A stretch of DNA of 64,000 nt from the NCBI RefSeq assembly GCF_001989615.1, contig NZ_CP019067.1, forward strand, positions 186,001 to 250,000, read 5' to 3'. The notes below the pieces were generated by a model. That model had not been told where the DNA came from, ran no database searches, and saw only the letters and a list, made by a program, of their open reading frames with translations. The position numbers were made by a program, and so were the translations under genes. This document shows positions 1 through 64,000 of this stretch, piece after piece (position 1 is the stretch's first letter; each line of letters begins with the position of its first letter). The DNA comes from Halorientalis sp. IM1011. Lineage in GTDB: Archaea > Halobacteriota > Halobacteria > Halobacteriales > Haloarculaceae.

Positions 1-641
1 TCGTCGTCGGTCTCCGCCTCGTCCTCTTCCTCGGCGTCGGCTTCTTCGGCTTCTTCGGCTTCCTCCTCGTCCTCGTCGTCACCGTCGTCGACGAGATCGA
101 CCTCCTCGGGGTCCGCCTCCCCCTGTTCCGCGTTGGGATCGGTCAGATCAAGTGTGCCGATGTCCTCTTCCTCGGCCTCGTCGTCGTCGAGTCCGGGGAC
201 CGAATCCGCGTTGCCGGAGATCACGTCGCGGACCACGTCGCTGCCGCTCCCGCCCACCACGCCGTCCTCGTCCTCGAGCGGCGGGTCGACCTCCGCGAGT
301 TCGGGTTCGGTGAGGAACTGCTCGACGTTGTCCGTCCCGGTCGCCCGAATCCCGTAGACGGTCGTGTACTGCTCTTCGGCCTCGATCTCCCGCTCGAAGG
401 TGATCTCGTCGTCCTCGATCGTCCAGTACTCGCTGCCGTACTCCGGATGGAACCCCAGATCCTCTACGGCGACGTTTTCGGGCACCTCGTCGACCAGCCT
501 GACCGTCACCGCCTCCGTCCTGTCCGAGTCGATCCGGAACGCGATCGCCGGAACAGGAAACGCGTCGGCCTCGAACGTCTTGATCACGGTGACCCCGTCC
601 GAGGCGACGGTCACCTCCTCGTAATTTTGCGATTCGCTCAT
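1..641 (-). CDS. Acidic haloarchaeal protein of unknown function, truncated by the window edge
   Basis: The reading frame starts at ATG (639-641, minus strand) and runs off the left edge, so the C-terminus is missing. The product begins MSESQNYEEVTVASDG. About 110 N-terminal residues look like a compact beta-rich domain (many V/T/E alternations, a central WTIEDDEITF segment). A long Asp/Glu-rich tail follows, with stretches such as EEAEEAEEADAEEEDEAE. No catalytic motif, signal peptide or membrane segment is visible. A TATA-like CTTTAATA lies about 27 bases upstream of the ATG, which fits a leaderless transcript and supports this start. The family is not recognised, and the acidic tail alone is ordinary for a halophile. 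Confidence 0.75.
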   Translation of the reverse strand, partial: MSESQNYEEVTVASDGVTVIKTFEADAFPVPAIAFRIDSDRTEAVTVRLVDEVPENVAVEDLGFHPEYGSEYWTIEDDEITFEREIEAEEQYTTVYGIRATGTDNVEQFLTEPELAEVDPPLEDEDGVVGGSGSDVVRDVISGNADSVPGLDDDEAEEEDIGTLDLTDPNAEQGEADPEEVDLVDDGDDEDEEEAEEAEEADAEEEDEAETDD

Positions 642-752
642 ACTTACACGTCGAGTAACCAACGGTATTAAAGCTACGTACCGTTTCTCGGGGCGTGGTA
701 GTTACTCACACGCACCTGTCACCGGCCCCGAAACCCGAGGGGTAACGGCCGC

Positions 753-1583
753 TTACAGGTCGACCCGATCGCCGATCTCGGCGATTTCGAGACGCCGGGG
801 ATACTCGTGACTCCGGACGTGGTCGTGCAGTGCCGTCGGGTCCGCGGTCAGCCCCTTCCACATGTCCCAGTGGGTCGGGAGCAGACGGTCGAGTTCCAGC
901 TGACGGGCGGCCTCGCTGATCTCGTTCTCGTCGCTGTACCACTTCGTGTACTTGGGCTCGCGCGTCTGTTTGTCGAGGATATGGCCGTCCGAGCCGAACG
1001 CGAGGACGCCGAGGTCGAGGTCGTAGTTGTCGCCGACAGTCTCGAACGGCTCGCCGGGGCGAGCGTCGCCGCCGTGGAAGAAGGTCCCGGCGTCGTGTTC
1101 GAAGACGTAAGAGACGGGATGGGTCGCGTCGGGATCGTTGGCCGCCTCGACGTGGATCGTGAGACTCCCGACCTCGAACGTATCGCCCTCGCTCACCTCG
1201 TGGAACTGTGCGTCGTCGACGCCCCACTCGTCGGTCCAGCCCTCTTCGTCGGCGACTGCGAGCGAGTCGTCCGGACCGACGTAGTCGGCACCGGTTTCGG
1301 CGAGGATCGGGGCCTGACTCGGCCCGTGGACGTGATCGGAGTGTTCGTGGGTCGCCAGGACGGCGTCGGCCTCGCGCACGTCGGTCGGGTCGAACGGGAC
1401 CGGAATCATCCGCACGGTCCGGGGCGGGTCGCCGGTGCCGAGGTACGGGTCGACGAAGACGGTCGTCCCGTCGTGGGCTTTCAGGACGAAGCCGTTACAG
1501 CCGAGATACCAGATCGCCAGTCCGTCGGGATCGGCGTCGGCGACGGCCGCGGGCAGCCAGTCGCCCCAGTCGCTGTGAACCAT
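753..1583 (-). CDS. MBL-fold metal-dependent hydrolase (UlaG-like)
   Basis: A 276-residue protein of the metallo-beta-lactamase superfamily. The metal-binding motif THEHSDH is at residues 78-84, and FFHGGDA further on supplies another ligand region. Length and motif spacing resemble UlaG-type lactonases and related haloarchaeal hydrolases, which use two metal ions to hydrolyse phosphate or lactone bonds. The substrate cannot be told from sequence. It has no signal peptide, so it is probably cytoplasmic. It lies downstream of the YlbF-family gene on the same strand with an 87-base gap. A second, distinct MBL hydrolase is at 43896-44621. Confidence 0.85.
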   Translation of the reverse strand: MVHSDWGDWLPAAVADADPDGLAIWYLGCNGFVLKAHDGTTVFVDPYLGTGDPPRTVRMIPVPFDPTDVREADAVLATHEHSDHVHGPSQAPILAETGADYVGPDDSLAVADEEGWTDEWGVDDAQFHEVSEGDTFEVGSLTIHVEAANDPDATHPVSYVFEHDAGTFFHGGDARPGEPFETVGDNYDLDLGVLAFGSDGHILDKQTREPKYTKWYSDENEISEAARQLELDRLLPTHWDMWKGLTADPTALHDHVRSHEYPRRLEIAEIGDRVDL

Positions 1584-1670
1584 GTCCGTGGATCCGCCGG
1601 GACCTCCAAAGAGGATTTCGACCCACGCACCGCTGGCCGTGAGTCGAGAGTAGACAGAAGAAGGTGGACC

Positions 1671-2066
1671 TCAGTCCTCGCAGCAACCGCCGGCCTTCTG
1701 GCCGAAGTCGATCCGCAGGGGCTCGGAGATGGTCTCGTTGATCTCCTGGAGGTGGAGTTCGAGTTCGTTCTGAGCCTGCAGGAACTCGGCCATCACGGGG
1801 ATGTCGTGGAGCGCCTCCTGTTTGGCCTGTAGTTCGCGGAGGTCGTCCTGTGTCGCCTCGCCGGTCTGGCGGGCCAGCATGAACTCCTCACGGAACTCCT
1901 CGAACTCCTGGATCTTCTCCTGAGCTTCCTCGTCGTTCTCGACGGCTTCCTTGGCCTCCTCGAACCGCTGGTAGGCCGGCAGATCGGCGATCGCCTCACC
2001 GAGGTCGCGGCTGAGCTGGTCGACTGTCGACTGGGGCGTCTCGCCGGATTCCGTATCGATGCTCAT
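1671..2066 (-). CDS. YlbF/YmcA family protein
   Basis: A 131-residue, almost wholly helical, highly charged protein matching the YlbF/YmcA (Com_YlbF) family. The core reads LPAYQRFEEAKEAVENDEEA and continues with long amphipathic helices through residue 110. In Bacillus, YlbF, YmcA and YaaT form an Fe-S-containing complex that directs RNase Y. Archaeal members are common but their role is not settled. The C-terminus ends QKAGGCCED; the adjacent cysteines could bind metal or form a disulfide, which is inference. It starts at an ATG (2064-2066). An RNase J gene lies at 40.8 kb but is not linked. Confidence 0.8.
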   Translation of the reverse strand: MSIDTESGETPQSTVDQLSRDLGEAIADLPAYQRFEEAKEAVENDEEAQEKIQEFEEFREEFMLARQTGEATQDDLRELQAKQEALHDIPVMAEFLQAQNELELHLQEINETISEPLRIDFGQKAGGCCED

Positions 2067-2246
2067 CGCCGTGGCCTTCGTTCTTCAACGGCTTCAACCT
2101 GCCGAACCGTCCGCCGGGACCGCCCACACAGCTCGTCGCCCACCGGCCTCGGCAACCACCTGGCCACTTCTTGGTATCAGTATCGATATTTCGAGAGCCA
2201 GTGATATATCGGTGTGAAAGAATGCGTCTAATAGAGAGGTTCAGTG

Positions 2247-3677
2247 ATGTATCGGGACGTAACCGTGTGGGCCGTCGTGACCTATTTATTATCGATAATC
2301 GTATTCACGACGGTCGCGGCTGGAGGGGCCGGCGCTGCACCCACCAGCAGTGTGGCGAACGCGACCGTCGACGGCGGGCCACCCGTCACGGCCACGGTCG
2401 AGCGCGTCGGGGCGACCGGCGCGCTCGACTACGAACTCGCCTTCGACGACCTGTCGACGTACGACCGCGTGAGTGTCGTCGTCGGCCGTGACGCGACAGT
2501 GACGGCGACCGACGGGATGTCGGCCACGGTACGCGACGGGCGGACCTGGCTTCGGCCGGAAGACGGCGACGAGGCCACCGTCCGCGTTCGGACGACCGTC
2601 TCGGCGACCGACCGTTCCGGTAGTGACGGCGAGTTCTTCGCCGCCGAGGGATGGCTGCTGGGCCGGGTCCCCCTCGTGGAACTGCGCTGGGCGGCAGACG
2701 ACGGACGCATCGACCGCCGGCGACTCCTTGGGAACGTTCGGGGCAGGTCGGCGTCCGTCACGGCGGGCGATCGGTACGCACTCGTCGGCGAGCACCACCA
2801 GACGACAGTCACAGCCGCCGGTGGGGAGATTCGCATCGTCAGACCCGTTAATACTGAGCTCGGGCCGGACGCGACCGACCTGACGGCGGCGCTCGCCGAC
2901 GCCGCCGACCGACTGGACGTGGGCGACCGCGGTGACGACGTGTTGCTGTTCGCGCTGGGGAGTCCGGTCCGTCGCGGCGGCGAGTCGTTCCCGGTCGACG
3001 ACGAGGGGTGGATCAACGCCGATACGCGGCTCGACGACCCCAACAGTGTGTGGCTCCACGAGTACGTCCACACCCGGCAGGACTTCCGCCTCGCCGCGGA
3101 CATGCGCTGGTTCCGGGAGGCAAGCGCCGAGTACTACGCCGCCCGACTGGCCCACGAACAGGGTCGGATCGACAGGGCCGCGATGGAAGCCCACCTCGAC
3201 GGCGAGCCGAAGGCGGCGGCGCTGACCGACCCCGGGTCGTGGGACGACCCGCACGTCCCGTACACGAAAGGCGCGCGCGTCCTCGCGCTCGTGGACCGGA
3301 ATATCCGGCTCTCGACGGACGGTAAACGATCCCTGGAGGACGTGTTCCGCCGGCTGAACACCCACGACGGACTGGTCACCTACGCCGACTTCAAGGACGC
3401 GGTCGCCGCCGTCACAGGCCACCGGATGGACGGCTGGCTCGACCGCTACGTCGACGGGACCACGCCGGTCGCGGGCTTTTACCCTGGCGGGCCGGCACGG
3501 ACGGGGCTGCTCGGCGGCCTGTGGGCGCTACTGTCCGACGCGGGACCCGCGGGCGTCTTTCTCGTGTTGTCGGTCCTGCTGAGCGGTGTCGGATCGGTGC
3601 CGCTGTACCGCTACCTCGACGGTCTCGCCGAGGAGGACGCCGACGGACGGGACGAGCGGCCGGGCCGGCCAGCCTGA
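2247..3677 (+). CDS. Membrane-anchored gluzincin-like zinc metallopeptidase (putative)
   Basis: About 476 residues. A hydrophobic N-terminal segment (roughly residues 8-30) looks like a signal peptide. The middle domain contains HEYVH at about 271-275, followed by WFREASAEYYA, whose first Glu at about 291 could be the third zinc ligand, as in M1/M61 gluzincins (WFSEG-type block). The spacing of 15 residues between second His and Glu is shorter than the 18 of M1. A hydrophobic C-terminal stretch (about 430-455) followed by a charged tail would anchor it, with the catalytic domain outside the cell. GTG at 2244 directly precedes ATG at 2247; the ATG is preferred. Substrates are unknown. Confidence 0.72.
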   Translation: MYRDVTVWAVVTYLLSIIVFTTVAAGGAGAAPTSSVANATVDGGPPVTATVERVGATGALDYELAFDDLSTYDRVSVVVGRDATVTATDGMSATVRDGRTWLRPEDGDEATVRVRTTVSATDRSGSDGEFFAAEGWLLGRVPLVELRWAADDGRIDRRRLLGNVRGRSASVTAGDRYALVGEHHQTTVTAAGGEIRIVRPVNTELGPDATDLTAALADAADRLDVGDRGDDVLLFALGSPVRRGGESFPVDDEGWINADTRLDDPNSVWLHEYVHTRQDFRLAADMRWFREASAEYYAARLAHEQGRIDRAAMEAHLDGEPKAAALTDPGSWDDPHVPYTKGARVLALVDRNIRLSTDGKRSLEDVFRRLNTHDGLVTYADFKDAVAAVTGHRMDGWLDRYVDGTTPVAGFYPGGPARTGLLGGLWALLSDAGPAGVFLVLSVLLSGVGSVPLYRYLDGLAEEDADGRDERPGRPA

Positions 3678-3741
3678 GAGGTTGGAGCCGGGTATCGGGA
3701 AAACGTCGGCGTTTTACGCGCTCGTCGGTTAGGCGGGTGCA

Positions 3742-4797
3742 ATGAGCCAGGACTCGTCGGACCAGTATCCGGAGGGGGACCTCCGGGGCACGGGCATGTC
3801 CCTGAAACACGACCGCGAGTGGGACTACGAACTCGACCGGATCACCGAGGCCGTCGCCGAGCGCGACGCAGAGACGGTCGGTCTGCAGTTTCCCGAGGGG
3901 CTGAAACGCCGGGCCAGCGCCGTCACCGACGACCTCCGGGAAGAGCTCCCCGACGACGTGACGATCATGACCTCGGGCCAGCCCTGCTACGGGGCCTGCG
4001 ACCTCGATACCTACATGATGCGCCGGACCGACGTGTTCGTCCACTTCGGCCACAGCCCGATGAAGGAGTCGGAGAAGATTATCTACGTTCCCCTCTTCTC
4101 GAACGTCTCCGTCACGCCGATCATGGAGGAGTCGCTTTCCGAACTCGCCGACCCCGAGGACGACCCGGACGTGGGGCTGGTGACGACCGCCCAGCACATG
4201 AACAAGTTCGAGGAGATGCGCGAGTGGCTGGAAGAGCGCGACTACGAGGTCCACACCCGCCGTGGCGACGACCGGCTGACCCACGAGGGGCAGGTACTCG
4301 GCTGTAACTACGCCAGCGCGGACGTGGACGCCGACCAGATCCTCTACGTCGGCGGCGGGAAGTTCCACCCGCTCGGCCTCGCGATGGAACACCCCGACAA
4401 ACACGTCGTCATCGCCGACCCGGTGAACAACGCCGTCACCGTCGCCGACCCCGAGAAGTTCCTCAAGCAGCGCTACGCCTCGGTCCACAAGGCAATGGAC
4501 GCCGAGGAGTGGGGCGTCATCTTCTGTACCAAGATCGGTCAGGGTCGCTGGGATCAGGCCGAGGAGATCGTCGAGGAAAACGACGACGCCTACCTGATCA
4601 CGATGGACGAGGTGACGCCCGACCGACTGACGAACTTCGGGTTCGACGCCTACGTCAACACGGGCTGTCCGCGGATCACGACCGACGACGGCCCGCAGTT
4701 CAAGAAGCCGATGCTCACCCCCGGCGAGTACGAGATCGCGACGGGACAGAAACCACTCGACGAACTCTCCTTCGACACCTTCCACGGCACCTGGTGA
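3742..4797 (+). CDS. dph2: 2-(3-amino-3-carboxypropyl)histidine synthase (diphthamide biosynthesis Dph2)
   Basis: A 351-residue archaeal Dph2, which catalyses the first step of diphthamide synthesis: transfer of a 3-amino-3-carboxypropyl group from S-adenosylmethionine to a histidine of elongation factor 2. It is a non-canonical radical-SAM-type enzyme with a [4Fe-4S] cluster held by three separated cysteines. Candidates are visible as CYGAC (82-86), GCNYAS (Cys188) and NTGCPRI (Cys309), one per domain of the three-domain fold. Archaea use a Dph2 homodimer, so no Dph1 partner is needed. The start is ATG at 3742, about 25-30 bases after a TATA-like CGTTTTACGC. A GNRA-capped hairpin follows the stop codon. 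Confidence 0.93.
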   Translation: MSQDSSDQYPEGDLRGTGMSLKHDREWDYELDRITEAVAERDAETVGLQFPEGLKRRASAVTDDLREELPDDVTIMTSGQPCYGACDLDTYMMRRTDVFVHFGHSPMKESEKIIYVPLFSNVSVTPIMEESLSELADPEDDPDVGLVTTAQHMNKFEEMREWLEERDYEVHTRRGDDRLTHEGQVLGCNYASADVDADQILYVGGGKFHPLGLAMEHPDKHVVIADPVNNAVTVADPEKFLKQRYASVHKAMDAEEWGVIFCTKIGQGRWDQAEEIVEENDDAYLITMDEVTPDRLTNFGFDAYVNTGCPRITTDDGPQFKKPMLTPGEYEIATGQKPLDELSFDTFHGTW

Positions 4798-4800
4798 CCT

Positions 4801-4816
4801 GCGCGCGAGAGCGCGC
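4801..4816 (+). terminator. Perfect GC hairpin with GAGA tetraloop after dph2
   Basis: Three bases after the dph2 stop, GCGCGC (4801-4806) is followed by GAGA and GCGCGC (4811-4816), a perfect 6-bp stem capped by a GNRA-class tetraloop. No T-run follows directly; the nearest is TTTT near 4856-4860. It may stabilise the 3' end or mark a processing site rather than act as a classic terminator. Confidence 0.5.
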
Positions 4817-4955
4817 GGGGACCATCCCGGACGGAACCTGAATTCGAGCGAGGACGATTTTCGATCCGCTTCGCGTCGATGCCGCAAGTATCCGACGCGC
4901 AGGTGGCGACGGATCCGCAGAATGTCATTCAACCCCCGGGGTTCTGTTTTCGAAC

Positions 4956-5831
4956 GTGTCACGGACGCCACTCGTCACAGTCGGAATCGTCGTGCTCGTC
5001 GCCGTCGGCGTCACGTTCGTTCTGACGGCCGGCACCGCGCTTGTGGCTGCGGCCGGCCAGATCGCCGGTGACTTCGCACTCGGTTCCGACCCTCCATCCG
5101 ATTCCTCCGATAGCGCAGCCGACACCGGGAACGCGTCCGTTCCCGGCGTCACTGCGAACGGCACCGCCAACATCTCTGCCGTCCTCGAATCACACCGGAG
5201 CGCCCTCTCCGAACGCGGCTACGTCGCCGTGACCAACGCGACCCGGCGAGCCGACGGCTCGGTGATCGCGACGCGGAACCAGACGTATCGGGCGACCGAA
5301 AACGGGTCGAACCTGTTGCTCGTCGAGCGCGAGACCGACGGGCAGGGAGCGACCAGCGCCACGACCGTCTGGGCCAACGACAGCTACCGGTTCACGCGAG
5401 AGGCGACCGACGGAGCCGATAGCTACGACGTGGCCGGACGCGTCCCGGTCACCCCGGTTCCGCCGACGACCGACCCCTTCGCCGCGGCGTTCAGTCGCGT
5501 CGACGGCGAGTTCGTCGTCACCGACGCGGAGACGGTCGACGGTCACCGGGTGGTGACGCTGGCCGCACCGCTCGAACGGACGGCCGAACGGGACGCGAAC
5601 CCCGGAACGTTGACCCTCCGGGTCGACGACCGCGGCATCGTCCGGAACGCGACCGCGACCCGATCCACCGCCGACGGGACCGAGCGGATGACCTACCGGC
5701 TCGTCGACCTCGGCGTCGAGAGCGTACGACAGCCCGACTGGACCGCGAACGTGTCGGCGAACGCCACCGAATCGGAGCGGTCGCCGACCCGAGATCGACT
5801 CGGCTCTGCGCCCGCCGCCAGCGGCGACTGA
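4956..5831 (+). CDS. Secreted or membrane-anchored haloarchaeal protein, paralogue of the next gene
   Basis: A 291-residue protein starting at GTG 4956. Residues 7-33 are strongly hydrophobic (signal peptide or anchor), followed by an Asp/Ser-rich linker and an extracytoplasmic domain with many Asn-X-Ser/Thr sequons. The segment NISAVLESHRSALSERGY matches NLTALYGNHSDVLRSEGY in the neighbour at 5960. Both have the later pattern 'ANPGTLTLRVDDRGIVRNA' or equivalent and a C-terminal 'RQPDW' or 'DEPDW' turn. The pair is therefore a tandem duplication of an unknown family that resembles haloarchaeal lipoprotein-like DUF proteins. There is no lipobox cysteine after the hydrophobic segment. The function is unknown. 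Confidence 0.75.
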   Translation: MSRTPLVTVGIVVLVAVGVTFVLTAGTALVAAAGQIAGDFALGSDPPSDSSDSAADTGNASVPGVTANGTANISAVLESHRSALSERGYVAVTNATRRADGSVIATRNQTYRATENGSNLLLVERETDGQGATSATTVWANDSYRFTREATDGADSYDVAGRVPVTPVPPTTDPFAAAFSRVDGEFVVTDAETVDGHRVVTLAAPLERTAERDANPGTLTLRVDDRGIVRNATATRSTADGTERMTYRLVDLGVESVRQPDWTANVSANATESERSPTRDRLGSAPAASGD

Positions 5832-5959
5832 GAGTCGAAACCACCCGAACCCAGACCGCGACCAACTCGGCCACGTCAGGTGAGCGAGCCACGGGGAGCC
5901 ACGACGACGGCGGGGTAGTCTGCAAGAGCGCCTACGTCGCTTGCCGTGGCACGCCCTCC

Positions 5960-7033
5960 GTGGTTCGCACAGTAACACTCTGCGTGGTCATCGTGCTCGC
6001 TGTCGGCACAGTGGCCGCCATCGGCTCGGCAGCCGGGCAGTCGGTCGCGGCCGGCGACGTCCTGTCCCAGCAAGAAACGCCAGACGAGACACCGACGGAC
6101 GCCGACGATGGTGACGGTGATGACCCGCTCGCGACGTTGCCCGAGGCGGCCGTCGAGAACGGGTCGGTGAACCTGACAGCGCTGTACGGCAATCACAGTG
6201 ACGTGTTGCGGTCGGAGGGGTACCGGGCGACGGAGAATATCAGCGTCGAGATGAACGACACGATCAGTCACACGTTGAACGTGTCCGAGACGGCGACGGA
6301 CGGGAACCGGTCGCTGTCCGTCACGAACGCGACGATGCTCGGCCGAACCAGCCAGCTCTCGGTCTGGACGGACGACGACGAGCGGTTCGTCCGCATGGAG
6401 CGGGCCGGCAACGTGACGTACCGGGAGATGCCGACCCGGTACGGCCCGATGGCAGGCTACGGTCCCCAGCAGGGCTCGAACGATACGGCACAGCCACCCG
6501 GCCCGATGGCCCCGGCCGGCCACGGACCGATGGCCGGACACGACGTGCCCGGCAGCGTACTCGTGGCGCTCGACAACGGCACCGGCGAGTTCACCGTCGC
6601 CGAGGAACCCCTCGCCGAGGCCGACACCGGACCGGATACCGTCACGCTGACGGCCCCGATCGAGATGGAGCGGGGCCGACTCGACGCCACCGGGAACGTC
6701 ACGCTCGCCGTCGACGACCGTGGTGTCGTCAGAGCCGTGAACGCGACGGTCGAGGCCCCAGCCCAGGACGTGACGATGTCCTACCGACTCACCGTCGAGG
6801 AGGTCGGCGTGACGACCGTCGACGAACCCGACTGGCTCTCCGAAGCGCGAGACGAGGCACGAACGCCCGCCGGACCGGGGATGGGCCCCGGACCGGGTCC
6901 AGGGCCGGGTCCGGGCGAGCCGGGAACTGATCGAGGTCCGGGACAAGGGCCAGGTCCGGGACAAGGGCCAGGTCCGGGCGGGCCGGGTCCGGGCGGGCCG
7001 GGTCCGGGTGGGCCGGGTCCGGGTGGCCCGTAG
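5960..7033 (+). CDS. Secreted protein with C-terminal Pro-Gly (collagen-like) repeat, paralogue of the preceding gene
   Basis: A 357-residue protein starting at GTG 5960. A signal peptide lies at about residues 4-28. The central domain (about 55-300) shares landmarks with the upstream gene: an LxxHxxxLxxxGY block, a FTVAEE...DTVTLTAPIE strand region and LAVDDRGVVRAVNA. From about residue 306 the chain is almost only Gly and Pro with a few Gln, Arg, Glu and Asp, a flexible or polyproline-II stalk. Many Asn-X-Ser/Thr sites suggest glycosylation outside the cell. A cell-surface or adhesin-like role is inference. The gene meets the convergent esterase gene with a 9-base gap. Confidence 0.75.
   Translation: MVRTVTLCVVIVLAVGTVAAIGSAAGQSVAAGDVLSQQETPDETPTDADDGDGDDPLATLPEAAVENGSVNLTALYGNHSDVLRSEGYRATENISVEMNDTISHTLNVSETATDGNRSLSVTNATMLGRTSQLSVWTDDDERFVRMERAGNVTYREMPTRYGPMAGYGPQQGSNDTAQPPGPMAPAGHGPMAGHDVPGSVLVALDNGTGEFTVAEEPLAEADTGPDTVTLTAPIEMERGRLDATGNVTLAVDDRGVVRAVNATVEAPAQDVTMSYRLTVEEVGVTTVDEPDWLSEARDEARTPAGPGMGPGPGPGPGPGEPGTDRGPGQGPGPGQGPGPGGPGPGGPGPGGPGPGGP
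6936..7030 (+). repeat. Tandem coding repeats: 18-bp x2 then 15-bp x4
   Basis: Inside the 3' end of the preceding gene, an 18-base unit (GGTCCGGGACAAGGGCCA-type) occurs twice. Then GGTCCGGGCGGGCCG occurs four times (6971-6985, 6986-7000, 7001-7015, 7016-7030), the last two copies with small changes, ending at the stop codon. The units encode GPGQGP and GPGGP peptides. Both lengths are multiples of three, so slippage would change stalk length without shifting frame. Confidence 0.85.
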
Positions 7034-7042
7034 ACCGGTAGC

Positions 7043-7984
7043 TCAGAAGGCGTCGTCGAGGTCCGCGGCGATACTGTCGATGGACTCCTCGGCGGCGTCG
7101 ACGACGCCGACCATGCTGGCGAAGCCGTGGATCATGTCCTCGTAGTGGTCGCGGGTCACGTCGACGCCCTCGGATTCGAGGCGGTCGGCGTAGGCGATCC
7201 CCTCGTCCCGGAGCGGGTCGAAGCCGGCAGTGACGATCGTCGCCGACGGGACTCCGGAGAGGTCGGCGGCGAGCAGCGGCGCGAAGTACTCGTTGCGGAG
7301 GTGGATCTCGTCCCGAACGTACTTCTCGTGGAACCACTCCATGGTGTCGCGTTCGAGGAAGTACCCCTCGGCGTTCTCCTCGTAGGAGTCGAACTCCTCG
7401 CCGACGACCGGTGAACTCACCACCGGATAGATCAGCGCCTGGTGGGCGAGTTCCGGACCGCCTCGGTCCTGTACTGCGAGGGTCGTCGCGGCCGCTAGAT
7501 TTGCCCCCGCGGAGTCACCCCCGACCGCGATCCGGCCGGGGTCCAGATCGACGGGCTCGCCGTGGTCGGCTACCCACTCGACGGCGGCGTAGGCGTCCTC
7601 GACGGCCGCCGGGAAGGGGTTTTCGGGGGCGAGGCGGTAGTCGACCGACAGCACCGCACAGTCGGCGGCGTTGGTGAGCGACCGACAGAGCGCGTCGTGT
7701 GTCTCCAGACTCCCGATGACGAAGCCGCCGCCGTGGAAGTAGACGAGTACGGGATGAGGCCCGTCGCCGTCCGGGTGGTAGAGCCGCACCGGGAGCGGTT
7801 CCTCTGGCCCCTGGATCTCGAAGGTCTCGACGTTCCCCACGTCCTCGCCGTCACCCCGCATCGACGCCATCGCCTCCATCTGGCCGCGGGCCTCCGCTAC
7901 CGACACCGCGTGGATCGGCGGCACGGGCTGGTCGTCGATCATCTGCAACACGGCCTGTACCTGCGGATGGGGTTGGTCTGCCAT
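7043..7984 (-). CDS. Alpha/beta hydrolase, hormone-sensitive-lipase family esterase
   Basis: A 313-residue esterase of the HSL (family IV) group. The oxyanion motif HGGG is at residues 84-87 and the nucleophile motif GDSAG at 156-160 (Ser158). TAGFDPLRDEG and MIHGFASM near the C-terminus supply the catalytic Asp and His. It should hydrolyse short-chain esters in the cytoplasm. A GTG at 7996 is in frame, but the ATG at 7982-7984 is preferred because a TATA-like GTTAACAC is centred about 27 bases upstream, as in leaderless haloarchaeal genes. The same 12-base promoter sequence precedes the acyl-CoA dehydrogenase at 39.6 kb. Confidence 0.9.
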   Translation of the reverse strand: MADQPHPQVQAVLQMIDDQPVPPIHAVSVAEARGQMEAMASMRGDGEDVGNVETFEIQGPEEPLPVRLYHPDGDGPHPVLVYFHGGGFVIGSLETHDALCRSLTNAADCAVLSVDYRLAPENPFPAAVEDAYAAVEWVADHGEPVDLDPGRIAVGGDSAGANLAAATTLAVQDRGGPELAHQALIYPVVSSPVVGEEFDSYEENAEGYFLERDTMEWFHEKYVRDEIHLRNEYFAPLLAADLSGVPSATIVTAGFDPLRDEGIAYADRLESEGVDVTRDHYEDMIHGFASMVGVVDAAEESIDSIAADLDDAF

Positions 7985-8004
7985 ACCGTACCCCACGGAC
8001 CGGG

Positions 8005-8016
8005 AGTGTGTTAACT
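8005..8016 (-). promoter_or_regulatory. Promoter element of the esterase gene (shared 12-mer)
   Basis: AGTTAACACACT on the minus strand is centred about 27 bases before the esterase ATG, the expected TATA distance for a leaderless transcript. The identical 12-mer occurs at 39618-39629 before an acyl-CoA dehydrogenase at nearly the same distance. Confidence 0.5.
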
Positions 8017-8199
8017 CTGGCCCACACTCACCTAACGACGTAAACTGAACGGATACCTCAGCACTCCACTGTTGCCTCCGAGCGGCGATCCGAGATTACT
8101 ACCATGCATACACAAACATTTTTCAATGAATGTAGCGTATTCCATCGTAGCGATGAGCACAGGTGTTCTCCGGGTCGGTCGTCGAGGTGAGTGTCCCGT

Positions 8200-8823
8200 A
8201 TGAGTACGAAAAGCGGGCTGGCACAGCGACTGGCGATCGTCGCGGGCTTCGAGAACCCGTCGGCGTCGCTGGAGCAGTACCGGACCCCGCCGGAACTGGC
8301 GGCCCATTTGGTCCACACGGCCGACCTGCAGGGCGACATCGAGGATCGGACCGTCGTCGACCTGGGCTGTGGGACGGGAATGCTGGCACTGGGGGCCGCA
8401 CTCCGCGGACCGACGCGGGTCGTCGGGATCGACGTGGATCCAGCGCCGCTCGCGACCGCGACGGAGAACGAGCGGAAGGTGGCCTCCGCGTCGGCGGTCG
8501 AGTGGCTCCGCGCGGACGCGACCCGGGTCCCGCTCGATCCCGACGGCCCGACGACGGTCGTGATGAACCCCCCGTTCGGGGCGCAGAAGGGCAACGAACA
8601 CGCCGACCGCGCGTTCCTCGAAACCGCCGCCGAGATCGCGGACGTGTCCTACTCGATCCACAACGAGGGCAGCGAGGAGTTCGTCGAAGCCTTCGCCGAC
8701 GACGAGGGCGGCGAGGTCACCCACGCCTTCAGGGCCACCTTCGAGTTGCCCAATCAGTTCGACCACCACACCGACGAGTCCCGCACCATCGACGCGGAAG
8801 TGTTCCGCATCGAGTGGCCCTAG
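8200..8823 (+). CDS. METTL5-family class I SAM-dependent methyltransferase (probable RNA N6-adenine)
   Basis: About 207 residues. The fold markers are a SAM-binding VVDLGCGTGMLALGA motif and the catalytic block VVMNPPFGAQKG. NPPF is the signature of amino-group N6-adenine or glutamine methyltransferases. The N-terminal LEQYRTPPELAAHL and the HADRAFLE segment resemble archaeal and eukaryotic METTL5, which methylates an adenine of small-subunit rRNA. A specific rRNA target here is inference. A GTG at 8191 is in frame, but GAGGTGA (8184-8190) would abut it, while spacing to the ATG at 8200 is normal for a ribosome binding site, so ATG is chosen. The stop overlaps that of the convergent rhomboid gene within one CTAG. 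Confidence 0.85.
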   Translation: MSTKSGLAQRLAIVAGFENPSASLEQYRTPPELAAHLVHTADLQGDIEDRTVVDLGCGTGMLALGAALRGPTRVVGIDVDPAPLATATENERKVASASAVEWLRADATRVPLDPDGPTTVVMNPPFGAQKGNEHADRAFLETAAEIADVSYSIHNEGSEEFVEAFADDEGGEVTHAFRATFELPNQFDHHTDESRTIDAEVFRIEWP

Positions 8824-10499
8824 CTCCGGCCCGCAATTCTGACTCGCGTGTCGTTTCTGGCCGCGAACAGTTCACCGTCTCCCGTCCGGTTGAACGTCAG
8901 CCCGCCGGCGGTCCGGTTGGAGCCGACCGACGGGATCTCCGTCCGTCCGAGCCTCGCGCTACCGTTTCCGACCAGAAGGTCGAACCCGCCATCAGCAGGA
9001 GCGATGGTGACCTGCCGGCCGGCGATCCGCGGCCGTGCGGTCGTGGGGGGTGAACTGAACGCGAGGCGGCGGTCGTCGCCGTGCCGGAGCGAGACACTGT
9101 AGGCCGACTCGTTTCCGACGGGATTCCAGCCGGTCCGGTTGGCGACGACGGTCTCGCGGGTCCCCGGCCCGCCGAGGACGACGGTCCGGTCGCCGTGGAA
9201 CGCCAGTTCTCCCTTCGTGACGGTGGTCCAGAAGAAGTTCCGCTCGTCGCTGGCCACGATGACGCCGCTTGTGTTGAACTCGCCGTCACCGAACACTCCC
9301 AGTCCGAACGCGGAGTAGTACTGGTGAGTCACGTTCTCGGCGTAGGTGACGGTGTAGTCGTCCACGCTGACGCCGCCGGAGACGGCCGGATCGAGCAGGA
9401 TCAGGTTCGTCACGGCGGCGACCAGGGCGAACGCGACGAGCGTCGCCCCGAGGACGATCACCGCCAGCTCCCGCGTCCGGAGATCGACGACTACCTCGCG
9501 GGCGGTTCCCGGAATCGAGAGCGTCGACAGGAGCGTGCGGTCACCGGGGGCGGCGACGGCGGCCGTCGCGACGACCGCGAACAGGAACACGATCACGACC
9601 CCGACCCCTCGGAAGAGGACGAACCGGCCGCCGCTGACGGGGACGTAGACGGCCCACAGCGCCTGAAAGACCGCGAAGATAACCGTCGCGAGCCAGAGCC
9701 GGGCCGGTGCCGGAAGCCGGTCGCGTCGATATGCCAGATAGCCGCCGAGGAGCAGTCCGACCAGCAGGCCGAACGCGTGCCCCTGGATCGCCACCTGCGC
9801 CCAGCCGGGCGTGGAGATGACGGTCTCCGACCCGGCGACTGTGATCGGCGACCGCAGCGCCCGCAGGAGGAGGCCGAGTACCTGACTGCCAGCCAGCGCG
9901 ACGACCGTGGTGATCGGGTACGAGGCCAGCGCGAACCCGGCGAAAGCGAACACGACGCCCGAAAAGCCGATGACCGGTCCCCACGAGAACGCCCCCGTCA
10001 GGAGCCCGACGCCGACGGCGACCACGGGGACGGCGAGCATCCGCACGAACGGATTGGTCCGGAGACCGGCGAACGACTGGCTCCCCCGGGAACGAGGGAA
10101 GTGACCCCAGGCGTACTCGGCGATGGGGGCGAACAGGAGCGTCGCCTGCAGGTTCCCGGTGACGTGATTCAGCCCGGCGTGTGAGAAGGGGGCCGCCACC
10201 ATCCCGAGCGGGTAGAAGTACGACCACGCGTGGAAAGGGAGCGCGACGGGATTCCGGGGATGGTCGAGACCGCCCTGCACGAAGAGATAGACGGCAGCGA
10301 CGCCGGCGACCGTCAGCAGCGTCCCCCACGGGACGCCGAGGACGAATCGGCGACGGAGGGCGTGGCCCCAGTGGCCCCGGGGTCGTTCGAGGCGGAAGAC
10401 GAGGCCGAGCGAGAGCAGCACGCTCGCGAGGACGCCGAGGGTCCACACCCAGCCGGGAATCTCAGACACCAGCGAGATCTGCAACGCGCCGGGCGACAT
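8820..10499 (-). CDS. Rhomboid family intramembrane serine protease
   Basis: A 559-residue polytopic membrane protein. The first ~350 residues have about nine hydrophobic segments. The rhomboid landmarks are SHAGLNHVTGNL (about 106-117, the conserved HxxxN region), GFSG (178-181, nucleophile Ser180) and GHAFG (His241). The C-terminal ~190 residues after the last membrane helix form an extracytoplasmic domain with several Asn-X-Ser/Thr sites and no recognised motif, unusually long for a rhomboid. The ATG at 10497-10499 is the first plausible start; upstream in-frame codons read as low-complexity Arg/Ser sequence typical of an antisense frame. The substrate is unknown. Confidence 0.88.
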   Translation of the reverse strand: MSPGALQISLVSEIPGWVWTLGVLASVLLSLGLVFRLERPRGHWGHALRRRFVLGVPWGTLLTVAGVAAVYLFVQGGLDHPRNPVALPFHAWSYFYPLGMVAAPFSHAGLNHVTGNLQATLLFAPIAEYAWGHFPRSRGSQSFAGLRTNPFVRMLAVPVVAVGVGLLTGAFSWGPVIGFSGVVFAFAGFALASYPITTVVALAGSQVLGLLLRALRSPITVAGSETVISTPGWAQVAIQGHAFGLLVGLLLGGYLAYRRDRLPAPARLWLATVIFAVFQALWAVYVPVSGGRFVLFRGVGVVIVFLFAVVATAAVAAPGDRTLLSTLSIPGTAREVVVDLRTRELAVIVLGATLVAFALVAAVTNLILLDPAVSGGVSVDDYTVTYAENVTHQYYSAFGLGVFGDGEFNTSGVIVASDERNFFWTTVTKGELAFHGDRTVVLGGPGTRETVVANRTGWNPVGNESAYSVSLRHGDDRRLAFSSPPTTARPRIAGRQVTIAPADGGFDLLVGNGSARLGRTEIPSVGSNRTAGGLTFNRTGDGELFAARNDTRVRIAGRS

Positions 10500-10542
10500 A
10501 CCCGGTGGCTCGACCGCCGGTCGTTTAGGCGTACCGGACTCC

Positions 10543-11763
10543 TCAGTATCGCGGCAGGTTCGCCAGTTCGCCCTCGGGGACGTTCTCCTCCTCGAAGGCC
10601 TCCCGGGCGATGGAGCGCTTGTGGACCTCGTCGGCCCCGTCGATGATCCGGAACGCCCGCACCGACTCGTAGAAGTCCGCGAGCGGGAGGTGCCGGGAGA
10701 TGCCCGAGGCACCGCATGCCTGGACCGCCAGGTCGATCGTCTCCTGGACGACGTTCGCGGTGTAGTACTTGCTCATCGCGACCTCGATGCGGGCCTGCTC
10801 GCCGCGGGATATCTTCTCGGCCGCGTGGCGCGTCATCGTCCGCGCGGCGTGGAGTTTGGTCTCCTGCTCGGCGATGGCGAACCGCTGGGCCTGCTTCTCG
10901 CTCAACTGTTCGTCGAACGCCGTCCGCTCCTGCATGTACTCCTTGGCGATGCCCAGCGCGCGCTCGGCCATGCCGGAGAAGCGCATGCAGTGAGTCAGCC
11001 GGGCCGGACCGAGCCGTTCCTGCGCGATGGCGAAGCCCTCGTTCTCCGGGCCGAGCAGGTTCTCCTCCGGGACCCTGACGTTATCGTACCGGATCTCGGC
11101 GTGGCTCTCGTGGACGACGGACGGTCCGAGGTGGGGGGTCGGTTCGACGATCTCCACGCCGTCGGCGTCGGCGGGCACGAGGATGATCGACGTGCCCGAG
11201 TAAGGGTGGGCGTCCATGTCCGTCCGGGCCATCACGAGCAGTAGATCGGCCTCGTCACCCTGCGTGGTCCACCACTTGTGGCCGTCGATGACCCACTCGT
11301 CGCCGTCTTTCTCCGCCGTGGTCTGCATCATCTTCGGGTCCGAGCCCGCGCCCTGCATCGGCTCGGTCATCGAGAAGCCCGAGCGGACCTCGCCGGCCAC
11401 GAGGGGTTTCAGCCACTCCTCTTGCTGTTCGTCCGTCCCGAACATCTCCAGCGTGTGCATGTTCCCCTCGTCGGGCGCGTCGACACGCATCGCCGCCTGT
11501 CCGAGCAGGCTCTTGCCGGCCTCCTCGAACAGCGGGAGCACGTCGCGGAAGTCGTACCCACCGCCACCGAACTCCTCGTCGATCTGGGGGCAGTAGATCC
11601 CCCGCTCCTGGGCGATATCGCGGAGATCCGCGATCTTCTCGTGGGGCACTGGCCCGTCACCGAGGTACTCTCGTTCGACGGGAATGACCTCGTTCTGGAC
11701 GAACTCGTGGGCCGTCTCCCGCAGCTCTGACGCCGTGTCGGAATCCTCGTACTCGACTACCAT
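10543..11763 (-). CDS. Acyl-CoA dehydrogenase, ACAD10/ACAD11-like
   Basis: A 406-residue FAD-dependent acyl-CoA dehydrogenase. The flavin and substrate region reads GFSMTEPMQGAGSDPKMM, followed by IDGHKWWTTQG, and later ERLGPARLTHCMRFSGMAER and DGADEVHKRSIAR. The HKWW and GP(A/G)R-x-HHCMR-type blocks are typical of the ACAD10/ACAD11/LvaC branch rather than straight-chain enzymes. It is divergently transcribed from a phosphotransferase of the type fused to this domain in ACAD10/11. The two may act together on 4-hydroxyacyl-CoA through a 4-phospho intermediate (inference). The ATG at 11761-11763 is preceded by a TATA-like TTTTACAAT at about the leaderless distance. Confidence 0.9.
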   Translation of the reverse strand: MVVEYEDSDTASELRETAHEFVQNEVIPVEREYLGDGPVPHEKIADLRDIAQERGIYCPQIDEEFGGGGYDFRDVLPLFEEAGKSLLGQAAMRVDAPDEGNMHTLEMFGTDEQQEEWLKPLVAGEVRSGFSMTEPMQGAGSDPKMMQTTAEKDGDEWVIDGHKWWTTQGDEADLLLVMARTDMDAHPYSGTSIILVPADADGVEIVEPTPHLGPSVVHESHAEIRYDNVRVPEENLLGPENEGFAIAQERLGPARLTHCMRFSGMAERALGIAKEYMQERTAFDEQLSEKQAQRFAIAEQETKLHAARTMTRHAAEKISRGEQARIEVAMSKYYTANVVQETIDLAVQACGASGISRHLPLADFYESVRAFRIIDGADEVHKRSIAREAFEEENVPEGELANLPRY

Positions 11764-11951
11764 ACCACCCCTTGCAAACACAACATTGTAAAACATCCCC
11801 TACTCGTGACAGCACGCCCCACGGATCACCCCCGGTTCATATTCCGGTCAGGTCGCGCCCGCGTGGGCCAACCCCCACTTATTCATACGTGGGCCGCAAT
11901 CGGCCTAACAATGTTAGCGTTCACAGTCGCGACGGCCGAGGTGACCGTCCC

Positions 11952-13028
11952 GTGACCGACGAGACCGAGGCGTACTTCGACCGGATCGTCGACGAGGAGA
12001 AACTGGCCGAGTACCTCGAAGCGCAATTGGGGCCAGTCGACACCTACGACGTGTCCCACCATCAGGAAGGCCACTCCAACGAGACGCTGTTCGTCACCTG
12101 GGGCGAGCAGGAACTGGTCATCCGCCGGCCGCCGCCGGGCGAGACCGCCGACAAGGCCCACGACGTGTTGCGGGAGTATCGAGTCGTCGACGCGCTTCAG
12201 GACACCGACGTGCGGGTCCCGACCACTGTCGCAGCCACCGACGACCACGACGTCATCGGCTCGGACTTCTACGTTATGGAGCGCGAGGAGGGGACCGTCC
12301 TCCGGGACGAAGAGCCCGACCGGTTCGCGAACGCGGATGCACGCCGGCAAGTGGGCGAGGAACTCGTCGACCGGCTGGCCGAGATCCACGCGATCGACTA
12401 CGAGGCCGTGGGTCTCGGCGAGTTCGGTTACCCCGAGGGGTTCACCCAGCGCCAGGTAAAGCGCTGGAGCGAGCAGTTCGAGTGGGCCTTTCAGGTCACG
12501 ACCGACGAGCGCGAGGTCCCGGTCGTCCACGACGTGATGGAGTGGCTGAAAGCGAACGCTCCAGAGGACCACCCCGAGACGCTCGTCCACGGGGACTACA
12601 AACTCGACAACGTGATGTACGCGCCCGCGGACGAACCCGAGATCGCGAGCATCTTCGACTGGGAGATGGCCACGCTCGGCGACCCGCTCACCGACCTCGG
12701 GTGGATGCTGTCGTACTGGTGGGACGAGAAGGACCCCGACCCGCCCGAGTCGACGGACACCCTGTCGACGACGTTCATGGCGAACCCGGACTACCCGACC
12801 CGGCAAGAACTGGTCGCCCGCTACGAGGACGCGACCGGTTTCGAGTTCGAGAACGAGCGGTTCTACCGGGCGCTGGCGGTGTACAAGCTCGCCGCGCTCG
12901 GTGAGATGTTCTTCCGGCGCTACCTGGAGGGCAACAGCGACGACCCGATGTACCCGAAGATGCGCCACGGCGTCCCCGCGCTGGCCGACCGCGCCCAGCG
13001 TATCATCGACGGCGAGGAGCCGCTGTAA
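11952..13028 (+). CDS. Phosphotransferase family protein (APH fold), ACAD10/11 or LvaA-like kinase
   Basis: A 358-residue protein with the aminoglycoside-phosphotransferase kinase fold. The nucleotide loop region is VSHHQEGHSNETLFV. The catalytic block is LVHGDYKLDNVMY, and the metal-binding block is SIFDWEMATLGDPLTDLGWML. This subgroup occurs as the N-terminal domain of mammalian ACAD10/11 and as LvaA in Pseudomonas, where it phosphorylates the 4-hydroxyl of hydroxyacyl-CoA. It is not expected to confer antibiotic resistance. The start is GTG 11952, 7 bases after GAGGTGA (11938-11944); no better in-frame start exists upstream. Divergence from the partner dehydrogenase supports a joint pathway. 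Confidence 0.88.
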   Translation: MTDETEAYFDRIVDEEKLAEYLEAQLGPVDTYDVSHHQEGHSNETLFVTWGEQELVIRRPPPGETADKAHDVLREYRVVDALQDTDVRVPTTVAATDDHDVIGSDFYVMEREEGTVLRDEEPDRFANADARRQVGEELVDRLAEIHAIDYEAVGLGEFGYPEGFTQRQVKRWSEQFEWAFQVTTDEREVPVVHDVMEWLKANAPEDHPETLVHGDYKLDNVMYAPADEPEIASIFDWEMATLGDPLTDLGWMLSYWWDEKDPDPPESTDTLSTTFMANPDYPTRQELVARYEDATGFEFENERFYRALAVYKLAALGEMFFRRYLEGNSDDPMYPKMRHGVPALADRAQRIIDGEEPL

Positions 13029-13087
13029 GACCCCCGAACCGTAGACTATCACCGGCACGGTCGCCGTCGCCGCGGCGACCGAGTCAG

Positions 13088-13102
13088 TATCAGAATCTGA
13101 TA
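13088..13102. promoter_or_regulatory. Inverted repeat upstream of histidine kinase
   Basis: TATCAG AAT CTGATA (13088-13102) is a perfect 6-bp inverted repeat with a 3-base spacer, 44 bases before the histidine kinase ATG in an otherwise GC-rich gap. It may be a regulator site or part of the promoter. Confidence 0.4.
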
Positions 13103-13145
13103 TCGGTGCGGTAGAACGTTGTATCGGGACGGTGAGGGACGGATC

Positions 13146-15506
13146 ATGGATCAGCCAGAAGTCGACGATCGGACCGGGGAGGTGCCCGGCAGCGGCCCGG
13201 CGCGGAACCGACAACTCGAAGCGGTGTTCGAGGCGACGGGGACGTTCATCGGCGTTCTCGACGCCGATGGGACCATCCTGCGCGTGAACGCGGTCGCCAG
13301 GGAGTTCGTCGCGGACGAGCCGTCGTCGTACGTCGGCAACCCGTTCTGGGAGGGGCCGTGGTTCGCACACGACGAGGCGTTACAGGATCGGATCCGGACG
13401 GCGGTCGACCGCGCCGGCGACGGCACAGAAGCCGAGTTCGAGGCGACGCATCTCACCCCCGACGGCGACCCGATCGCCATCGACGGGACGATCAATCCGG
13501 TTCTGGACGAGGACGGGCGAGTCGAGTCACTCGTCGCCCAGGGGGTCGACGTGACCGAGCAGGCGCGACGCGAGGAGCGGCTGCAGATCCAGCGAGAGCG
13601 GATGGACACGCTCCTCGACAACGTGCCGCTGGTCCTGTTCGCGCTCGACCCGGACGGCGAGTTCACCTACTCCCGGGGCAACGCGCTCGACAAACTCGGG
13701 CTGGAGCCCGGCGAGGCCGTCGGGCAGTCGGTCTTCGACATGTTCGGGGACGAGCCCGAAGTCACCGATGCCGCCGAGCGGGCGCTCTCGGGCGAACGCG
13801 TCGAGGTGCAGGTCCAGCAAGGAGACCTCTACTTCCATACGGTCTACCAGCCGGTCTTCGACGAGACCGGGGACCTCGATCAGGTCATCGGCATCTCCCG
13901 GGACGTGACCGAACTGCGCGAGCGCGAGCGTGACCTCGAAGCCTGGACGAACCGCCTCGAAACGGTACTGGACAACGTTCCGCTGGCGCTCTGGACGGCC
14001 GACTCGGACGGGAATATCGAGCTCTCACAGGGGCGAGGGCTCGAGGGCCTCGGTTTGGAGCCCGGCGAACTCGTCGGGCAGAACATGTACGACGTCTTCG
14101 AGGGACAGAGGGCGTTCCTGTCGAACTTCGACAAGGCGGTCACCGGCGAGGAGTTCAGTGTCGTTCACGACGTCGGGCCGCTCATCGCCCGGTCGTGGTT
14201 CCGACCCGTCACTCGTGACGGCGACGTGGAGAAGGTCATCGCCGTCAGCGTGGACGTGACGGAGGAAAAGCGACAGGAACGACGCATCGAGGCCGTCAAC
14301 GACGCAACGAGCGAACTGATCACCGCCGAATCACAGCGGGAGGTCGCTGACATCGTCATGGAACTGGCCACGGAACTGCTCGATATGCCGCTATCGAGTA
14401 TCTACACCACGGTCGACGGGACCGAGGAACTGGTTCCCGTGGCGACCACCGAGCGCGTCCTGGATATACTGGACGCCGAGACACCCGACGAGGCACTCAC
14501 GACTATCACACCTGGAACCGACGAGATGGAGACGTTCCGGAACGGAGGCCCGCAGGTCGTCGAGGAGTACGAGACCCTCGAGAATCCGTCGATGCCGGAC
14601 AGTCCAGTCGGGACGTTGATCATGATCCCGCTGGGGGAATACGGACAGCTCCACGTCGGATCGACGGACGTGACGGTCCCGACGGAGGCGGAGCTGAACA
14701 TCATCGAGATACTGGCGCGGAACGCCGAGGCCGCCCTGGAACGGTCCGAACGCGAGGCCGAACTCGAAGCCTACCGAACGGAACTCGAACAGTCCAACCA
14801 GCGACTTCAGGAGTTCGCCCACATCGCCTCGCACGACCTCCAGGAGCCGATCCGGATGGTGTCGAGTTACGTCGACCTGCTCGCGGCAGAGTACGGGGAC
14901 GAACTCGACGAGGAGGCCGACGAGTACATCGACTTCGCCGTCAACGGGGCCGAACGAATGCAGTCGATGATCGAGGATCTCCTCCAGTACTCCCGGGTCT
15001 CGACGGAGGCCGACGAATTCGAGAGCGTCGACGCGGCAGCCGTCGTCGAGGAGACCGTCCAGAGCCTCGAACTCGCCATCGACGAGGCCGACGCGACCGT
15101 TTCGGTCGAACCGCTTCCGACGGTCGAGGCCGACCGCGAACAGCTCGGGCAGGTGGTCCAGAACCTCGTGAGTAACGCGCTCACCCACGCCGGCGAGTCG
15201 CCGACGGTGACCGTGCGCGCGACCGAGACCGACGATCACTACCGGTTCGAGGTCGAGGACGACGGCTCGGGTATCCCGGAGAACCAGACCGAACGTATCT
15301 TCAAGCTGTTCCAGCAGGGAGCCCGGGACAGCGACGGCGGAACCGGCATCGGGCTCGCCGTCTGCGACCGGATCGTCTCCCGCCACGGCGGAGATATCTG
15401 GATCGAGTCCGAGGACGGGGTCGGTTCCACGTTCTGTTTCACCATCCCGAAGCGAACGTCGACGGACGCTCCACTGACCGTGACCGAGGAGGGTGATGCG
15501 CGATGA
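13146..15506 (+). CDS. Multi-PAS/GAF sensor histidine kinase
   Basis: A 786-residue soluble kinase. Three PAS modules can be followed (about residues 15-140, 145-265, 270-390), each ending in a DVTE-type PAC element. A GAF-like domain lies at about 395-545. The dimerisation H-box is [14 protein letters not shown] with phospho-acceptor His563. The ATPase domain has [11 protein letters not shown] (N box), DDGSGIP (G1) and [13 protein letters not shown] (G2). No membrane segment is present, so it senses a cytoplasmic signal, perhaps through a PAS-bound cofactor. A TTG at 13119 is in frame, but the ATG at 13146 is preferred. The stop overlaps the next start as ATGA, indicating translational coupling to the response regulator. 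Confidence 0.92.
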
Positions 15507-15946
15507 CGTCCGATCGGCAGACGCCCATCGAGGTGCTGTTGGCCGAGGACAACCCCGGCGACGTGAAACTCACACAGAAGGCCTTCGAGCAGGGCAACGT
15601 CATGAACAACCTCCACGTCGTCAACGACGGGATCGAGGCGATGCAGTACCTCCGGCAGGAAAACGAGTACGCCGACAGCCCCCGTCCGGACCTGATCCTG
15701 CTGGACCTGAACATGCCGCGGAAAGACGGCAAAGAGGTTCTCAAAGACATCAAGGACGACCCGGAACTCAAACGCATCCCGGTGGTGATCCTCACCAGTT
15801 CCGAGGCGGAAGAGGACATCGTCAGCTCGTACGATCTGCACGCCAACGCGTACCTCACGAAACCGGTCGACTTCGACGGCTTTCTCGAAGTGGTGAACAC
15901 CATCGAGGACTTCTGGCTGACCGTCGTGAAGGTCCCCCCAGAGTAA
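15503..15946 (+). CDS. Response regulator receiver protein, Rcp1-like
   Basis: A 147-residue single-domain CheY-like regulator. The acidic pocket is AEDNPGD (residues 14-20), the phospho-acceptor is Asp68 in [11 protein letters not shown], and the conserved Thr/Ser and Lys are in [11 protein letters not shown] and LTKPVDF. It has the extended DDP[11 protein letters not shown] segment of the Rcp1 group that pairs with phytochrome-like or multi-PAS kinases. No output domain follows, so it probably relays phosphate or acts by protein contact. Its ATG overlaps the upstream kinase stop by four bases, and the next gene starts two bases after its stop, so the three genes form one operon. Confidence 0.93.
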
Positions 15947-15948
15947 CG

Positions 15949-17031
15949 ATGTCCGAGAACATTTCCCAACCCAGGGACGTGCTGGTCGTGGAGGACAACC
16001 CCGGCGACGCCAAGCTCCTGCGTCACCACCTCCAGCAGAGTTCGCTCACGGGTGGCGGGAGTGGCCCGGACATCAACCACGTCGAGCGGCTCGAAGCGGG
16101 GTTCGATGCGCTCGCCGACGACAGCTACGACGTGGTCTTTCTCGATCTGGGGCTCCCCGAGAGTTCCGGCATCGCGACCCTCGAACGATTCGTCGATCGC
16201 CACACGACCGTCCCGGTCGTCGTACTGACGGGGCTGGACAACCACGAGCGGGCCATCGAGGCGATCCAGCGGGGCGCACAGGACTACCTGGTGAAAGACG
16301 AGATCGACGGAGACACCCTCGCGCGGTCGCTTCGCTACGCCATCGAGCGAAAGAAGAGCGAACGGGAACTCCGCCGGCAGAAAGAACAGATGGAGTTTTT
16401 CAACTCCATCCTGCGCCACGACATGCTCAACGGGATGGAGGTCATCAAGATGCGGGCGGAGCTGCTGGAGCGACGCGGCGAGGGCGACATCGCCGGGGAC
16501 GCCGAGACCATCGTCGAGTGGAGCGACAACATCATCGACCTCACCCGGAAGGTCAAGTCGGTGCTGGACACGCTCACCGACGAGTCCGATCCGGAACTCC
16601 AGCAGGTCGATCTCGTGCCGATCGTCGAGAGCGAAGCCGAGCGCGTCCGCGGAATGGACGACGACGTGACGATCACGACCGACGCGCCCGACGAGGCGTC
16701 GGTCGTCGCGGACGACCTCCTCGCGGAAGTGGTCGGGAATCTCCTGACGAACGCCGTGGAACACGGCGGCGACGGCCCCGTGGAGATCGAAGTGGACGTC
16801 GCCGAGACCAACGGCGAGGTGCGACTCGAAGTGCGCGACGACGGACCTGGCATCCCCGACCAGACGAAACAGCGTGTCTTCGACCGCGGCGCGACCGGCG
16901 ACCAGTCCGGCGGCACCGGCTTCGGCCTCTATTTCGTCCACTCGATGGTCTCGGTCTACGGCGGCGAGGTGTCACTCGGCGACAGCGATCGCGGCGGCAC
17001 GGTCGTCACGGTCGAACTTCCGTCGGCCTGA
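15949..17031 (+). CDS. Hybrid receiver-histidine kinase
   Basis: A 360-residue protein with the receiver domain at the N-terminus. The pocket is VEDNPGD, the acceptor Asp66 is in FLDLGLP, and the Lys is in LVKDE. The kinase follows, with H-box NSILRHDMLNGMEVI (His157), the haloarchaeal 'LRHDMLN' type. LLTNAVEHGG, DDGPGIP and GGTGFGLYFVHSMV form the ATP site. The receiver-first order suggests that phosphate from another kinase, probably the one at 13146, gates this kinase. The ATG at 15949 starts two bases after the upstream stop; longer in-frame extensions run antisense-like through the regulator gene and are rejected. Confidence 0.92.
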   Translation: MSENISQPRDVLVVEDNPGDAKLLRHHLQQSSLTGGGSGPDINHVERLEAGFDALADDSYDVVFLDLGLPESSGIATLERFVDRHTTVPVVVLTGLDNHERAIEAIQRGAQDYLVKDEIDGDTLARSLRYAIERKKSERELRRQKEQMEFFNSILRHDMLNGMEVIKMRAELLERRGEGDIAGDAETIVEWSDNIIDLTRKVKSVLDTLTDESDPELQQVDLVPIVESEAERVRGMDDDVTITTDAPDEASVVADDLLAEVVGNLLTNAVEHGGDGPVEIEVDVAETNGEVRLEVRDDGPGIPDQTKQRVFDRGATGDQSGGTGFGLYFVHSMVSVYGGEVSLGDSDRGGTVVTVELPSA

Positions 17032-17058
17032 ACCACGCGGCCTATCACGGATTAGCGG

Positions 17059-17649
17059 TCAGTCGGGTCGCTCGATGCGGAACCTGTCGTCGGTGCTCGC
17101 GTAGTAGTTGCCCGCCAGTCGCCCGACCGCGTCGATCTTCTCCACGTCGACTTTCCCGTCGGTGGTCACCTCGTCGTCGACGTGGACCAGCACGATCTCG
17201 CCGAGGAGCATCGTCCCGACGCCCACGTCGACCACGTCGTACAGTTCACACTCGAAGGCCACGTCGGCCGCGGCGACGCGTGGCGGATCGACCTTCTCGC
17301 TCTCGGCGCGTTCCAGTCCCGTATGGTCGAATTCGCTCTCCTCGGGCGGGAGCGTGGCGCTCGACTCGTTCATCGACTCGGACAGCGGCCGGGTAACCAC
17401 GTTGTGGACGAACTCGCCGGTGTCGACGACGTTGCGCGCGGAGTCTTTCAGTTCGTCGGGACCCTTGTCGGCGGGCGAGAACATCACCACCGGCGGGTCG
17501 ACGCTGACCACGTTGAAGTAGCTGTACGGGGCGAGGTTGTCGACCCCCTCCTCGCTCGTCGTCGATATCCAGCCGATGGGGCGGGGAACGACCGCGCCCG
17601 TCATCGTGCGATACAGCGACCGGTCGTGCGTCTCCGGGTCGATCTGCAT
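17059..17649 (-). CDS. Flavin reductase family protein (FMN-binding)
   Basis: A 196-residue protein of the flavin-reductase-like FMN-binding split-barrel family. The N-terminal block SLYRTMTGAVVPRPIGWIST and the following LAPYSYFNVVSVDPPVVMFS are diagnostic. Members bind FMN and use it for redox reactions or supply reduced flavin to a monooxygenase. The gene is 57 bases downstream of DoxX on the same strand and probably in its transcript. Together with the divergent HxlR regulator this suggests a redox or quinone stress module (inference). Confidence 0.88.
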   Translation of the reverse strand: MQIDPETHDRSLYRTMTGAVVPRPIGWISTTSEEGVDNLAPYSYFNVVSVDPPVVMFSPADKGPDELKDSARNVVDTGEFVHNVVTRPLSESMNESSATLPPEESEFDHTGLERAESEKVDPPRVAAADVAFECELYDVVDVGVGTMLLGEIVLVHVDDEVTTDGKVDVEKIDAVGRLAGNYYASTDDRFRIERPD

Positions 17650-17706
17650 GGTGGGTGGAACGTGGAGACGGACGGACCGCGTCCCTCTAACGGTGCCGCT
17701 TCCGAC

Positions 17707-18126
17707 TCAGAAGAGTCCGACGCCGATGGCGTAGGGCCAGTCGACACCGCCCAGCGCCAGGAAGACGAGCGCGCCGCCCAGCAGCCCGACGTTCTTGAGG
17801 AAACTGGTCATCTCGTCCTGCTGCTCGTCCTCGGCGACCGCCCAGAAGTCGTGCATCGTCGGCGTCGCCACGAGCAGGAAGAGTGCGAGCGCGCCCGCGC
17901 CGAGGACGGGGTAGACCCCGAGGACGATAGCGAGGCCCCCGAACAGTAACATCCCGCCGCTGAACGGGACCGCGAGCCCGGGGAGCGGGATGCCCTTGAA
18001 CTCGGCGTAGGGGACCATCTCCGCTCCGTTCAGGAAGTGATTCAGCCCGGTGAACGCCAGGATGGCCCCGAACAGGACGCGTCCGAGCAGGAACGCGACG
18101 CCGGCACCTGCGGTGTCGAACACCAT
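17707..18126 (-). CDS. DoxX family membrane protein
   Basis: A 139-residue protein with four hydrophobic helices (about residues 7-25, 45-65, 70-90 and 110-130) of the DoxX/DoxD family. The motif FGAILAFTGLNHFLNGAEMV near the N-terminus fits this family. Some DoxX proteins act as quinone- or thiosulfate-linked oxidoreductase subunits; in Bacillus CatD is a DoxX protein controlled by HxlR-family repressors. Its ATG overlaps the stop of a 23-codon ORF as TGATG, so its translation is probably coupled. A separate DoxX-like gene is at 51686. Confidence 0.88.
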   Translation of the reverse strand: MVFDTAGAGVAFLLGRVLFGAILAFTGLNHFLNGAEMVPYAEFKGIPLPGLAVPFSGGMLLFGGLAIVLGVYPVLGAGALALFLLVATPTMHDFWAVAEDEQQDEMTSFLKNVGLLGGALVFLALGGVDWPYAIGVGLF

Positions 18127-18197
18127 CAGGCCGTCACCTCCGCGGCCGCGAGCAGTCGTGGGTCGATATCCGATTTCACTTTGATACCTGCTTCCAT
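18126..18197 (-). CDS. Putative 23-residue leader peptide coupled to DoxX
   Basis: ATG at 18195-18197 (minus strand) opens a 23-codon frame reading MEAGIKVKSDIDPRLLAAAE and ending VTA, with the stop overlapping the DoxX ATG (TGATG). A TATA-like ATATATAGG is centred about 18226, which predicts a transcript start at or next to this ATG, so the micro-ORF would be the first, leaderless cistron. Ribosomes terminating here could reinitiate on DoxX, which has no independent strong binding site except GGAGGTGA inside the micro-ORF. The peptide may be functional or only a translation-initiating leader. Homology was not testable here. Confidence 0.5.
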   Translation of the reverse strand: MEAGIKVKSDIDPRLLAAAEVTA

Positions 18198-18230
18198 TGC
18201 AATACCTGGTAAGGATCCGAACCTATATAT
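18184..18230. promoter_or_regulatory. Bidirectional promoter region between HxlR and DoxX with direct repeats
   Basis: A single AT core (CTATATAT, 18223-18230) lies about 27-30 bases from the predicted starts on both strands, so it may serve as TATA box for both HxlR (plus) and the micro-ORF/DoxX (minus). ATACCTG occurs twice in direct orientation at 18184-18190 and 18202-18208, an 18-base period placed over the DoxX transcript start. The repeats are a candidate HxlR operator. Confidence 0.5.
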
Positions 18231-18265
18231 CCGTTCCCGGACAAGAGGGTTAGTAGGTGACATCG

Positions 18266-18619
18266 ATGACAGCGGAAGACAATCCCGACGCCTGTCCGAT
18301 CGTGCGGTCGATCGAGCAGATCGGGTCACAGTGGCGGCTGGTGGTCTTACACGACCTCCGAGAGACGGAGAAGCGGTTCAACGAGCTCAAGCGGTCGACG
18401 GGCGCGAGTTCCCGGACGCTCTCGCGGGTGCTCGACGACCTCCAGGAGATGGGTTTCGTCTCCCGGCGACTGGAGGAGGACGCACCGGTCGCGACCTACT
18501 ACACGCTGACCGAGAAGGGCGCGTCGCTGTGTCCGGTCTTCGACGAGATCGAGACCTGGGCCGACGAATGGCTCGCGCCCGAGACGGAACCCGAAGCCGA
18601 AACCGCGACGGCGGACTGA
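18266..18619 (+). CDS. HxlR (MarR/DUF24) family transcriptional regulator
   Basis: A 117-residue winged-helix regulator. It has the HxlR pattern IEQIGSQWRLVVLHDLRETEKRFNELKR, the recognition helix SSRTLSRVLDDLQEMGF and wing YTLTEKGASL. An N-terminal cysteine in DACPIVRSI sits where YodB- and HypR-type members sense quinones or disulfide stress. The Glu/Ala-rich C-terminal tail is ordinary for halophiles. ATG 18266 is preferred; GTG 18257 is in frame and also possible for a leaderless mRNA. It is divergent from DoxX and is likely autoregulatory, controlling DoxX and flavin reductase. Confidence 0.9.
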   Translation: MTAEDNPDACPIVRSIEQIGSQWRLVVLHDLRETEKRFNELKRSTGASSRTLSRVLDDLQEMGFVSRRLEEDAPVATYYTLTEKGASLCPVFDEIETWADEWLAPETEPEAETATAD

Positions 18620-18662
18620 TCGCGCTCGGCCGCTCGGCTCGCTGTCAGGTACACTCCCGTTT

Positions 18663-19859
18663 TCACTCTCTCATCGCCACGTCCTCGCTCGGCGGGTCCA
18701 GTCGCATGCTGTAGGCGAGCAGCCCGGTCGCGGCGACGGTGCCGGCGGCCAGCAGCCACCACGACCCCCGGTAGCCGACGGTGTCCGCGAGGTACCCGAA
18801 TGCCGGCGGAGCGAGGATCGATCCGACGACGAGGGCGAGCTGGCCGCCGGCGGTCGCACCGCCCATCTCGTCGGCCGCGACCAGCGTCGCCATGTAGGAG
18901 TAGTAGACCCCGGTGTTCCCGAGGACGAAGAAGCCGAGCGCGGAGAAGGCGACGACGGCGCTCCACGGGCTGTCGGTCGCGGCGACGACGAGAAACAGGA
19001 ACGCGCCGACCACGGCCTGGACGAGCAGGATCGCGCCGATTCTCGTCTGGGGATCGCCCGGGAGGTTGTCGCTCAGCCACCCGCCGACGAGGCGGCCGGC
19101 GCTGCCGAACAGTTGCACGAGCGCGAGCACGACACCACCGAACGCGATCGAGGCGCCGATCGCTTCCTCGACGTAGAGGACGGTGTACCCCGTCGTCGTG
19201 AACAGCGCCGCGCCGAGGAAGACCCCCGCGGCGACGAGCACGCGGTACGGTCGGTTGCGCGAGAGGGCGCGGAAGTCCGGATACTCCGCCGCGCCGCCGC
19301 CGTCATTGCGGTGATAGGCGAGCGCGAAGACGAGGGCGACGACGAGGCCGAACGCGGCGGCGACGAGGAATCCGGCCTGCCAGAACAGGACGCCAGCGAG
19401 GCCGGTGACGAGCAACGCGCTGGACCCGCTCCCGGCTGTGACGCCGACCTGTTTGATCCCCATCGCGAGGTTCTGGTGGCCCGCAGCGATACCGTCGTAG
19501 ACGGCCTTGTTCGTTCCCGGGATGGCCGTCGCGTACGTCGACCCGAGGAAGAAGACCGCCACGAGCAGGAGGGCGTACGTGGGCGCGCCCGCGACCGCCA
19601 CGGCCCCGGTGGAGAGCCCGACGAGGCCGATCACGAGCATGCGTTTCTCGCCGAAGCGGTCGATCGATGCGCCGACGGGTAGCAACCAGACCGCGTAACC
19701 CAGCGTGAGTGCGGTCACGACGAGGCCGACGGTGAACCGCGAGAGGCCGAACGCGTCCCGGAAGAACGGGGTCGCTGCGAACACCGTGTAGTAACAGATA
19801 CTCGCCGCGACCTGCCACAGCGTCACGAGCGAGACCGTCCGCCAGTACGACCGGTCCAT
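18663..19859 (-). CDS. MFS transporter
   Basis: A 398-residue major facilitator superfamily permease with about twelve hydrophobic helices. It begins MDRSYWRTVSLVTLWQVAAS and has the loop motif SIDRFGEKRMLVIG between helices 2 and 3, a variant of the MFS GxxxDRxGRR signature. A second-half repeat is GGWLSDNLPGDPQTRIG. The substrate is unknown. The gene starts three bases after the tautomerase-like gene on the same strand, so the two are probably co-transcribed, suggesting uptake or export of a small organic acid or aromatic (inference). Confidence 0.87.
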   Translation of the reverse strand: MDRSYWRTVSLVTLWQVAASICYYTVFAATPFFRDAFGLSRFTVGLVVTALTLGYAVWLLPVGASIDRFGEKRMLVIGLVGLSTGAVAVAGAPTYALLLVAVFFLGSTYATAIPGTNKAVYDGIAAGHQNLAMGIKQVGVTAGSGSSALLVTGLAGVLFWQAGFLVAAAFGLVVALVFALAYHRNDGGGAAEYPDFRALSRNRPYRVLVAAGVFLGAALFTTTGYTVLYVEEAIGASIAFGGVVLALVQLFGSAGRLVGGWLSDNLPGDPQTRIGAILLVQAVVGAFLFLVVAATDSPWSAVVAFSALGFFVLGNTGVYYSYMATLVAADEMGGATAGGQLALVVGSILAPPAFGYLADTVGYRGSWWLLAAGTVAATGLLAYSMRLDPPSEDVAMRE

Positions 19860-19862
19860 CGA

Positions 19863-20237
19863 CTACTCGCCGTCCCACTCACCGCCGACGCGATCGACGC
19901 CCATCATCGACTCACCGGGGTGTTCGGTGAAGACGACCTTCATGTTCTCGTCGGGTACGTCGAAGGTCTCGGCGACGTACGCAAACGTCTCCAGTGCGAA
20001 CGCGCGTTTGCGGTCGAACGACCGTCCCTGCCGGATCTCGGCGTCGAGGAATACGAGCGGGCCCTCGATCGCACGCCCGAGGTGAAGATCGGCCGGCTCG
20101 CGCTCGCGGATGGTCACCGCGACGTGGCCCGCAGTCGTCGCCATCTCCTCGGTGTAGATGTCGGTCACCCGCTCGGCGAGCGCGTCCTTCTCCGCGGCCG
20201 AGGGCGAGAGGGTCGTGTCGAACTGGAGCAGCGGCAT
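19863..20237 (-). CDS. Tautomerase superfamily protein
   Basis: A 124-residue protein starting Met-Pro-Leu-Leu, so a processed N-terminal proline, the catalytic base of the tautomerase superfamily, would be exposed. The beta-alpha-beta layout with ALAERVTDIYTEEMATTAGHVAVTIRE and EIRQGRSFDRKRAFALETFA resembles 4-oxalocrotonate tautomerase or malonate-semialdehyde-decarboxylase relatives, and the length equals two fused short units. Reactions on enol or keto acids are expected; the substrate is not predictable. It is the first gene of a likely two-gene unit with the MFS transporter. Confidence 0.75.
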   Translation of the reverse strand: MPLLQFDTTLSPSAAEKDALAERVTDIYTEEMATTAGHVAVTIREREPADLHLGRAIEGPLVFLDAEIRQGRSFDRKRAFALETFAYVAETFDVPDENMKVVFTEHPGESMMGVDRVGGEWDGE

Positions 20238-20331
20238 ATCCTACACTCGATCGGTCGCGGAGTAAGGGTTGTGCCGCCGACCCCGCGAGGCGGCAGTAGT
20301 ATTTTCAGTTATATTCACGAAGTGTTGGACT

Positions 20332-22173
20332 ATGGGCGACTCGCAAGGCCACTCCGAGCGACTGTGGGAGTACCTCTGGCGACTCGATCGAGAGACCAGA
20401 TCCGCGTTGCGGATGCGTCCGACCGCGCTGCTGGATCGGTCGCAACTCTCCCCAGAGGAACGGGAACTCGCCGACCGCCTCGCCAGCGACGGCGGCCGGG
20501 ATCCACCGACGGGGCGGGCCGGCGGCGACGGATCGGGTACTCCCGGCGGTGACGGAGGGGACGGCGGCGGGCCACCCGACGCCGGCGGAGGCGGGGCCGA
20601 CGGCGGGGACGGGGACGACGGCGGTGATGACGGCGGCTCGGCCTTCGACGTCGGCGGGACGTACGGCCGCCGACAGAAGGTCGGCCTCGTGCTCGGACCG
20701 GTGCTGTTCGCGGCGATCATGCTGCTCCCGACCCCGGAGGGGCTGTCGCCGGGCGGGCAGGCGGTCGGCGCGACGACGGCCTGGGTGGCGGTGTGGTGGA
20801 TCTCGGAGGCCATCCCCATCCCGGCCACGTCGCTGCTTCCGATCGTGTTGTTCCCGCTGACCGGGGCGCTGGACGTCGACGCGACCACCGCGCCCTACGC
20901 GAACGACCTGATCTTCCTGTTCATGGGCGGCTTTTTCATCGCGATGGCGATGCAGCGCTGGGACCTCCACCGCCGGATCGCGCTGCGAACGATCCGGGTG
21001 ATCGGGGCCGGACCGGAGCGGATCATCCTCGGGTTCATGGTCGCGACCGCCTTCCTCTCCATGTGGGTCTCTAACACCGCGACGACGATGATGATGACGC
21101 CCATCGGGCTCGCGGTGATCCTCCAGACGAGCGACCTGGTCGACCGGGCCGACTCGGACGTCCCGACGGCACAGGGTGAGTTCAGGTTCGGCACGGCCCT
21201 GATGCTCTGTATCGCCTACTCGGCCTCGGTCGGCGGCGTCGGCACGATAATCGGCACCCCGCCGAACCTCGTGTTGGTCGGTGCGATCAACGAGACGTTC
21301 GGGCAGTCGATCTCGTTCGCCCAGTGGATGCTCTACGGCGTCCCCATCGCCGCGCTGGGCGTCGCGATCATCTGGGTGTACGTCACCAGATTCCTGTTGC
21401 CCCCGCGGATGGACACGCTCCCCGGCGGGATGGACGTCATCGACGACGAACTCGACGCGCTCGGTACGATGAGTCGCGAAGAGAAACTCGTCCTCGCCGT
21501 GTTCACCGTGACCGCGGCCGCCTGGATTTCCCGGTCGTTCGTCCTGGAGCCCATCGTCCCCGGCATCTCCGACAGCGTGATCGCCATCGCCGGCGCGCTG
21601 GCGCTGTTCCTGATCCCCGCGAGCGAGGACGACGGGTCGTTCACTTTCCTGCTGGACTGGGACACCGCCGTCGGCATCCCGTGGGGAATCATCCTCCTGT
21701 TCGGCGGTGGGCTGTCGATCGCCGCTGGCTTCGAACAGGCTGGACTCGCCGTGTGGATCGGCGAGCAACTCGGCGCGCTGCAGGGAGTCTCCATACTCCT
21801 CGTCATGACTGTCGTCGTCGTCCTGACGATATTCATGACGGAAGTCACCTCGAACACGGCGACCACCGCGATGTTGATGCCGATCATGGCCTCGCTCGCG
21901 GTCGGGCTCTCGATCCATCCCTACGGGATCATGATCGCCGCGGCGACCGCCGCGTCGTTCGCGTTCATGCTCCCCGTGGCCACGCCCCCGAACGCCGTCG
22001 TCTTCGGCTCCGGGTACATCACGATGCCCCAGATGGCCAAGACCGGCTTCGGACTCAACATCATCGGCGTCCTGCTGGTCATCGCGCTCTCGCTGACCTG
22101 GCTCCCGCTCGTCTGGGGCATCGACGTCGGCCAGCTCCCCCAGTGGGCCGGGCTGATCGTCCCACCCCCGTGA
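20332..22173 (+). CDS. SLC13/DASS family anion (dicarboxylate) transporter
   Basis: A 613-residue transporter of the divalent anion:sodium symporter family. The two family signatures are MWVSNTATTMMMTPIG and EVTSNTATTAMLMPIM, which form the paired SNT sodium and substrate sites in the two repeats. About eleven hydrophobic helices follow a soluble N-terminal region of about 110 residues that includes a long Gly/Asp-rich linker (about 60-100). Typical substrates are succinate, malate, citrate or sulfate; no finer call is possible. The start ATG 20332 follows an AT-rich promoter (GTATTTTCAGTTATATT); upstream in-frame residues look non-coding. Confidence 0.9.
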   Translation: MGDSQGHSERLWEYLWRLDRETRSALRMRPTALLDRSQLSPEERELADRLASDGGRDPPTGRAGGDGSGTPGGDGGDGGGPPDAGGGGADGGDGDDGGDDGGSAFDVGGTYGRRQKVGLVLGPVLFAAIMLLPTPEGLSPGGQAVGATTAWVAVWWISEAIPIPATSLLPIVLFPLTGALDVDATTAPYANDLIFLFMGGFFIAMAMQRWDLHRRIALRTIRVIGAGPERIILGFMVATAFLSMWVSNTATTMMMTPIGLAVILQTSDLVDRADSDVPTAQGEFRFGTALMLCIAYSASVGGVGTIIGTPPNLVLVGAINETFGQSISFAQWMLYGVPIAALGVAIIWVYVTRFLLPPRMDTLPGGMDVIDDELDALGTMSREEKLVLAVFTVTAAAWISRSFVLEPIVPGISDSVIAIAGALALFLIPASEDDGSFTFLLDWDTAVGIPWGIILLFGGGLSIAAGFEQAGLAVWIGEQLGALQGVSILLVMTVVVVLTIFMTEVTSNTATTAMLMPIMASLAVGLSIHPYGIMIAAATAASFAFMLPVATPPNAVVFGSGYITMPQMAKTGFGLNIIGVLLVIALSLTWLPLVWGIDVGQLPQWAGLIVPPP

Positions 22174-22284
22174 TCAGTCGGGGTGGCTCTGTTCGAGGTG
22201 CTCGTCCCTGTCGGCTTCGTTGTCGAAGGTCTCGCCACACACGGGACACTCGAACGCTTCGTCGGAGCGGTCTCCGCTAGCCAT
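22174..22284 (-). CDS. Small C2H2 zinc-finger protein (36 aa)
   Basis: ATG at 22282-22284 gives a 36-residue protein with one classic C2H2 finger: CPVC, then 12 residues, His, 4 residues, His in FECPVCGETFDNEADRDEHL and the following EQSH. Haloarchaea carry many such micro zinc fingers, some affecting biofilm or lipid levels, but this one's role is unknown. The stop codons of this gene and the upstream convergent transporter are adjacent in TGATCA. Confidence 0.8.
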   Translation of the reverse strand: MASGDRSDEAFECPVCGETFDNEADRDEHLEQSHPD

Positions 22285-22367
22285 ACCTCGGCAAACGCTA
22301 TCCGAACGGAAAAACCTCCGTCCCGACCCGAATCCGGAGCTCTCGACGCCGACCCGCACCCGATACC

Positions 22368-22841
22368 CTACGACTCCGGAGTCTGCTCGGGAACCACGGT
22401 CACCGGCCGATCACTGTTCAGGACGACCGCCTGCGCGACGCTGCCGAACAGCACTTTGCCGACGGGCGACCGCTGATCGACACCGAGGACGATCACGTCG
22501 CTGTCCAGTTCCGCCGCGAGTTCGAGGATCTCTTCGGCCGGATCGCCGGTTCGCTCGTGGACCGTGAACTCGATGTCGGTCGATTCGAGGCGGTCGACGG
22601 CGGTCTCGACCGACGCGGGGATGCGATCGGTCTCGCGAATGCTCTCGGCCATCTCCTCGGCGTACGTCTCGCTGAACGTGTCACCGGCGACCCACTCCGT
22701 GTCGGCCGTCGACACGTCGTCGTGCACGTGGACGATATCGACGGCGAGGTCGCCGGCGGCCGCGGGGAGTTCGAGCACCGTTTCGATCTGGGCCTGGGCC
22801 CGGGATTCCGTCGTCTTGATCGGGAGCAGTACGCGGTACAT
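22368..22841 (-). CDS. Universal stress protein UspA family
   Basis: A 157-residue single UspA domain. It begins MYRVLLPIKTTESRAQAQIE, where the usual Asp after the first strand is Lys-Thr. The nucleotide-binding signature near the C-terminus reads VLGVDQRSPVGKVLFGSVAQAVVLNSDRPV, a G-2x-G-9x-G(S/T)-like pattern. UspA proteins bind ATP or AMP and support stress survival. It sits alone between the zinc finger and TyrRS genes on the minus strand. Confidence 0.9.
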   Translation of the reverse strand: MYRVLLPIKTTESRAQAQIETVLELPAAAGDLAVDIVHVHDDVSTADTEWVAGDTFSETYAEEMAESIRETDRIPASVETAVDRLESTDIEFTVHERTGDPAEEILELAAELDSDVIVLGVDQRSPVGKVLFGSVAQAVVLNSDRPVTVVPEQTPES

Positions 22842-22891
22842 ATCCGTCTGTTCGACCCTCAGCGGTAAAGGCGTTCACCGCGGACCCGTCG

Positions 22892-23923
22892 TCACTCCTC
22901 GCTTTCGGGATACGCCTCGGCCAGCAGTTCCGGCTGGTCGGTCAGGCGCTCGCGGATCGGCGCGATGACCTCGTCGATGTAGCCGGCGGCGGCGTTCTTG
23001 AGGTCCTGCGGGTGGAGGTCGCCCTCGACGTACGTCGATTCGAGGTCGTCGTAGCGCTCGAAGGTGAGGTCGCCGCCGTACTCCTCGGGCCGCTCGACGA
23101 CGAAGTCCTCGCCGCGCTGCTCGATGATCGGGAAGACCAGATAACGGACGTACTCCAGCACGCCGTTGTCCTCGACCTCGCCCTGCGGGCAGTAGGCACC
23201 GTTGATCTTCTCTTCGACCTGCCCGGGATCGTCGGTGAGGTTGATCTTCGAGGTGGCGTCGGAGGCGCTCATCTTCCCGCCGGAGAGGCCGGAGAGGAGG
23301 GGCGCGAACAGGCAGACGGGGGCTTCGCCGCCGTGGTCGGGGAGGATCTCGCGGCCGAGCATGTAGATGCCGCGCTGGTCGATCCCGCCGTAGGCGATGT
23401 CGGCGTCTAAGTGTTTCACGTCCAGACTCTGCATCAGCGAGTAGATCAGCCCGCCGAGGTTCGGGCTCTCGCTCTCGCGGACGACCTCGCTTCCGGCCCG
23501 CTGGGCGCGCGAGACCGTCGTCTCGGCGGCCATCCGGTACATGTCCAGCGTGTACTCCTCGTCGAGCTGGAACTCCTGCCCCCGCACGAAGTCGACGGAC
23601 TCGGGGTCGCCGCCGGCCGAGTCGAGCATGGCGCGGATCGACTCCTCGTAGTACTCGCTGCGAGCGTCGAGCAGGTCCCACGGGCTCTTCTCGCTGTCGA
23701 GGTGGGCGTGCAGGTCCGCGATCAGGACCGTGACGTCGACGCCGGCCCGCTGGAAGTCCGCGAGTTTGCGGATCGTGGTGAAGTGGCCGATGTGCATCTC
23801 GCCGGTGGGGGCGTAACCGATGTAGGCGGTCGGCTCCCCGTCGAGCAGTTCCTCGAGTTCCTCCTCGGTGACGACCTCCTCGGTGTAGCGCTTCAGGAGG
23901 TCGAGCCGGTCGGCCGTGTTCAT
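22892..23923 (-). CDS. tyrS: Tyrosyl-tRNA synthetase
   Basis: A 343-residue archaeal-type class Ic synthetase that charges tRNA-Tyr. The HIGH motif appears as YIGYAPTGEMHIGHF at about residue 35-50 and the KMSKS motif as SGGKMSASDATSKINL. The length matches the short archaeal and eukaryotic core without a bacterial S4-like C-terminal domain. GTG at 23929 is in frame, but ATG 23921-23923 is preferred because a TATA-like GGTTTTAATCG lies about 28 bases upstream. Confidence 0.95.
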   Translation of the reverse strand: MNTADRLDLLKRYTEEVVTEEELEELLDGEPTAYIGYAPTGEMHIGHFTTIRKLADFQRAGVDVTVLIADLHAHLDSEKSPWDLLDARSEYYEESIRAMLDSAGGDPESVDFVRGQEFQLDEEYTLDMYRMAAETTVSRAQRAGSEVVRESESPNLGGLIYSLMQSLDVKHLDADIAYGGIDQRGIYMLGREILPDHGGEAPVCLFAPLLSGLSGGKMSASDATSKINLTDDPGQVEEKINGAYCPQGEVEDNGVLEYVRYLVFPIIEQRGEDFVVERPEEYGGDLTFERYDDLESTYVEGDLHPQDLKNAAAGYIDEVIAPIRERLTDQPELLAEAYPESEE

Positions 23924-24026
23924 ACCCACGCTACCCGGTGCCCGCGATTAAAACCTTGTCAGTCGCGTCGGTGCTGCCCCGGAACTGGGGGACAGACCCA
24001 AACCGACCCAGCCCCTAACCGCGGCC

Positions 24027-24488
24027 ATGTACACGGGGAAGACGGAGCAGCCCTGTTGCCTGTGCGGAAATCCCGACACGGAGTCGCGGCTGGACCTGCC
24101 GCCCCGCGCCGTCCAGTTGCTCGACAACAGCGGCCCCATCGCGTGGCAGGACATCGTCGGCGAGGTGTCGATCCACTTCTGTGCGAGCGACTGGGAGACC
24201 GTCGTGGACCTCGTCCTCGACGCCGGCATGAGTCCGCTCGGGCGGTGTAACGCCGCTCGCGCCGACTTCGACCTGCGGGAGGACTTCGAGGCGCTGCTGA
24301 ACGACGTGCGCGACGAACCCGACCAGACCCCACTGGAAAGAGAGATGCGCGCGGAGAGCGAGCGCGTGATCGAGGCGTACGACGAGGACGATCACCTCGA
24401 CGTTCGGGATCTGGTCGAGGCCCGCGTGATTTCCTGGGCCTTCGAGGATCTGGGACCTGACGAGGATCGCGTGGCGGCCGACGACTGA
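24027..24488 (+). CDS. Haloarchaeal conserved protein with CxxC-type metal site
   Basis: A 153-residue acidic protein beginning MYTGKTEQPCCLCGNP. The CCLCG pair and the later IHFCASDWETV and GRCNAARADF cysteines suggest a small zinc- or iron-binding N-terminal domain of about 85 residues. The rest is helical and charged (PLEREMRAESERVIEAYDEDD). No enzyme family is recognised. The ATG start follows GCGGCC without a clear ribosome site; a leaderless transcript is possible. It is divergent from tyrS. Confidence 0.7.
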   Translation: MYTGKTEQPCCLCGNPDTESRLDLPPRAVQLLDNSGPIAWQDIVGEVSIHFCASDWETVVDLVLDAGMSPLGRCNAARADFDLREDFEALLNDVRDEPDQTPLEREMRAESERVIEAYDEDDHLDVRDLVEARVISWAFEDLGPDEDRVAADD

Positions 24489-24515
24489 GCGCGGCCCGAC
24501 CGTTCCGACGGGTCA

Positions 24516-24902
24516 TCACCGGCCTTCGTGCCCGGGCGAATCGGGGTCGGCGATCTTCGCACGTTCGTACGTCGAGCCGAACACCCACATGGTCAGCATC
24601 GAACCGAAGAGGAGGATGCCCAGACCGACTCCGTGCCGCTGTGAGAGGAGTTGGGTATGTGAGAACGTCAGCAGCGGCGTGAAAACGAGGACCATTCCAG
24701 CCGCCAATCCGAGTTTCGTCGCCCGGTCGGTCTCGTCCCGACTGACGATCCCAGCCGGATTGTCGACGAGGAGGCGGGTTCCACACCCGTAGACGATTCC
24801 CGTCGTCAGCGCGGCCATGTCGATACCGACGAGGAGAAGCTGCAACAGGAACAGTCCGGTGCCGACCCCGATACTCACGCCCCACTTCGATACGGTCCGC
24901 AT
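24516..24902 (-). CDS. Four-helix membrane protein of unknown function
   Basis: A 128-residue protein starting at ATG 24900-24902. Hydrophobic segments lie at about residues 8-28, 31-42, 64-82 and 92-108. No family motif is seen. The gene is preceded by a TATA-like AAAATTATG about 35 bases upstream. It is unrelated in frame to the downstream Mrp gene and sits alone. Confidence 0.65.
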   Translation of the reverse strand: MRTVSKWGVSIGVGTGLFLLQLLLVGIDMAALTTGIVYGCGTRLLVDNPAGIVSRDETDRATKLGLAAGMVLVFTPLLTFSHTQLLSQRHGVGLGILLFGSMLTMWVFGSTYERAKIADPDSPGHEGR

Positions 24903-24982
24903 ACAGGAGTGACGACAGAACGACAGGACATAATTTTTGTCGAGGCCGCTGGGGCGGTGGCTCGTCTCGATATTGAAGTCCG

Positions 24983-26077
24983 TCAGTGTCCGTGGTCGTG
25001 ACCGTGGTCGTGGTCGTGCTCGTGTTCCGGCGTCGAGCGCTCGATGGAGAGGCCGCGCCGGTGGACGATCCCCTGCATGTCGGCCGTGTCGGCGGCGAAT
25101 TCCCGGAACGCCTCGCCGGTCTCGCTGTCCTCGTCGAGCACTGTCGGCTCGCCGTCGTCGCCGCCCTCCCGGACGCGGGGGTCGAGCGGAATCGAGCCCA
25201 GGAAGGGCATCTCGGACTCGTCGGCGAACTCGCGGCCGCCGCCCTCGCCGAAGATGTGGTGCTCTGAGCCACAGTCGGGACACTGGAAGGTGGCCATGTT
25301 CTCGACGATACCGAGCACCGGCGTGTCGTGTTTGCCGAACATCTCTAATCCCTTGCGGGCGTCGTCGACGGCGACCTCCTGGGGCGTCGTGACGATGACC
25401 GCACCGGTGACGGGCACGGTCTGGAGCATGCTGAGTTGCGTGTCGCCAGTGCCCGGCGGAAGGTCGATCACCATGTAATCGAGCGCGCCCCAGGCCACGT
25501 CCTCCCAGAGCTGGGTGAGGACCTTGTGGACCATCGGGCCGCGCCAGATTACGGGGTCGTCCTCGCCGACGAGGAAGTCCATACTCATCAGCTTCATCCC
25601 GAACTTCTCGACCGGGACGAGTTCCTCGTCCTTGGTCGCCTTCGGTCGCTCCTCGGCCGAGACCATCCGCGGGACGTTCGGGCCGTACACGTCGGCGTCG
25701 AAGAGGCCGACGCGCGCGCCCATCTGTGAGAGTCCGGCCGCGAGGTTCACGGCGACGGTGCTCTTGCCCACGCCGCCCTTGCCCGAGGCGACGGCGATGA
25801 CGTTCTCGACGTTGGGCAGGATCTGTTCCTCGGGATCGATCCCGCTGTCGACGTCCGCCGAGAGGTCGACCTCCAGCCCCGTGTCGGCCAGCGCCTCGCG
25901 AACGTCGTTCGCGATGGCCGTCTCCGTCGGGGAGTACGGCGCGCCAAGCGCCAGCGAGATGTGGACCGTCTCGCCGTCGACGGTGATGTCGTTGACCAGG
26001 TCGAGCGAGACGATGTCGTCGCCCAGATCGGGGTCCTCTACGGTCCGGAGGCGCTCCCGAACGTCGGCTTCGTTCAT
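24983..26077 (-). CDS. Mrp/NBP35 family Fe-S cluster carrier ATPase (ApbC-like)
   Basis: A 364-residue protein. Residues 1-80 form the MIP18 (DUF59) domain, with [16 protein letters not shown]. The deviant Walker A P-loop [20 protein letters not shown] follows at about 100. The SIMIBI motifs [12 protein letters not shown] and [10 protein letters not shown] are present, and the Fe-S-bridging pair [10 protein letters not shown] is near 285. The product assembles and delivers [4Fe-4S] clusters. The C-terminus is a His/Asp tail ([11 protein letters not shown]) that could bind nickel or zinc. The ATG is preceded by a TATA-like CCTTATCG (minus strand) 25-30 bases upstream, so it is probably leaderless. 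Confidence 0.93.
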
Positions 26078-26139
26078 ACCCCGAGAGACGACCCGGCGGA
26101 GCGATAAGGATTGTGAACTCGGGGACGCGGGATCGGTGG

Positions 26140-26163
26140 CGCGTAACTGGAAATAGTTACGCG
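26140..26163. promoter_or_regulatory. Perfect 9-bp inverted repeat between mrp and moaA
   Basis: CGCGTAACT (26140-26148), spacer GGAAAT, AGTTACGCG (26155-26163) form a perfect inverted repeat in the divergent intergenic region. It lies upstream of both TATA-like boxes (CTTATCG facing mrp near 26105; GGATTTAAGC facing moaA near 26184). Such a position suits an activator or shared regulator. It does not match the bacterial ModE box. Confidence 0.6.
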
Positions 26164-26214
26164 GGGCCGGCATTCGACAGCGGATTTAAGCACGCGGCCG
26201 ACCGACCCACGGAT

Positions 26215-27195
26215 ATGTTGGTCGACCAGTTCGGGCGCGAGGTGTCGGGGGTCCGGGTGTCGCTGACGGACCGGTGTAACTTCGACTGCGTCTACTGCCA
26301 CAACGAGGGACTGGGCGACACGCGCGGGCCGATGGAACCCCGCGACGACGAGATGACGACCGACGACGTGGTCCGCTTTCTGGAGGTCGCCGCCGAGTTC
26401 GACGTGGACGCCGTGAAGTTCACCGGCGGCGAGCCGATGCTCCGGGAGGACCTCGAAGAGATCGTCCGGCGCACGCCCGACGGGATGGAGACCTCGCTGA
26501 CGACCAACGGCACCTACCTCCCCGGCCGCGCCCCGGATCTGGTGGACGCCGGGCTCGACCGGGTGAACGTCTCACAGGACGCCCTCGATCAGGAGGCCTT
26601 CGCCGAGGTCACCAAGAGCGGCGAGTACGAGGCGGTGATCGAGGGCGTCGAGGCGGCGCTGTCCGCAGGCCTCGATCCCGTCAAGCTGAACATGGTCGTC
26701 TTCGAGGGGACCGCGGGCTACGTCCCGGAGATGGTCGACCACGTCGCCGAGAACGACGGGCTCCAGCTCCAGCTCATCGAGTACATGCCGGAACTGGCCG
26801 GCCGGCCCGAGTGGGCCGTCGACATCCAGCGAGTCCACGACTGGCTCGAAGACCAGGCCGACCACGTCGAGCAGCGGGAGATGCACGACCGCCGACGCTA
26901 CTGGGTCGGCGGCCGGCCGGAAGACGAGTCCGGTGGCATGGTCGAGATCGTCGACCCCGTCGGGAACGCAGACTTCTGTGCGAACTGCCATCGCGTGCGC
27001 GTCACGCACGAAGGATATCTCAAGGGCTGTCTCAACCGCAACGACGACCTGCGGTCGATGGGTGAGATGACGAAGGCTGAGATCCGCGAGGCGTTCCGCG
27101 AGACGGTCCACGAGCGGGTGCCCTACTACGGCGAGTACATGATCAAGGACGACGACGGCGACTGGACGATCAACGAGGAGTACATCGGCGTCTAG
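26215..27195 (+). CDS. moaA: GTP 3',8-cyclase (molybdenum cofactor biosynthesis MoaA)
   Basis: A 326-residue radical-SAM enzyme catalysing the first step of molybdopterin synthesis, GTP to 3',8-cyclo-7,8-dihydro-GTP. The N-terminal [4Fe-4S] motif is CNFDCVYCH (C-x3-C-x2-C). The [10 protein letters not shown] motif binds SAM. The second, C-terminal cluster is in [20 protein letters not shown]. The C-terminus ends NEEYIGV, lacking the double glycine seen in many bacterial MoaA proteins. ATG 26215 lies about 28 bases after the TATA-like GGATTTAAGC, so the mRNA is probably leaderless. The stop codon is shared with the convergent membrane gene in one CTAG. Confidence 0.94.
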
Positions 27196-28022
27196 TGATC
27201 GGCCAGTCCGACCGATCCCGGCCCGCCGTCGGCCACGGGGCGTTCGTCGACGTACAGGAACCCGAGCGCGACGACGAACAGCCACTTGCACACCTCGTAG
27301 ACGACGCCCCGGGCGAAGCGAACGTCGAGGGCCGGCGCGCTGCCGGGTGAGAGCCACGCCAGGACACCGAACAGGCCGACGAGGGCGGCCAGAATCGTGC
27401 CCGCGAAGAGGGCGGTGCAGAGCAGCGCACTGACGACGGTCCAGCGGGCGTGCCGGACCGCTCGCCAGCCGAGGCGACCGGCGAACGTGGGGCGCGCGCG
27501 GTCGATCACGGTGGCAGGGACGATCAGCGTCGAGGACACCAGCAGGTAGAGCAGGAGGGGGTAGAGCGGGACCAGGTACAGATCGATCGCGCCAGCGGTC
27601 CAGGGTCCCGGACCGAACCCCGCGACGGTCCCGCCGAGCAGAGCGACCAGCGTGAGCGTCCCCATCGAGATCGGGAGCAGTGGAATGGCGACGACACCGG
27701 ATCCGACGACGGTCCCCTGGACGAACGAGATCGGCGACTGGGGATCGACGCCGGTCCAGTCGGCGACGGCGAGGTAGGTGACCGCGAGCACCGGACAGGC
27801 GACCACGAACTTGACCGCAAGCAGTTCCAGCGGCGTGAGATAGGCGGGTGCGAGCGCCGTGAGTACGCCGACGGCCAGATACAGCGCAGCGAGGGAGAGC
27901 TGATCGGTCAGAAAGCGGATCGAGCGGATCTGCAGGGAGACAGCGTGGCGGACCGGGACCGGAAGCGACGCGACGGCGGCCCAGATCCGGTCGGACCGCG
28001 GTTCGGGTCGCGGAGTCGTCAT
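27192..28022 (-). CDS. Haloarchaeal polytopic membrane protein, unknown function
   Basis: A 276-residue protein with about six to seven hydrophobic segments (from [20 protein letters not shown] through [20 protein letters not shown]). The N-terminal tail is Pro/Arg-rich and cytoplasmic-looking. No transporter or enzyme motif is seen. The ATG at 28020-28022 is chosen because upstream in-frame codons lack coding character. An 18-bp imperfect palindrome at 28093-28110 lies in its upstream region. Confidence 0.65.
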
Positions 28023-28092
28023 CGGCCCCGGACGGCGAGTACGATCGCCAGCGCTGTCCCTCGCCCCTGTCGATCCCCCGTCATATCTGAAC

Positions 28093-28110
28093 TGTTCACT
28101 CGAGTGTACA
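28093..28110. promoter_or_regulatory. Imperfect 18-bp palindrome upstream of membrane gene
   Basis: TGTTCACTCGAGTGTACA has a perfect 10-bp core (CACTCGAGTG, 28097-28106) and further pairs at three of four flanking positions. It adjoins a minus-strand TATA-like TATTTTG near 28113-28119, so a bound protein could block transcription of the gene at 27192-28022. The rest of the 28023-28310 gap shows nothing recognisable. Confidence 0.45.
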
Positions 28111-28311
28111 AAATACCACTCCCTCACAAGATAGGATTCCCACGTCGCGCGGGTTCGTCTTCTGGCCAGTCGTCTGTCGGCGGTGGTCGTGTCGCTCGCT
28201 GTATCGGACGATGACAGGGCTTCGAGATAAATGAACCAGTGTTGTCACTTTCCGCGGCGGATCACGCCCACGATGCCGTGCTGAACTCGACGACGGGGCG
28301 GTTCCGTTGCG

Positions 28312-28319
28312 TTTAAATA
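28312..28319 (+). promoter_or_regulatory. TATA box of tRNA-Ser/S13 operon
   Basis: TTTAAATA stands out in GC-rich surroundings and would start transcription near 28345, about 77 bases before tRNA-Ser. This leaves room for a structured leader ahead of the tRNA. Confidence 0.6.
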
Positions 28320-28353
28320 GACCCTGGCAATACGAGTGAGTACAGATCGTGTA

Positions 28354-28394
28354 GGGGCTGCGGGCCCCGAGTCCGATCGAGACCGTTGGTCTCG
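28354..28394 (+). other. Two hairpins in the leader before tRNA-Ser
   Basis: GGGGC TGCGG GCCCC (28354-28368) and CGAGACC GTT GGTCTCG (28378-28394) are perfect 5- and 7-bp stem-loops between the promoter and the tRNA. They may guide tRNA 5' processing or regulate the operon. Confidence 0.55.
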
Positions 28395-28421
28395 CAGGGC
28401 GGACATACAACAGAAAAGCGG

Positions 28422-28506
28422 GTCGTGGTAGCCAAGTCTGGCCCAAGGCGCAGGGTTGCTAACTCTGTGGCGTCAAGCCTCCGGGGTTCGAATCCCCGCC
28501 ACGACG
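28422..28506 (+). tRNA. tRNA-Ser (anticodon GCT)
   Basis: A class II tRNA without intron or encoded CCA. The acceptor stem GTCGTGG (28422-28428) pairs with CCACGAC (28499-28505), and the discriminator is G. The D stem is GCC/GGC. The anticodon stem CAGGG/CTCTG (one G-U) has loop TTGCTAA, giving anticodon GCT, which reads AGC and AGU serine codons. The long variable arm (TGGCGTCAAGCC) and T-arm CGGGG-TTCGAAT-CCCCG are intact. It directly precedes the S13 gene, and co-transcription is likely. Confidence 0.95.
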
Positions 28507-28526
28507 CTCACCGACAACGGTTACAC

Positions 28527-29066
28527 ATGAGTGCAGAAGACCCACCCGAGGACGAGAACGCGGAGGAAGAAGAGGAGGACATCCGCTATTTCGTCCGTAT
28601 CGGACAGACCGACCTCGACGGGACGAAATCCGTCGAGCGAGCACTGACTGACATGAACGGTATCGGACACCGGGCCGCCCGGATCATCATCGAGAAGACG
28701 GACATCGACCGTCGCGAAGTCTTCGGCAAGCTCGAAGACGAGGAGATCGAGGAGATCGTCGGCCTCGTGGAAGGGTTCGCCGAGGAAGTCCCGGAGTGGA
28801 TGACCAACCACCAGTCGGACTTCTTCTCGGGGGAGACCACCCACGAGATCGGCAACGATCTCAACATGACCCGCCGGCAGGACATCAACCGGATGAAGAT
28901 GATCGACTCCTACCGCGGGGTTCGCCACAAGCGCGGACAGAAGGTCCGCGGACAGCGCACGAAGTCCACCGGTCGTACCGAGGGGACCATCGGCGTCAAC
29001 GTCGAGGCGATCAAGGAAGAGCAGGCCGAGGAGGCCGCCGGCGAAGAGGAGGGAGGTGAAGAGTAA
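28527..29066 (+). CDS. rps13: Small ribosomal subunit protein uS13
   Basis: 179 residues. The S13 core starts IRYFVRIGQTDLDGTKSVER, with the helix-two-turn-helix region MNGIGHRAARIII and the C-terminal RGVRHKRGQKVRGQRTKSTGRT that contacts rRNA and tRNA at the subunit head. Short acidic tails at both ends are typical of halophiles. ATG 28527 comes 20 bases after tRNA-Ser. The stop and the S4 start overlap as TAATG. It is the first protein of the S13-S4-S11-RpoD operon conserved across archaea. Confidence 0.97.
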   Translation: MSAEDPPEDENAEEEEEDIRYFVRIGQTDLDGTKSVERALTDMNGIGHRAARIIIEKTDIDRREVFGKLEDEEIEEIVGLVEGFAEEVPEWMTNHQSDFFSGETTHEIGNDLNMTRRQDINRMKMIDSYRGVRHKRGQKVRGQRTKSTGRTEGTIGVNVEAIKEEQAEEAAGEEEGGEE

Positions 29067-29584
29067 TGCCACTCGGAACGAAGACGAAACTCTACGAGAC
29101 ACCGAACCACCCGTTCCAGGGTGAACGTATCGCCGACGAGCACGACCTCGTCGCTCGCTACGGACTCAAGAACAAAGAGGAACTCTGGCGCGCCCAGTCG
29201 GAACTGCGATCCTACCGGCGTGAGGCCCGCCAGCTGCTCGGTGCCGCCCAGGGCGACGCCGAAGCCGCCGAGAGCCAGGAGTTCCTGGCCCGGCTGAAGA
29301 AACTCGGCATCCTCAACGACGAGGACGACCTGGACGCCATCCTGTCGCTGGACGTGACCGACGTGCTGGAGCGTCGCCTCCAGACGGTCGTCTACCGCAA
29401 GGGCCTGGCCAACACGGCCAAGCAGGCCCGCCAGTTCATCGTCCACGGACACGTGACGGTCGAGGGAAGTCGCGTCACCGAGCCCTCGCGGAAGGTCGCC
29501 GTCGCGGAAGGTGACCTCGTCGAGTTCGACAGCACGAGTCCGCTGACGGACGAACTCCACCCCGAACGCGCGGAGGAACAGTAA
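29066..29584 (+). CDS. rps4: Small ribosomal subunit protein uS4
   Basis: 172 residues. It begins [20 protein letters not shown]. The S4 RNA-binding domain is visible in [20 protein letters not shown] and [17 protein letters not shown]. It is a primary binder of 16S rRNA that nucleates the small-subunit body. The start overlaps the S13 stop by one base, so translation is coupled. Confidence 0.97.
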
Positions 29585-29585
29585 C

Positions 29586-29978
29586 ATGCCAGAGGAAGGA
29601 CCAGACGACATCTGGGGCATCGCCCACGTGCACGCATCGTTCAACAACACGATCATCACGATCACCGACCAGACCGGCGCGGAGACGCTCGCGAAGTCTT
29701 CCGGCGGGACGGTCGTCAAGCAGAATCGCGACGAGGCCTCGCCGTACGCGGCCATGCAGATGGCCGAGACGGTCGCAGAGGAAGTCCTCGCGCAGGGCGT
29801 CGAGGGCGTCCACGTTCGCGTGCGCGGTCCCGGCGGGAACCAGCAGACCAACCCCGGTCCGGGCGCGCAGGCGACGATTCGCGCGCTGGCACGAGCCGGC
29901 CTGGAGATCGGTCGTATCGAGGACGTGACACCCACCCCGCACGACGGGACGCGCGCACCGAAGAACAGCGGGTTCTAA
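29586..29978 (+). CDS. rps11: Small ribosomal subunit protein uS11
   Basis: 130 residues with the S11 signatures [20 protein letters not shown] and [20 protein letters not shown]. It forms part of the small-subunit platform. The C-terminus ends [18 protein letters not shown], as is usual in archaea. It is one base after the S4 stop and three before RpoD. Confidence 0.97.
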
Positions 29979-29981
29979 CAC

Positions 29982-30797
29982 ATGGCACCGGACTACGACG
30001 TGGAGTTCATCGACCGGGGCGATCGCAACCGCGAGGCACGGTTCCTCGTGCGTGACGTGAGCCCCGCGTTCGCGAACGGGATCCGGCGGGCGATGATCGC
30101 CGACGTGCCGACGCTCTCGATCGACGAGGTGCGGGTCATCGAGAACTCGTCGGTCATGTTCGACGAGCAGATCGCGCTTCGGCTCGGGCTGGTCCCGCTG
30201 ACCACGCCCGACGACTACGAGATCGGGGAGACGGTCACGCTCGCGCTGGACGTCGAGGGGCCGGGAACCGCCTACTCGGGCGACCTGGTCAGCACCGACG
30301 ACCGCGTCGAGCCGGCCGACAAGAACGTCCCGATCATCGACCTCAAGGACCCGGAAGGATCCGAGACCCCCCAGCGCCTCGAAGTCGAGGCCGACGCGGT
30401 CTACGACGTGGGTCGGGAACACGCCAAACACCAGGGCGGCGTGGCGGTCGGTTACCGTCACCTTCAAACTGTGGAGGTCGTCGGCGACGCCGACGAGTTC
30501 GGCGACGACGACCCGCACATTCTGCGGGGCGTGATCGAGGAGAGCGAGGCGTCCCACGCCTCGGCAACGTCGAGCGGCGACGAGCCGCGAGACGGCGAAC
30601 TGATCCCGACCGAGGAGTTCGACCACGACCTGACCCAGCGGTATCCGGGGAAGGAGGTCGAAGTCAACGACGTGCCAAACGCCTTCGTGTTCCACGTCGA
30701 GACCGACGGTTCGATGTCGGTCGACGATCTGGTGACGGCGGCGGTGGACACGATCCACGACCGGGCCGACGAACTGAAAGACGCAGTACAGCTATAA
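29982..30797 (+). CDS. rpoD: DNA-directed RNA polymerase subunit D (Rpo3)
   Basis: 271 residues, the archaeal counterpart of bacterial alpha N-terminal domain and eukaryotic Rpb3; it pairs with subunit L and, with N and P, forms the assembly platform. The dimerisation domain includes [20 protein letters not shown] and the conserved ALRLGLVPL segment. The whole chain contains no cysteine, so it cannot hold the Fe-S clusters found in domain 3 of some archaeal D subunits. It is not the bacterial sigma factor of the same symbol. Confidence 0.96.
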
Positions 30798-30911
30798 TGA
30801 ACGACACTGCCCCACACCGACATGACGCCCCCCGTCCCCTGAAGAGCGGCCGGGCCGACCGGTGGACAATCGAAAGCTGTTTGAAGGGGCAGTCGGAACT
30901 GACACATGCGC

Positions 30912-30996
30912 GCAGGGATAGCCAAGTCAGGCCAACGGCGCAGCGTTCAGGGCGCTGTCCCGTAGGGGTCCGCAGGTTCAAATCCTGCTCCCTGCA
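30912..30996 (+). tRNA. tRNA-Leu (anticodon CAG)
   Basis: A class II tRNA without intron or encoded CCA. The acceptor stem GCAGGGA (30912-30918) pairs with TCCCTGC (30989-30995), and the discriminator is A. The anticodon stem CAGCG/CGCTG has loop TTCAGGG, giving anticodon CAG for CUG codons. The variable arm (TCCCGTAGGGGTCC region) and T-arm GCAGG-TTCAAAT-CCTGC are intact. It sits between rpoD and rpl18e, its usual haloarchaeal location. Confidence 0.95.
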
Positions 30997-31065
30997 TTGT
31001 TCGGCTCGCTACAAACCGGCGAGCCGTAAAAGCGAGCAGACAGCACTTTGCTTCGGAGGTAGGAT

Positions 31066-31416
31066 ATGAGTAAGACGAACCCGAGACTCAGTAGTCTCAT
31101 CGCCGACCTGAAGTCGACCGCCCGCGACGCGGGCGGCAACGTCTGGGGCGACGTCGCCGACCGGCTGGAGAAGCCGCGAAGCACGCACGCCGAAGTCAAC
31201 CTGGGCCGAATCGAGCGGTACGCCCAGGAGGACGAGACAGTGGTCGTGCCCGGGAAGGTCCTGGGCAGCGGCGTCCTCCAGAAGGACGTCACGGTCGCTG
31301 CCGTGGACTTTTCCGGCACGGCCGAGACCAAGATCGACCAGGTAGGCGAGAGCATCACGCTAGAACAGGCACTCGAACGCAACCCCGACGGCGGTAACGT
31401 GCGGGTGATTCGATGA
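31066..31416 (+). CDS. rpl18e: Large ribosomal subunit protein eL18 (L18e)
   Basis: 116 residues starting [20 protein letters not shown], with [25 protein letters not shown] typical of L18e. A GGAGGT ribosome site lies about six bases before the ATG. Its stop overlaps the L13 ATG as ATGA. Confidence 0.96.
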
Positions 31417-31850
31417 GTATCGCAGAATTCGACGCGGACGTCGTCGTCGAGGCACGTGACTGCATCCTCGGTCGGGTCGCCAGCGAGGTGGCCCAGCGCG
31501 CGCTCGACGGCGAGCGCGTGGCCGTGATCAACGCCGAGCAGGCGGTCATCACCGGCAACGCCGAGGACACGATGGAGACGTACCGGAAGCGCCGCGATCT
31601 GGGCTCGGACCGGGGTCCGTACTACCCGAAACAGCCCGACCGGATCCTCAAGCGCTCGATCCGCGGCATGCTGCCGTACAAGAAGGATCGCGGGCGTGAG
31701 GCCTTCGAGAACGTCCGTGTCTACATCGGCAACCCCCACGACGAGGACGCAGAGGTCGTCGAGGGGACGTCGCTGGATCGGCTCTCGAACATCAACTTCG
31801 TCCAGCTGGGCGAGGTCAGCGAAGAACTCGGAGCGAACGTCACATGGTAA
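31413..31850 (+). CDS. rpl13: Large ribosomal subunit protein uL13
   Basis: 145 residues. The archaeal L13 pattern is visible in [19 protein letters not shown], then [20 protein letters not shown] and [20 protein letters not shown]. It is an early large-subunit assembly protein. It overlaps the L18e stop by four bases and the S9 start by seven. Confidence 0.97.
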
Positions 31851-32242
31851 CTAACACGTCAGGCAAGAAGAAGACGGCCATCGCACGCGCGACGGTCACC
31901 GACGGCGAGGGTCGGGTTCGGGTGAACTCCCAGCCCGTCGAACTCGTCGAGCCGGAGCTGTCGCGGCTGAAGATGCTGGAACCGTTCCGGATCGCCGACG
32001 ACGACCTGCGCGACGAGGTCGACATCGACGTGCAGGTCGAGGGCGGCGGGACCTCCGGACAGGCGGACGCGGTCCGGACCGCCATCGCGCGCGGGCTGGT
32101 GCAGTTCCACAACGACGCGGAACTGCGGGACGCCTACATGGAATTCGACCGGTCGCTGCTGGTCAACGACGTGCGCCAGACCGAACCCAAGAAGTGGGGC
32201 GGCCCGGGCGCTCGGGCGCGCTACCAGAAGTCCTACCGCTGA
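31844..32242 (+). CDS. rps9: Small ribosomal subunit protein uS9
   Basis: 132 residues. It begins [18 protein letters not shown] and ends [14 protein letters not shown], the conserved S9 tail whose terminal basic residues reach the P-site tRNA. The seven-base overlap with L13 puts ATGG across the L13 Trp and stop codons. Confidence 0.97.
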
Positions 32243-32254
32243 GGTGATCAAAGT

Positions 32255-32449
32255 ATGATGGTACCGGTCCGGTGTTTCACCTGTGGCAACGTGGTCGGCG
32301 AGCACTGGGAGGAGTTCAAAGCTCGGACCAGAGAAGACGACGAGGACCCGGAGAAGGTCCTCGACGAACTGGGCGTGGAGCGACACTGCTGTCGCCGCAT
32401 GCTCGTCTCGCACAAGGACCTCGTCGACATCGTGGCACCGTATCAGTGA
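32255..32449 (+). CDS. rpoN: DNA-directed RNA polymerase subunit N (Rpo10)
   Basis: 64 residues, the Rpb10 homologue. The zinc site is CFTCG near the N-terminus plus the adjacent pair in RHCCRRM, an atypical CX2C...CC arrangement characteristic of this subunit. Two consecutive ATG codons (32255, 32258) are present, and either may be used. It is unrelated to bacterial sigma-54. Confidence 0.96.
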
Positions 32450-32452
32450 CAC

Positions 32453-32629
32453 ATGGCAGGACAGGAAAACAGATACGAGAAGGCACGCATCATCGGCGCG
32501 CGAGCGCTGCAGGTGGCCTACGGCGCACCGGTGCTCATCGACACGGAGCAGACCCAGCCGATCCTCATCGCGGCCGAGGAGTACGACGCCGAGGTCTTGC
32601 CGTTCACCGTGAGGCGGGGTGAACAGTGA
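32453..32629 (+). CDS. rpoK: DNA-directed RNA polymerase subunit K (Rpo6)
   Basis: 58 residues, the Rpb6/omega counterpart that stabilises the polymerase clamp. It reads [20 protein letters not shown] and then [20 protein letters not shown], the usual TRYE(K/R)ARI(I/L)GARALQ block with a minor change. It is three bases after rpoN, and its stop overlaps the enolase GTG as GTGA. Confidence 0.96.
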
Positions 32630-33828
32630 CACTGATCGCCGACGTGTCGCTGCGGCGGATCCTCGACTCCCGCGGTAACGGGACGGTCGAGGCGGAGGTG
32701 ACCACCGAGAACGGTGGGTTCGGCCGCGCGGCCGCCCCCAGCGGTGCCTCGACGGGCGAGTACGAGGCGATCGAACTCGAACCGAGCGAGGCCATCGCGA
32801 AGGCCCGAGAGCTGGCGGTACCGCGACTCGTCGGCGAGACCTTCGCCGGCGACCAGCGCGGGGTCGATCAGGCGCTCCACGGCGCGGACGGCACCGACGA
32901 TTTCTCGAAGATCGGGGCCAACAGCGCCGTCGCGATCAGCATGGCCGCGGCCAAGGCCGGTGCCGACACGCAGGGGATCCCCCTCTACCAGCACCTCGGC
33001 GGTGCGTTCCGGGGGCGGAACTTCCCGGTCCCGCTGGGCAACGTCGTCGGCGGCGGCGAACACGCCGCGGACGCGACCCACATCCAGGAGTTCCTCGCCG
33101 CACCCGTCGGCGCGCCGAGCGTCGCGGACGCGGTGTTCGCCAACGCGGCCGTCCACCAGGAGGTCCACGACATCCTGACCGACCGCGGGATCGCCGCGGG
33201 CAAGGGCGACGAAGGCGCGTGGGCACCTTCCGTGGACGACGCCGAGGCGTTCGAGATCGTGGCCGAGGCGACCGAACAGGTCGAAGACGAGTTCGGCTTC
33301 GAGGTCCGGATGGGGCTGGACGTGGCCGGCGCGGAGCTGTACGACGCCGAGGATGGCGTCTACCGATACGGCGACCGGACGCGGGACACGGCCGAGCAGA
33401 TCGACTACGTCGCCGACCTCGTCTCCGAGTACGACCTCGTCTACGTCGAGGACCCGCTCGACGAGAACGACTACGAGGCCTTTGCCGAGTTGACTGACCG
33501 CGTCGGGGAGGAGACGCTGATCTGTGGCGACGACCTGTTCGTGACCAATACGGACCGGCTCGCCGACGGGATCGAGCAGGGTGCGGCAAACAGCATCCTG
33601 ATCAAGCCCAACCAGATCGGCACGCTGACGGACGCCTTCGACGCCATCGAACTGGCGGTCGAGAACGGCTACGAGCCGGTCGTCTCCCACCGGAGCGGAG
33701 AGACCGAGGACGCGACGATCGCACACCTCGCCGTCGCGACGGACGCGCCGTTCATCAAGACTGGCGCGGTCGGCGGCGAGCGCACCGCGAAGCTGAACGA
33801 ACTGATCCGAATCGAGGACAACGCATGA
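32626..33828 (+). CDS. eno: Enolase (phosphopyruvate hydratase)
   Basis: 400 residues. It converts 2-phosphoglycerate to phosphoenolpyruvate in glycolysis and gluconeogenesis. The N-terminal [16 protein letters not shown] and catalytic [13 protein letters not shown] loop are present. Metal ligands are in LDVAG, VEDPLDE and GDDLFVTN, followed by the catalytic Lys in [10 protein letters not shown] and [10 protein letters not shown]. The start is GTG 32626, overlapping rpoK by four bases. Its place in the ribosomal operon is conserved in haloarchaea and links central metabolism to translation. It also consumes the 3-phosphoglycerate-derived product of the RuBisCO route at 59-62 kb. Confidence 0.97.
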
Positions 33829-34640
33829 GTGGAAACGACGAAGAGGGTCTCGACGCCGCCGAGTCGGAGGTCGACCCGGAGCCGACCGGCGAAGCCGGTG
33901 CGGAGCCGGAGCCCGACCCCGACGCGGACGTCGCCGAGGCCGACGACGACGAAGCACAGACCCCCGACGCCGAGTCAGGTGAAGAGGAGGCGGCCGAGGA
34001 GGCCGCCGAAGAAGCGGAAGAGGAGCCACGGCTGGACGAGGACGTCATGCCCGACGACGAGGCGGACCTCCTCATCCCGGTCGAGGACTACCTCGCGGCC
34101 GGTGTCCACATCGGGACCCAGCAGAAGACCACGGACATGGAGCGGTTCATCCACCGCGTCCGGACCGACGGGCTGTACGTGCTGGACGTCTCGATGACCG
34201 ACCAGCGCATCCGGACGGCAGCCGACTTCCTGGGCGATTACGACCCCGAGCAGATCCTCGTGGCCTCCTCGCGCCAGTACGGTCGCTTCCCGGCCGAGCA
34301 GTTCGCGGACGCCATCGGCGCTCGCGCACGCACCGGTCGGTTCATCCCCGGAACGCTCACGAACCCCGACTACGAGGGCTACATCGAGCCCGACGTCGTG
34401 GTCGTGACCGACCCCATCGGTGACTCCCAGGCTGTGAAGGAGGCCATCACGGTGGGCATCCCGGTCATCGCGATGTGTGACTCCAACAACCAGACGAGCA
34501 ACGTCGATCTCGTGGTCCCGACGAACAACAAGGGTCGCAAGGCCCTGTCGGTCGTCTACTGGCTGCTGGCCAACGAGACGCTGGACCGGCGCGGTGCCGA
34601 ACCGGCCTACGCGCTCGAGGACTTCGAGAGCGAACTGTAG
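33825..34640 (+). CDS. rps2: Small ribosomal subunit protein uS2 with acidic N-terminal extension
   Basis: 271 residues. The first ~75 are an Asp/Glu/Ala-rich extension ([20 protein letters not shown]). The S2 core begins at [20 protein letters not shown] and includes [27 protein letters not shown] and [14 protein letters not shown]2 binds late at the small-subunit neck. The ATG overlaps the enolase stop. A T-run (CTTTTTCG near 34660) after the gene may end the operon. Confidence 0.96.
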
Positions 34641-34713
34641 ATTTCGTCGCCATCACTTCGACTTTTTCGACTGCGCTCAGTTCGGTCGCGATAGCGTCGG
34701 GTGTAGGGGTCCG

Positions 34714-34824
34714 CTTTATCCCTCGTGCACAGAATCGGACAGTGTCAGGGGAGACGAAACGAGGAATAAAGGGACGACGACGGAGGAGCCCCTCAAGAGC
34801 TTTATTCCCCTCGTTCGAGAGGGG
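34714..34824. promoter_or_regulatory. Promoter with three CTTTATTCCCTCG-like repeats and a palindrome
   Basis: CTTTATCCCTCGT (34714-34726), its inverted relative ACGAGGAATAAAGGG (34759-34773) and CTTTATTCCCCTCGTT (34800-34815) recur upstream of the DUF5518 gene. The last copy serves as the TATA region, about 25 bases before the ATG. It runs into CCCCTC GTTCGA GAGGGG (34807-34824), a perfect 6-bp inverted repeat. This looks like a regulator-controlled promoter. Confidence 0.45.
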
Positions 34825-34828
34825 TAAC

Positions 34829-35200
34829 ATGGCACAAGACACGACGATGAACGCCCTGATCGGGGGCGTCGTCACGATCGTCCTCTCGTTCACCGGATTC
34901 TCACCGCTGATCGGCGGCGCGGTCGCGGGCTATCTGAACCAGCGCGACGGCGTACGAATCGGGGCGCTGGCCGGGGTGATCGCGCTCGTGCCGCTGATAC
35001 TCGTGTTCGCTTTCCTCGGGACCGTGTTCGCAGCATTCACTCCGTTCAGCGGGATGGGACCGGGGATGATGACCGGGATGGGCCTGATCGGTCTCTTCTT
35101 CGGGGCTTTCGTGTTCGCCTTCGCCGCGGCGATCATCGTCGGCCTGTCGGCGCTGGGCGGGTATATCGGTGAGTACCTCTACGAAGAGGACGTGCTCTGA
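34829..35200 (+). CDS. DUF5518 family membrane protein
   Basis: 123 residues with four hydrophobic segments. It begins MAQDTTMNALIGGVVTIVLS, and the motif PLIGGAVAGYLNQRDGVRIG matches the haloarchaeal DUF5518 family. A Gly/Met-rich loop (SGMGPGMMTGMGLIG) precedes the third helix. The function is unknown. The ATG at 34829 follows a TATA-like CTTTATTC by about 25 bases. It separates the ribosomal operon from the isoprenoid genes. Confidence 0.8.
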   Translation: MAQDTTMNALIGGVVTIVLSFTGFSPLIGGAVAGYLNQRDGVRIGALAGVIALVPLILVFAFLGTVFAAFTPFSGMGPGMMTGMGLIGLFFGAFVFAFAAAIIVGLSALGGYIGEYLYEEDVL

Positions 35201-35239
35201 ACCCGGTAGTTCCATTACCGAGGGGGGAAACGGACGGAT

Positions 35240-36232
35240 ATGGTCGTTTCCAGCGCACCGGGGAAGGTCTATCTCTTCGGGGAGCACGCGGTCGTATACG
35301 GTGAGCCGGCGGTGCCCTGCGCGATCGAGCGACGGGCGCGGGTGACCGTCGAGGAACGCGACGACGGGGCCCTGCGGGTCCACTCGACGGACCTCACACT
35401 CGACGGGTTCACGGTGGAGTACGAGGAGGCGACGGACGCCTCGGCCGACGTGGACGTGCCAGAGCAGCTGGTCGAGGCGGCCGTGGGCTACGTCGACGCG
35501 GCGGCCGCGCAGGCCCGCGACGCCGCGGACCGGCCCGACGCGGGCTTCGACATCACCATCGAGAGCGAGATTCCGCTCGGGGCGGGGCTGGGTTCCTCGG
35601 CCGCCGTGGTGGTCGCAGGGATCGACGCGGCGACCCGGGAACTCGGCGTCGAACTCAGTTCGAGGGAGATCGCCGAGCGCGCCTACCGGGTCGAACACGA
35701 GGTGCAGGACGGACAGGCCTCGCGGGCGGACACCTTCTGCTCGGCGGTCGGCGGCGCGGTCCGGGTCGAAGGCGACGACTGCCAGCCCATCCCGGACGTG
35801 CCGAACCTGCCCTTCGTCATCGGCTACGACGGCGGGGCCGGCGACACGGGCGAACTCGTGGCGGGCGTGCGCCGACTCAAGGAGGAGTACCCGTTCGCGG
35901 CCGACACCGTCGAGACCATCGGCGATCTCGTCCGGCAGGGCGAGCGGGCACTCGAAACCGGAGATCTCGAAGAACTCGGGCGGCTGATGGACTTCAATCA
36001 CGGCCTGCTGGAGGCACTGGGTGTCTCCTCGCGGTCGCTGGACGAGATGGTGTGGGCGGCCCGGGAGTCCGACGCGCTGGGGGCGAAACTGACCGGCGCG
36101 GGCGGCGGCGGGTGTATCGTCGTGCTGGACGAGACCGAAGAGGCGCGGACGGCGCTGTCCTATACCCCGGGCTGTGAGGAGACGTTCCGGGCAGAACTGG
36201 ACACCGAGGGCGTGCGCGTGGAGGAACGATGA
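35240..36232 (+). CDS. mvk: Mevalonate kinase
   Basis: 330 residues of the GHMP kinase family; it phosphorylates mevalonate for archaeal isoprenoid lipid synthesis. The motifs in order are SSAPGKVYLFGEHAVVYGEP (motif 1), the ATP loop PLGAGLGSSAAVVVAGI, and C-terminal KLTGAGGGGCIVVL (motif 3). Its stop overlaps the isopentenyl phosphate kinase ATG as ATGA, so the two are translationally coupled. Confidence 0.96.
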   Translation: MVVSSAPGKVYLFGEHAVVYGEPAVPCAIERRARVTVEERDDGALRVHSTDLTLDGFTVEYEEATDASADVDVPEQLVEAAVGYVDAAAAQARDAADRPDAGFDITIESEIPLGAGLGSSAAVVVAGIDAATRELGVELSSREIAERAYRVEHEVQDGQASRADTFCSAVGGAVRVEGDDCQPIPDVPNLPFVIGYDGGAGDTGELVAGVRRLKEEYPFAADTVETIGDLVRQGERALETGDLEELGRLMDFNHGLLEALGVSSRSLDEMVWAARESDALGAKLTGAGGGGCIVVLDETEEARTALSYTPGCEETFRAELDTEGVRVEER

Positions 36233-36978
36233 CGGTCGTCGTCAAACTCGGCGGAAGTGTCGTCACCGAGAAGGACGAACCGGAGACGCTCGACGAGGAG
36301 GCCATCGGGCAGGCGGCCGCAGCCGTCGCCGCCGCCGACGAGGCGGTCGTCGTCGTCCACGGTGGCGGGAGCTTCGGCCACCACCACGCGAGCAGCCACG
36401 GGGTCTCCCGGACCGACGGAACGCACGACGCCGTGGCTGTTCGGGAGATCCACGAGGCGATGAAGCGGTTGAACGACGCGATGGTCGACGCCCTCGCCGA
36501 CGCGGGCGTCCCAGCGGTCCCCGTCCACCCGCTGTCGGCCGGGAGCCGGGACGTAGATGGCGACCTCGACCTGCCGACCGGACAGGTCGCCACGATGCTC
36601 GGCGAGGGGTTCGTCCCGGTGTTGCACGGCGACGTGCTCGCCCACGCGGGCTCGGGTGCGACCATCGTCAGCGGCGACGAACTCGTCGTGGCGCTGGCGA
36701 CCGGCGTCGACGCCGACAGCGTGGGCCTCTGCTCGGCGGTCCCGGGCGTCCTCGACGCCGACGACGACGTGATCGACCGGATCGACGCGTTCGAGGAGGT
36801 AGCCGCGGTGCTGGGTGGGAGCGACGCCGCCGACGTGACCGGCGGGATGGCCGCGAAGGTCCGGACGCTGCTGGACCTGGACACACCGGCGTCGATCTTC
36901 GCGCTGGACGACCTCGAGGCCTTCTTCGAGGGAGACGAACCGGGAACGCTGGTCGCGGGCGGTGGCGGTGAAGGGTAG
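36229..36978 (+). CDS. ipk: Isopentenyl phosphate kinase
   Basis: 249 residues of the amino acid kinase fold. It begins VVVKLGGSVVTEKDEPETLD, with VVVHGGGSFGHHHASSHG, where the glycine loop and a His next to the phosphate identify the IPK family. It converts isopentenyl phosphate to isopentenyl diphosphate, the last step of the archaeal alternative mevalonate pathway. It is coupled to mevalonate kinase. Confidence 0.95.
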   Translation: MTVVVKLGGSVVTEKDEPETLDEEAIGQAAAAVAAADEAVVVVHGGGSFGHHHASSHGVSRTDGTHDAVAVREIHEAMKRLNDAMVDALADAGVPAVPVHPLSAGSRDVDGDLDLPTGQVATMLGEGFVPVLHGDVLAHAGSGATIVSGDELVVALATGVDADSVGLCSAVPGVLDADDDVIDRIDAFEEVAAVLGGSDAADVTGGMAAKVRTLLDLDTPASIFALDDLEAFFEGDEPGTLVAGGGGEG

Positions 36979-37079
36979 GAGCATCAAATCCCTCACCGCC
37001 GTGATAGTCCGTCGACCCCCGATGTGTGCGACATCCCTGCCACGGCGCGGCCTCGCACCGCCCGAAACGTGGCGTACTC

Positions 37080-37102
37080 TTATTGGTGATAGTTACCAAT
37101 AA
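37080..37102. promoter_or_regulatory. 8-bp inverted repeat over the promoter of an acidic membrane protein gene
   Basis: TTATTGGT (37080-37087), spacer GATAGTT, ACCAATAA (37095-37102) form a perfect inverted repeat ending seven bases before ATG 37110. The left arm lies where the TATA box of a leaderless gene is expected, so a bound protein would compete with TBP. It is a strong repressor-site candidate. Confidence 0.6.
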
Positions 37103-37109
37103 CAGCGAT

Positions 37110-38414
37110 ATGACAACTGTCAGAATCGTAGACGGGGCCAGGTACGGCTTCAGGATGGTCGGTCTCGTCTTCGGGCTACTGGTGATCAGCGGCGTCCTGT
37201 TCGCGCTGGGGGGCCTGCTGGCGACCGGCGGCGAACTGACGGTACAGGGTTCGCTGCTCGCCTTCGGACAGCCGGCGATGCTGGCCGCGGGTGGGTTCTT
37301 CGGACTGGCCGGCGTCGTGGTCCTCTACGCCGGATCCGTCGGGCTCGTCCACAAGCTGATCGCCGACAGCGTCACGGCCGGTTTCGAGAACGCGGAGGGG
37401 ACAGCCACGGGACCGGTCTCGGTGAGCGAGGATACCGCGAGTACGAGGGCGGAACAGACCGCCGAGTCCCCGTCCGAGTCCGGCACCACGACGACCTTCG
37501 ACCGCGACGAACGGGCACAGGAAGAACCGATCGCGGCCGACTCGTCGGCGGCAGAACCCGTCGTAGACGAGGGCGATCCAGCCGGGGAATCCGTGGCGGA
37601 GGGGACCGGTTCGGAGATCGATCCGGACACGGGGAAAGTCGAGCCGGAGTCGGTCGATCTGGTGGACGAGCCGACTCAGAAGCCGGGGCAGAGTCGGTCG
37701 TCGAGCGAACCTGCAGAGGACGCCGTCGAGGACAGCGTGGCCGACCCGGGCCCGGAGCCAGATCAGGCCGGATCGAGCGACGACAGGGACGAGACGGGTG
37801 GAACAGGTCGGACGGACGGCCAAGATACGGAACCTGTCGCCTTCGAACCGGAGGACGGTGCGGAAGCGATCAGCACTGCTCCGGAATCGACAGAGGAAGA
37901 AGGTGTGGAGCCAGTAGCGGCCGAATCAGCCACGGACGACGACCCGTCGGCCCCGGCGGACATCGACCGGGCGGTCACCGAGGCGACCGGGACCAGTCTC
38001 GACGAATCCGACGACGTGTCGACCGAACCGGTCGGGTCTGACGAGACGGCTGCCGAGACAGCCGAACCGACCGAAGTAACCGACGATCCGATCGAGAGAG
38101 CCGGCGAACCGGCCGTCGAGGGCGACAACGGCGCATCGGGAACCGACGACGACGCGGTGTCGGGGGCCACGGACGACACCGGGACCGACGAGACAGACGA
38201 TCCGTTCACCGAACCGGCCGTCGACGTCGACGAGGAGTCGTCGGAGACGGAGAAAGCCGACGTGATCGACCGGGCCTTCGAGCAGGAAGAAGACGCGGAC
38301 ATCGACGCGGACACGGTCATCGACGACGCCATCGAAGCGGGTGAAGTCGAGGACACCAGCGACGAACCCGGCGACTGGGAACCGCTCGACGAGAGCGACC
38401 TGAAGGACGACTGA
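37110..38414 (+). CDS. Two-helix membrane protein with very long acidic tail, unknown function
   Basis: 434 residues. Two hydrophobic helices (about 17-37 and 50-75) are followed by about 340 residues of low-complexity, Asp/Glu/Ser/Thr/Pro-rich sequence with almost no hydrophobic residues. A final helix-like segment reads KADVIDRAFEQEEDADIDAD and the end is EPLDESDLKDD. The tail should be disordered and negatively charged, on the cytoplasmic side if the N-terminus is inside. No family is recognised. The start ATG follows a perfect inverted repeat overlapping the TATA position. It does not resemble its metabolic neighbours. Confidence 0.7.
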   Translation: MTTVRIVDGARYGFRMVGLVFGLLVISGVLFALGGLLATGGELTVQGSLLAFGQPAMLAAGGFFGLAGVVVLYAGSVGLVHKLIADSVTAGFENAEGTATGPVSVSEDTASTRAEQTAESPSESGTTTTFDRDERAQEEPIAADSSAAEPVVDEGDPAGESVAEGTGSEIDPDTGKVEPESVDLVDEPTQKPGQSRSSSEPAEDAVEDSVADPGPEPDQAGSSDDRDETGGTGRTDGQDTEPVAFEPEDGAEAISTAPESTEEEGVEPVAAESATDDDPSAPADIDRAVTEATGTSLDESDDVSTEPVGSDETAAETAEPTEVTDDPIERAGEPAVEGDNGASGTDDDAVSGATDDTGTDETDDPFTEPAVDVDEESSETEKADVIDRAFEQEEDADIDADTVIDDAIEAGEVEDTSDEPGDWEPLDESDLKDD

Positions 38415-38417
38415 CGA

Positions 38418-39599
38418 TCAGAGGTCCAGTAACTCTTTGGCGATGATGTTGCGCTGAATCTCGCTGGTTCCTTCCCCGATCTGGTAGAGTTTCGCGTGGC
38501 GATACTGTCGCTCGACCGGGTAATCGCGGGTGTAGCCGTTGCCGCCGTGGAGTTGCATCGCGTCGCTGGCCACCTCCTCGGCGACCTCGGAGGCGTAGAG
38601 TTTGGCCATGCTGGCGAGTTTGGTGGGCTTCTCGTCGCGGTCGATGCGGGCGGCGGCGTCGTAGGTGAGCCGGCGGGCGTTCTCCACCTTGACCGCCATG
38701 TCGGCGAGTGTGTGCTGGACGGCCTGAAACTGCTCTAGCTTCCGGTCGAACTGGCTGCGCTCGCCGACGTAGTCGACGGCCTCGTCGAGACAGCGCTGGG
38801 CGATTCCCAGGGCCTGGGCGGCGATGCCGACCCGTTCTTCCTCGAAGAACTCCATGAGCTGGTAGAAGCCGGCGTCCTCGTAGCCGACGAGGTTCTCTTC
38901 CGGGACTCTGACGCCGTCGTAGCGGAGCTGGGCGGTGTCGGATGCGTTCCAGCCCATCTTGTGAATCTGGCTCTCGACCTCGAACCCGTCACGATCGGTC
39001 TCGACGATGATCGCCGAGATGCCGGCGTGACCCTCGACGCCCGTTCGGCACATCGTCAGGACGTAGTCGGCGATGGAGCCGTGCGTGATGAAGGTCTTCA
39101 CGCCGTCGATGACGTACTCGTCTCCGTCCTTCTCCGCGGCTACGCCGCTCCGTTCCGAGGCTGAAGCCTCGCGTTTCTCCGCCGTCGTCTCGATGCTCGC
39201 GGCGTCGCTCCCGTGCTCGGGTTCGGTGTTGCCGAGCGCGCCGATCAACTCGCCGGATGTGATCCCCTCCAGAATCCACTCTTTCTGTTCCTCGGTGCCG
39301 TACTCGGCGATCATCCGGGTGCCGAACTCGGTGCCGATGGCCGCGAGCATCCCGGCGTCGGCGCGCGCGATCTCCTCGGCGAAGATCGAGGCCTCGATCT
39401 GTCCCATCCCCGCGCCGCCGTACTCCTCGGGGATCGAGACGCCGATCAGACCGGCGTCGACGGCTGTCTCCCAGACCGCTTCGGGCCACTCGCCGCTCTC
39501 CTCGTGTTCGCGCGCGACGGGTTCGATCTCGTTCTCGGCGAACTCCCGGGCCGTCTGTCGCACGGCCCGCTGTTCCTCGGTCAGGGAGAAATCGATCAT
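38418..39599 (-). CDS. acd: Acyl-CoA dehydrogenase with palindromic in-frame insertion
   Basis: 393 residues, a short/medium-chain type FAD enzyme for the first step of beta-oxidation. It begins [20 protein letters not shown]. The signature block is [20 protein letters not shown], then [20 protein letters not shown]. The catalytic Glu is in [18 protein letters not shown]. Between ETTAEK and [13 protein letters not shown] it carries about 15 extra residues ([11 protein letters not shown]...), the product of a 45-base duplication-flanked palindromic insert (39130-39182). The location is a surface loop before a beta strand, so activity may be kept. It is divergent from the SDR gene, consistent with a shared fatty-acid role. 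Confidence 0.93.
39130..39182. repeat. 45-bp palindromic insertion element inside acyl-CoA dehydrogenase gene
   Basis: TTCTCCGC occurs at 39130-39137 and again at 39175-39182, exactly 45 bases apart. The DNA between holds two stem-loops: GCGGC TAC GCCGC (39136-39148) and CGAGGCT GA AGCCTCG (39056+100 offset, i.e. 39156-39171). The flanking copies and 15-codon length keep the reading frame, so this looks like a small mobile palindromic unit or a replication-slippage product. Confidence 0.6.
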
Positions 39600-39617
39600 G
39601 GGCCACCGACGACAGTA

Positions 39618-39629
39618 AGTGTGTTAACT
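39618..39629 (-). promoter_or_regulatory. Promoter element of acyl-CoA dehydrogenase gene (shared 12-mer)
   Basis: AGTTAACACACT on the minus strand is centred about 25 bases before the ATG and is identical to the promoter 12-mer of the esterase gene at 8005-8016. It probably contains the TATA box of a leaderless transcript. Confidence 0.5.
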
Positions 39630-39735
39630 GTTTCCGAGCCACAGGAACTGCCCACGAGTTCACTCCCCTGAGACACGAACACGTATCACAAGAAATTAGA
39701 AACTGATTTACCGTGTCTGGTCGGGAGTGTAGTGG

Positions 39736-40545
39736 ATGACAGGGTTCGATCCGACGCCGCCGAGTACGGAGCTGTTCGCCGACGACCTGCTGGCGGGTGA
39801 GACGGCGTTGATCACCGGCGGCGGGACGGGAATCGGCGAGGAGATCGCGCTGGCGATGGCAGACCACGGCGCGGACGTGGCCGTCGCCAGCCGTGACATG
39901 GATCACCTCGAACCGGTGGCCGATGCGATCGAGGAGAAGGGTCAGCAGGCCTGTGCGACGACGGTCGACGTGCGCGACGAGGACGAGGTCGACGCGATGA
40001 CCGAGACGGTGATCGACGAACTCGGCGATATTACGATCCTCGTCAACAACGCCGGCGCGAACTTCGTCACGCCCACGGAGGAGCTGTCGGCCAACGGCTG
40101 GCGCTCCGTGGTGGGAACCATCCTCGACGGCACGGCCTATTGCTCGTTTGCGGTCGGCGAGCACATGATCGACAACGGCGGCGGGTCGATCGTCACGATG
40201 GGCGCGACCAACTCCGTGTTCGGCGCGCCGTATCACGCCCACTCGGGGGCGGGCAAGGCGGGCGTCCACAACCTGATGCAGTCGCTTGCCAGCGAGTGGG
40301 CGAAGTTCGGGATCCGTGCGAACACGGTCGCACCGGGCATCATCGAGACCGAGGGGATCGCCGGCGCGGTCGGTGGATCCCTGCCCGACCAGTTGCTGGA
40401 GGACCTCGCTGCGGATCGGTTCGGCGAGCCCGCGGACTGCGTGCCGGTCGTCCTCTTTCTCGCGAGCCCCGCGGCGAGTTACGTGACGGGGAGTTACTAC
40501 GCGGTCGACGGCGGGCACCTGCTCCATCAGTCGCCGATGGGGTGA
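39736..40545 (+). CDS. SDR family oxidoreductase, 2,4-dienoyl-CoA reductase-like
   Basis: 269 residues of the short-chain dehydrogenase/reductase fold. The cofactor loop is ALITGGGTGIGEEIALAMA, and VNNAGANFV follows strand four. The usual catalytic YxxxK is replaced: in PYHAHSGAGKAGV the residue four before Lys is Ser, as in 2,4-dienoyl-CoA reductases (DECR), which use a different acid. SRD after strand two favours NADPH. A role in unsaturated fatty-acid oxidation fits its divergent neighbour, an acyl-CoA dehydrogenase. The alternative is a generic 3-oxoacyl reductase. ATG 39736 opens the frame after an AT-rich gap. Confidence 0.85.
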   Translation: MTGFDPTPPSTELFADDLLAGETALITGGGTGIGEEIALAMADHGADVAVASRDMDHLEPVADAIEEKGQQACATTVDVRDEDEVDAMTETVIDELGDITILVNNAGANFVTPTEELSANGWRSVVGTILDGTAYCSFAVGEHMIDNGGGSIVTMGATNSVFGAPYHAHSGAGKAGVHNLMQSLASEWAKFGIRANTVAPGIIETEGIAGAVGGSLPDQLLEDLAADRFGEPADCVPVVLFLASPAASYVTGSYYAVDGGHLLHQSPMG

Positions 40546-40570
40546 GGGCGAAAAAGCCGTCCAAACCCAA

Positions 40571-40841
40571 CAGTTTTAAAAGCGGGCGTCGAAGGCCTCC
40601 GTAACCGAGCGCACGGCCGCCCGGACTCGGACGCGGCGGCCGGCAACACATCGAGCGGTTCGGTGTGTCCGGAACGGGACGACTCCCGTCCGTCGTTGCG
40701 CGTCGTGGGCCCTCGGTCGGCCCGGCGACGCACGGAATCCGACGGCGGGTCGGGAGTCGCTAGCCCACGGACCAGAATCGCCTGTTTGCCGGTCACCGCG
40801 AGTCGACCGACTCCGCGGGGCCCGTCTCGGAAGCTACAACC
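40571..40841 (+). ncRNA. Long structured 5' leader of RNase J mRNA (or independent small RNA)
   Basis: CAGTTTTAAAAGC at 40571-40583 is a strong TATA-like box that predicts a transcript start near 40600, about 240 bases before the RNase J ATG, very long for this lineage. The leader holds a hairpin at 40700-40731 (GCGTCG, T bulge, GGGCC, loop CTCGGTC, GGCCC, GG bulge, CGACGC) and one at 40796-40818 (CCGC GAGTC GACC GACTC, C bulge, GCGG). ACACA (near 40645) can pair with TGTGT (near 40665). No open frame of coding character, SRP Alu or RNase P core motif was recognised. Confidence 0.55.
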
Positions 40842-42191
40842 ATGGAAATCGAAATCGCGACAATCGGCGGCTATCAGGAAGTCGGACGGCAGATGACTGC
40901 GGTGCGAGCGGGCGACGACGTCGTCGTCTTCGACATGGGTCTGAACCTCTCGAAGGTCCTGATCCACGACAACGTCGAAACCGAGCGGATGCACAGTCTC
41001 GACCTGATCGACATGGGCGCGATCCCGGACGACCGGGTCATGTCCGATCTGGAGGGTGACGTGAAGGCCATCGTGCCGACCCACGGCCACCTCGACCACA
41101 TCGGTGCCATCTCGAAGCTGGCTCACCGCTACGACGCGCCCATCGTGGCCTCGCCGTTCACCATCGAACTCGTCAAACAGCAGATCAAGGGCGAGGAGAA
41201 GTTCGGCGTCGAGAACGACCTCCAGAAGATGGAGGCCGGCGAGACGATGCAGATCGGCGAGCGCAACGAACTGGAGTTCGTCAACGTCACCCACTCGATC
41301 ATCGACGCGATCAACCCCGTGCTCCACACGCCCGAGGGCTCCATCGTCTACGGGCTGGACAAGCGGATGGATCACACGCCGGTCATCGGCGACCCCATCG
41401 ACATGAAGCGGTTCCGGGAGATCGCCCGCGAGGACGGCGGCGTCCTCTGTTACATCGAGGACTGTACCAACGCCGGCCGGAAGGGCCGCACGCCCTCCGA
41501 GTCCGTCGCCCGTCGCCACCTCAAAGACGTGATGTACAGCGTCGAGGACTACGACGGCGGCATCGTCGCGACCACGTTCTCCTCCCACATCGCCCGTGTG
41601 AGTTCGCTGGTCGAGTTCGCCGAGGACATCGGCCGCCAGCCCGTCCTGCTCGGGCGCTCGATGGAGAAGTACTCCGGCACCGCCGAGCGACTCGACTTCG
41701 TGGACTTCCCGGACGACCTCGGGATGTACGGCCACCGCAAGTCCGTCGACCGGACCTTCAAGCGAATCATGAACGAGGGCAAGGAGAACTTCCTGCCCAT
41801 CGTCACGGGTCACCAGGGCGAGCCGCGCGCGATGCTCACCCGGATGGGGCGGGGCGAGACGCCGTACGAACTGGAGAACGGCGACAAGGTCATCTTCTCG
41901 GCCCGAGTCATTCCGGAGCCGACGAACGAGGGCCAGCGCTACCAGAGCGAACGCCTGCTGGGCATGCAGGGTGCGCGTATCTACGACGATATCCACGTCT
42001 CGGGTCACCTCCGGCAGGAGGGCCACTACGAGATGCTGGACACGCTCCAGCCCCAGCACGTCATCCCGGCTCACCAGGACATGGAAGGGTTCGCACCGTA
42101 CGTGGACCTCGCGGAGAACATGGGGTACAACCTCGGGCGTGACCTGCACGTCACGCGCAACGGGAACCTGATCACGCTCGTCGACGAATGA
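40842..42191 (+). CDS. rnj: Ribonuclease J, archaeal type
   Basis: 449 residues of the beta-CASP metallo-beta-lactamase family. It begins [20 protein letters not shown]. The zinc motif is [11 protein letters not shown], and later [24 protein letters not shown] and [13 protein letters not shown] with IPAHQDM complete the beta-CASP site. Archaeal RNase J is mainly a 5'-3' exoribonuclease in RNA turnover and processing. Its stop overlaps the prenyl synthase ATG (ATGA). The adjacency of rnj to isoprenoid genes and gltX is conserved in many haloarchaea. Confidence 0.95.
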
Positions 42192-43231
42192 CGACCCCAC
42201 GCGCCGACCGGGCGGCCGTCGAGGAGGCTATCGCCACGCGTCGCGAACTGGTCAACGACGCGATCCCCGAGCAACTCCCGATCATTCGCCCCGAGCGCCT
42301 CTACGAGGCGTCCCGGTACCTGCTGGACGCGGGCGGCAAGCGCCTGCGCCCGACGATCCTCCTCCTGGCCGCGGAGGCCATCGCCGACGCCGACCCGCTC
42401 GGCGAGGACTACCACGCCTTCCCCGCCCCGGACGGCCCCGTCGACGTGATGTCGGCGGCGGTCAGCATCGAGATCATCCAGTCGTTCACCCTCATCCACG
42501 ACGACATCATGGACGACGACGATATGCGTCGTGGCGTGCCAGCCGTCCACCGCGAGTACGACCTCGAAACCGCGATCCTCGCGGGCGACACGCTCTACTC
42601 GAAGGCCTTCGAGGTCATGCTGGAGACCGGCGCTCCGGCCGAGCGGTCGGTCAGGGCCCTGTCGGAACTGGCGACGACCTGTACGAAGATCTGTGAGGGA
42701 CAGGCCTTCGACATCGACTTCGAGTCCCGCAGCGCCGTCGAACCCGACGAGTATCTGGACATGGTGGAACTCAAGACCGCGGTGCTGTACGCCGCGGCCG
42801 CGGGGGTCCCCGCCATGCTGCTGGGCGACGACGACGCGGTCGACGCGCTCTACGGCTACGGCCTCGACATCGGTCGGGCCTTCCAGATCCAGGACGATCT
42901 GCTCGACCTGACGACGCCCAGTGAGAAACTCGGCAAGCAACGCGGGAGCGACCTGATCGAAGGCAAGAAGACGCTGGTGACGCTGCACGCCCGCGAACAC
43001 GGCGTCGACGTGGACGGACTGGTCGACGCGGACTCGGTGGAGGCGGTCGACGAGGCCGAGATCGAGGCCGCAGTCGGCGAGTTGCGCGAAGCGGGTAGCA
43101 TCGAGTACGCCCGCGAGACCGCCCACGACCTCATCCACAGCGGCAAATCCAACCTGGAAGTCCTCCCGGACAACCACAGCCGGGACCTGCTGGGCGGCAT
43201 CGCCGACTACCTGATCGAGCGAGAGTACTGA
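42188..43231 (+). CDS. idsA: Polyprenyl synthetase (geranylgeranyl/farnesyl diphosphate synthase)
   Basis: 347 residues. It makes the C20 (or C15/C25) prenyl chain for archaeal membrane lipids. The first Asp-rich motif is [15 protein letters not shown] and the second [38 protein letters not shown] binds isopentenyl diphosphate. The residues before the first Asp motif ([11 protein letters not shown]) lack bulky Phe/Tyr pairs at -5, which favours a C20 product, but this is inference. It is coupled to RNase J. Confidence 0.94.
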
Positions 43232-43326
43232 CCCGCCGATCCGGTCGGAACCCTGCGACGACGACCCACGCTGCGTGATAGCAGATCGACGACAGCTTTT
43301 CACCCACACCCGGCGTCGGGAGTCCC

Positions 43327-43854
43327 ATGATCGATGTCGCGGACGTGCCGAAGTGGGTAGTCTTCCAGTTCGGGGACGCGAGCGGTGGACCGGCCGTGAA
43401 CGTGACCGTCGACCCGGCGGCGGGGGTCGCATCCAGCGCGGTCGGGGCCTTCGTCCTCACGGTCGTCGTCGGGGCGATCATGGTCACCATCGCACCGAAG
43501 TACACGGAGTCGAAGATGGCGACCCTCAGAGACGAGCCCGTGGACTCGTTCGTTTACGGCGTGCTTACCCTCGTGCTCGCGGTGATCCTCCTCGTCGCGC
43601 TGGTGTTCTCCCTGATCGGGATCCCCGTCGCGGTCGTGTCGTTTTTCGCTCTACTTCTGGTCTGGGGGGTCGGATCGGCCATCGCCTTCCTCGCAATCGC
43701 CGAGCGGTTGCTCGACGCCGACGATGGCTGGCTGAAGCCCCTCCTGCTCGCCGGCGCGCTCAACGGCGGCCTGACGCTGACGGGGATCGGCGGGCTGGTG
43801 GCGTTCTGTATCGGCGCGGCCGGCTTCGGAGCCGTCCTCCGGGACTACCTGTAA
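43327..43854 (+). CDS. Polytopic membrane protein, unknown function
   Basis: 175 residues with four to five hydrophobic helices (about 38-58, 78-100, 101-125, 135-155). It begins MIDVADVPKWVVFQFGDASG. The sequence KYTESKMATLRDEPVDSFVY in the first cytoplasmic loop and the double-helix hairpin that follows resemble membrane regions found in haloarchaeal DUF proteins beside bactofilin-like genes. No function can be given. It is between the prenyl synthase and an MBL hydrolase on the same strand. Confidence 0.7.
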   Translation: MIDVADVPKWVVFQFGDASGGPAVNVTVDPAAGVASSAVGAFVLTVVVGAIMVTIAPKYTESKMATLRDEPVDSFVYGVLTLVLAVILLVALVFSLIGIPVAVVSFFALLLVWGVGSAIAFLAIAERLLDADDGWLKPLLLAGALNGGLTLTGIGGLVAFCIGAAGFGAVLRDYL

Positions 43855-43895
43855 CCGACCCCCGGAGTTATGCCCATTCCGACCCGTCAACCCGT

Positions 43896-44621
43896 ATGGC
43901 CGCCATACAACTTCTCCGACACGCCACACTCCGGGTCGAACTCGACGGCACGACGTTCCTCGTCGATCCGATGTTGAGCGAACCGGGCGAGATTCCGCCG
44001 ATTCCCAACTCACCCAACGACCGCGAGAACCCCCTCGTCGGACTCCCCGACGCGGACCTGACCGCCGACGCCGTCCTCGTCACCCACCGCCACCGGGATC
44101 ACTTCGACGACGCCGCGGCCGAACAACTCCCGGACGACACCCCGATCCTCTGCCAACCTGCGGAGGGAGAGGCGTTCCGAAACGAGGGGTTCACCGACGT
44201 TCGACCGGTCGATGAAGAGATCCCTTTCGAGGGAATCGACATCACCCGGACGCCCGCTCGCCACGGTCACGGGGACCTCGCCGAGCAGATGGGACCGTCG
44301 TCGGGCTACGTCCTCGAGGGCTCGCAGACGATCTATCTCGCGGGCGATACGGTGTGGTACGACGCGGTGCCGGAGACGATCGACGCCCACGACCCCGACG
44401 TTGTGGTGGTCAACGCGGGCGCTGCGCAGTTCGTGGAGGGGAAACCGATCACGATGACGCCCGAGGAGGTCGGCGAGGTCCGGGACCACGTCCCAGACGA
44501 CGTGCCGGTGATCGCCGATCACATGGATGCGATCAACCACTGTCTCGCGACGCGGGCGGACCTGCGTGCGGCGGTCGACGGCGTCACGATCCCCGCGGAC
44601 GGCGAGCGAGTCGACCTGTGA
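43896..44621 (+). CDS. MBL-fold metal-dependent hydrolase
   Basis: 241 residues. It begins MAAIQLLRHATLRVELDGTT and carries the metal motif THRHRDHFDD (an HxHxDH variant with Arg), then ARHGHGDLAEQMGPSSGYVL and LAGDTVWYD. It belongs to the small UlaG/YhfI-like hydrolases. The substrate is unknown, and no signal peptide is present. ATG 43896 is the first start with coding character. It is distinct in sequence from the hydrolase at 753-1583. Confidence 0.85.
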   Translation: MAAIQLLRHATLRVELDGTTFLVDPMLSEPGEIPPIPNSPNDRENPLVGLPDADLTADAVLVTHRHRDHFDDAAAEQLPDDTPILCQPAEGEAFRNEGFTDVRPVDEEIPFEGIDITRTPARHGHGDLAEQMGPSSGYVLEGSQTIYLAGDTVWYDAVPETIDAHDPDVVVVNAGAAQFVEGKPITMTPEEVGEVRDHVPDDVPVIADHMDAINHCLATRADLRAAVDGVTIPADGERVDL

Positions 44622-44708
44622 TCGGCCCGGGTGAGTGAGAACCGGGAGGGCGAGGCGGTCGGCGCGGAACGGCGGAGTTTTGAGTGGCCGCGACCGAATC
44701 ACGACAAA

Positions 44709-46481
44709 ATGGACGACGAGGTACGCGAACGCGTCGAGGAGGCCGCGGAGAAAAACGCCCTCTTCAACGCGCTCAAACACGACAGCGATCCGCAGGTCGG
44801 GGCGATCATGGGGCCGCTGATGGGCGAGAACCCCGAGTTCCGCGAGTACGGCGACGAGATTCCCGAGGTGATCGGTCCGGTCGTGGGAAAGATCGGGAAC
44901 ATGTCGACCGAGGAGCGCCGCGAGCGGCTCGAAGAACTCGACCCCGACCTCGTGGCAGAACTCGACGCCGAGGACGAGGAAGACGAACACGACCTTCCGG
45001 ATCTGCCCAACGCCGAGGAGTACGACGAGATCCGCCTGCGCGCCGCCCCGAACCCGAACGGTCCGTGGCACCTCGGCCACGCCCGGATGCCCTCGGTCAT
45101 CGGGACGTACAAGGACCGGTACGACGGGAGCTTCGTCGTCCGGTTCGACGACACCGACCCCGAGACCAAGCGACCGGATCTCGACGCCTACGACGAGATC
45201 CTCGACGCCATCGACTACCTCGGGTTCGAGCCCGACGAGGTGATCCGGGCCAGCGACCGCCTGGAGACCTACTACGACCACGCCCGCGAACTGATCGACC
45301 TCGGCGGGGCCTATACCTGCTCGTGTCCCCAAGGCGAGTTCTCGGACATGAAGAACTCCGGCGAGGCCTGTCCCCACCGGGACAAAGATATCGAGACCAC
45401 CCGCGAGGAGTTCGAGGCCATGATCGACGGCGAGTACTCCGCCGGCGAGAAGGTCCTCCGGGTCAAGACGGACATCGAACACAAGAACCCCGCGCTCCGG
45501 GACTGGGTGGCCTTCCGGATGATCGACACGCCCCATCCCCGCGAGGAAGCTAGCGAGTACCGGTGCTGGCCGATGCTGGACTTCCAGAGCGGGGTCGACG
45601 ATCACCTCACGGGCATCTCCCACATCATCCGCGGGATCGACCTGCAGGACTCCGCGAAGCGCCAGCGGTTCGTCTACGACTACTTCGACTGGGAGTACCC
45701 CGAGGTGATCCACTGGGGTCACGTCCAGGTCGAGGACTACGACGTGTCGATGAGTACCTCGACGATCAAGGAGCAGATCGAGGCCGGCGAACTCGACGGC
45801 TGGGACGACCCGCGCGCGCCGACGCTCGCCAGTCTCCGCCGGCGAGGCATTCGCGGACAGGCCATCGTCGACGCGATGGTCGAACTGGGAACCTCCACCT
45901 CGAACGTCGATCTGGCGATGTCCTCGGTGTACGCGAACAATCGCGACCTGATCGACGAGGACACCGACCGGCGATTCCTGGTTCGGGATGGCGAGGAGTT
46001 CCCCATCGAGGGCGGCCCCGACGCCGCACACCCGCCGATCCACCCTAACCACGAGGACCGCGGGGAGCGCGACATTCCGGTGGGCGAGGCGGTCCTGCTC
46101 GAACCCGACGACGTCCCGGCCGAGGGCGAGCGGGTCTGGCTGAAGGGCTTCGGACCGGTCCGTCGAGACGGTGACGCGCTCGAATACACCGACGACGACA
46201 TCGACGTCGTCCGATCGGGCGACGTGGACGTGATCCACTGGGTGCCCGCCGAAGGGAGCCAGCCCCTCCGACTCCGGACGATGGACGGCGACGTGTCGGG
46301 CCACGCGGAACCCGGTATCACCGACTACGACGCCGACGCCGTGGTCCAGTTCGAGCGGATCGGATTCGCCCGAATAGACGGCGTGCCCGAACAGGGCACG
46401 GAACGGTCGAGCGGTGAGGACGGCGAGCCGCGAGACAAACACGAGGACGACGATACCGTCGCCTACTACGCCCACTCCTGA
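44709..46481 (+). CDS. gltX: Glutamyl-tRNA synthetase, archaeal non-discriminating type
   Basis: 590 residues. The class Ic core has the HIGH motif as PNGPWHLGHAR (HLGH at 121-124) and the second signature as VSMSTSTI, a degenerate KMSKS. The beta-barrel anticodon domain begins near EVIHWGHVQVE, as in archaeal and eukaryotic GluRS/GlnRS. Archaea lack GlnRS and charge tRNA-Gln with Glu for amidotransferase conversion. ATG 44709 is chosen over an in-frame start at 44631 because DDEVRERVEEAAEKNAL is the usual N-terminus and a TATA-like GAGTTTTGAG lies about 30 bases upstream. Confidence 0.93.
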   Translation: MDDEVRERVEEAAEKNALFNALKHDSDPQVGAIMGPLMGENPEFREYGDEIPEVIGPVVGKIGNMSTEERRERLEELDPDLVAELDAEDEEDEHDLPDLPNAEEYDEIRLRAAPNPNGPWHLGHARMPSVIGTYKDRYDGSFVVRFDDTDPETKRPDLDAYDEILDAIDYLGFEPDEVIRASDRLETYYDHARELIDLGGAYTCSCPQGEFSDMKNSGEACPHRDKDIETTREEFEAMIDGEYSAGEKVLRVKTDIEHKNPALRDWVAFRMIDTPHPREEASEYRCWPMLDFQSGVDDHLTGISHIIRGIDLQDSAKRQRFVYDYFDWEYPEVIHWGHVQVEDYDVSMSTSTIKEQIEAGELDGWDDPRAPTLASLRRRGIRGQAIVDAMVELGTSTSNVDLAMSSVYANNRDLIDEDTDRRFLVRDGEEFPIEGGPDAAHPPIHPNHEDRGERDIPVGEAVLLEPDDVPAEGERVWLKGFGPVRRDGDALEYTDDDIDVVRSGDVDVIHWVPAEGSQPLRLRTMDGDVSGHAEPGITDYDADAVVQFERIGFARIDGVPEQGTERSSGEDGEPRDKHEDDDTVAYYAHS

Positions 46482-46547
46482 CAGCGGTATCGCCGCACCG
46501 CCGTTCGGTCCAAGCTTTAAGTAGTTCCCCGGAGACTTACAGAATAG

Positions 46548-46883
<336 letters not shown>

Positions 46884-46949
46884 TCGAGCGCGACCGACGC
46901 AGACATCGCGATTTTCGCCCGTAGGTAGCCCCTACCAGGCTTTCGACCA

Positions 46950-46985
46950 TCTGTAAAATCTTAGAATAAGCACAATAGGGAAATA
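46950..46985 (+). promoter_or_regulatory. AT-rich promoter region of the fix operon
   Basis: CTGTAAAATCTTAGAATAAG and the following CACAATAGGGAAATAG make a strikingly AT-rich patch 50-80 bases before fixA. TTAGAATAAG is the best TATA candidate, predicting a leader of about 40 bases. It suggests independent control of fix genes from the ferredoxin gene. Confidence 0.5.
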
Positions 46986-47031
46986 GCAGGAAGACAGTGG
47001 TAGAGATGTTCATCCGAATGGCGTGATACCT

Positions 47032-47892
47032 ATGCACACACTGGTACTTACGAAAGGCGTCCCGGACTTCCGGGAAGGACAGGTGTCGTTCGACGAGGAC
47101 GGCCACTTAGAGCGCGGCAAGACACCGACCGTGATGAACCCCAACGACAAGCACGCGCTGGAGGCAGCGCTGCAGACCAAGGTCCGTCACGGCGGCACCG
47201 TATCGCTGATGAGTATGGGCCCGCCGGGCTACAAGGAAGTCCTCCAGGAGGGGATGGAAGACGTCTACGCCGACGACCTCTATCTCCTCTCGGACCGGGA
47301 GATGGGCGCGGCCGACACGTGGGCCACGTCGATCACGCTCTCGACGGGCATCGACCACATGGAGGAAGAGCCCGACGTGGTCTTTGCGGGTTTCAAGACC
47401 GCGGACGGGGAGACGGGCCACACCGGCCCGCAGACCTGCTGGTGTCAGGACTGGCCCATCGTCACCCACGTCGTCGCGCTCGACATCGACGAGGAGGAGC
47501 GCACCCTGCGAGCCAAGCGACTCGTCGAGGGCGACGTGGAGGAGATCGAGACGGTCGAGGCACCCCTGCCCTGTTTCGTCGTCGCCGATCCGGAGTTCGA
47601 GCCGACCTACCGGAAGGCCGAGCATCGGCTCCGGCACAAGGACCTCCGGGCCGAGACCCAGGAGCGTGCCGCCGAGCTCGACCTGGACGAGGACGTCACG
47701 GTCTGGGACCAGGAGGCGCTGAACCTCGATCCGGACTTCATCGGGCTGGACGGCTCGCCGACCATCGTGGCCGGCGTCGACCCGATCCCGAAGGCACCAT
47801 CCGAGCGTGAGGCGACGATGGTCGAACCCGGTGACGAGGAGGGGATGGCACAGGTGTTCGAGGAACTCGAGCCGTTCGCGGAGGCCGACTGA
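47032..47892 (+). CDS. fixA: Electron transfer flavoprotein beta subunit (FixA)
   Basis: 286 residues. It begins MHTLVLTKGVPDFREGQVSF, with NPNDKHALEAALQTK (the ETF-beta 'ND.dA.EaAl' block) and GPQTCWCQDWPIVTHVVALD. FixA/EtfB binds AMP or, in bifurcating ETFs, the second FAD. GTG 47023 is in frame, but ATG 47032 is preferred. It is the first gene of a tight fixA-fixB-fixCX operon, with two bases to fixB. Confidence 0.92.
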   Translation: MHTLVLTKGVPDFREGQVSFDEDGHLERGKTPTVMNPNDKHALEAALQTKVRHGGTVSLMSMGPPGYKEVLQEGMEDVYADDLYLLSDREMGAADTWATSITLSTGIDHMEEEPDVVFAGFKTADGETGHTGPQTCWCQDWPIVTHVVALDIDEEERTLRAKRLVEGDVEEIETVEAPLPCFVVADPEFEPTYRKAEHRLRHKDLRAETQERAAELDLDEDVTVWDQEALNLDPDFIGLDGSPTIVAGVDPIPKAPSEREATMVEPGDEEGMAQVFEELEPFAEAD

Positions 47893-47894
47893 CC

Positions 47895-49559
47895 ATGGAG
47901 ATCGATCCCACAGAGCACGAGATCGCCGACCTCGGACCGAAGATCAAAGACGTCGACGACGCCGAGGAGTTGCGGGCGATGCTCGAGGCGGAGGAAGACG
48001 GCGAGGACCGCGTCCCCGTGAAGACGCTCATCGAGGACCGTCTCGAGAAGGTCGAGGGCGAGGACGAAGACGTCGATCCGAGCGACGCCGACCTCGAGGA
48101 CATGACCGTCGCCGACGTGGCGAACATGGTCCGGGGCATCGAGGACGTCGAGGTCCTCGAGGATCTGCTCGAACGCGAGGAAGCGGGGCAGGACCGCAAG
48201 ACGGCCAAGAGCCAGATCGAGAGCCGGATCGACAACCTGCAACAGAGCGACGACGATGGCGACGACGAGGAGGTCGTGATCGAGGCCCCCGAGGAGAAGT
48301 ACCCGGACCTCGATCACCCGACGGCGGACAAAAAGCACGTCCGCGCGCTGGAGGACGGCGACTACCGGGACATGTGGGTCTACTGTGAGACCCAGCAGGG
48401 ACAGTTGATCGACGTGTCGAGGGAAATGCTCGCGAAGGCCCGTGAGCTGATGGACGGGTACAACGAGGAGTACGACGAATCGGAGTCGGTCATCGCGGTG
48501 CTGATCGGCGACGGCGTGGGCGAGTTGGCCGAGGAGTGCCTCGCCTACGGTGCCGACCGAGTGATCTACCTCGAAGACGACCGGCTCGACCGGTTCCGCC
48601 ACACGCCGTACACCGAAATCTTCTGTGACATGGCGCGCAACGGCGGCCACCCGTTCGGCCGCGAGGACCGGGCCGAAGACGACTGGCGCGACTACGACGA
48701 ACCGCGTTACACCGTCTTCCCGGCGACGAACAACGGCCGGGACCTCTCGGCGCTGGCCCAGGCAGAATTCGACTCCGGGCTGGCCTCGGACTGTTCGGAC
48801 CTGTTCATCGAGCCCGCGAACATCTCCAACCCCGCGAAGACGGGCAAACCCGGTGAGACCGTCGAGTTCCAGCGCGTACTCCACATGAAGCGCCCGGACT
48901 TCTCCGGGTTCGAGTACTCGACGATCCTCTGTCTCGACAAGCCCGGGCGGGAGTTCCACCCACAGGGTGCCTCGGTGATCCCGGGCAGTTTCGACGTGCC
49001 GGACCCAGACCCCGAACGGCAAGGTGAGGTGATCGAACACGAGATGCCGCTGGACGACGACTGGTTCAAGGTCGAAGTGACCGACTACGACCAGCTAGAG
49101 GGCGGCGTCGACCTCACGGGCAACGACGTGATCGTCGCGCTCGGGCGGGGTATCGGCGACGAACCCACCGAGGGGATCGAACTCGGCCTCGACCTGGTCG
49201 ATCAGTTCGAGGAGGCCGACCTCGGGCTCTCCCGTGGCGTCATCACGGCCTCCTACCAGTTCGACGGGCACGTCGAGCAGTACGTGGCCGAGGAGCGCCA
49301 GATCGGCGAGTCCGGCCAGGAGGTCGAACCCGACGTGTACATCGCGGCGGGTATCTCCGGGGCCGTCCAGCACAAGGTCGGCATGGACGAGTCGGACACG
49401 ATCGTCGCGATCAACACCGACCCCGAGGCGGACATCGTCGACTTCTCCGATTACTTCATCGAGGGAGACCTCTTCGAGATCCTGCCGGAGTTGATCGACT
49501 CGCTGGAGAAAGGCGAACTGGACGTACAGGCGCTGGCTGGAGGTGCATCAGATGACTGA
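47895..49559 (+). CDS. fixB: Electron transfer flavoprotein alpha subunit (FixB) with repeated N-terminal extension
   Basis: 554 residues, versus about 320 for a normal ETF-alpha. The C-terminal FAD domain is typical: DVIVALGRGIGDEPTEGIEL, DLGLSRGVITA, then VYIAAGISGAVQHKVGMDES and TIVAINTDPEADI. The first ~135 residues are an added acidic helical region with two 35-residue copies (19-53 and 81-115) sharing AEELRAMLEAEEDGEDR-like and IE(D/S)R(L/I) motifs. The middle domain (about 150-300) has an unusual WVYCETQQGQLIDVSREML start. It overlaps fixCX by eight bases. Confidence 0.9.
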   Translation: MEIDPTEHEIADLGPKIKDVDDAEELRAMLEAEEDGEDRVPVKTLIEDRLEKVEGEDEDVDPSDADLEDMTVADVANMVRGIEDVEVLEDLLEREEAGQDRKTAKSQIESRIDNLQQSDDDGDDEEVVIEAPEEKYPDLDHPTADKKHVRALEDGDYRDMWVYCETQQGQLIDVSREMLAKARELMDGYNEEYDESESVIAVLIGDGVGELAEECLAYGADRVIYLEDDRLDRFRHTPYTEIFCDMARNGGHPFGREDRAEDDWRDYDEPRYTVFPATNNGRDLSALAQAEFDSGLASDCSDLFIEPANISNPAKTGKPGETVEFQRVLHMKRPDFSGFEYSTILCLDKPGREFHPQGASVIPGSFDVPDPDPERQGEVIEHEMPLDDDWFKVEVTDYDQLEGGVDLTGNDVIVALGRGIGDEPTEGIELGLDLVDQFEEADLGLSRGVITASYQFDGHVEQYVAEERQIGESGQEVEPDVYIAAGISGAVQHKVGMDESDTIVAINTDPEADIVDFSDYFIEGDLFEILPELIDSLEKGELDVQALAGGASDD

Positions 49560-51219
49560 CGACTACGAACACTACGAGGCCGTCGTCGTGGGGGCTGGCC
49601 CCGGCGGCGCGGCAGCGGCGGCGACACTCGCACAGAACGGCGTGGAGACCCTCGTCCTCGAACGGGGCGTCGAGTCCGGTTCGAAGAACGTCTCGGGCGG
49701 GTTGATCTACGCCGAATCGTCCGCACCCTACACCATCGACGGGCTGTTCCCCGACTTCCGCGAAGAAGCCAGCGAACGGCCCATCACGGAGTATTACCTC
49801 CACAACGTGGCCGGCCGGCAGGTCGAGACGATCGACCTGACCGACATCCACGAACACGACACCGAGTGGTCCGACGCCGTCCTCCGGCGGCAGATGGACT
49901 CCTGGCTGGAGCAACGCGTCCACGAGATGACTCGCGAGACAGGCGGCGGCCTCCTGACGGGCGTCCGCGTCGACGGCCTCCTCCGGGAGGCCGGCGAGAT
50001 CGTCGGCGTCACCTGCGAGGAGCTCGATCCGATCAAAGCCGACGCGATCATCGCCGCCGACGGCGTCAACTCCGAACTCGCCCGCGACGCTGGGCTGATG
50101 GACTGGGAGGACCCGGAAGAGTGGTTCCAGGGCGTCAAGGCCGTCGTCGACATGCCCGAGGGAGCCGTCGCCGAGCGGTTCGGCGTGGACGAGGACGAGG
50201 GCGCGGCGCACCTGTTCTCGGGCGACCTCTTCGAGGACGTCCGGGGCGGCGGGTTCCTCTACACCAACGACGACTCGCTGTCCATCGGAACCGTCTTCCA
50301 CCTGGACTCGCTGGTCGCGGAGGAGGCCGAACCCCACGAGTTGCTGGACGCCCTGCTCACCCACCCGCTGCTCGACCAGTGGTTGCAGGGCGAGTACGAG
50401 GAACTGGAGTACGGGGCGAAACTCGTCCCGGACTCGAAGAAGGTGGCCCACCCCTCGCCCCACCGGGGTCGGCTCATGCTCGTCGGGGACGCCGCCGGGC
50501 AGATGCAGGCCCAGGGGCCGATCATCAAGGGGATGAACCACGCCGTGTCGGCGGGCGCACTGGCCGCCGAGGCGTTCGTCGAGGCCGAGTCCCGGGGCCG
50601 CCCGGAGGAGGCCGGCCAGCGCTACGAGACGAAACTGCGCGACGAGGGCGTGATGAAGAAGCTCCGCCCGACCCGGTACAACGTCGCGAGCGCGGTCGGG
50701 GAGAACGGCGCGGTGGCCTCGCTGACCGACAGTCTGGTCGACTCGGCGGTAGGTCGGCTCGGCATCAAGGCGGCCGATCGGCTGGGCGTCCTCAAGCGTG
50801 CGTTCAACTCGCCGTTCCTGATGTCGGTCATGCCCGACACGAAGACGCCGTACGTCACGGCGCCGACGGCTATCGCGGAAGCGCTTGGAACCCCGGTTCG
50901 GGAGGAAAACGACGTGGAACCGCCGGACCTGGACGACAGGATCGGCGACCTGACCTACGACGTGGGCGACCCCCACATCGAGTTGCAAGACAACTCCTAC
51001 GCGGCCAGCGGGGCGGCTGTCGCGGCCTGCCCGGTCAGCGCGAAGGACTTCGGCGGCGGCTGTTACCGCGACGAGACGGTCCAGACCAACGGCCACGAGG
51101 AACACCTCGTGAGTCTGGACACCCAGCCCTGCGTGGAGTGTGGGACCTGCGCCGTGGTCGCCGACACGGAGTGGGAACACCCCGCCGGCGGCAAGGGCGT
51201 CGAGTTCAAGCAGGGCTGA
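49552..51219 (+). CDS. fixCX: FixC-FixX fusion: ETF-quinone oxidoreductase-like flavoprotein with ferredoxin domain
   Basis: 555 residues. The N-terminal FAD-binding motif is EAVVVGAGPGGAAAAATLAQ. SGGLIYAE is a FixC signature, and RLMLVGDAAGQMQAQGPIIK is the second FAD motif. The last ~90 residues are FixX: AACPVSAKDFGGGCYRDET and PCVECGTCAVVADTEWEHP, an Fe-S ferredoxin-like domain, so FixC and FixX are fused. It passes electrons between ETF and menaquinone; in bifurcating systems it works with FixAB. GGAGGTG before ATG 49552 is the ribosome site, inside fixB. Confidence 0.93.
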   Translation: MTDDYEHYEAVVVGAGPGGAAAAATLAQNGVETLVLERGVESGSKNVSGGLIYAESSAPYTIDGLFPDFREEASERPITEYYLHNVAGRQVETIDLTDIHEHDTEWSDAVLRRQMDSWLEQRVHEMTRETGGGLLTGVRVDGLLREAGEIVGVTCEELDPIKADAIIAADGVNSELARDAGLMDWEDPEEWFQGVKAVVDMPEGAVAERFGVDEDEGAAHLFSGDLFEDVRGGGFLYTNDDSLSIGTVFHLDSLVAEEAEPHELLDALLTHPLLDQWLQGEYEELEYGAKLVPDSKKVAHPSPHRGRLMLVGDAAGQMQAQGPIIKGMNHAVSAGALAAEAFVEAESRGRPEEAGQRYETKLRDEGVMKKLRPTRYNVASAVGENGAVASLTDSLVDSAVGRLGIKAADRLGVLKRAFNSPFLMSVMPDTKTPYVTAPTAIAEALGTPVREENDVEPPDLDDRIGDLTYDVGDPHIELQDNSYAASGAAVAACPVSAKDFGGGCYRDETVQTNGHEEHLVSLDTQPCVECGTCAVVADTEWEHPAGGKGVEFKQG

Positions 51220-51240
51220 GGCCCACGGCACCCACTTTCG

Positions 51241-51633
51241 ATGACCGAAACAGAATCGTACCACGCCCGGATCCAGACCGTCGTCGAGCGATACCGGCGG
51301 GACCGGGAAGCGTTCGAGCGCCCGGCCGACCCGCCGGCCGAGGAGTCGGCGATGGATTTCTGCCGGGAGGGGCTCGGCCCCACGGTGATGATCTACGTCG
51401 ACGCCCGCGCCAACGACTGGGGTGTGGAGTTCTCCGAGCGCGAGTTCGACCTGCTCCACGAGGCGCTGAACGGCTACCTCTCGCTGTACGCGGCCTGTTA
51501 CGGTGTCGAGACTGACCCCGACACGACGGTCCGGGCAGCGGCCGAACTCCTGCTCGACACCCACAACATCCGGGACGTTGCGGCGGTGCTGACCGGTGTT
51601 CCGGAGCGTGCGGCGACCGGCGACGCGCACTGA
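51241..51633 (+). CDS. Conserved haloarchaeal protein downstream of fixCX
   Basis: 130 residues, soluble and helical. It begins MTETESYHARIQTVVERYRR. The middle has FCREGLGPTVMIYVDARAND and FSEREFDLLHEALNGYLSLY. The two cysteines (MDFC, YAACYG) do not form a motif. It starts 21 bases after the fixCX stop on the same strand, so it is probably in that transcript and may assist the flavoproteins, but there is no direct evidence. Confidence 0.65.
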   Translation: MTETESYHARIQTVVERYRRDREAFERPADPPAEESAMDFCREGLGPTVMIYVDARANDWGVEFSEREFDLLHEALNGYLSLYAACYGVETDPDTTVRAAAELLLDTHNIRDVAAVLTGVPERAATGDAH

Positions 51634-51685
51634 GCGCCTCGTCGCGATGCGAAGGACCGAAACCCGGACGGGTCCGATTGGAGAT

Positions 51686-52102
51686 ATGTCCACGCAGCGA
51701 CTCGCGCGGCTGAAGACGCCGCTCGTGTACGTGATGGGATCGGTGTACGTGATCGCGGGCGTAGGGCACTTCCTCGTCCCGGACCTGTTCGCCCAGATCG
51801 TCCCGCCGCAACTGCCGGCAGCGACGGCGCTCGTCTACCTCTCGGGGATCGCCGAGATCGGACTCGGTATCGGTGTGATGGTGCCCCGGACGCGACGGGT
51901 CGCCGCCTGGGGCCTGGTGGCTCTGTTGCTGGCCGTCTTTCCGGCGAACGTCTACATGGCGACCTCCGGCGTGGTGATTCAGGGCGCACCTCCGGCCATC
52001 GCGGACCCTGGGGTCGGGCGCTGGGTCCGACTCCCGCTTCAGGTGGTCCTCGTCGTGTGGGCGTGGTGGTACACGGCCGACCCGCCAGAGAACGCCATCT
52101 GA
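51686..52102 (+). CDS. DoxX-like four-helix membrane protein
   Basis: 138 residues with four hydrophobic helices. The block PLVYVMGSVYVIAGVGHFLV then GIAEIGLGIGVMVPRTRRVA is typical of the small DoxX/YphA-like group. The C-terminus has WVRLPLQVVLVVWAWWY. A redox role has been suggested for relatives; none can be shown here. ATG 51686 is preceded by GGAG at a usable spacing. Confidence 0.78.
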   Translation: MSTQRLARLKTPLVYVMGSVYVIAGVGHFLVPDLFAQIVPPQLPAATALVYLSGIAEIGLGIGVMVPRTRRVAAWGLVALLLAVFPANVYMATSGVVIQGAPPAIADPGVGRWVRLPLQVVLVVWAWWYTADPPENAI

Positions 52103-52246
52103 CTGGTTGCCACCGGCTCAGACGCTCTCGGTGACGGTAATCGACCAGCCGTGTGTCCGAGTGATATCGGCGACGTGTGCCCCTCAATCGGTCGGGCGGA
52201 CAACTCCGTCGCAGAGAAATACCGTTCGTCTATCACGTAGTCACAC

Positions 52247-52264
52247 TGCCGTCACCAGACGGCA
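52247..52264 (+). terminator. Perfect hairpin in the gap after the DoxX-like gene
   Basis: TGCCGTC (52247-52253), loop ACCA, GACGGCA (52258-52264) form a perfect 7-bp stem 145 bases after the DoxX-like stop. No T-run follows. The remaining gap to 52399 has a TATA-like GTTAAGTAT near 52368-52376 for the next gene and nothing else recognisable. Confidence 0.4.
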
Positions 52265-52399
52265 AGTCCTGTTCCATCTCGGATCTGTCCGAATTAGTTC
52301 CGACGGCCGTATCGGTGGATTACGTTCCCTCGAACGTACGGGAGCGGGCAGCCTCCCAGTTGACAAACAGTTAAGTATCGCGGCGTGGTAACGTAGCCC

Positions 52400-53134
52400 A
52401 TGGAGCTCACGGAGCAGTTAGAGTTCGGGCACCGCGGGCGCAAGGACGTGTACGAGTACGTCGAGAGTCACGGTGACGTATCCCAATCGACGGCGCGTGA
52501 TGCCCTGAACATGGAGCCACGGGAGTTCGGCCACCACGTGGCGATCCTGAAACGCGACGGGGTCCTCACGGAGACCGAAGAGGGGCACCTCCAGATATCC
52601 TACGACGAGGGGGCGCAGGAGGAGTACGAAGAAGACGATATCGAGTACACCATCCGGCAGGCCCGGCAGGCGGACATGACGGGGATCGTCGGCGTGATGC
52701 GGTCGGCGATCGACGCGGAGACCTACGTGGTCGCCGAGAGCGTCGCGGACATGATCGACCACGAGGAGGTCCTGCTCCGGCACAACGAACTGGAGTCGCG
52801 GATGTTCTTCGTGGCCTGCGTCGAGGGCGACGTGGTCGGCTGGGTTCACCTCGACCACCCGGAGATGGAGAAGCTGTCACACACGGCCGAACTCACCGTC
52901 GGCGTTCTGGACGAGTACCGGGGACACGGGGTCGGCAGTCACCTCCTCCAGCGCGGGCTGGAGTGGGCCGCTCAGCAGGGCTACGAGCGGATCTACAACA
53001 GCGTCCCGTCGACCAACGAGGTCGCCATCGAGTTCCTGAAAGAACACGGCTGGGAGGAGGAAGCCCGGCGCGAGGACCACTACAAACTCGACGGCGACTA
53101 CATCGACGAGGTGATGCTGGCGATCGACCTCTAG
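52400..53134 (+). CDS. HTH-GNAT fusion: GNAT N-acetyltransferase with DNA-binding-like N-terminus
   Basis: 244 residues. Residues 1-75 look like a winged helix (DVSQSTARDALNMEPREFGH, then a wing with TETEEGHLQIS). From about residue 82 a GNAT domain follows: YTIRQARQADMTGIVGVMRS, VGWVHLDHPEME, and the acetyl-CoA loop VLDEYRGHGVGSHLLQRGLE, ending PSTNEVAIEFLKEHGWEEEA. Such fusions may acetylate proteins or small molecules while bound at DNA. ATG 52400 lies about 27 bases after a TATA-like GTTAAGTAT, so it is likely leaderless. The stop is in a CTAG shared with the next convergent gene. Confidence 0.85.
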   Translation: MELTEQLEFGHRGRKDVYEYVESHGDVSQSTARDALNMEPREFGHHVAILKRDGVLTETEEGHLQISYDEGAQEEYEEDDIEYTIRQARQADMTGIVGVMRSAIDAETYVVAESVADMIDHEEVLLRHNELESRMFFVACVEGDVVGWVHLDHPEMEKLSHTAELTVGVLDEYRGHGVGSHLLQRGLEWAAQQGYERIYNSVPSTNEVAIEFLKEHGWEEEARREDHYKLDGDYIDEVMLAIDL

Positions 53135-53286
53135 AGGTCTGCGTCGTCCAGTGGATCGGCAACGACACCGTCTTTCTGCGCCCAGACCCGGGCGTGACCG
53201 GCACACACCAGTCGGTTATCCGCCCAGGGAATGTGTAACTCGACGGCGGCCGCCGCCTCGCAATCGGCCTCCGAACAGGTGGCCAT
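53131..53286 (-). CDS. Small cysteine-rich protein (putative zinc-binding, 51 aa)
   Basis: ATG at 53284-53286 gives 51 residues: MATCSEADCEAAAAVELHIP, then WADNRLVCAGHARVWAQKDG. CSEADC and CAGH could form one zinc site of the Cys-Cys-Cys-His kind. Haloarchaea have many proteins of this build. It lies between the GNAT gene and the DUF456 gene, and its function is unknown. Confidence 0.6.
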   Translation of the reverse strand: MATCSEADCEAAAAVELHIPWADNRLVCAGHARVWAQKDGVVADPLDDADL

Positions 53287-53323
53287 GCGTGACCGTTGGC
53301 GCCCGCCCACTTCGTTCACTCGA

Positions 53324-53836
53324 TTAGATCAACACGGCGAGCAGGAACCCGAGGACGAGCAACGTCGTCAGCAGGAACTGCGCCACGGTGCTGGCGAGCA
53401 TCCCGACGGTCGTGTAGACGGCCGTGCGCGCGCTGGAACCGGTGTCGCCGGTGCGTTGCAGTTCCGACAGGAAGACGACGCTGGCGACGCCGGCGAGGAT
53501 ACCGAACGGACCGGCGACGAAAAAGAGGAGGAAGCCTGCCACCCCTGCGATGACCGTCGTCAGGTTCCCGGCCCCGCTGACTTTCGCCGACACCGCACCG
53601 GCGAACCAGTCGATGACGACGATCAGCAGCCCCAGCAGCGTCAGCGCGCCCAGCACGAGCAGGCCGGGATCGACGTAGCCCGTCGACCACCAGTAGAGGT
53701 AGACGCCCCCCAGTGAGAGGAGGGCGCCGGGAACCAGCGGGACGAGTGATCCGACGACGCCGGCCAGCGCCAGTCCGACTGCGAGCCATACCACGAGGTC
53801 GGTGCCGAGAACGGTCGTGAGGACAGGTCCAGTCAT
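53324..53836 (-). CDS. DUF456 family membrane protein
   Basis: 170 residues with about four to five hydrophobic helices. The family hallmarks are LAGVVGSLVPLVPGALLSLGG near the N-terminus and a Gly-rich helix FLLFFVAGPFGILAG. DUF456 proteins are conserved in bacteria and archaea without known function. The ATG overlaps the TmcA stop by four bases (ATGA), so it is translationally coupled to TmcA. Confidence 0.85.
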   Translation of the reverse strand: MTGPVLTTVLGTDLVVWLAVGLALAGVVGSLVPLVPGALLSLGGVYLYWWSTGYVDPGLLVLGALTLLGLLIVVIDWFAGAVSAKVSGAGNLTTVIAGVAGFLLFFVAGPFGILAGVASVVFLSELQRTGDTGSSARTAVYTTVGMLASTVAQFLLTTLLVLGFLLAVLI

Positions 53837-56079
53837 CTGTATCGATCGGCCTCCGTGTGTGCCGCGTCCGAGCCGAACGCGTCGACGAGCGGTTCCAGCG
53901 CGTCGCCGAGCGCACGCATCGCCTGCGCCGTCGAGTGATAGTTGAGATCGGCCGCTACTTCGTCCCACGGGCGTCCCTGCAGAGGTTTCACGACCAGCAG
54001 TCGCTCCTCGCGGGCCGTGAGGTCCAGTTCGGTATCCCCGACGAAGTACGCGACCACCAGCCGGCGGTAGGACCCAGGGGCCATGTCGAACAGGCCGGGG
54101 CCGAAGGCCGCGCTCGCGACGTGTCGCCACTCCCAGTCGTCGAGGTCGGGGTCGCCGTCCCGGTCCAGCGCCGAGAGCGTCGCTCGCGCCACGTCCGGAT
54201 CGAGGTCGGCGAGCGGGTCCGCCAGCACGTCGCCGACGCGCGCGACGAACTGGTCGGCGTGACGTTCGAACAGATCGGTCCCCGCCTCACTCGTGGGGTC
54301 GAGCATGAGTGCGGAATACTCGCCGCTCTCGTCGTTGCGGGTCGTCGAGAGATGTACGGATCGATAGCCGTTGGCGGCCCAGAAGGAGAGCAGTTCCGGG
54401 GTCGCGCCGTAGCCGACGCCGAGCCAGTCGGCAGTTGTGGCGAACTCCGCGCGGATCTCGTCGAGGAGGCGCGACCCGAGGCCACGCGACCGGGCCGCGT
54501 GGTGGGTCGCGATGCGGAGGACGCGGTAGCCGACCGGGACGCCGGCGGACTCGTCGCGGAGCTGGGTCGTCAGCACGTCCGGGAGCATGTTCCCGCGGAT
54601 CCGGCCGCCGTCGTACATGTCCGCGCGCGTCCCGGCGTCGAGCCCGCCCTCGCGAGCCAGCAGCGCGACGGAGACGACGTGGCCGTCGTGGACGAGCGCG
54701 CGGACCGCAACGTTCGGGGCGTCCAGCAACCGCGCCAGATCGTCGGGTTCGGTCCGGTAGTGGGCGAGCACGAGCAGTCCGAACACCTCCCGCAACAGGT
54801 GTTCGTCGGCCAGCAAGCCGGCAGCATCTATGGCCTCGTACGTCACGGTCTCGGGTCGTGCGTCATCCACGAGGGGATCGACCGGCGGCCGGGCGTCCAG
54901 CAACAGCGCCCGGAAGGCCCACACCTCTACTGGATCGCCCGCCGCGTAGCGGATCGGTTCGGCCATGCGGACCTCGATCACCTCGTGGTGGCTCTCGTCG
55001 AGGCGGTCCCGGAACCGCACGGAGAAACCTCGGCCTGCGCCCTCGTAGCCGTGGACGGTGGTGGTGAACGCGACTGCCGGCGCGTCGAGGAACGACTCGA
55101 GGACGTGGACCGGGAGGGCTGCGGCCTCGTCGACGATCACGGCGTCCGGGTCGCCGGGCAGGCCGTCCCCGTCGGCGCAGTCGGCCGCTCGCCGGAACCG
55201 AATCCGGCCGTCGGTGGCCCGCAGGTCGTGGGGCGTCTCCGGGTCGTCGACGGAGACGAGGGCGTCTGCGCCAGCGAGGCGCTCGCGGGCACGTGCGAGG
55301 ACTTCCGCAGCGTTGCGATAGGTCGGGGCTGCGACCAGCACGTCTCGGCCGGCGAGCGCGAGCGCCCCGGCGGCCAGTCCCGCGGCGCTGGATTTCCCGC
55401 GCCCGCGGTCGGCCTCGACCACGACGGCCGCCCCCTCGTCGCGGAGGCGTTCGAGTTCGTTCACGGCCGTCGCCTGATCGTCCGTCAGGCAAGCTTCGTA
55501 GACGGCATCGGGGAACGTGCGTCCGTCGGGCACGGAGAGCCCGCCACCAGCCCGCACCGGCGCGGGATCGGTCAGCCCGTCGCGTTCGACTCGCTCGGCG
55601 CCGACGTCGACGATGGCGATCCCGGGGTGTGCCCGGAGCGTCTCGACCAGCCGGTGGCGGAAGTTCCCGGTGACGGCGGACAGGTCGGCGGGCGGAACCG
55701 CGAGTCCCTCGTCGAACCCGTCGCGGCGGTCGGGCCAGTCGTCGAGCGGTGGGGTCAGCAGGATCAGGAGACCGCCACCGTCCACGACGCCGACGGCCCG
55801 ACCGATCGCGTTGGGGCGACAGGCCGCGTGCAGGTCGAGGACGACGGCGTCACGGGTGGTGCCGAGCAGTTCCGCGGAGCGCTCGGGCAGGAGGTGTTCG
55901 CAGTCGAGGGCGGGGTCGGGACCGACGAGGGTCGCGTCGGATCGGTCGATTCCCGCGGCGTCGAGCGCGTCGGCCGCGGTGCGGCGCGTCCCGTCCGGCT
56001 CCCCCGCGAGGACGAGCAGCCGGCGCTCGTCCGTCTCGCGGGCTTGCTCACGTAACCGGCGGACGACGCCGTCGATCAT
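53833..56079 (-). CDS. tmcA: tRNA(Met) cytidine acetyltransferase TmcA
   Basis: 748 residues, the archaeal TmcA/Nat10 homologue that makes N4-acetylcytidine in RNA using acetyl-CoA and ATP. An N-terminal DUF1726 domain is followed by the P-loop VVVEADRGRGKSSAAGLAAG and Walker B VIVDEAAALPV of the helicase-like module. The GNAT domain follows with RVLRIATHHAARSRGLGSRL. A C-terminal tRNA-binding tail is rich in Arg and Asp. In archaea many RNAs besides elongator tRNA-Met may be modified. It is upstream of the DUF456 gene in one transcript. Confidence 0.94.
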   Translation of the reverse strand: MIDGVVRRLREQARETDERRLLVLAGEPDGTRRTAADALDAAGIDRSDATLVGPDPALDCEHLLPERSAELLGTTRDAVVLDLHAACRPNAIGRAVGVVDGGGLLILLTPPLDDWPDRRDGFDEGLAVPPADLSAVTGNFRHRLVETLRAHPGIAIVDVGAERVERDGLTDPAPVRAGGGLSVPDGRTFPDAVYEACLTDDQATAVNELERLRDEGAAVVVEADRGRGKSSAAGLAAGALALAGRDVLVAAPTYRNAAEVLARARERLAGADALVSVDDPETPHDLRATDGRIRFRRAADCADGDGLPGDPDAVIVDEAAALPVHVLESFLDAPAVAFTTTVHGYEGAGRGFSVRFRDRLDESHHEVIEVRMAEPIRYAAGDPVEVWAFRALLLDARPPVDPLVDDARPETVTYEAIDAAGLLADEHLLREVFGLLVLAHYRTEPDDLARLLDAPNVAVRALVHDGHVVSVALLAREGGLDAGTRADMYDGGRIRGNMLPDVLTTQLRDESAGVPVGYRVLRIATHHAARSRGLGSRLLDEIRAEFATTADWLGVGYGATPELLSFWAANGYRSVHLSTTRNDESGEYSALMLDPTSEAGTDLFERHADQFVARVGDVLADPLADLDPDVARATLSALDRDGDPDLDDWEWRHVASAAFGPGLFDMAPGSYRRLVVAYFVGDTELDLTAREERLLVVKPLQGRPWDEVAADLNYHSTAQAMRALGDALEPLVDAFGSDAAHTEADRYR

Positions 56080-56239
56080 ACAGCCTCATCGACGAGCCGC
56101 GGGCTTGGGTCTGGCGGTCTCGGGGGTCCGCGAGCGCATCGAGGGACTGTCGTCGGTCGTGAGCAGGGCCCGGCCGAACCAACCGGCCCAGAAATCACAT
56201 GTGGACGGCTGACACGGTTGTGGCGGCATCGAAAGCGCT

Positions 56240-56386
56240 TTTAGCAGGGGATAGCCAATGAAGGGTACAGCCTGCGCGGGGTTGATGATGCTCCTAGCCT
56301 CTCAGGACTTTACCGTCGGCCGGCACGGACGATCGGCCGACTCTCAGGCGGGGGAGCGCGAGCCCACGCGCGGGAGGTGATTACCA
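56240..56386 (+). promoter_or_regulatory. Promoter and structured leader of the L7Ae operon
   Basis: GCTTTTAGC (near 56238-56246) is the best TATA candidate; a start near 56270 leaves about 115 bases of leader. GTCGGCCG (56315-56322), loop of 11, CGGCCGAC (56334-56341) is a perfect 8-bp stem. AGCCTG (near 56269-56274) can pair with CAGGACT (56303-56309) with one bulge around TTGATGATG. A strong GGAGGTGA site (56373-56380) precedes ATG 56387. L7Ae binds kink-turns and autoregulates in some archaea. The rest of the 56080-56239 gap shows nothing recognisable. Confidence 0.5.
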
Positions 56387-56749
56387 ATGTCAGTATACGT
56401 CGATTTCGACGTCCCAGCCGACCTCGCAGAGGACGCCCTCGAGGCGCTCGAGGTCGCACGGGACACAGGAGTTGTAAAGAAAGGGACAAACGAGACGACC
56501 AAAGCAGTCGAGCGAGGGAACGCGGACCTCGTGTTCATCGCCGAAGACGTTCAGCCCGAGGAGATCGTCATGCATCTCCCCGAGCTGGCCGACGAGAAGG
56601 ACGTTCCCTATCTGTTCGTCGAGTCCCAGTCCGACGTGGGTCACGCAGCCGGACTGGAAGTCGGCAGTGCCGCGGCGGCCATCGTCACGGCCGGCGACGC
56701 CAGCGGCGACGTCGACGACATCGCAGAGAAACTCGAGGACCTCCAGTAG
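56387..56749 (+). CDS. rpl7ae: Large ribosomal subunit protein eL8 (L7Ae), kink-turn binder
   Basis: 120 residues. It begins [20 protein letters not shown]. The RNA-contact motif is [20 protein letters not shown], followed by [21 protein letters not shown]7Ae is a shared component of the ribosome, C/D and H/ACA RNPs and RNase P, recognising kink-turns. Its strong Shine-Dalgarno site and long leader contrast with the leaderless genes around it. It heads the L7Ae-S28e-L24e-Ndk operon. Confidence 0.97.
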
Positions 56750-56759
56750 GTGACTCGAT

Positions 56760-56990
56760 ATGAGCGCAGAAGAAACTGAAGACGACGGCGGCTCGACGCC
56801 CGCGGAGGTCATCGAGGTCGTCGGCCGAACCGGGATGCACGGGGAGGCCATGCAGGTCAAGTGTCGCATCCGCGAGGGCGAGAACCAGGGCCGCATCATC
56901 ACCCGGAACGTCCTCGGCCCGGTGCGCGAGGGCGACGTGCTACAGCTCCGGGAGACGGCCCGCGAGGCCGACCAGATCGGAGGACAATAA
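56760..56990 (+). CDS. rps28e: Small ribosomal subunit protein eS28
   Basis: 76 residues with the S28e core [20 protein letters not shown], then [20 protein letters not shown] and [19 protein letters not shown]. The fold is a small OB-like barrel near the mRNA exit. The stop and L24e ATG overlap as TAATG. Confidence 0.96.
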
Positions 56991-57457
56991 TGCCACGAAC
57001 CCGCGAATGTGACTTCTGTGGCGACGACATCGAACCCGGCACGGGCACCATGTTCGTGCAGAACGACGGGTCGACCGTCATGTTCTGCTCCTCGAAGTGC
57101 GAGAAGAACGCCGACCTCGGCCGCGAGGCCCGCGACGTGGGCTGGACCGAGGCCGGCCGTGCCGCCGGCGGCAAGCGCGCCGCCGAGACGGCCGACGAAC
57201 CCGACGAGGAACCCGAAGCCGAGGAAGAATCCGAAGCCGAACCCGAAGACCCGGCCGCGACCGAGGCCGACGTCGTCGAGGACACGGGCGCAGCCCCCGA
57301 CCTCGAAGACGCCGAGTCCGAGGCCACGCCCGGCCCCGAGGGTGAGGGTGCCGACGAGGCGGCCGCCGACGCGGACGCCGACTCCGCCGAGGCCGTCGAC
57401 GAGGACGCGAGCGACGAAGAGGACGAAGACGCGGAAGAAGAGGAGGCCGAGGCGTAA
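56990..57457 (+). CDS. rpl24e: Large ribosomal subunit protein eL24 with long acidic tail
   Basis: 155 residues, more than twice the usual archaeal L24e length of about 60-65. The core is complete: RECDFCGDDIEPGTGTMFVQ and MFCSSKCEKNADLGREARDV, with the CxxC...CxxxC zinc site. From about residue 66 the chain becomes a Glu/Asp/Ala-rich tail (DEEPEAEEESEAEPEDPAAT and on) of about 90 residues, probably disordered. It is one base overlapped with S28e and directly abuts the Ndk ATG. Confidence 0.94.
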   Translation: MPRTRECDFCGDDIEPGTGTMFVQNDGSTVMFCSSKCEKNADLGREARDVGWTEAGRAAGGKRAAETADEPDEEPEAEEESEAEPEDPAATEADVVEDTGAAPDLEDAESEATPGPEGEGADEAAADADADSAEAVDEDASDEEDEDAEEEEAEA

Positions 57458-57931
57458 ATGAGTCATCACGACGAGCGCACGTTCGTGATGGTCAAGCCCG
57501 ACGGCGTCCAGCGCGGCCTGATCGGCGAGATCATCGGCCGTCTCGAAGAGCGCGGCCTGAAGCTCGCCGGTGCGAAGTTCATGCAGATCGACGAGGAACT
57601 CGCCCACGAGCACTACGGTGAACACGAGGACAAGCCCTTCTTCGACGGCCTGGTCGAGTTCATCACCTCCGGTCCGGTGATGGCCATGGTCTGGGAGGGC
57701 GCTGACGCCACCCGGCAGGTCCGCCAGATGATGGGAACGACCGACCCCGCCGAGGCCGCACCGGGCACCATCCGGGGCGACCTCGGCCTGGACCTCGGGC
57801 AGAACGTCATCCACGGCTCCGACCACGAGGATTCCGGCGCGAACGAGCGGGAGATCGACCTGTTCTTCGACGAGGAGGAACTGGTCGACTGGGAGAAATC
57901 GGACGCCGAGTGGGTGTACGAGGACGCGTAA
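57458..57931 (+). CDS. ndk: Nucleoside diphosphate kinase
   Basis: 157 residues. It transfers phosphate among nucleoside tri- and diphosphates via a phosphohistidine. The N-terminal [20 protein letters not shown] is followed by the active-site block [20 protein letters not shown] (His of HGSD). The chain carries the [20 protein letters not shown] extension common in archaea. It follows L24e with no gap and is the last gene of the operon. The gap to 57982 has no clear terminator. Confidence 0.96.
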
Positions 57932-57981
57932 GCGACCGACGAATCCCGTCGCATTTTCCCTATTTTCACGGTCGAACAGCG

Positions 57982-58593
57982 TCAGTTGTCGTCGGGCCAC
58001 TCGTCGACCGGCAGGAGCCTGACGATCGGTTCCGGGGCAGTCCGTCGGATGACGGCGGCGATGTCCCAGAGCCGTTTGCGGAGCAGGACGTAGCCGGCCG
58101 AGACGGCGAGGGCGGCCACTGCCACCGCCCGGGTCGTCCTCGACCCGAGCGCGAGCATCGGGAGGCTGGCGACGGTCGCGACGGCGAGGTCCTCGGGTGC
58201 GCCGTCGTAGCGGATCACACGGCGGGCGCGCAGCCAGCGGCCCCGGACGTGGTCGAAGACGGCCTCGTCGGACTCGCGCCGCCACGGACGAGGTTCGGTG
58301 CTGCCGCCGAGGATGTCGGTCGTGGCGTGGACGCCGAAGCCGACGGCGAACGCGGCGAGTGTGATCGTCGTCGGCGAGGGGACGGCGGCCGCCGCGGCGA
58401 CGACGGCGGCGGCACCGACCGGGGCGAGAACGGGGAAGTGGAAGGTTCGGCGGTGCTCGAAGACCATATCGAGGTCCGGCAGGAAACCACCGAGAAAGCC
58501 AGCGGCCACCGCGGCCGGGGCTACCTCGGGGGCGAAGAACACGGTCACGCTCGCGAGGGCGGCCCCGAGGAACCCGTGAGTGGTCGCCATCAT
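57982..58593 (-). CDS. YdjM-like membrane-bound metal-dependent hydrolase family protein
   Basis: 203 residues. The N-terminus MMATTHGFLGAALASVTVFF carries the conserved THxxxG, followed by GGFLPDLDMVFEHRRTFHFP, the GxxxPDxD...HR...H block of the YdjM/YvsG family, usually read as a membrane metal site. HATTDILGG is a further conserved part. Four to five membrane helices follow. True enzymatic function is unproven in this family. Either of the two adjacent ATG codons can start it. Confidence 0.85.
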   Translation of the reverse strand: MMATTHGFLGAALASVTVFFAPEVAPAAVAAGFLGGFLPDLDMVFEHRRTFHFPVLAPVGAAAVVAAAAAVPSPTTITLAAFAVGFGVHATTDILGGSTEPRPWRRESDEAVFDHVRGRWLRARRVIRYDGAPEDLAVATVASLPMLALGSRTTRAVAVAALAVSAGYVLLRKRLWDIAAVIRRTAPEPIVRLLPVDEWPDDN

Positions 58594-58675
58594 CGCGTGT
58601 TCGAGAACGTAGTGGGCGAATCGAAAAGTCGTTTACGCCGGATATCCGCCCGACAGGACGATGATCCGGACGATC

Positions 58676-58918
58676 TTAGGCGCTACTGGTCGTGTTCGCG
58701 CCGGCGAAGATATCCATCGACGCCTCGACGAGAGCGATAACGGCCACCGCGAACGTCGAGAGGAGTCGTTCGACGAGCGAGAGGAACACGCGGTAGGTGC
58801 GGGCCACGCGCCGGCCGAGGCGGTAGGCCTGCCAGAGTCCGCGCAACAGGGTGGCCCGCTCCGGGTCGTCGATCTGATCGAGCATGCGCGAGACGCGGCC
58901 CGCGGGCGCGGTAGTCAT
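58676..58918 (-). CDS. Small haloarchaeal protein with one membrane helix, unknown
   Basis: ATG at 58916-58918 gives 80 residues beginning MTTAPAGRVSRMLDQIDDPE. A basic amphipathic region (ATLLRGLWQAYRLGRRVART) precedes a hydrophobic helix near the C-terminus (LLSTFAVAVIALVEASMDIF). There is no recognised family. It could be a small membrane-associated factor. The region 58594-58675 beside it is too short to say more. Confidence 0.55.
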   Translation of the reverse strand: MTTAPAGRVSRMLDQIDDPERATLLRGLWQAYRLGRRVARTYRVFLSLVERLLSTFAVAVIALVEASMDIFAGANTTSSA

Positions 58919-59037
58919 CGTACGTGCATTTTCCGCCAACCGGCGTCTTACACGTTTCGGCTCCCGACAACACTTCGAGATCGCGACCCGGCGGCCGCTA
59001 CCCGGCGTTTATGTCCCGTGCCCACGAATGTCGGGAC

Positions 59038-60285
59038 ATGCCCGGCATCAACTACGAGGACTTCCTCGACCTCGGCTACGAACCCCGCGATTCGGATCTG
59101 ATCTGTACCTTCGCCGTCGAACCCGCGAGCGACATGGACATGGACGACGCGGCCGGCCGCGTCGCCTCCGAGAGTTCCAACGGCACGTGGGCCGAACTCC
59201 AGGTCGAGGGGTCGATCACCGACCTCTCGGCGACGGCCTGTGCTATCGACGATAATCGGGTCACGGTGGCCTACCCCGACGCGCTGTTCGAGGATGGCAA
59301 CATGGCCCAGGTCCTCTCGTGTATCGCCGGCAACATCATGGGCATGAAAGCCGTCGAGCGCATCCGCCTGCTGGACTGTGACTGGCCCGAACCGCTGGCC
59401 ACCTCCTTCCCCGGACCGCAGTTCGGAACCGGCGTCCGCGAGGAGATCTTCGATGCGGGCGACCGCCCGATCACGGCGACGGTGCCCAAACCGAAGGTCG
59501 GACTGTCGACCGATCAGCACGCACAGATCGGCTACGAGGCCTGGACCGGCGGGCTCGACCTGCTCAAGGACGACGAGAACCTCACGAGTCAGGATTTCAA
59601 CCCCTTCGGGGACCGGCTCACGGAGTCGCTCGCCCAGCGCGACCGCGCCGAGGACGAAACCGGCGAGCGGAAGTCCTACCTCGTGAACGTCACGGCCGAC
59701 ACCCGGCGGATGCTCGAACGGGTCGACATGGTGGCCGAACACGGCGGCGAGTACGTCATGGTCGACGTGGTGACCTGTGGCTGGGCGGCCGTCCAGCGGG
59801 TTCGCGAGCGCTGCGAGGAGCACGGCCTCGCCATCCACGCCCACCGCGCGATGCACGCCGCCTTCGACCGGATTCCCGACCACGGGGTATCGATGCGCGT
59901 CATCGCACAGGTCGCCCGGCTCTGCGGTGCCGACCAGTTGCACACCGGTACCGCCGACCTGGGGAAACTCGAAAACGAGGACACCACGGGGATCAACGAG
60001 TGGCTCTATTCCGATCTGTACGGCCTGCACGACGTCCTCCCGGTCGCGTCGGGCGGCCTCCACCCCGGGCTCGTTCCGGAACTGATCGACCGGGTGGGAA
60101 CCAACGTCTGCGTGCAGGCCGGCGGCGGCGTCCACGGCCACCCCGACGGCACCCACGCTGGCGCGAAAGCGCTCCGGGCGGCGGTCGACGCCGCCGCTTC
60201 CGGCGAGAACATCGAGTCGAAGGCCGAGGACGTGCCGGAACTCGCGACTGCCATCGAGATGTGGGGAACCGAGACGCCGCGGTGA
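59038..60285 (+). CDS. rbcL: Ribulose-1,5-bisphosphate carboxylase, type III (archaeal)
   Basis: 415 residues. It converts ribulose 1,5-bisphosphate and CO2 to two 3-phosphoglycerates. The catalytic Lys in TVPKPKVGLS (KPK 151-153) and the carbamylated Lys motif GGLDLLKDDENLTSQDFNPF (K177, D179, E180) are intact. HAHRAMHAAFDR, HTGTADLGKLE and GGLHPGLVPE complete the active site. Type III enzymes act in nucleotide salvage rather than a Calvin cycle. ATG 59038 is preferred over in-frame ATG 59011 because a TATA-like GCGTTTATG lies about 30 bases upstream. It is convergent with the kinase-isomerase pair. Confidence 0.96.
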   Translation: MPGINYEDFLDLGYEPRDSDLICTFAVEPASDMDMDDAAGRVASESSNGTWAELQVEGSITDLSATACAIDDNRVTVAYPDALFEDGNMAQVLSCIAGNIMGMKAVERIRLLDCDWPEPLATSFPGPQFGTGVREEIFDAGDRPITATVPKPKVGLSTDQHAQIGYEAWTGGLDLLKDDENLTSQDFNPFGDRLTESLAQRDRAEDETGERKSYLVNVTADTRRMLERVDMVAEHGGEYVMVDVVTCGWAAVQRVRERCEEHGLAIHAHRAMHAAFDRIPDHGVSMRVIAQVARLCGADQLHTGTADLGKLENEDTTGINEWLYSDLYGLHDVLPVASGGLHPGLVPELIDRVGTNVCVQAGGGVHGHPDGTHAGAKALRAAVDAAASGENIESKAEDVPELATAIEMWGTETPR

Positions 60286-60286
60286 G

Positions 60287-61171
60287 TCAGTCGTCGAGTA
60301 GGCTTGCTACCCGGTCCCGTGACAGTGGGGCGTGCGGTCCGCGCTCGGCCGCGGCCAGGGCACCACAGGCGTTGCCGACGGCCAGACAGCGGTCGAAGTC
60401 CGGCTCTGCCCCGCCGTCGAGCCAGGTAGAGAGGAAGCCGGCGGCGAAGGCGTCGCCAGCACCGGTCGTATCGACGACCTCGATCGAGAACCCGTGGTGG
60501 CTGGCATAGTGCCCGCAGGGCGTCAGCACTTCTGCGCCTCCAGATCCGTGTTTGAGTACGACGGTTTTCTCCAGGTCGTCGGCCGGGCCGAAGTGATCCT
60601 CGATGGCCGTCGCCGCCTCGCGTTCGTTGACGAACACCAGATCGGCGCGGGCGAGCGGGGCCGCGAAGTCCCGGGCGTCGATCCGTCGTCCCGGGTCGAA
60701 ACTCACCCGGAGGCCGTGGTCGTGGGCGCGGTCGGCCAGCGCGGCGGCGGTCTCGGGGTCCTGACTCGTCAGGTGGAGGTGGTCGGCGGCCGCGATGTCC
60801 GCTTCGTCAAGATCGTCGGCCGCGAACGCCTCGTTTCCCCCGTCGTTGCCGAGGATCGCCACCTCACCGTCGGGGTCGACGACCAGGTACTTGACCGCGG
60901 TCTCGCCGTCCGTGACCACGAGCGGATCGCAGTCGACCCCGGCCGATTCGAGATTCCGGACCGCGCGGGTGCCGTGTTCGTCGTCGCCGACGCTGCCGAG
61001 GATCGCTGCCTCGTCCCCGAGCGCAGTCAGTCCGGTCGCGACGTTGCAGGCGCTCCCGCCACAGGCGTGGGTCTGGCCGGTGATCGTCGCCTCGCCGTCG
61101 GCGACGGGCAGTCGGTCGACCGAGAGGGTCACGTCCCAGTTGACGTGCCCGGCACAGATCACGCGCGCCAC
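60287..61171 (-). CDS. PfkB family sugar kinase, probable ribose-1-phosphate kinase
   Basis: 294 residues of the ribokinase/PfkB fold. It begins MARVICAGHVNWDVTLSVDR. The substrate signature is GGSACNVATGLTALG, and the catalytic block is VVDTTGAGDAFAAGFLSTWL with Asp in GAGD. It is placed between ribose-1,5-bisphosphate isomerase (10 bases upstream on the same strand) and RuBisCO. In haloarchaeal pentose bisphosphate pathways a PfkB kinase phosphorylates ribose-1-phosphate to ribose-1,5-bisphosphate, so that role is likely but inferred from context. The alternative is a general nucleoside or sugar kinase. Confidence 0.88.
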   Translation of the reverse strand: MARVICAGHVNWDVTLSVDRLPVADGEATITGQTHACGGSACNVATGLTALGDEAAILGSVGDDEHGTRAVRNLESAGVDCDPLVVTDGETAVKYLVVDPDGEVAILGNDGGNEAFAADDLDEADIAAADHLHLTSQDPETAAALADRAHDHGLRVSFDPGRRIDARDFAAPLARADLVFVNEREAATAIEDHFGPADDLEKTVVLKHGSGGAEVLTPCGHYASHHGFSIEVVDTTGAGDAFAAGFLSTWLDGGAEPDFDRCLAVGNACGALAAAERGPHAPLSRDRVASLLDD

Positions 61172-61181
61172 GGTTCACCTC

Positions 61182-62138
61182 TCACGCCGGCCCCTCCCAC
61201 GGTCGCGCGGAGGCCTCGCCGAACAACTCTCGCATCAGCGTGACGATACTCTCGGGCGGGAACTGGCCGCGCTCGGTGACGATGGCGTCCATGTAGCGGG
61301 GCGGCGTCACGTCGAAGGCCGGGTTCTCGACGGTGATCTCGCCGATATCCGCGCGGGTCTCGTCGTCGATCACTTCCGCTTCGTCGCGCATCTCGATCTC
61401 GACGGTGTGGCCCGTCAGCGTGCCCGGGTGGAGCTTGATCGTCTGGGCCGCGGTCATGATCGGGACGCCGCGCTCGCGGGCCGACACCGCGAGCCCACTG
61501 GTGCCGATCTTGTTGATGACCGAGCCGTCGGCGGCGACGGCGTCGGCTCCCACGAGCACGTGATCGACCTCGTCGAGGTACCGGCGGGCGGCGCCGTCGA
61601 CGATCAGCGTCACCGGTACGTCCCACTCCCGAAGTTGCTCGGCGGTGATGTGCCCCTGATTTCGCGGTCGCGTCTCCTTGACGACCGCCGATAGCTCCTT
61701 GCCCTGCTCGAGCGCGGCCTCGATACAGGCCAGCGCGTCCGTCGAGTGGCAGTGGGTCATCACCGTATCCCCGTCGCGCAGGCGGTTGGCCCCGATTTCG
61801 CCGAGGTCGTCCTGAGCGCGTTCGAGTTGGGACTGAAACCGCTCGGCGGCGTCGACGGCGGACTGCCGGAGCGACTCGACGGTCGTCCCGTCCATGCTCT
61901 GGAAGACGAAGCGCAGGGCGTTGGGCAAGGAGACGGCGGTGGGGCGGGTGTCGTAGAGAACGCCTGCGGCCGCGTGCATGTCAGCGCGGAATCGGTCGGG
62001 GGAGTCGGCGTCGCTCGCTTTGGCCTGCGTGGCCAGCGCGCCAGCCGCGGCGCGGGCGATGGTCGCCGCCCCACGAATCTCCATGTCGGCGATGTCGGCG
62101 GCGACGGCTTCGACCGCCGGGGCAACCTCTCCGTCCAT
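61182..62138 (-). CDS. e2b2: Ribose-1,5-bisphosphate isomerase
   Basis: 318 residues of the eIF2B-alpha/MtnA family. It begins MDGEVAPAVEAVAADIADME, with IRGAATIARAAAGALATQ, VMTHCHSTDALACI (catalytic Cys region), VVKETRPRNQGHI and HVLVGADAVAADGSVINKIG. The family's archaeal R15P isomerases make ribulose-1,5-bisphosphate, the RuBisCO substrate. It heads a likely two-gene transcript with the PfkB kinase; a TATA-like CACTTTTTACTGC lies about 27 bases before the ATG. The alternative is an initiation-factor-2B-like or methylthioribose-1-phosphate isomerase, but the RuBisCO neighbour favours R15P isomerase. Confidence 0.92.
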   Translation of the reverse strand: MDGEVAPAVEAVAADIADMEIRGAATIARAAAGALATQAKASDADSPDRFRADMHAAAGVLYDTRPTAVSLPNALRFVFQSMDGTTVESLRQSAVDAAERFQSQLERAQDDLGEIGANRLRDGDTVMTHCHSTDALACIEAALEQGKELSAVVKETRPRNQGHITAEQLREWDVPVTLIVDGAARRYLDEVDHVLVGADAVAADGSVINKIGTSGLAVSARERGVPIMTAAQTIKLHPGTLTGHTVEIEMRDEAEVIDDETRADIGEITVENPAFDVTPPRYMDAIVTERGQFPPESIVTLMRELFGEASARPWEGPA

Positions 62139-62201
62139 GACACGGAACTACGAGGGCGGCAGTAAAAAGTGACCGGGCGCAGGGCCCCCGTTTCAGTAAT
62201 C

Positions 62202-63746
62202 TCACTCCATGTAGCCCAACTGCTGGAGGCGTTCGGTGACCTCGGCGTCGTCGCGGCTGTCGTCCTCATCGGCGAGCGTGATCGGCTCCCTGCGCTCCCA
62301 GTCGCGGTCGTCGGCGAAGATGTCCAGCACCTCGCCGGTCATATCCTCGGGCACGTCACAGCCGCTGGCGACCAGCACTGTGGGTGCGATGTCGAGGATG
62401 CTGATGTCGTCCATCTCGCCCGCCTCCTCGAAGTCCGGCCCCGACGCGACGAAGATGCCGTTGGGGGTGTTCTCGGCAGCCCAGCGGTCCGGGCCGGTCT
62501 GGATCACGCCGCCACCGACGCCGTCGTTGACGTGAACGCCCGGGCGCTGGTCGACGACAATTTCTGGCGCTTCGTCGACGTATGGCCCCTCGTAGACCTC
62601 CTCGCCGCGGTAGACGTCGGTGAAGATCCGACCGTGTTCGTCCTCGACGGTGGCGAGGTCGGCCATCAGTTCTTCCCGGACCGACTCGGTATCGAAGTCG
62701 GGGTTGAGGTAGATCGGTCCCTGCGCGCTGGCGACGGCCTTCGTCTCGTCGAGTTCGATAGCCTCCAGCTTCCGGGAGCGTTTCAGCCCTGCGCTCTGGG
62801 GCACCAGCTCCTGGATCCGTTCGGGGACGACCTTCGCGAGGAAGTCGACGGCGCCGACGCGTTTGGCGGCCGAGAGGACGGTCTCTCGGTCGATGCCGAC
62901 CCGCTTGAGGAGGCCGTCGACGGTCTGGGTGCGGGTCTGGTAGTCGTTCTCGGCCAGCCACTCGTTGACGTAGAACTCCGTCTGGGTGGCCGCCGAGCCG
63001 TGGTCGGACATAATGACGAGGTTGGTATCCTCCAGATCGTCCAGTCGGCCGAGCCACTCGTCGACGAGTTCCCAGGCGCGCTTGCTGGGCTCTTCGTCCC
63101 AGAAGAAGTGGTGGATGACGTTCAGATAGAAGAGCGTCACGTGCATGAAGTCGAGCTCTTCTTCCTGAAACAGCGAGAGAGCGACCTCGAAGCGCTTGTC
63201 CAGTAGCTCGAGGATGGCGTCGACTTCCGCGCCGCGTTCCTCGTTCGACGAGAGGAGGGGGTCGGGGTGAACCCGATAGTCGAACCGATCTTCGAGGTCG
63301 GCGGCCAGCGACTCGGGAGTGGTGTAGCCCGAGTCGATCGAGCGGTACTCACCCTCGACGGCGTCGGGGCCGCCGGCGACGACGGGGCCGTCGATCTCGC
63401 GGGGTGGATACATCGTCGGCATGTTGACGACGCCCGTGCTCTGACCGTCGTCGTTGAGGTAGTCCCAGAGTTCGGCGGTGTCGTAGTCGCCGCCGTTGAC
63501 GACCTCGATGACCCCCTCGTCGAGGTCGACCCGCTCGAACCAGAAGACGCCGAATCCGCCGGGGTCCTTCCCCGAGGAGTAGCACTTCCAGTTGGGGAAG
63601 GTGACGGGCGGCAGGCAACTCCGGTGCTCGGCCCAGGCCGATTCCTCGCGGAGGGCGGCGAGGTTCGGGAGGTCGCCGGCCTCGATCCAGGGGTCGAGCA
63701 ACCGCCAGCTCGCCCCGTCGAGGCCCACGACGAACGTCCGTGTCAT
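62202..63746 (-). CDS. Alkaline phosphatase superfamily protein (type I phosphodiesterase/nucleotide pyrophosphatase)
   Basis: 514 residues. It begins MTRTFVVGLDGASWRLLDPW, where LDGAS provides the metal Asp. CLPPVTFPNWKCYSSGKDPG contains the Thr/Ser nucleophile region (PPVTFPNW). VIMSDHGSAA and the DIAPTVLVASG C-terminal block give further metal ligands. Such proteins cleave phosphodiester or phosphate bonds of nucleotides, lipids or glycans. No signal peptide is present. Relatives in haloarchaea lie near cell-surface glycan genes, but no such genes are in this window. ATG 63744-63746 is chosen. Confidence 0.87.
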   Translation of the reverse strand: MTRTFVVGLDGASWRLLDPWIEAGDLPNLAALREESAWAEHRSCLPPVTFPNWKCYSSGKDPGGFGVFWFERVDLDEGVIEVVNGGDYDTAELWDYLNDDGQSTGVVNMPTMYPPREIDGPVVAGGPDAVEGEYRSIDSGYTTPESLAADLEDRFDYRVHPDPLLSSNEERGAEVDAILELLDKRFEVALSLFQEEELDFMHVTLFYLNVIHHFFWDEEPSKRAWELVDEWLGRLDDLEDTNLVIMSDHGSAATQTEFYVNEWLAENDYQTRTQTVDGLLKRVGIDRETVLSAAKRVGAVDFLAKVVPERIQELVPQSAGLKRSRKLEAIELDETKAVASAQGPIYLNPDFDTESVREELMADLATVEDEHGRIFTDVYRGEEVYEGPYVDEAPEIVVDQRPGVHVNDGVGGGVIQTGPDRWAAENTPNGIFVASGPDFEEAGEMDDISILDIAPTVLVASGCDVPEDMTGEVLDIFADDRDWERREPITLADEDDSRDDAEVTERLQQLGYME

Positions 63747-63976
63747 GCCCGAGTCGACGACACGGACGCAACTATGTCTTTCCGTCCGCGGCTGGCAACC
63801 CGAGACGGCCGAGATCACCCCGCAACCGCCACAACGACAGCTTGAAGTGAGCCGACCCGGGCCACTTCACCAGTGCCTTCCGTCGCCCGTCCCGCCGGTA
63901 CGCGCGGCCGCCCCTCCCCCTCACCAGCGAGCGGTTCGTCCATGCAGTCCAAGCTTCGGCCGTCGGAGGTGGGCCG

Positions 63977-64000
63977 ATGAGCGACCGCGCCGTCCTCTCG
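63977..64000 (+). CDS. Start of a gene cut off by the right window edge
   Basis: ATG 63977 follows GGAGGTG at 63965-63971, a good ribosome site, and the first codons read MSDRAVLS in frame to the window end. Only eight residues are visible, so no function can be given. The 63747-63976 gap before it shows no other feature. Confidence 0.4.

Follow-up and report, generated by a model that had tools for sequence, protein, structure and literature searches.

The RNase J gene rnj of Halorientalis sp. IM1011 is preceded by a long structured leader RNA, and we are highly confident that this leader exists and acts in cis. An earlier note on the same DNA (the window, a stretch of 64,000 nt) had proposed such a leader from the sequence, and the proposal is borne out by conservation across the class Halobacteria, a fixed spacing from the promoter, compensatory changes and occurrence at rnj only. 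The note had made conservation and compensatory change among relatives the test of its idea; that test was run here, and the leader passed it.

Upstream of rnj, 296 non-coding bases separate the gene from one for an SDR-family dehydrogenase (39736-40545), and no other gene was called between the rnj TATA box and the ATG at 40842. The locus is made up as follows.

40574-40581, forward strand: TATA box TTTTAAAA of the rnj promoter, assigned from the sequence
40601-40841, forward strand: structured 5' leader RNA of rnj, 241 nt, with a predicted start (conservation; fold z -3.5)
40842-42191, forward strand: rnj, an RNase J family beta-CASP ribonuclease of 449 aa (TIGR00649; Pfam RNase_J_b_CASP)
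42188-43231, forward strand: geranylfarnesyl diphosphate synthase gene (NF040789, 634 bits)

The rnj protein scores 422.6 bits against TIGR00649, for which the cut-off is 400. Since the start of the geranylfarnesyl diphosphate synthase gene overlaps the rnj stop codon (42188-42191), this enzyme of lipid-chain synthesis is probably co-expressed with RNase J under the same leader. The window also carries ordinary tRNA genes, tRNA-Ser(GCT) at 28422-28507 and tRNA-Leu(CAG) at 30912-30996. The TATA box sits within CAGTTTTAAAAGC, 27 nt from the predicted RNA start at 40601. The earlier note had recognised this box correctly but placed it about 240 bases before rnj, when the distance to the ATG is about 264 nt.

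The leader was found at rnj in all eight genomes of the genus, including that of the window, and those of the seven other genomes are 74-89% identical to it over the matched stretch. Among named loci, those nearest to the rnj of the window are likewise from Halorientalis. BLAST recovered it in 70 of 146 genomes of the family, and every fetched family match that contained the conserved 5' core adjoins rnj on the upstream side. The SDR gene lies beside the leader in Halorientalis only, the upstream neighbour varying elsewhere while the leader stays constant; thus, the leader follows rnj and not the gene upstream of it. We then extended the comparison to the whole class, retrieving about 190 distinct rnj loci together with the sequence upstream. 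In nearly all of them a TATA box is present and, after it, a leader some 125-270 nt long, and a leader of this kind precedes rnj in all crown haloarchaeal families sampled.

These leaders fall into two types. Type A, found in Haloarculaceae and relatives, has the 5' consensus GTAACCGAGCgnACGGYCGYC...GRCGRCCGGC and the 3' consensus ...CTCGGag..ACAACY-ATG. Type B, found in Natrialbaceae, Haloferacaceae and others, is laid out as CCCGCGGGNAAGTGCG...GCGGG followed by CGACGNGCTGYAAGACGCCGGGG and, close to the start codon, by a TTTCAGTG-like element that is repeated. At the predicted start, both types show N(T/C)ANC in similar form, a shared motif that suggests they may have a common origin. One locus, L046 (genome G183, family f3, genus g42), has a type A leader among f3 members that are otherwise type B where sampled, which suggests gene transfer or a deep split within f3.

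No such leader was found at rnj in the deepest lineages sampled (families f5 and f11; loci L070, L071 and L072). Their rnj is about 67% identical and directly follows a gene that resembles, as identified by eye, type 2 isopentenyl diphosphate isomerase. Because rnj there directly follows another gene and the leader is absent, the origin of the leader seems to coincide with the acquisition by rnj of its own promoter. Divergent copies of rnj (second copies in three genomes, L243-L245, together with L068) carry different leaders, the ends of which are again complementary (CCGA/TCGG or CCAA/TTGG).

The position of the promoter is equally constant. In 59 of 61 type A leaders scored, the first T of the TATA box lies 27-28 nt from the conserved leader start, a fixed spacing that matches expectation for a promoter and from which we take the conserved block to begin at the transcription start. 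From this predicted start to the ATG, the type A leaders scored extend over 129-249 nt. A leaderless layout, in which about 25-30 nt separate the TATA box from the start codon, was not found at rnj.

Pattern searches tied the leader still more closely to this one gene. The exact type B core (a 20-mer) occurs in 123 of 292 genomes of the class, in a single copy except in two genomes, and in 30 of 30 fetched loci the start of rnj lies downstream; the reversed pattern, searched as a control, gave zero matches in the class genomes. Of 116 genomes of the family, 66 contain the type A motif, in a single copy except in one. The three extra motif matches lie inside coding sequence and are attributed to chance; the same holds for all secondary BLAST and pattern matches considered as second genomic copies (L009-L013, L204, L217 and L218).

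These searches bear on a suggestion in the earlier note, that the region might instead give rise to a separate stable small RNA, which would act in trans. The promoter of its own and the high fold stability would suit such an RNA, and haloarchaeal communities do express conserved intergenic sRNAs that are unassigned (PMC7002113). However, the leader is never found away from rnj, its conservation extends to the start codon, T-runs of at least four, of the kind that could serve as a terminator, are rare (3 of 68 leaders of type A, 5 of 54 of type B), and the divergent rnj copies have their own leader. We therefore regard a separate small RNA as very improbable. Among the intergenic RNAs described, the 209-nt STRG.136887.1 of Halobellus limi (PMC7002113) has a length that suits an rnj leader.

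Could the conserved block be protein-coding? A 77-aa frame opening with GTG crosses the region, and a conserved small protein encoded there (a uORF) would be one way to account for the conservation. The leader of the window, however, has no ATG, and ATG is depleted in type A leaders as a whole (51 observed against 104 expected); gaps that separate close relatives do not come in multiples of three, and the compensatory changes track RNA pairing. On the gap lengths and the ATG depletion, coding was ruled out as the cause of the conserved block, and a uORF of any kind is scarcely credible.

The leader does not correspond to a catalogued RNA. Rfam gave no gathering-level match for the leader in the window and none at E<=1 for the leaders of 14 relatives; relaxing the threshold to E<=10 gave weak, non-specific matches, the best being EBER2 on the opposite strand at 18.3 bits against a cut-off of 200. 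It looks like a new RNA family absent from Rfam. In the open-access literature searched, outside which most subscription papers lie, there was no report of an archaeal RNase J leader, and the passages obtained from papers mentioning HVO_2724 and from a ribosome-profiling study are silent on a leader of HVO_2724.

We used folding, shuffled controls and comparison among relatives to examine the structure of the leader. As a whole, the leader of the window folds better than 200 of 200 dinucleotide shuffles (z -3.5). Its elements, in order, are these.

40605-40609, forward strand: 5' strand of helix P1, CCGAG, pairing with 40826-40830
40613-40624, forward strand: segment a, ACGGCCGCCCGG, with b (local) or a' (long-range) as partner
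40635-40647, forward strand: segment b, GGCGGCCGGCAAC, with a (local) or b' (long-range) as partner
40647-40667, forward strand: hairpin CACATCGA/TCGRTGTG, invariant in the genus except for a G-U/A-U exchange
40700-40731, forward strand: central hairpin, the first stem-loop of the earlier note (shuffles; compensatory changes)
40784-40794, forward strand: segment b', GTTTGCCGGTC, partner of b (folding and comparison)
40796-40818, forward strand: 3' hairpin, the second stem-loop of the earlier note, seen when a:b is forced; in the rod, a:a' takes its place
40812-40822, forward strand: segment a', TCCGCGGGGCC, long-range partner of a (partner-swap z -5.5; shuffling control)
40826-40830, forward strand: 3' strand of P1, CTCGG, 11 nt before the ATG

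Both stem-loops of the earlier note exist as predicted structures, but it had overlooked the 5' hairpin formed by a and b (40613-40645, -22 kcal/mol), which is the strongest and best conserved local element, and the pairing of 40605-40609 with 40826-40830. Its argument that the paired arms were too long for chance held narrowly for one stem-loop and failed for the other. The central hairpin has 12 bp with one bulge (-21.3 kcal/mol), and 3.5% of shuffles give an equal or better 32-nt hairpin (p=0.035). In six Halorientalis, 91% of its cells are paired, compared with 30-61% when the hairpin is slid, and two of its pairs show compensatory changes, which with n=6 is weak evidence taken alone. The 3' hairpin, with 9 bp, one bulge and -12.7 kcal/mol, is equalled in 62% of shuffles (p=0.62); taken alone it is at chance level for a GC-rich stretch, yet it forms part of the alternative fold. 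RNAalifold, run on genus and family alignments, recovered a long rod and missed the central hairpin, because the middle of the leader aligns badly.

For the pairing of the two ends of the leader, we collected 84 distinct leaders solely by the presence of a 5' CCGAG, suitably spaced from a TATA-like box. All 84 contain CTCGG in their last 35 nt, whereas among 336 control windows 14 do. Because P1 does not vary within type A, covariation there is uninformative on it; its predicted pairing probability is 0.90. In relatives the 3' strand of P1 overlaps a Shine-Dalgarno-like GGAG(G), and in several the helix contains or abuts GGAGG, which is the haloarchaeal Shine-Dalgarno core (PMC8241225).

For the a:b helix, covariation is informative. 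Using a home-made version of the R-scape approach on 68 type A leaders, the best a:b pair reached E<0.01 against a null model preserving the tree and ranked top of all column pairs, being C-G in 40 leaders, T-A in 25 and T-G in 2. Two more pairs of the helix rank fifth and ninth and are singly non-significant, and in an earlier run on 53 sequences the same a:b pair was non-significant (best E 0.3). Another way to view the pairings is to compare the duplex strength of each leader's own partners with that of partners swapped between species. This gave z values of -7.3 for a with b, -5.5 for a with a' and -4.1 for b with the 3' end, all inflated by kinship, which the comparison ignores.

In type A, segments a and b each have two partners, the local pairing and the long-range ones being mutually exclusive, and the predictions indicate which of them prevails. 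All the foldings that follow are equilibrium predictions with standard parameters and not measurements at haloarchaeal salt. In the native sequence of 59 leaders, the mean pairing probability of a is 0.88 with the 3' end and 0.03 with b; when the 60 nt before CTCGG were shuffled, these values became 0.16 and 0.73. Because shuffling the 3' region restores the local hairpin, that region appears, on the folding model, to have been selected to draw a away from b. Folding of successively longer prefixes gave, in most of eight leaders, an a:b probability of about 1 until 20-30 nt before the ATG, after which it is lost. When a:b was forced, the resulting fold was weaker by 1.6-17 kcal/mol in the eight leaders, and by 3.2 kcal/mol in the window. 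P1 is present in both predicted folds.

Another role would be that of a constitutive shield, with P1 and the rod protecting the rnj mRNA against 5'-3' decay by RNase J and regulating nothing. P1 fits this, as it leaves only 4 nucleotides free before the helix that contains the 5' end. For such a purpose, however, a simple stem would be enough, and the conserved partners of a:b and a:a' would be superfluous, making a pure shield distinctly unlikely.

Type B gave less. Tested against the tree-based null, covariation yielded no significant pair (best E about 3-10); several top-ranked pairs fit helices, namely an inner stem and a core hairpin, and the mean fold z against shuffles is -2.3. The 5'-3' closing helix showed no clear excess, at 0.19 compared with 0.16 in the control, and since pairing of the ends is thus close to control, we confine the two-state model to type A. 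Competing leader structures of the kind looked for in a riboswitch were found, by folding and comparison, in type A alone. In Natrialbaceae, both copies of the TTTCAGTG-like repeat (for example in L103 and L111) can pair with the same 5' GAAA, which might possibly constitute another switch.

How might such a leader work? We infer that rnj, and probably idsA too, is controlled after transcription. In the proposed sequence of events, the local hairpin a:b would form while the leader is being transcribed, and once the last 20-30 nt have been made, a and b would switch to a' and b' as partners, giving a long rod that P1 closes. The rod would bury both the 5' end and the bases adjoining the start codon, so that the balance of the two folds could set the translation or the decay, or both, of the rnj (and idsA) mRNA. 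RNase J, or its nuclease complex, would then bind or cut the leader, giving negative feedback and a steady level of an essential RNase. The earlier note had raised such feedback by analogy, and we find it plausible: RNase J is the likeliest signal because the leader is tied to rnj alone, because RNase E has such a loop, its 5' UTR mediating autoregulation in E. coli (PMC10989929), and because Haloferax requires RNase J as an essential enzyme (PMC10470531). An mRNA whose 5' end is sealed in P1 should be resistant to RNase J attacking in the 5'-3' direction; the feedback would therefore need endonucleolytic cutting or binding. Taken as a whole, the combination of cis leader, fold switch and RNase J feedback is a tentative explanation, to which we give a little short of an even chance.

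The competing folds would equally suit a leader that senses a small molecule, an ion or temperature and controls rnj with RNase J uninvolved. The nearly invariant core of type B, CGACGNGCTGYAAGACGCCG, in which UGYAA may resemble a T-loop, would speak for such a sensor. Most riboswitch classes, however, control several genes of one pathway, and this core is attached to a single gene family; type A lacks this invariant core, and the gene context offers no candidate ligand. Synthetic riboswitches do function in Haloferax and respond to salt (PMC8241225), and on balance we consider a sensor of this kind unlikely.

The feedback explanation can also be extended to the class as a whole, with the leader serving as an archaeal RNA switch through which RNase J would monitor its own level and in which the timing of folding, or cleavage, sets the output. 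By the first route, the co-transcriptional hairpin would commit the mRNA to translation and slow refolding to the rod would set the output; by the second, RNase J would cut near the start codon and leave a leaderless mRNA. This extension is doubtful. We know of no RNase in archaea that autoregulates through a structured leader, and if the extension is true the switch would be the first.

Leaderless transcripts make up 72% of the protein-coding ones in Haloferax volcanii, where just 97 leaders are longer than 150 nt and structured leaders were considered untypical (PMC4983044). A leader before an essential RNase in almost all haloarchaea contradicts that picture for one central gene. Haloarchaea have no RNA exosome (PMC10470531) and therefore depend on other nucleases such as RNase J. 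The rnj leader thus offers a defined, testable RNA for the study of archaeal post-transcriptional control.

Among known systems, the enterobacterial rne 5' UTR is likewise an unusually long, conserved and structured 5' UTR before a key RNase gene (PMC10989929). It belongs, however, to another enzyme family and another domain of life, with no sequence or Rfam match to the rnj leader, in which the 5' end pairs beside the start codon, two folds compete and feedback is only proposed. The haloarchaeal S15 ribosomal leader motif is also a conserved structured leader of Halobacteria found by comparison, but the gene it precedes is the unrelated rpsO (with recJ and rps3ae), and its presumed binding partner is S15 (PMC7247131). 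In its architecture the rnj leader resembles bacterial translational riboswitches and attenuators (1:2/3:4 versus 1:4/2:3), having four segments with exclusive pairings and the ribosome-binding region within one helix; it differs in being archaeal, in having neither homology to them nor a known ligand, and in that P1 fits both folds. We conclude that while structured leaders of RNase genes are already known in bacteria, the rnj leader, unusual among archaea whose transcripts are mostly leaderless, constitutes a new conserved family of cis-regulatory leaders.

Follow-up and report, generated by a model that had tools for sequence, protein, structure and literature searches.

The window analysed here, a stretch of 64,000 nucleotides from Halorientalis sp. 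IM1011, contains a gene for L7Ae (eL8), whose product is a standard L7Ae as seen from its matches to TIGR03677 and to the H. marismortui chain 1s72_F; the L7Ae loci closest to it are those of Halorientalis. The genes for S28e, L24e and nucleoside-diphosphate kinase (Ndk) follow so closely that the four likely form a single operon. The gene divergent from L7Ae, at positions 53833-56079, encodes TmcA, the tRNA(Met) cytidine acetyltransferase (NF041296, 1229 bits). The members of the likely operon are the following:

56387 to 56749, + strand: L7Ae (eL8) gene (TIGR03677, 176.8 bits, over the cut-off; H. marismortui L7Ae chain 1s72_F, E 2.4e-57)
56760 to 56990, + strand: S28e gene, likely in an operon with L7Ae
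56990 to 57457, + strand: L24e gene, likely in an operon with L7Ae (PF01246, 83.1 bits)
57458 to 57931, + strand: Ndk gene, likely in an operon with L7Ae

The stretch preceding L7Ae had been described in a first-pass annotation as a long leader with a strong ribosome site. Such a site is indeed present ahead of the ATG at 56387, and the leader is delimited by the elements listed here:

56237 to 56245, + strand: TATA-like promoter element GCTTTTAGC, with CGAAA directly upstream
56265 to 56386, + strand: whole structured leader (match to the model R1 at 56265-56389, 112.9 bits)
56373 to 56381, + strand: Shine-Dalgarno (SD)-like site GGAGGTGAT / GGAGGUGAU, ahead of the ATG at 56387

The leader RNA would begin near 56265. 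Its length is supported indirectly by a comparison of 81 leaders (80 relatives plus the locus L089), since the distance from the TATA-like element to the putative leader start is 26 nt in 30, 27 nt in 45 and 28 nt in three of them, i.e. in 78 of the 81 loci; two of the remaining three are broken by contig ends and one (L076) has diverged. The 5' and 3' arms are alike in 78 of the 81 leaders, the length of which varies from 89 to 196 nt across the relatives. The SD-like site is well preserved; a match of at least five nucleotides was found in 76 of 92 relatives and a shorter one in the other 16. It should also be mentioned that the first leader bases, (G/A)UAC at 56265-56268, are nearly invariant (TAC in 88/92); they could pair with the GUG of the SD region in 64/92 or, alternatively, may represent an initiator-type signal.

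From about 56265 to 56386 the leader is predicted to form one long-range structure, in which its 5' end pairs with a stretch entering the SD site. The helix P1 and the C-helix—together 12 bp—enclose an internal loop, which is followed by the NC-helix (56289-56295 with 56352-56358 and 56297-56299 with 56347-56349) and a variable tip. The individual elements are these:

56271 to 56278, + strand: 5' strand of P1, CCUGCGCG, pairing with 56367-56374 (covariation)
56279 to 56282, + strand: 5' strand of the C-helix, GGGU, pairing with 56362-56365 (covariation)
56283 to 56286, + strand: putative kink-turn bulge, four nucleotides (UGAU) here, three in 25/92 relatives
56287 to 56288, + strand: G1b and A2b of the proposed tandem sheared pairs (GA in 92/92 rows, 50/50 unfitted)
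56289 to 56299, + strand: 5' strand of the NC-helix, UGCUCCU-A-GCC (covariation)
56300 to 56346, + strand: variable apical part, holding AGG(G)A at 56304-56307 and an unconserved 8-bp hairpin at 56315-56341
56347 to 56358, + strand: 3' strand of the NC-helix, GGC-GG-GGGAGCG (covariation)
56359, + strand: extra n-strand nucleotide, C here and U, A or G in relatives
56360 to 56361, + strand: G2n and A1n, partner of 56287-56288 (GA in 90/92 rows, AA in two)
56362 to 56365, + strand: 3' strand of the C-helix, GCCC (covariation), with A56366 unpaired between the C-helix and P1
56367 to 56374, + strand: 3' strand of P1, CGCGCGGG (covariation), its final two bases common to the SD site

A kink-turn-like element lies in the 5' untranslated region of the l7ae gene, next to or over the SD site, as it does in autoregulatory leaders. 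P1 covers just the first two SD bases and is predicted to be closed in the window without protein, the unpaired probability being 0.00-0.01 at 56367-56374. The second stem suspected around TTGATGATG (56282) corresponds, far beyond chance, to the 5' strand of the covarying internal-loop structure; the 3' strand GCGAG (56358-56362) and the helix P1 joining the leader 5' end to the SD site had both been overlooked.

The covariation analysis proposed in the first-pass annotation as a check was performed on two alignments, one (A1) of 50 sequences made by MAFFT and not fitted to the structure, the other (A2) of 92 rows fitted to the model. In A1, standard pairs occupy 97.0% of the cells against 92.2% after shuffling, double changes are seen in 13 of the 22 pairs against 4.6 in shuffled data, and the covariation score of 0.238 exceeds all 500 shuffles (mean 0.141) as well as all slid controls (at most 0.119); from the same alignment, RNAalifold predicts 20 of the 22 pairs unaided. 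The corresponding A2 figures—95.5% of cells paired, double changes in 14/22 and a score of 0.314 against at most 0.147 for slid controls, with 96.9% of cells paired in the C-helix and 93.8% in the NC-helix and double changes in both—lean towards the model because this alignment was fitted to it. On a tree of L7Ae genes, 26, 11, 15, 22 and 9 changes were counted for the P1 pairs at columns 9, 10, 11, 12 and 13, respectively, which nevertheless stayed 97-100% standard; the changes recur across the tree and therefore reflect many events rather than one inherited event. As for the folding energy, the window leader has a z of -2.31 (6/200 dinucleotide shuffles as good) and four short relatives have values of -3.08 (L007, 0/200), -2.33 (L045, 4/200), -2.64 (L074, 1/200) and -3.38 (L058, 0/200); the compact leader of L141 folds no better than its shuffles (z -0.02, 94/200 as good).

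With regard to the internal loop, the lack of a CTGA partner had been noted, yet a partner is present in the GCGAG strand, the n strand reading CGA in 60 and UGA in 27 of the 92 rows. The GA of the b strand is found in all 92 rows of A2 and all 50 of the unfitted A1, and that of the n strand in 90/92 (AA in L133 and L139) and again in 50/50, so that the tandem G-A pairs of a standard kink-turn could form, flanked on either side by the C- and NC-helices. The b strand reads UGAUGA in 62/92 rows. A standard kink-turn would further have a bulge of three nucleotides and no extra n-strand base; the window departs from it in both respects, as the earlier suspicion of a variant structure had it, with a 4-nt bulge (67/92 rows, against 3 nt in 25/92) and with C56359 (an extra base at this position in 83/92 rows, none in nine). 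Both standard features are combined in seven of the 92 rows, L126-L132. The kink-turn score of the window was equalled by 6 of 100 shuffles, and the case therefore depends on the comparison of relatives and not on the window alone.

According to an alternative, the leader is a constitutive GC-rich 5' clamp, unresponsive to L7Ae, that sets mRNA stability or a fixed level of translation by means of a bulged helix without any kink-turn. It agrees with P1 being predicted closed without a ligand, with a report that H. volcanii does not use SD pairing (PMC3986360), and with the energy model, which favours folding the internal loop into an ordinary helix with bulges (UU/AG and UG/CG), a pairing that 72 of the 92 rows could keep. 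Since this pairing is the one preferred by the program and is so widely possible, the sequence alone leaves the kink unproven; the conservation of the GA on both strands, invariant on the b strand and nearly so on the n strand, nevertheless favours it. The outermost pair of the alternative fails, moreover, in 18 rows bearing C there, L058 folds with an open CAUGA/AGA loop, compact canonical-looking kink-turns occupy the same place in related lineages, and the element precedes the very gene whose product binds such motifs. We thus infer the kink geometry for this leader and regard the unresponsive clamp as unlikely.

The 8-bp hairpin, which the first-pass annotation had put first, is located in the apical part. 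Its description as perfect was correct (GTCGGCCG/CGGCCGAC, 56315-56341, with a loop of 11), and it is mildly unusual, one such hairpin appearing in 60 of 2000 mononucleotide shuffles of 56240-56386; as the functional core it had to be rejected, the insert bearing it being missing in the Halorientalis loci L007 and L089 and variable elsewhere. Judging from the alignments, it is a dispensable variable tip, because the arms of the leader are nearly constant and the middle is variable and almost missing in the two loci just named. The sequence CTCTCAGG occurs on either side of the variable hairpin, at 56299-56306 and 56341-56348, and its two copies are adjacent in L007 and L089, which have no insert, as if the tip had been gained or lost between direct repeats. 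The motif AGG(G)A at 56304-56307 (A2 columns 42-45) is nearly invariant, and no partner for it was supported by covariation in A2.

The tip is also central to an explanation that we consider less probable still, namely a two-state switch. In its off state, the 5' arm would be paired with the 3' arm that bears the SD site; in its on state, it would instead be paired with a nearby decoy in the tip, formed by AGCC and CAGGA. When the 5' half of the leader in the window is folded alone, it does form a hairpin of CCUG/CAGG and GGGGUU/AGCCUC, and the G at columns 43 and 44 of the AGG(G)A motif is kept in 90/92 rows. The decoy pairing, however, shows one double-change pair against 2.3 in shuffled data and a score of 0.115 against 0.109 (85/500 shuffles as high), and its pair 10-41 fails in 36 rows; the decoy switch (CCUG/CAGG, GGGGUU/AGCC) was thus rejected for its lack of covariation.

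The taxonomic distribution covers the class Halobacteria almost completely. The model R1 finds the element in 276 of 292 genomes (E at most 1e-3), all 292 possessing L7Ae, and when the loci of the 16 genomes without a match were searched directly, 13 proved to have it at the start of L7Ae (E 6.1e-9 or better). The last three (L140, L141 and L142) have a compact canonical-looking kink-turn at the same place near the SD site, of the kind CGU-GAU-GA-AGCGC ... GCGCU-GA-ACG followed by AGGUGA, the scores of which were equalled by 1, 3 and 1 of 100 shuffles, respectively. All the matches for which adjacency was scored, i.e. 92/92 aligned and 30/30 fetched class-wide, end at the L7Ae start codon. In the diverged L076, the kink-turn scorer picked another site (20/100 shuffles as good), and GGUCC/GGACC followed by GA was read by eye. 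In a sample of the phylum, 53 of 294 genomes gave a match, 52 of them from the same order or closer; the sole one from outside the order, in G337, lies on contig C6, with L7Ae on C4, and was taken as chance. Concerning the outgroup, 26 of 29 loci were scored, L176, L177 and L180 being excluded for not meeting the start-finding motif. The layout U-[GA]AU-GA ... GA-A in the same strand order is seen in 12 of these 26 non-haloarchaeal leaders. Of the 26, just L157, L160 and L173 scored above every one of their 100 shuffles; kink-turn scores of single sequences thus carry little weight as evidence. Since the 12 leaders exhibit the short layout in the same order, the comparison suggests that the haloarchaeal form grew from an older small kink-turn leader by extension of the C-helix and the tip.

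Within its own genome, the model search (E up to 10) gave no further copy besides the L7Ae leader; a weak match in the window at 21680-21745 on the - strand lies inside a long open reading frame on the other strand and was taken as chance. Extra matches in three other genomes (G089, G090 and G119) were rejected, being P1-like hairpins that lack a kink-turn and lie, together with an SD site, where a 4Fe-4S protein gene begins; so was a very weak match (L149) inside an open reading frame. In L146, L147 and L148, which come from three genomes belonging to the same genus, the P1-like GC hairpin running into the SD site lies at 1501-1557 and coincides with the end of a long upstream open reading frame. 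No evident copy of the leader that would point to rRNA mimicry was seen by eye in the first 600 bases of the genome's own 23S rRNA.

Two further explanations have very little probability. The leader could give rise to a box C/D guide RNA and stand before L7Ae by coincidence, given the UGAUGA and, in some relatives, CUGA boxes on either side of a stem; its would-be guide stretches, however, pair with each other, covarying, and so are not free for rRNA, it has no Rfam match, and in all aligned cases the L7Ae start is where the element ends. An upstream open reading frame beginning at the UGAUGA box, with an in-frame ATG at many loci and open to the L7Ae start in 24/92, might control L7Ae by translational coupling, but 19/92 relatives lack this ATG and the position of the stop differs widely among loci, so that it was rejected as not conserved.

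Based on these comparisons, the reading with most support is that of an autoregulatory L7Ae leader built around a box-C-like strand, as the first-pass annotation had proposed. We estimate the probability that the leader is a cis-acting autoregulatory RNA bound by L7Ae at roughly 0.8, and it is best read as a haloarchaeal, enlarged form of the autoregulatory kink-turn leader known for L7Ae, placed before L7Ae-S28e-L24e-Ndk, through which L7Ae probably switches off its own production. The leader 5' end would pair, via P1 and the C-helix, with the stretch running into the SD site, and the UGAU bulge with the juxtaposed GA/GA would form a kink-turn topped by the NC-helix. Once free L7Ae outnumbers the sites offered by 23S rRNA and guide RNAs, it would bind this kink-turn, lock the stem and keep the SD region closed, so that translation of L7Ae, and probably that of the downstream S28e-L24e-Ndk genes, would be reduced. 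The binding, the repression and the effect on the downstream genes are what we infer from the architecture together with the systems known in other archaea. Because P1 is predicted to be closed, the SD site is covered at two bases and SD pairing is reportedly unused in H. volcanii, L7Ae may act by locking a clamp that is already formed.

A bolder version of this reading, tentative and falling short of even odds, is a riboregulator common to the Halobacteria: the 12-bp helix would pre-clamp the SD site together with the 5' end of the mRNA, and L7Ae would lock the box-C/D-like kink-turn in this clamp. If true, it would mean control of translation that depends on both RNA structure and SD pairing in a group said to be without either, might determine how much the whole L7Ae-S28e-L24e-Ndk operon produces and would differ from the leaders of other archaea that are unfolded until L7Ae binds. 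To our knowledge, few cis-regulatory RNAs of archaea are known. The leader is testable in genetically tractable organisms, and it suggests a route from a small kink-turn leader to a large one within a single lineage. It is notable because, in work on H. volcanii, structured leaders were described as not typical of haloarchaea (PMC4983044) and SD pairing as not used at 5' untranslated regions (PMC3986360); both claims can be tested directly on a covarying, SD-overlapping leader that almost all of the haloarchaeal genomes sampled possess.

Part of the picture is already in print. Feedback by L7Ae was demonstrated by reporter and binding tests in other archaea, Sulfolobus and Archaeoglobus being the cases from which the mechanism here is drawn by analogy (PMC5539422, PMC6298567), and Daume et al. 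(2017) list H. volcanii and mention a Kt-b strand located further upstream in their alignment (PMC5539422). For the H. volcanii leader a kink-turn is published, as is the feedback by L7Ae, so that the kind is known; the full architecture, the covariation and the class-wide presence were not found in the literature compared. In the main-text passages compared, haloarchaeal binding or expression data for an L7Ae leader do not extend beyond a 50-nt H. volcanii fragment (PMC5539422), and the literature searches gave no covariation-based account of the haloarchaeal leader. Rfam 15 gave no near-gathering match in 56080-56800, and across the whole window just a tRNA elsewhere.

Concerning the related systems, the leader resembles those of S15 (Halobacteria), eL15 and L4 (Eckert and Weinberg 2020, PMC7247131) in being supported by covariation and in preceding ribosomal protein operons. 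No motif for L7Ae is listed in Table 1 of that paper, and its main text gave no hit for L7Ae, kink-turn or eL8, although 'eL7' is mentioned in the legend to Fig. 1; the architecture described here was found neither in its leader list nor by a term search of PMC2864571. With the box C/D kink-turn, the leader shares the UGAUGA b strand and, in the 27 rows mentioned, the UGA n strand, but it differs in its position within an mRNA leader, in both arms pairing along their length, in the second GA of the box aligning with the n-strand GA, and in CGA being commoner than UGA on the n strand. The closest relatives are the archaeal L7Ae kink-turn leaders (Daume et al. 2017, PMC5539422; Huang et al. 2019, PMC6298567), which have the same gene, an SD-adjacent site, a presumed feedback, and a GAU-like bulge followed by GA with GA on the other strand. 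High conservation was reported there for the Sulfolobales only (PMC5539422), whereas the haloarchaeal leader is strongly conserved; the leader of A. fulgidus was described as unfolded until bound, and the C-helices of such leaders as short and of low stability (PMC6298567), whereas here P1 lengthens the C-helix to 12 GC-rich pairs, as far as the 5' end of the mRNA. The haloarchaeal form is further distinguished from them by the variable domain at its tip, an often 4-nt bulge and the extra n-strand base.
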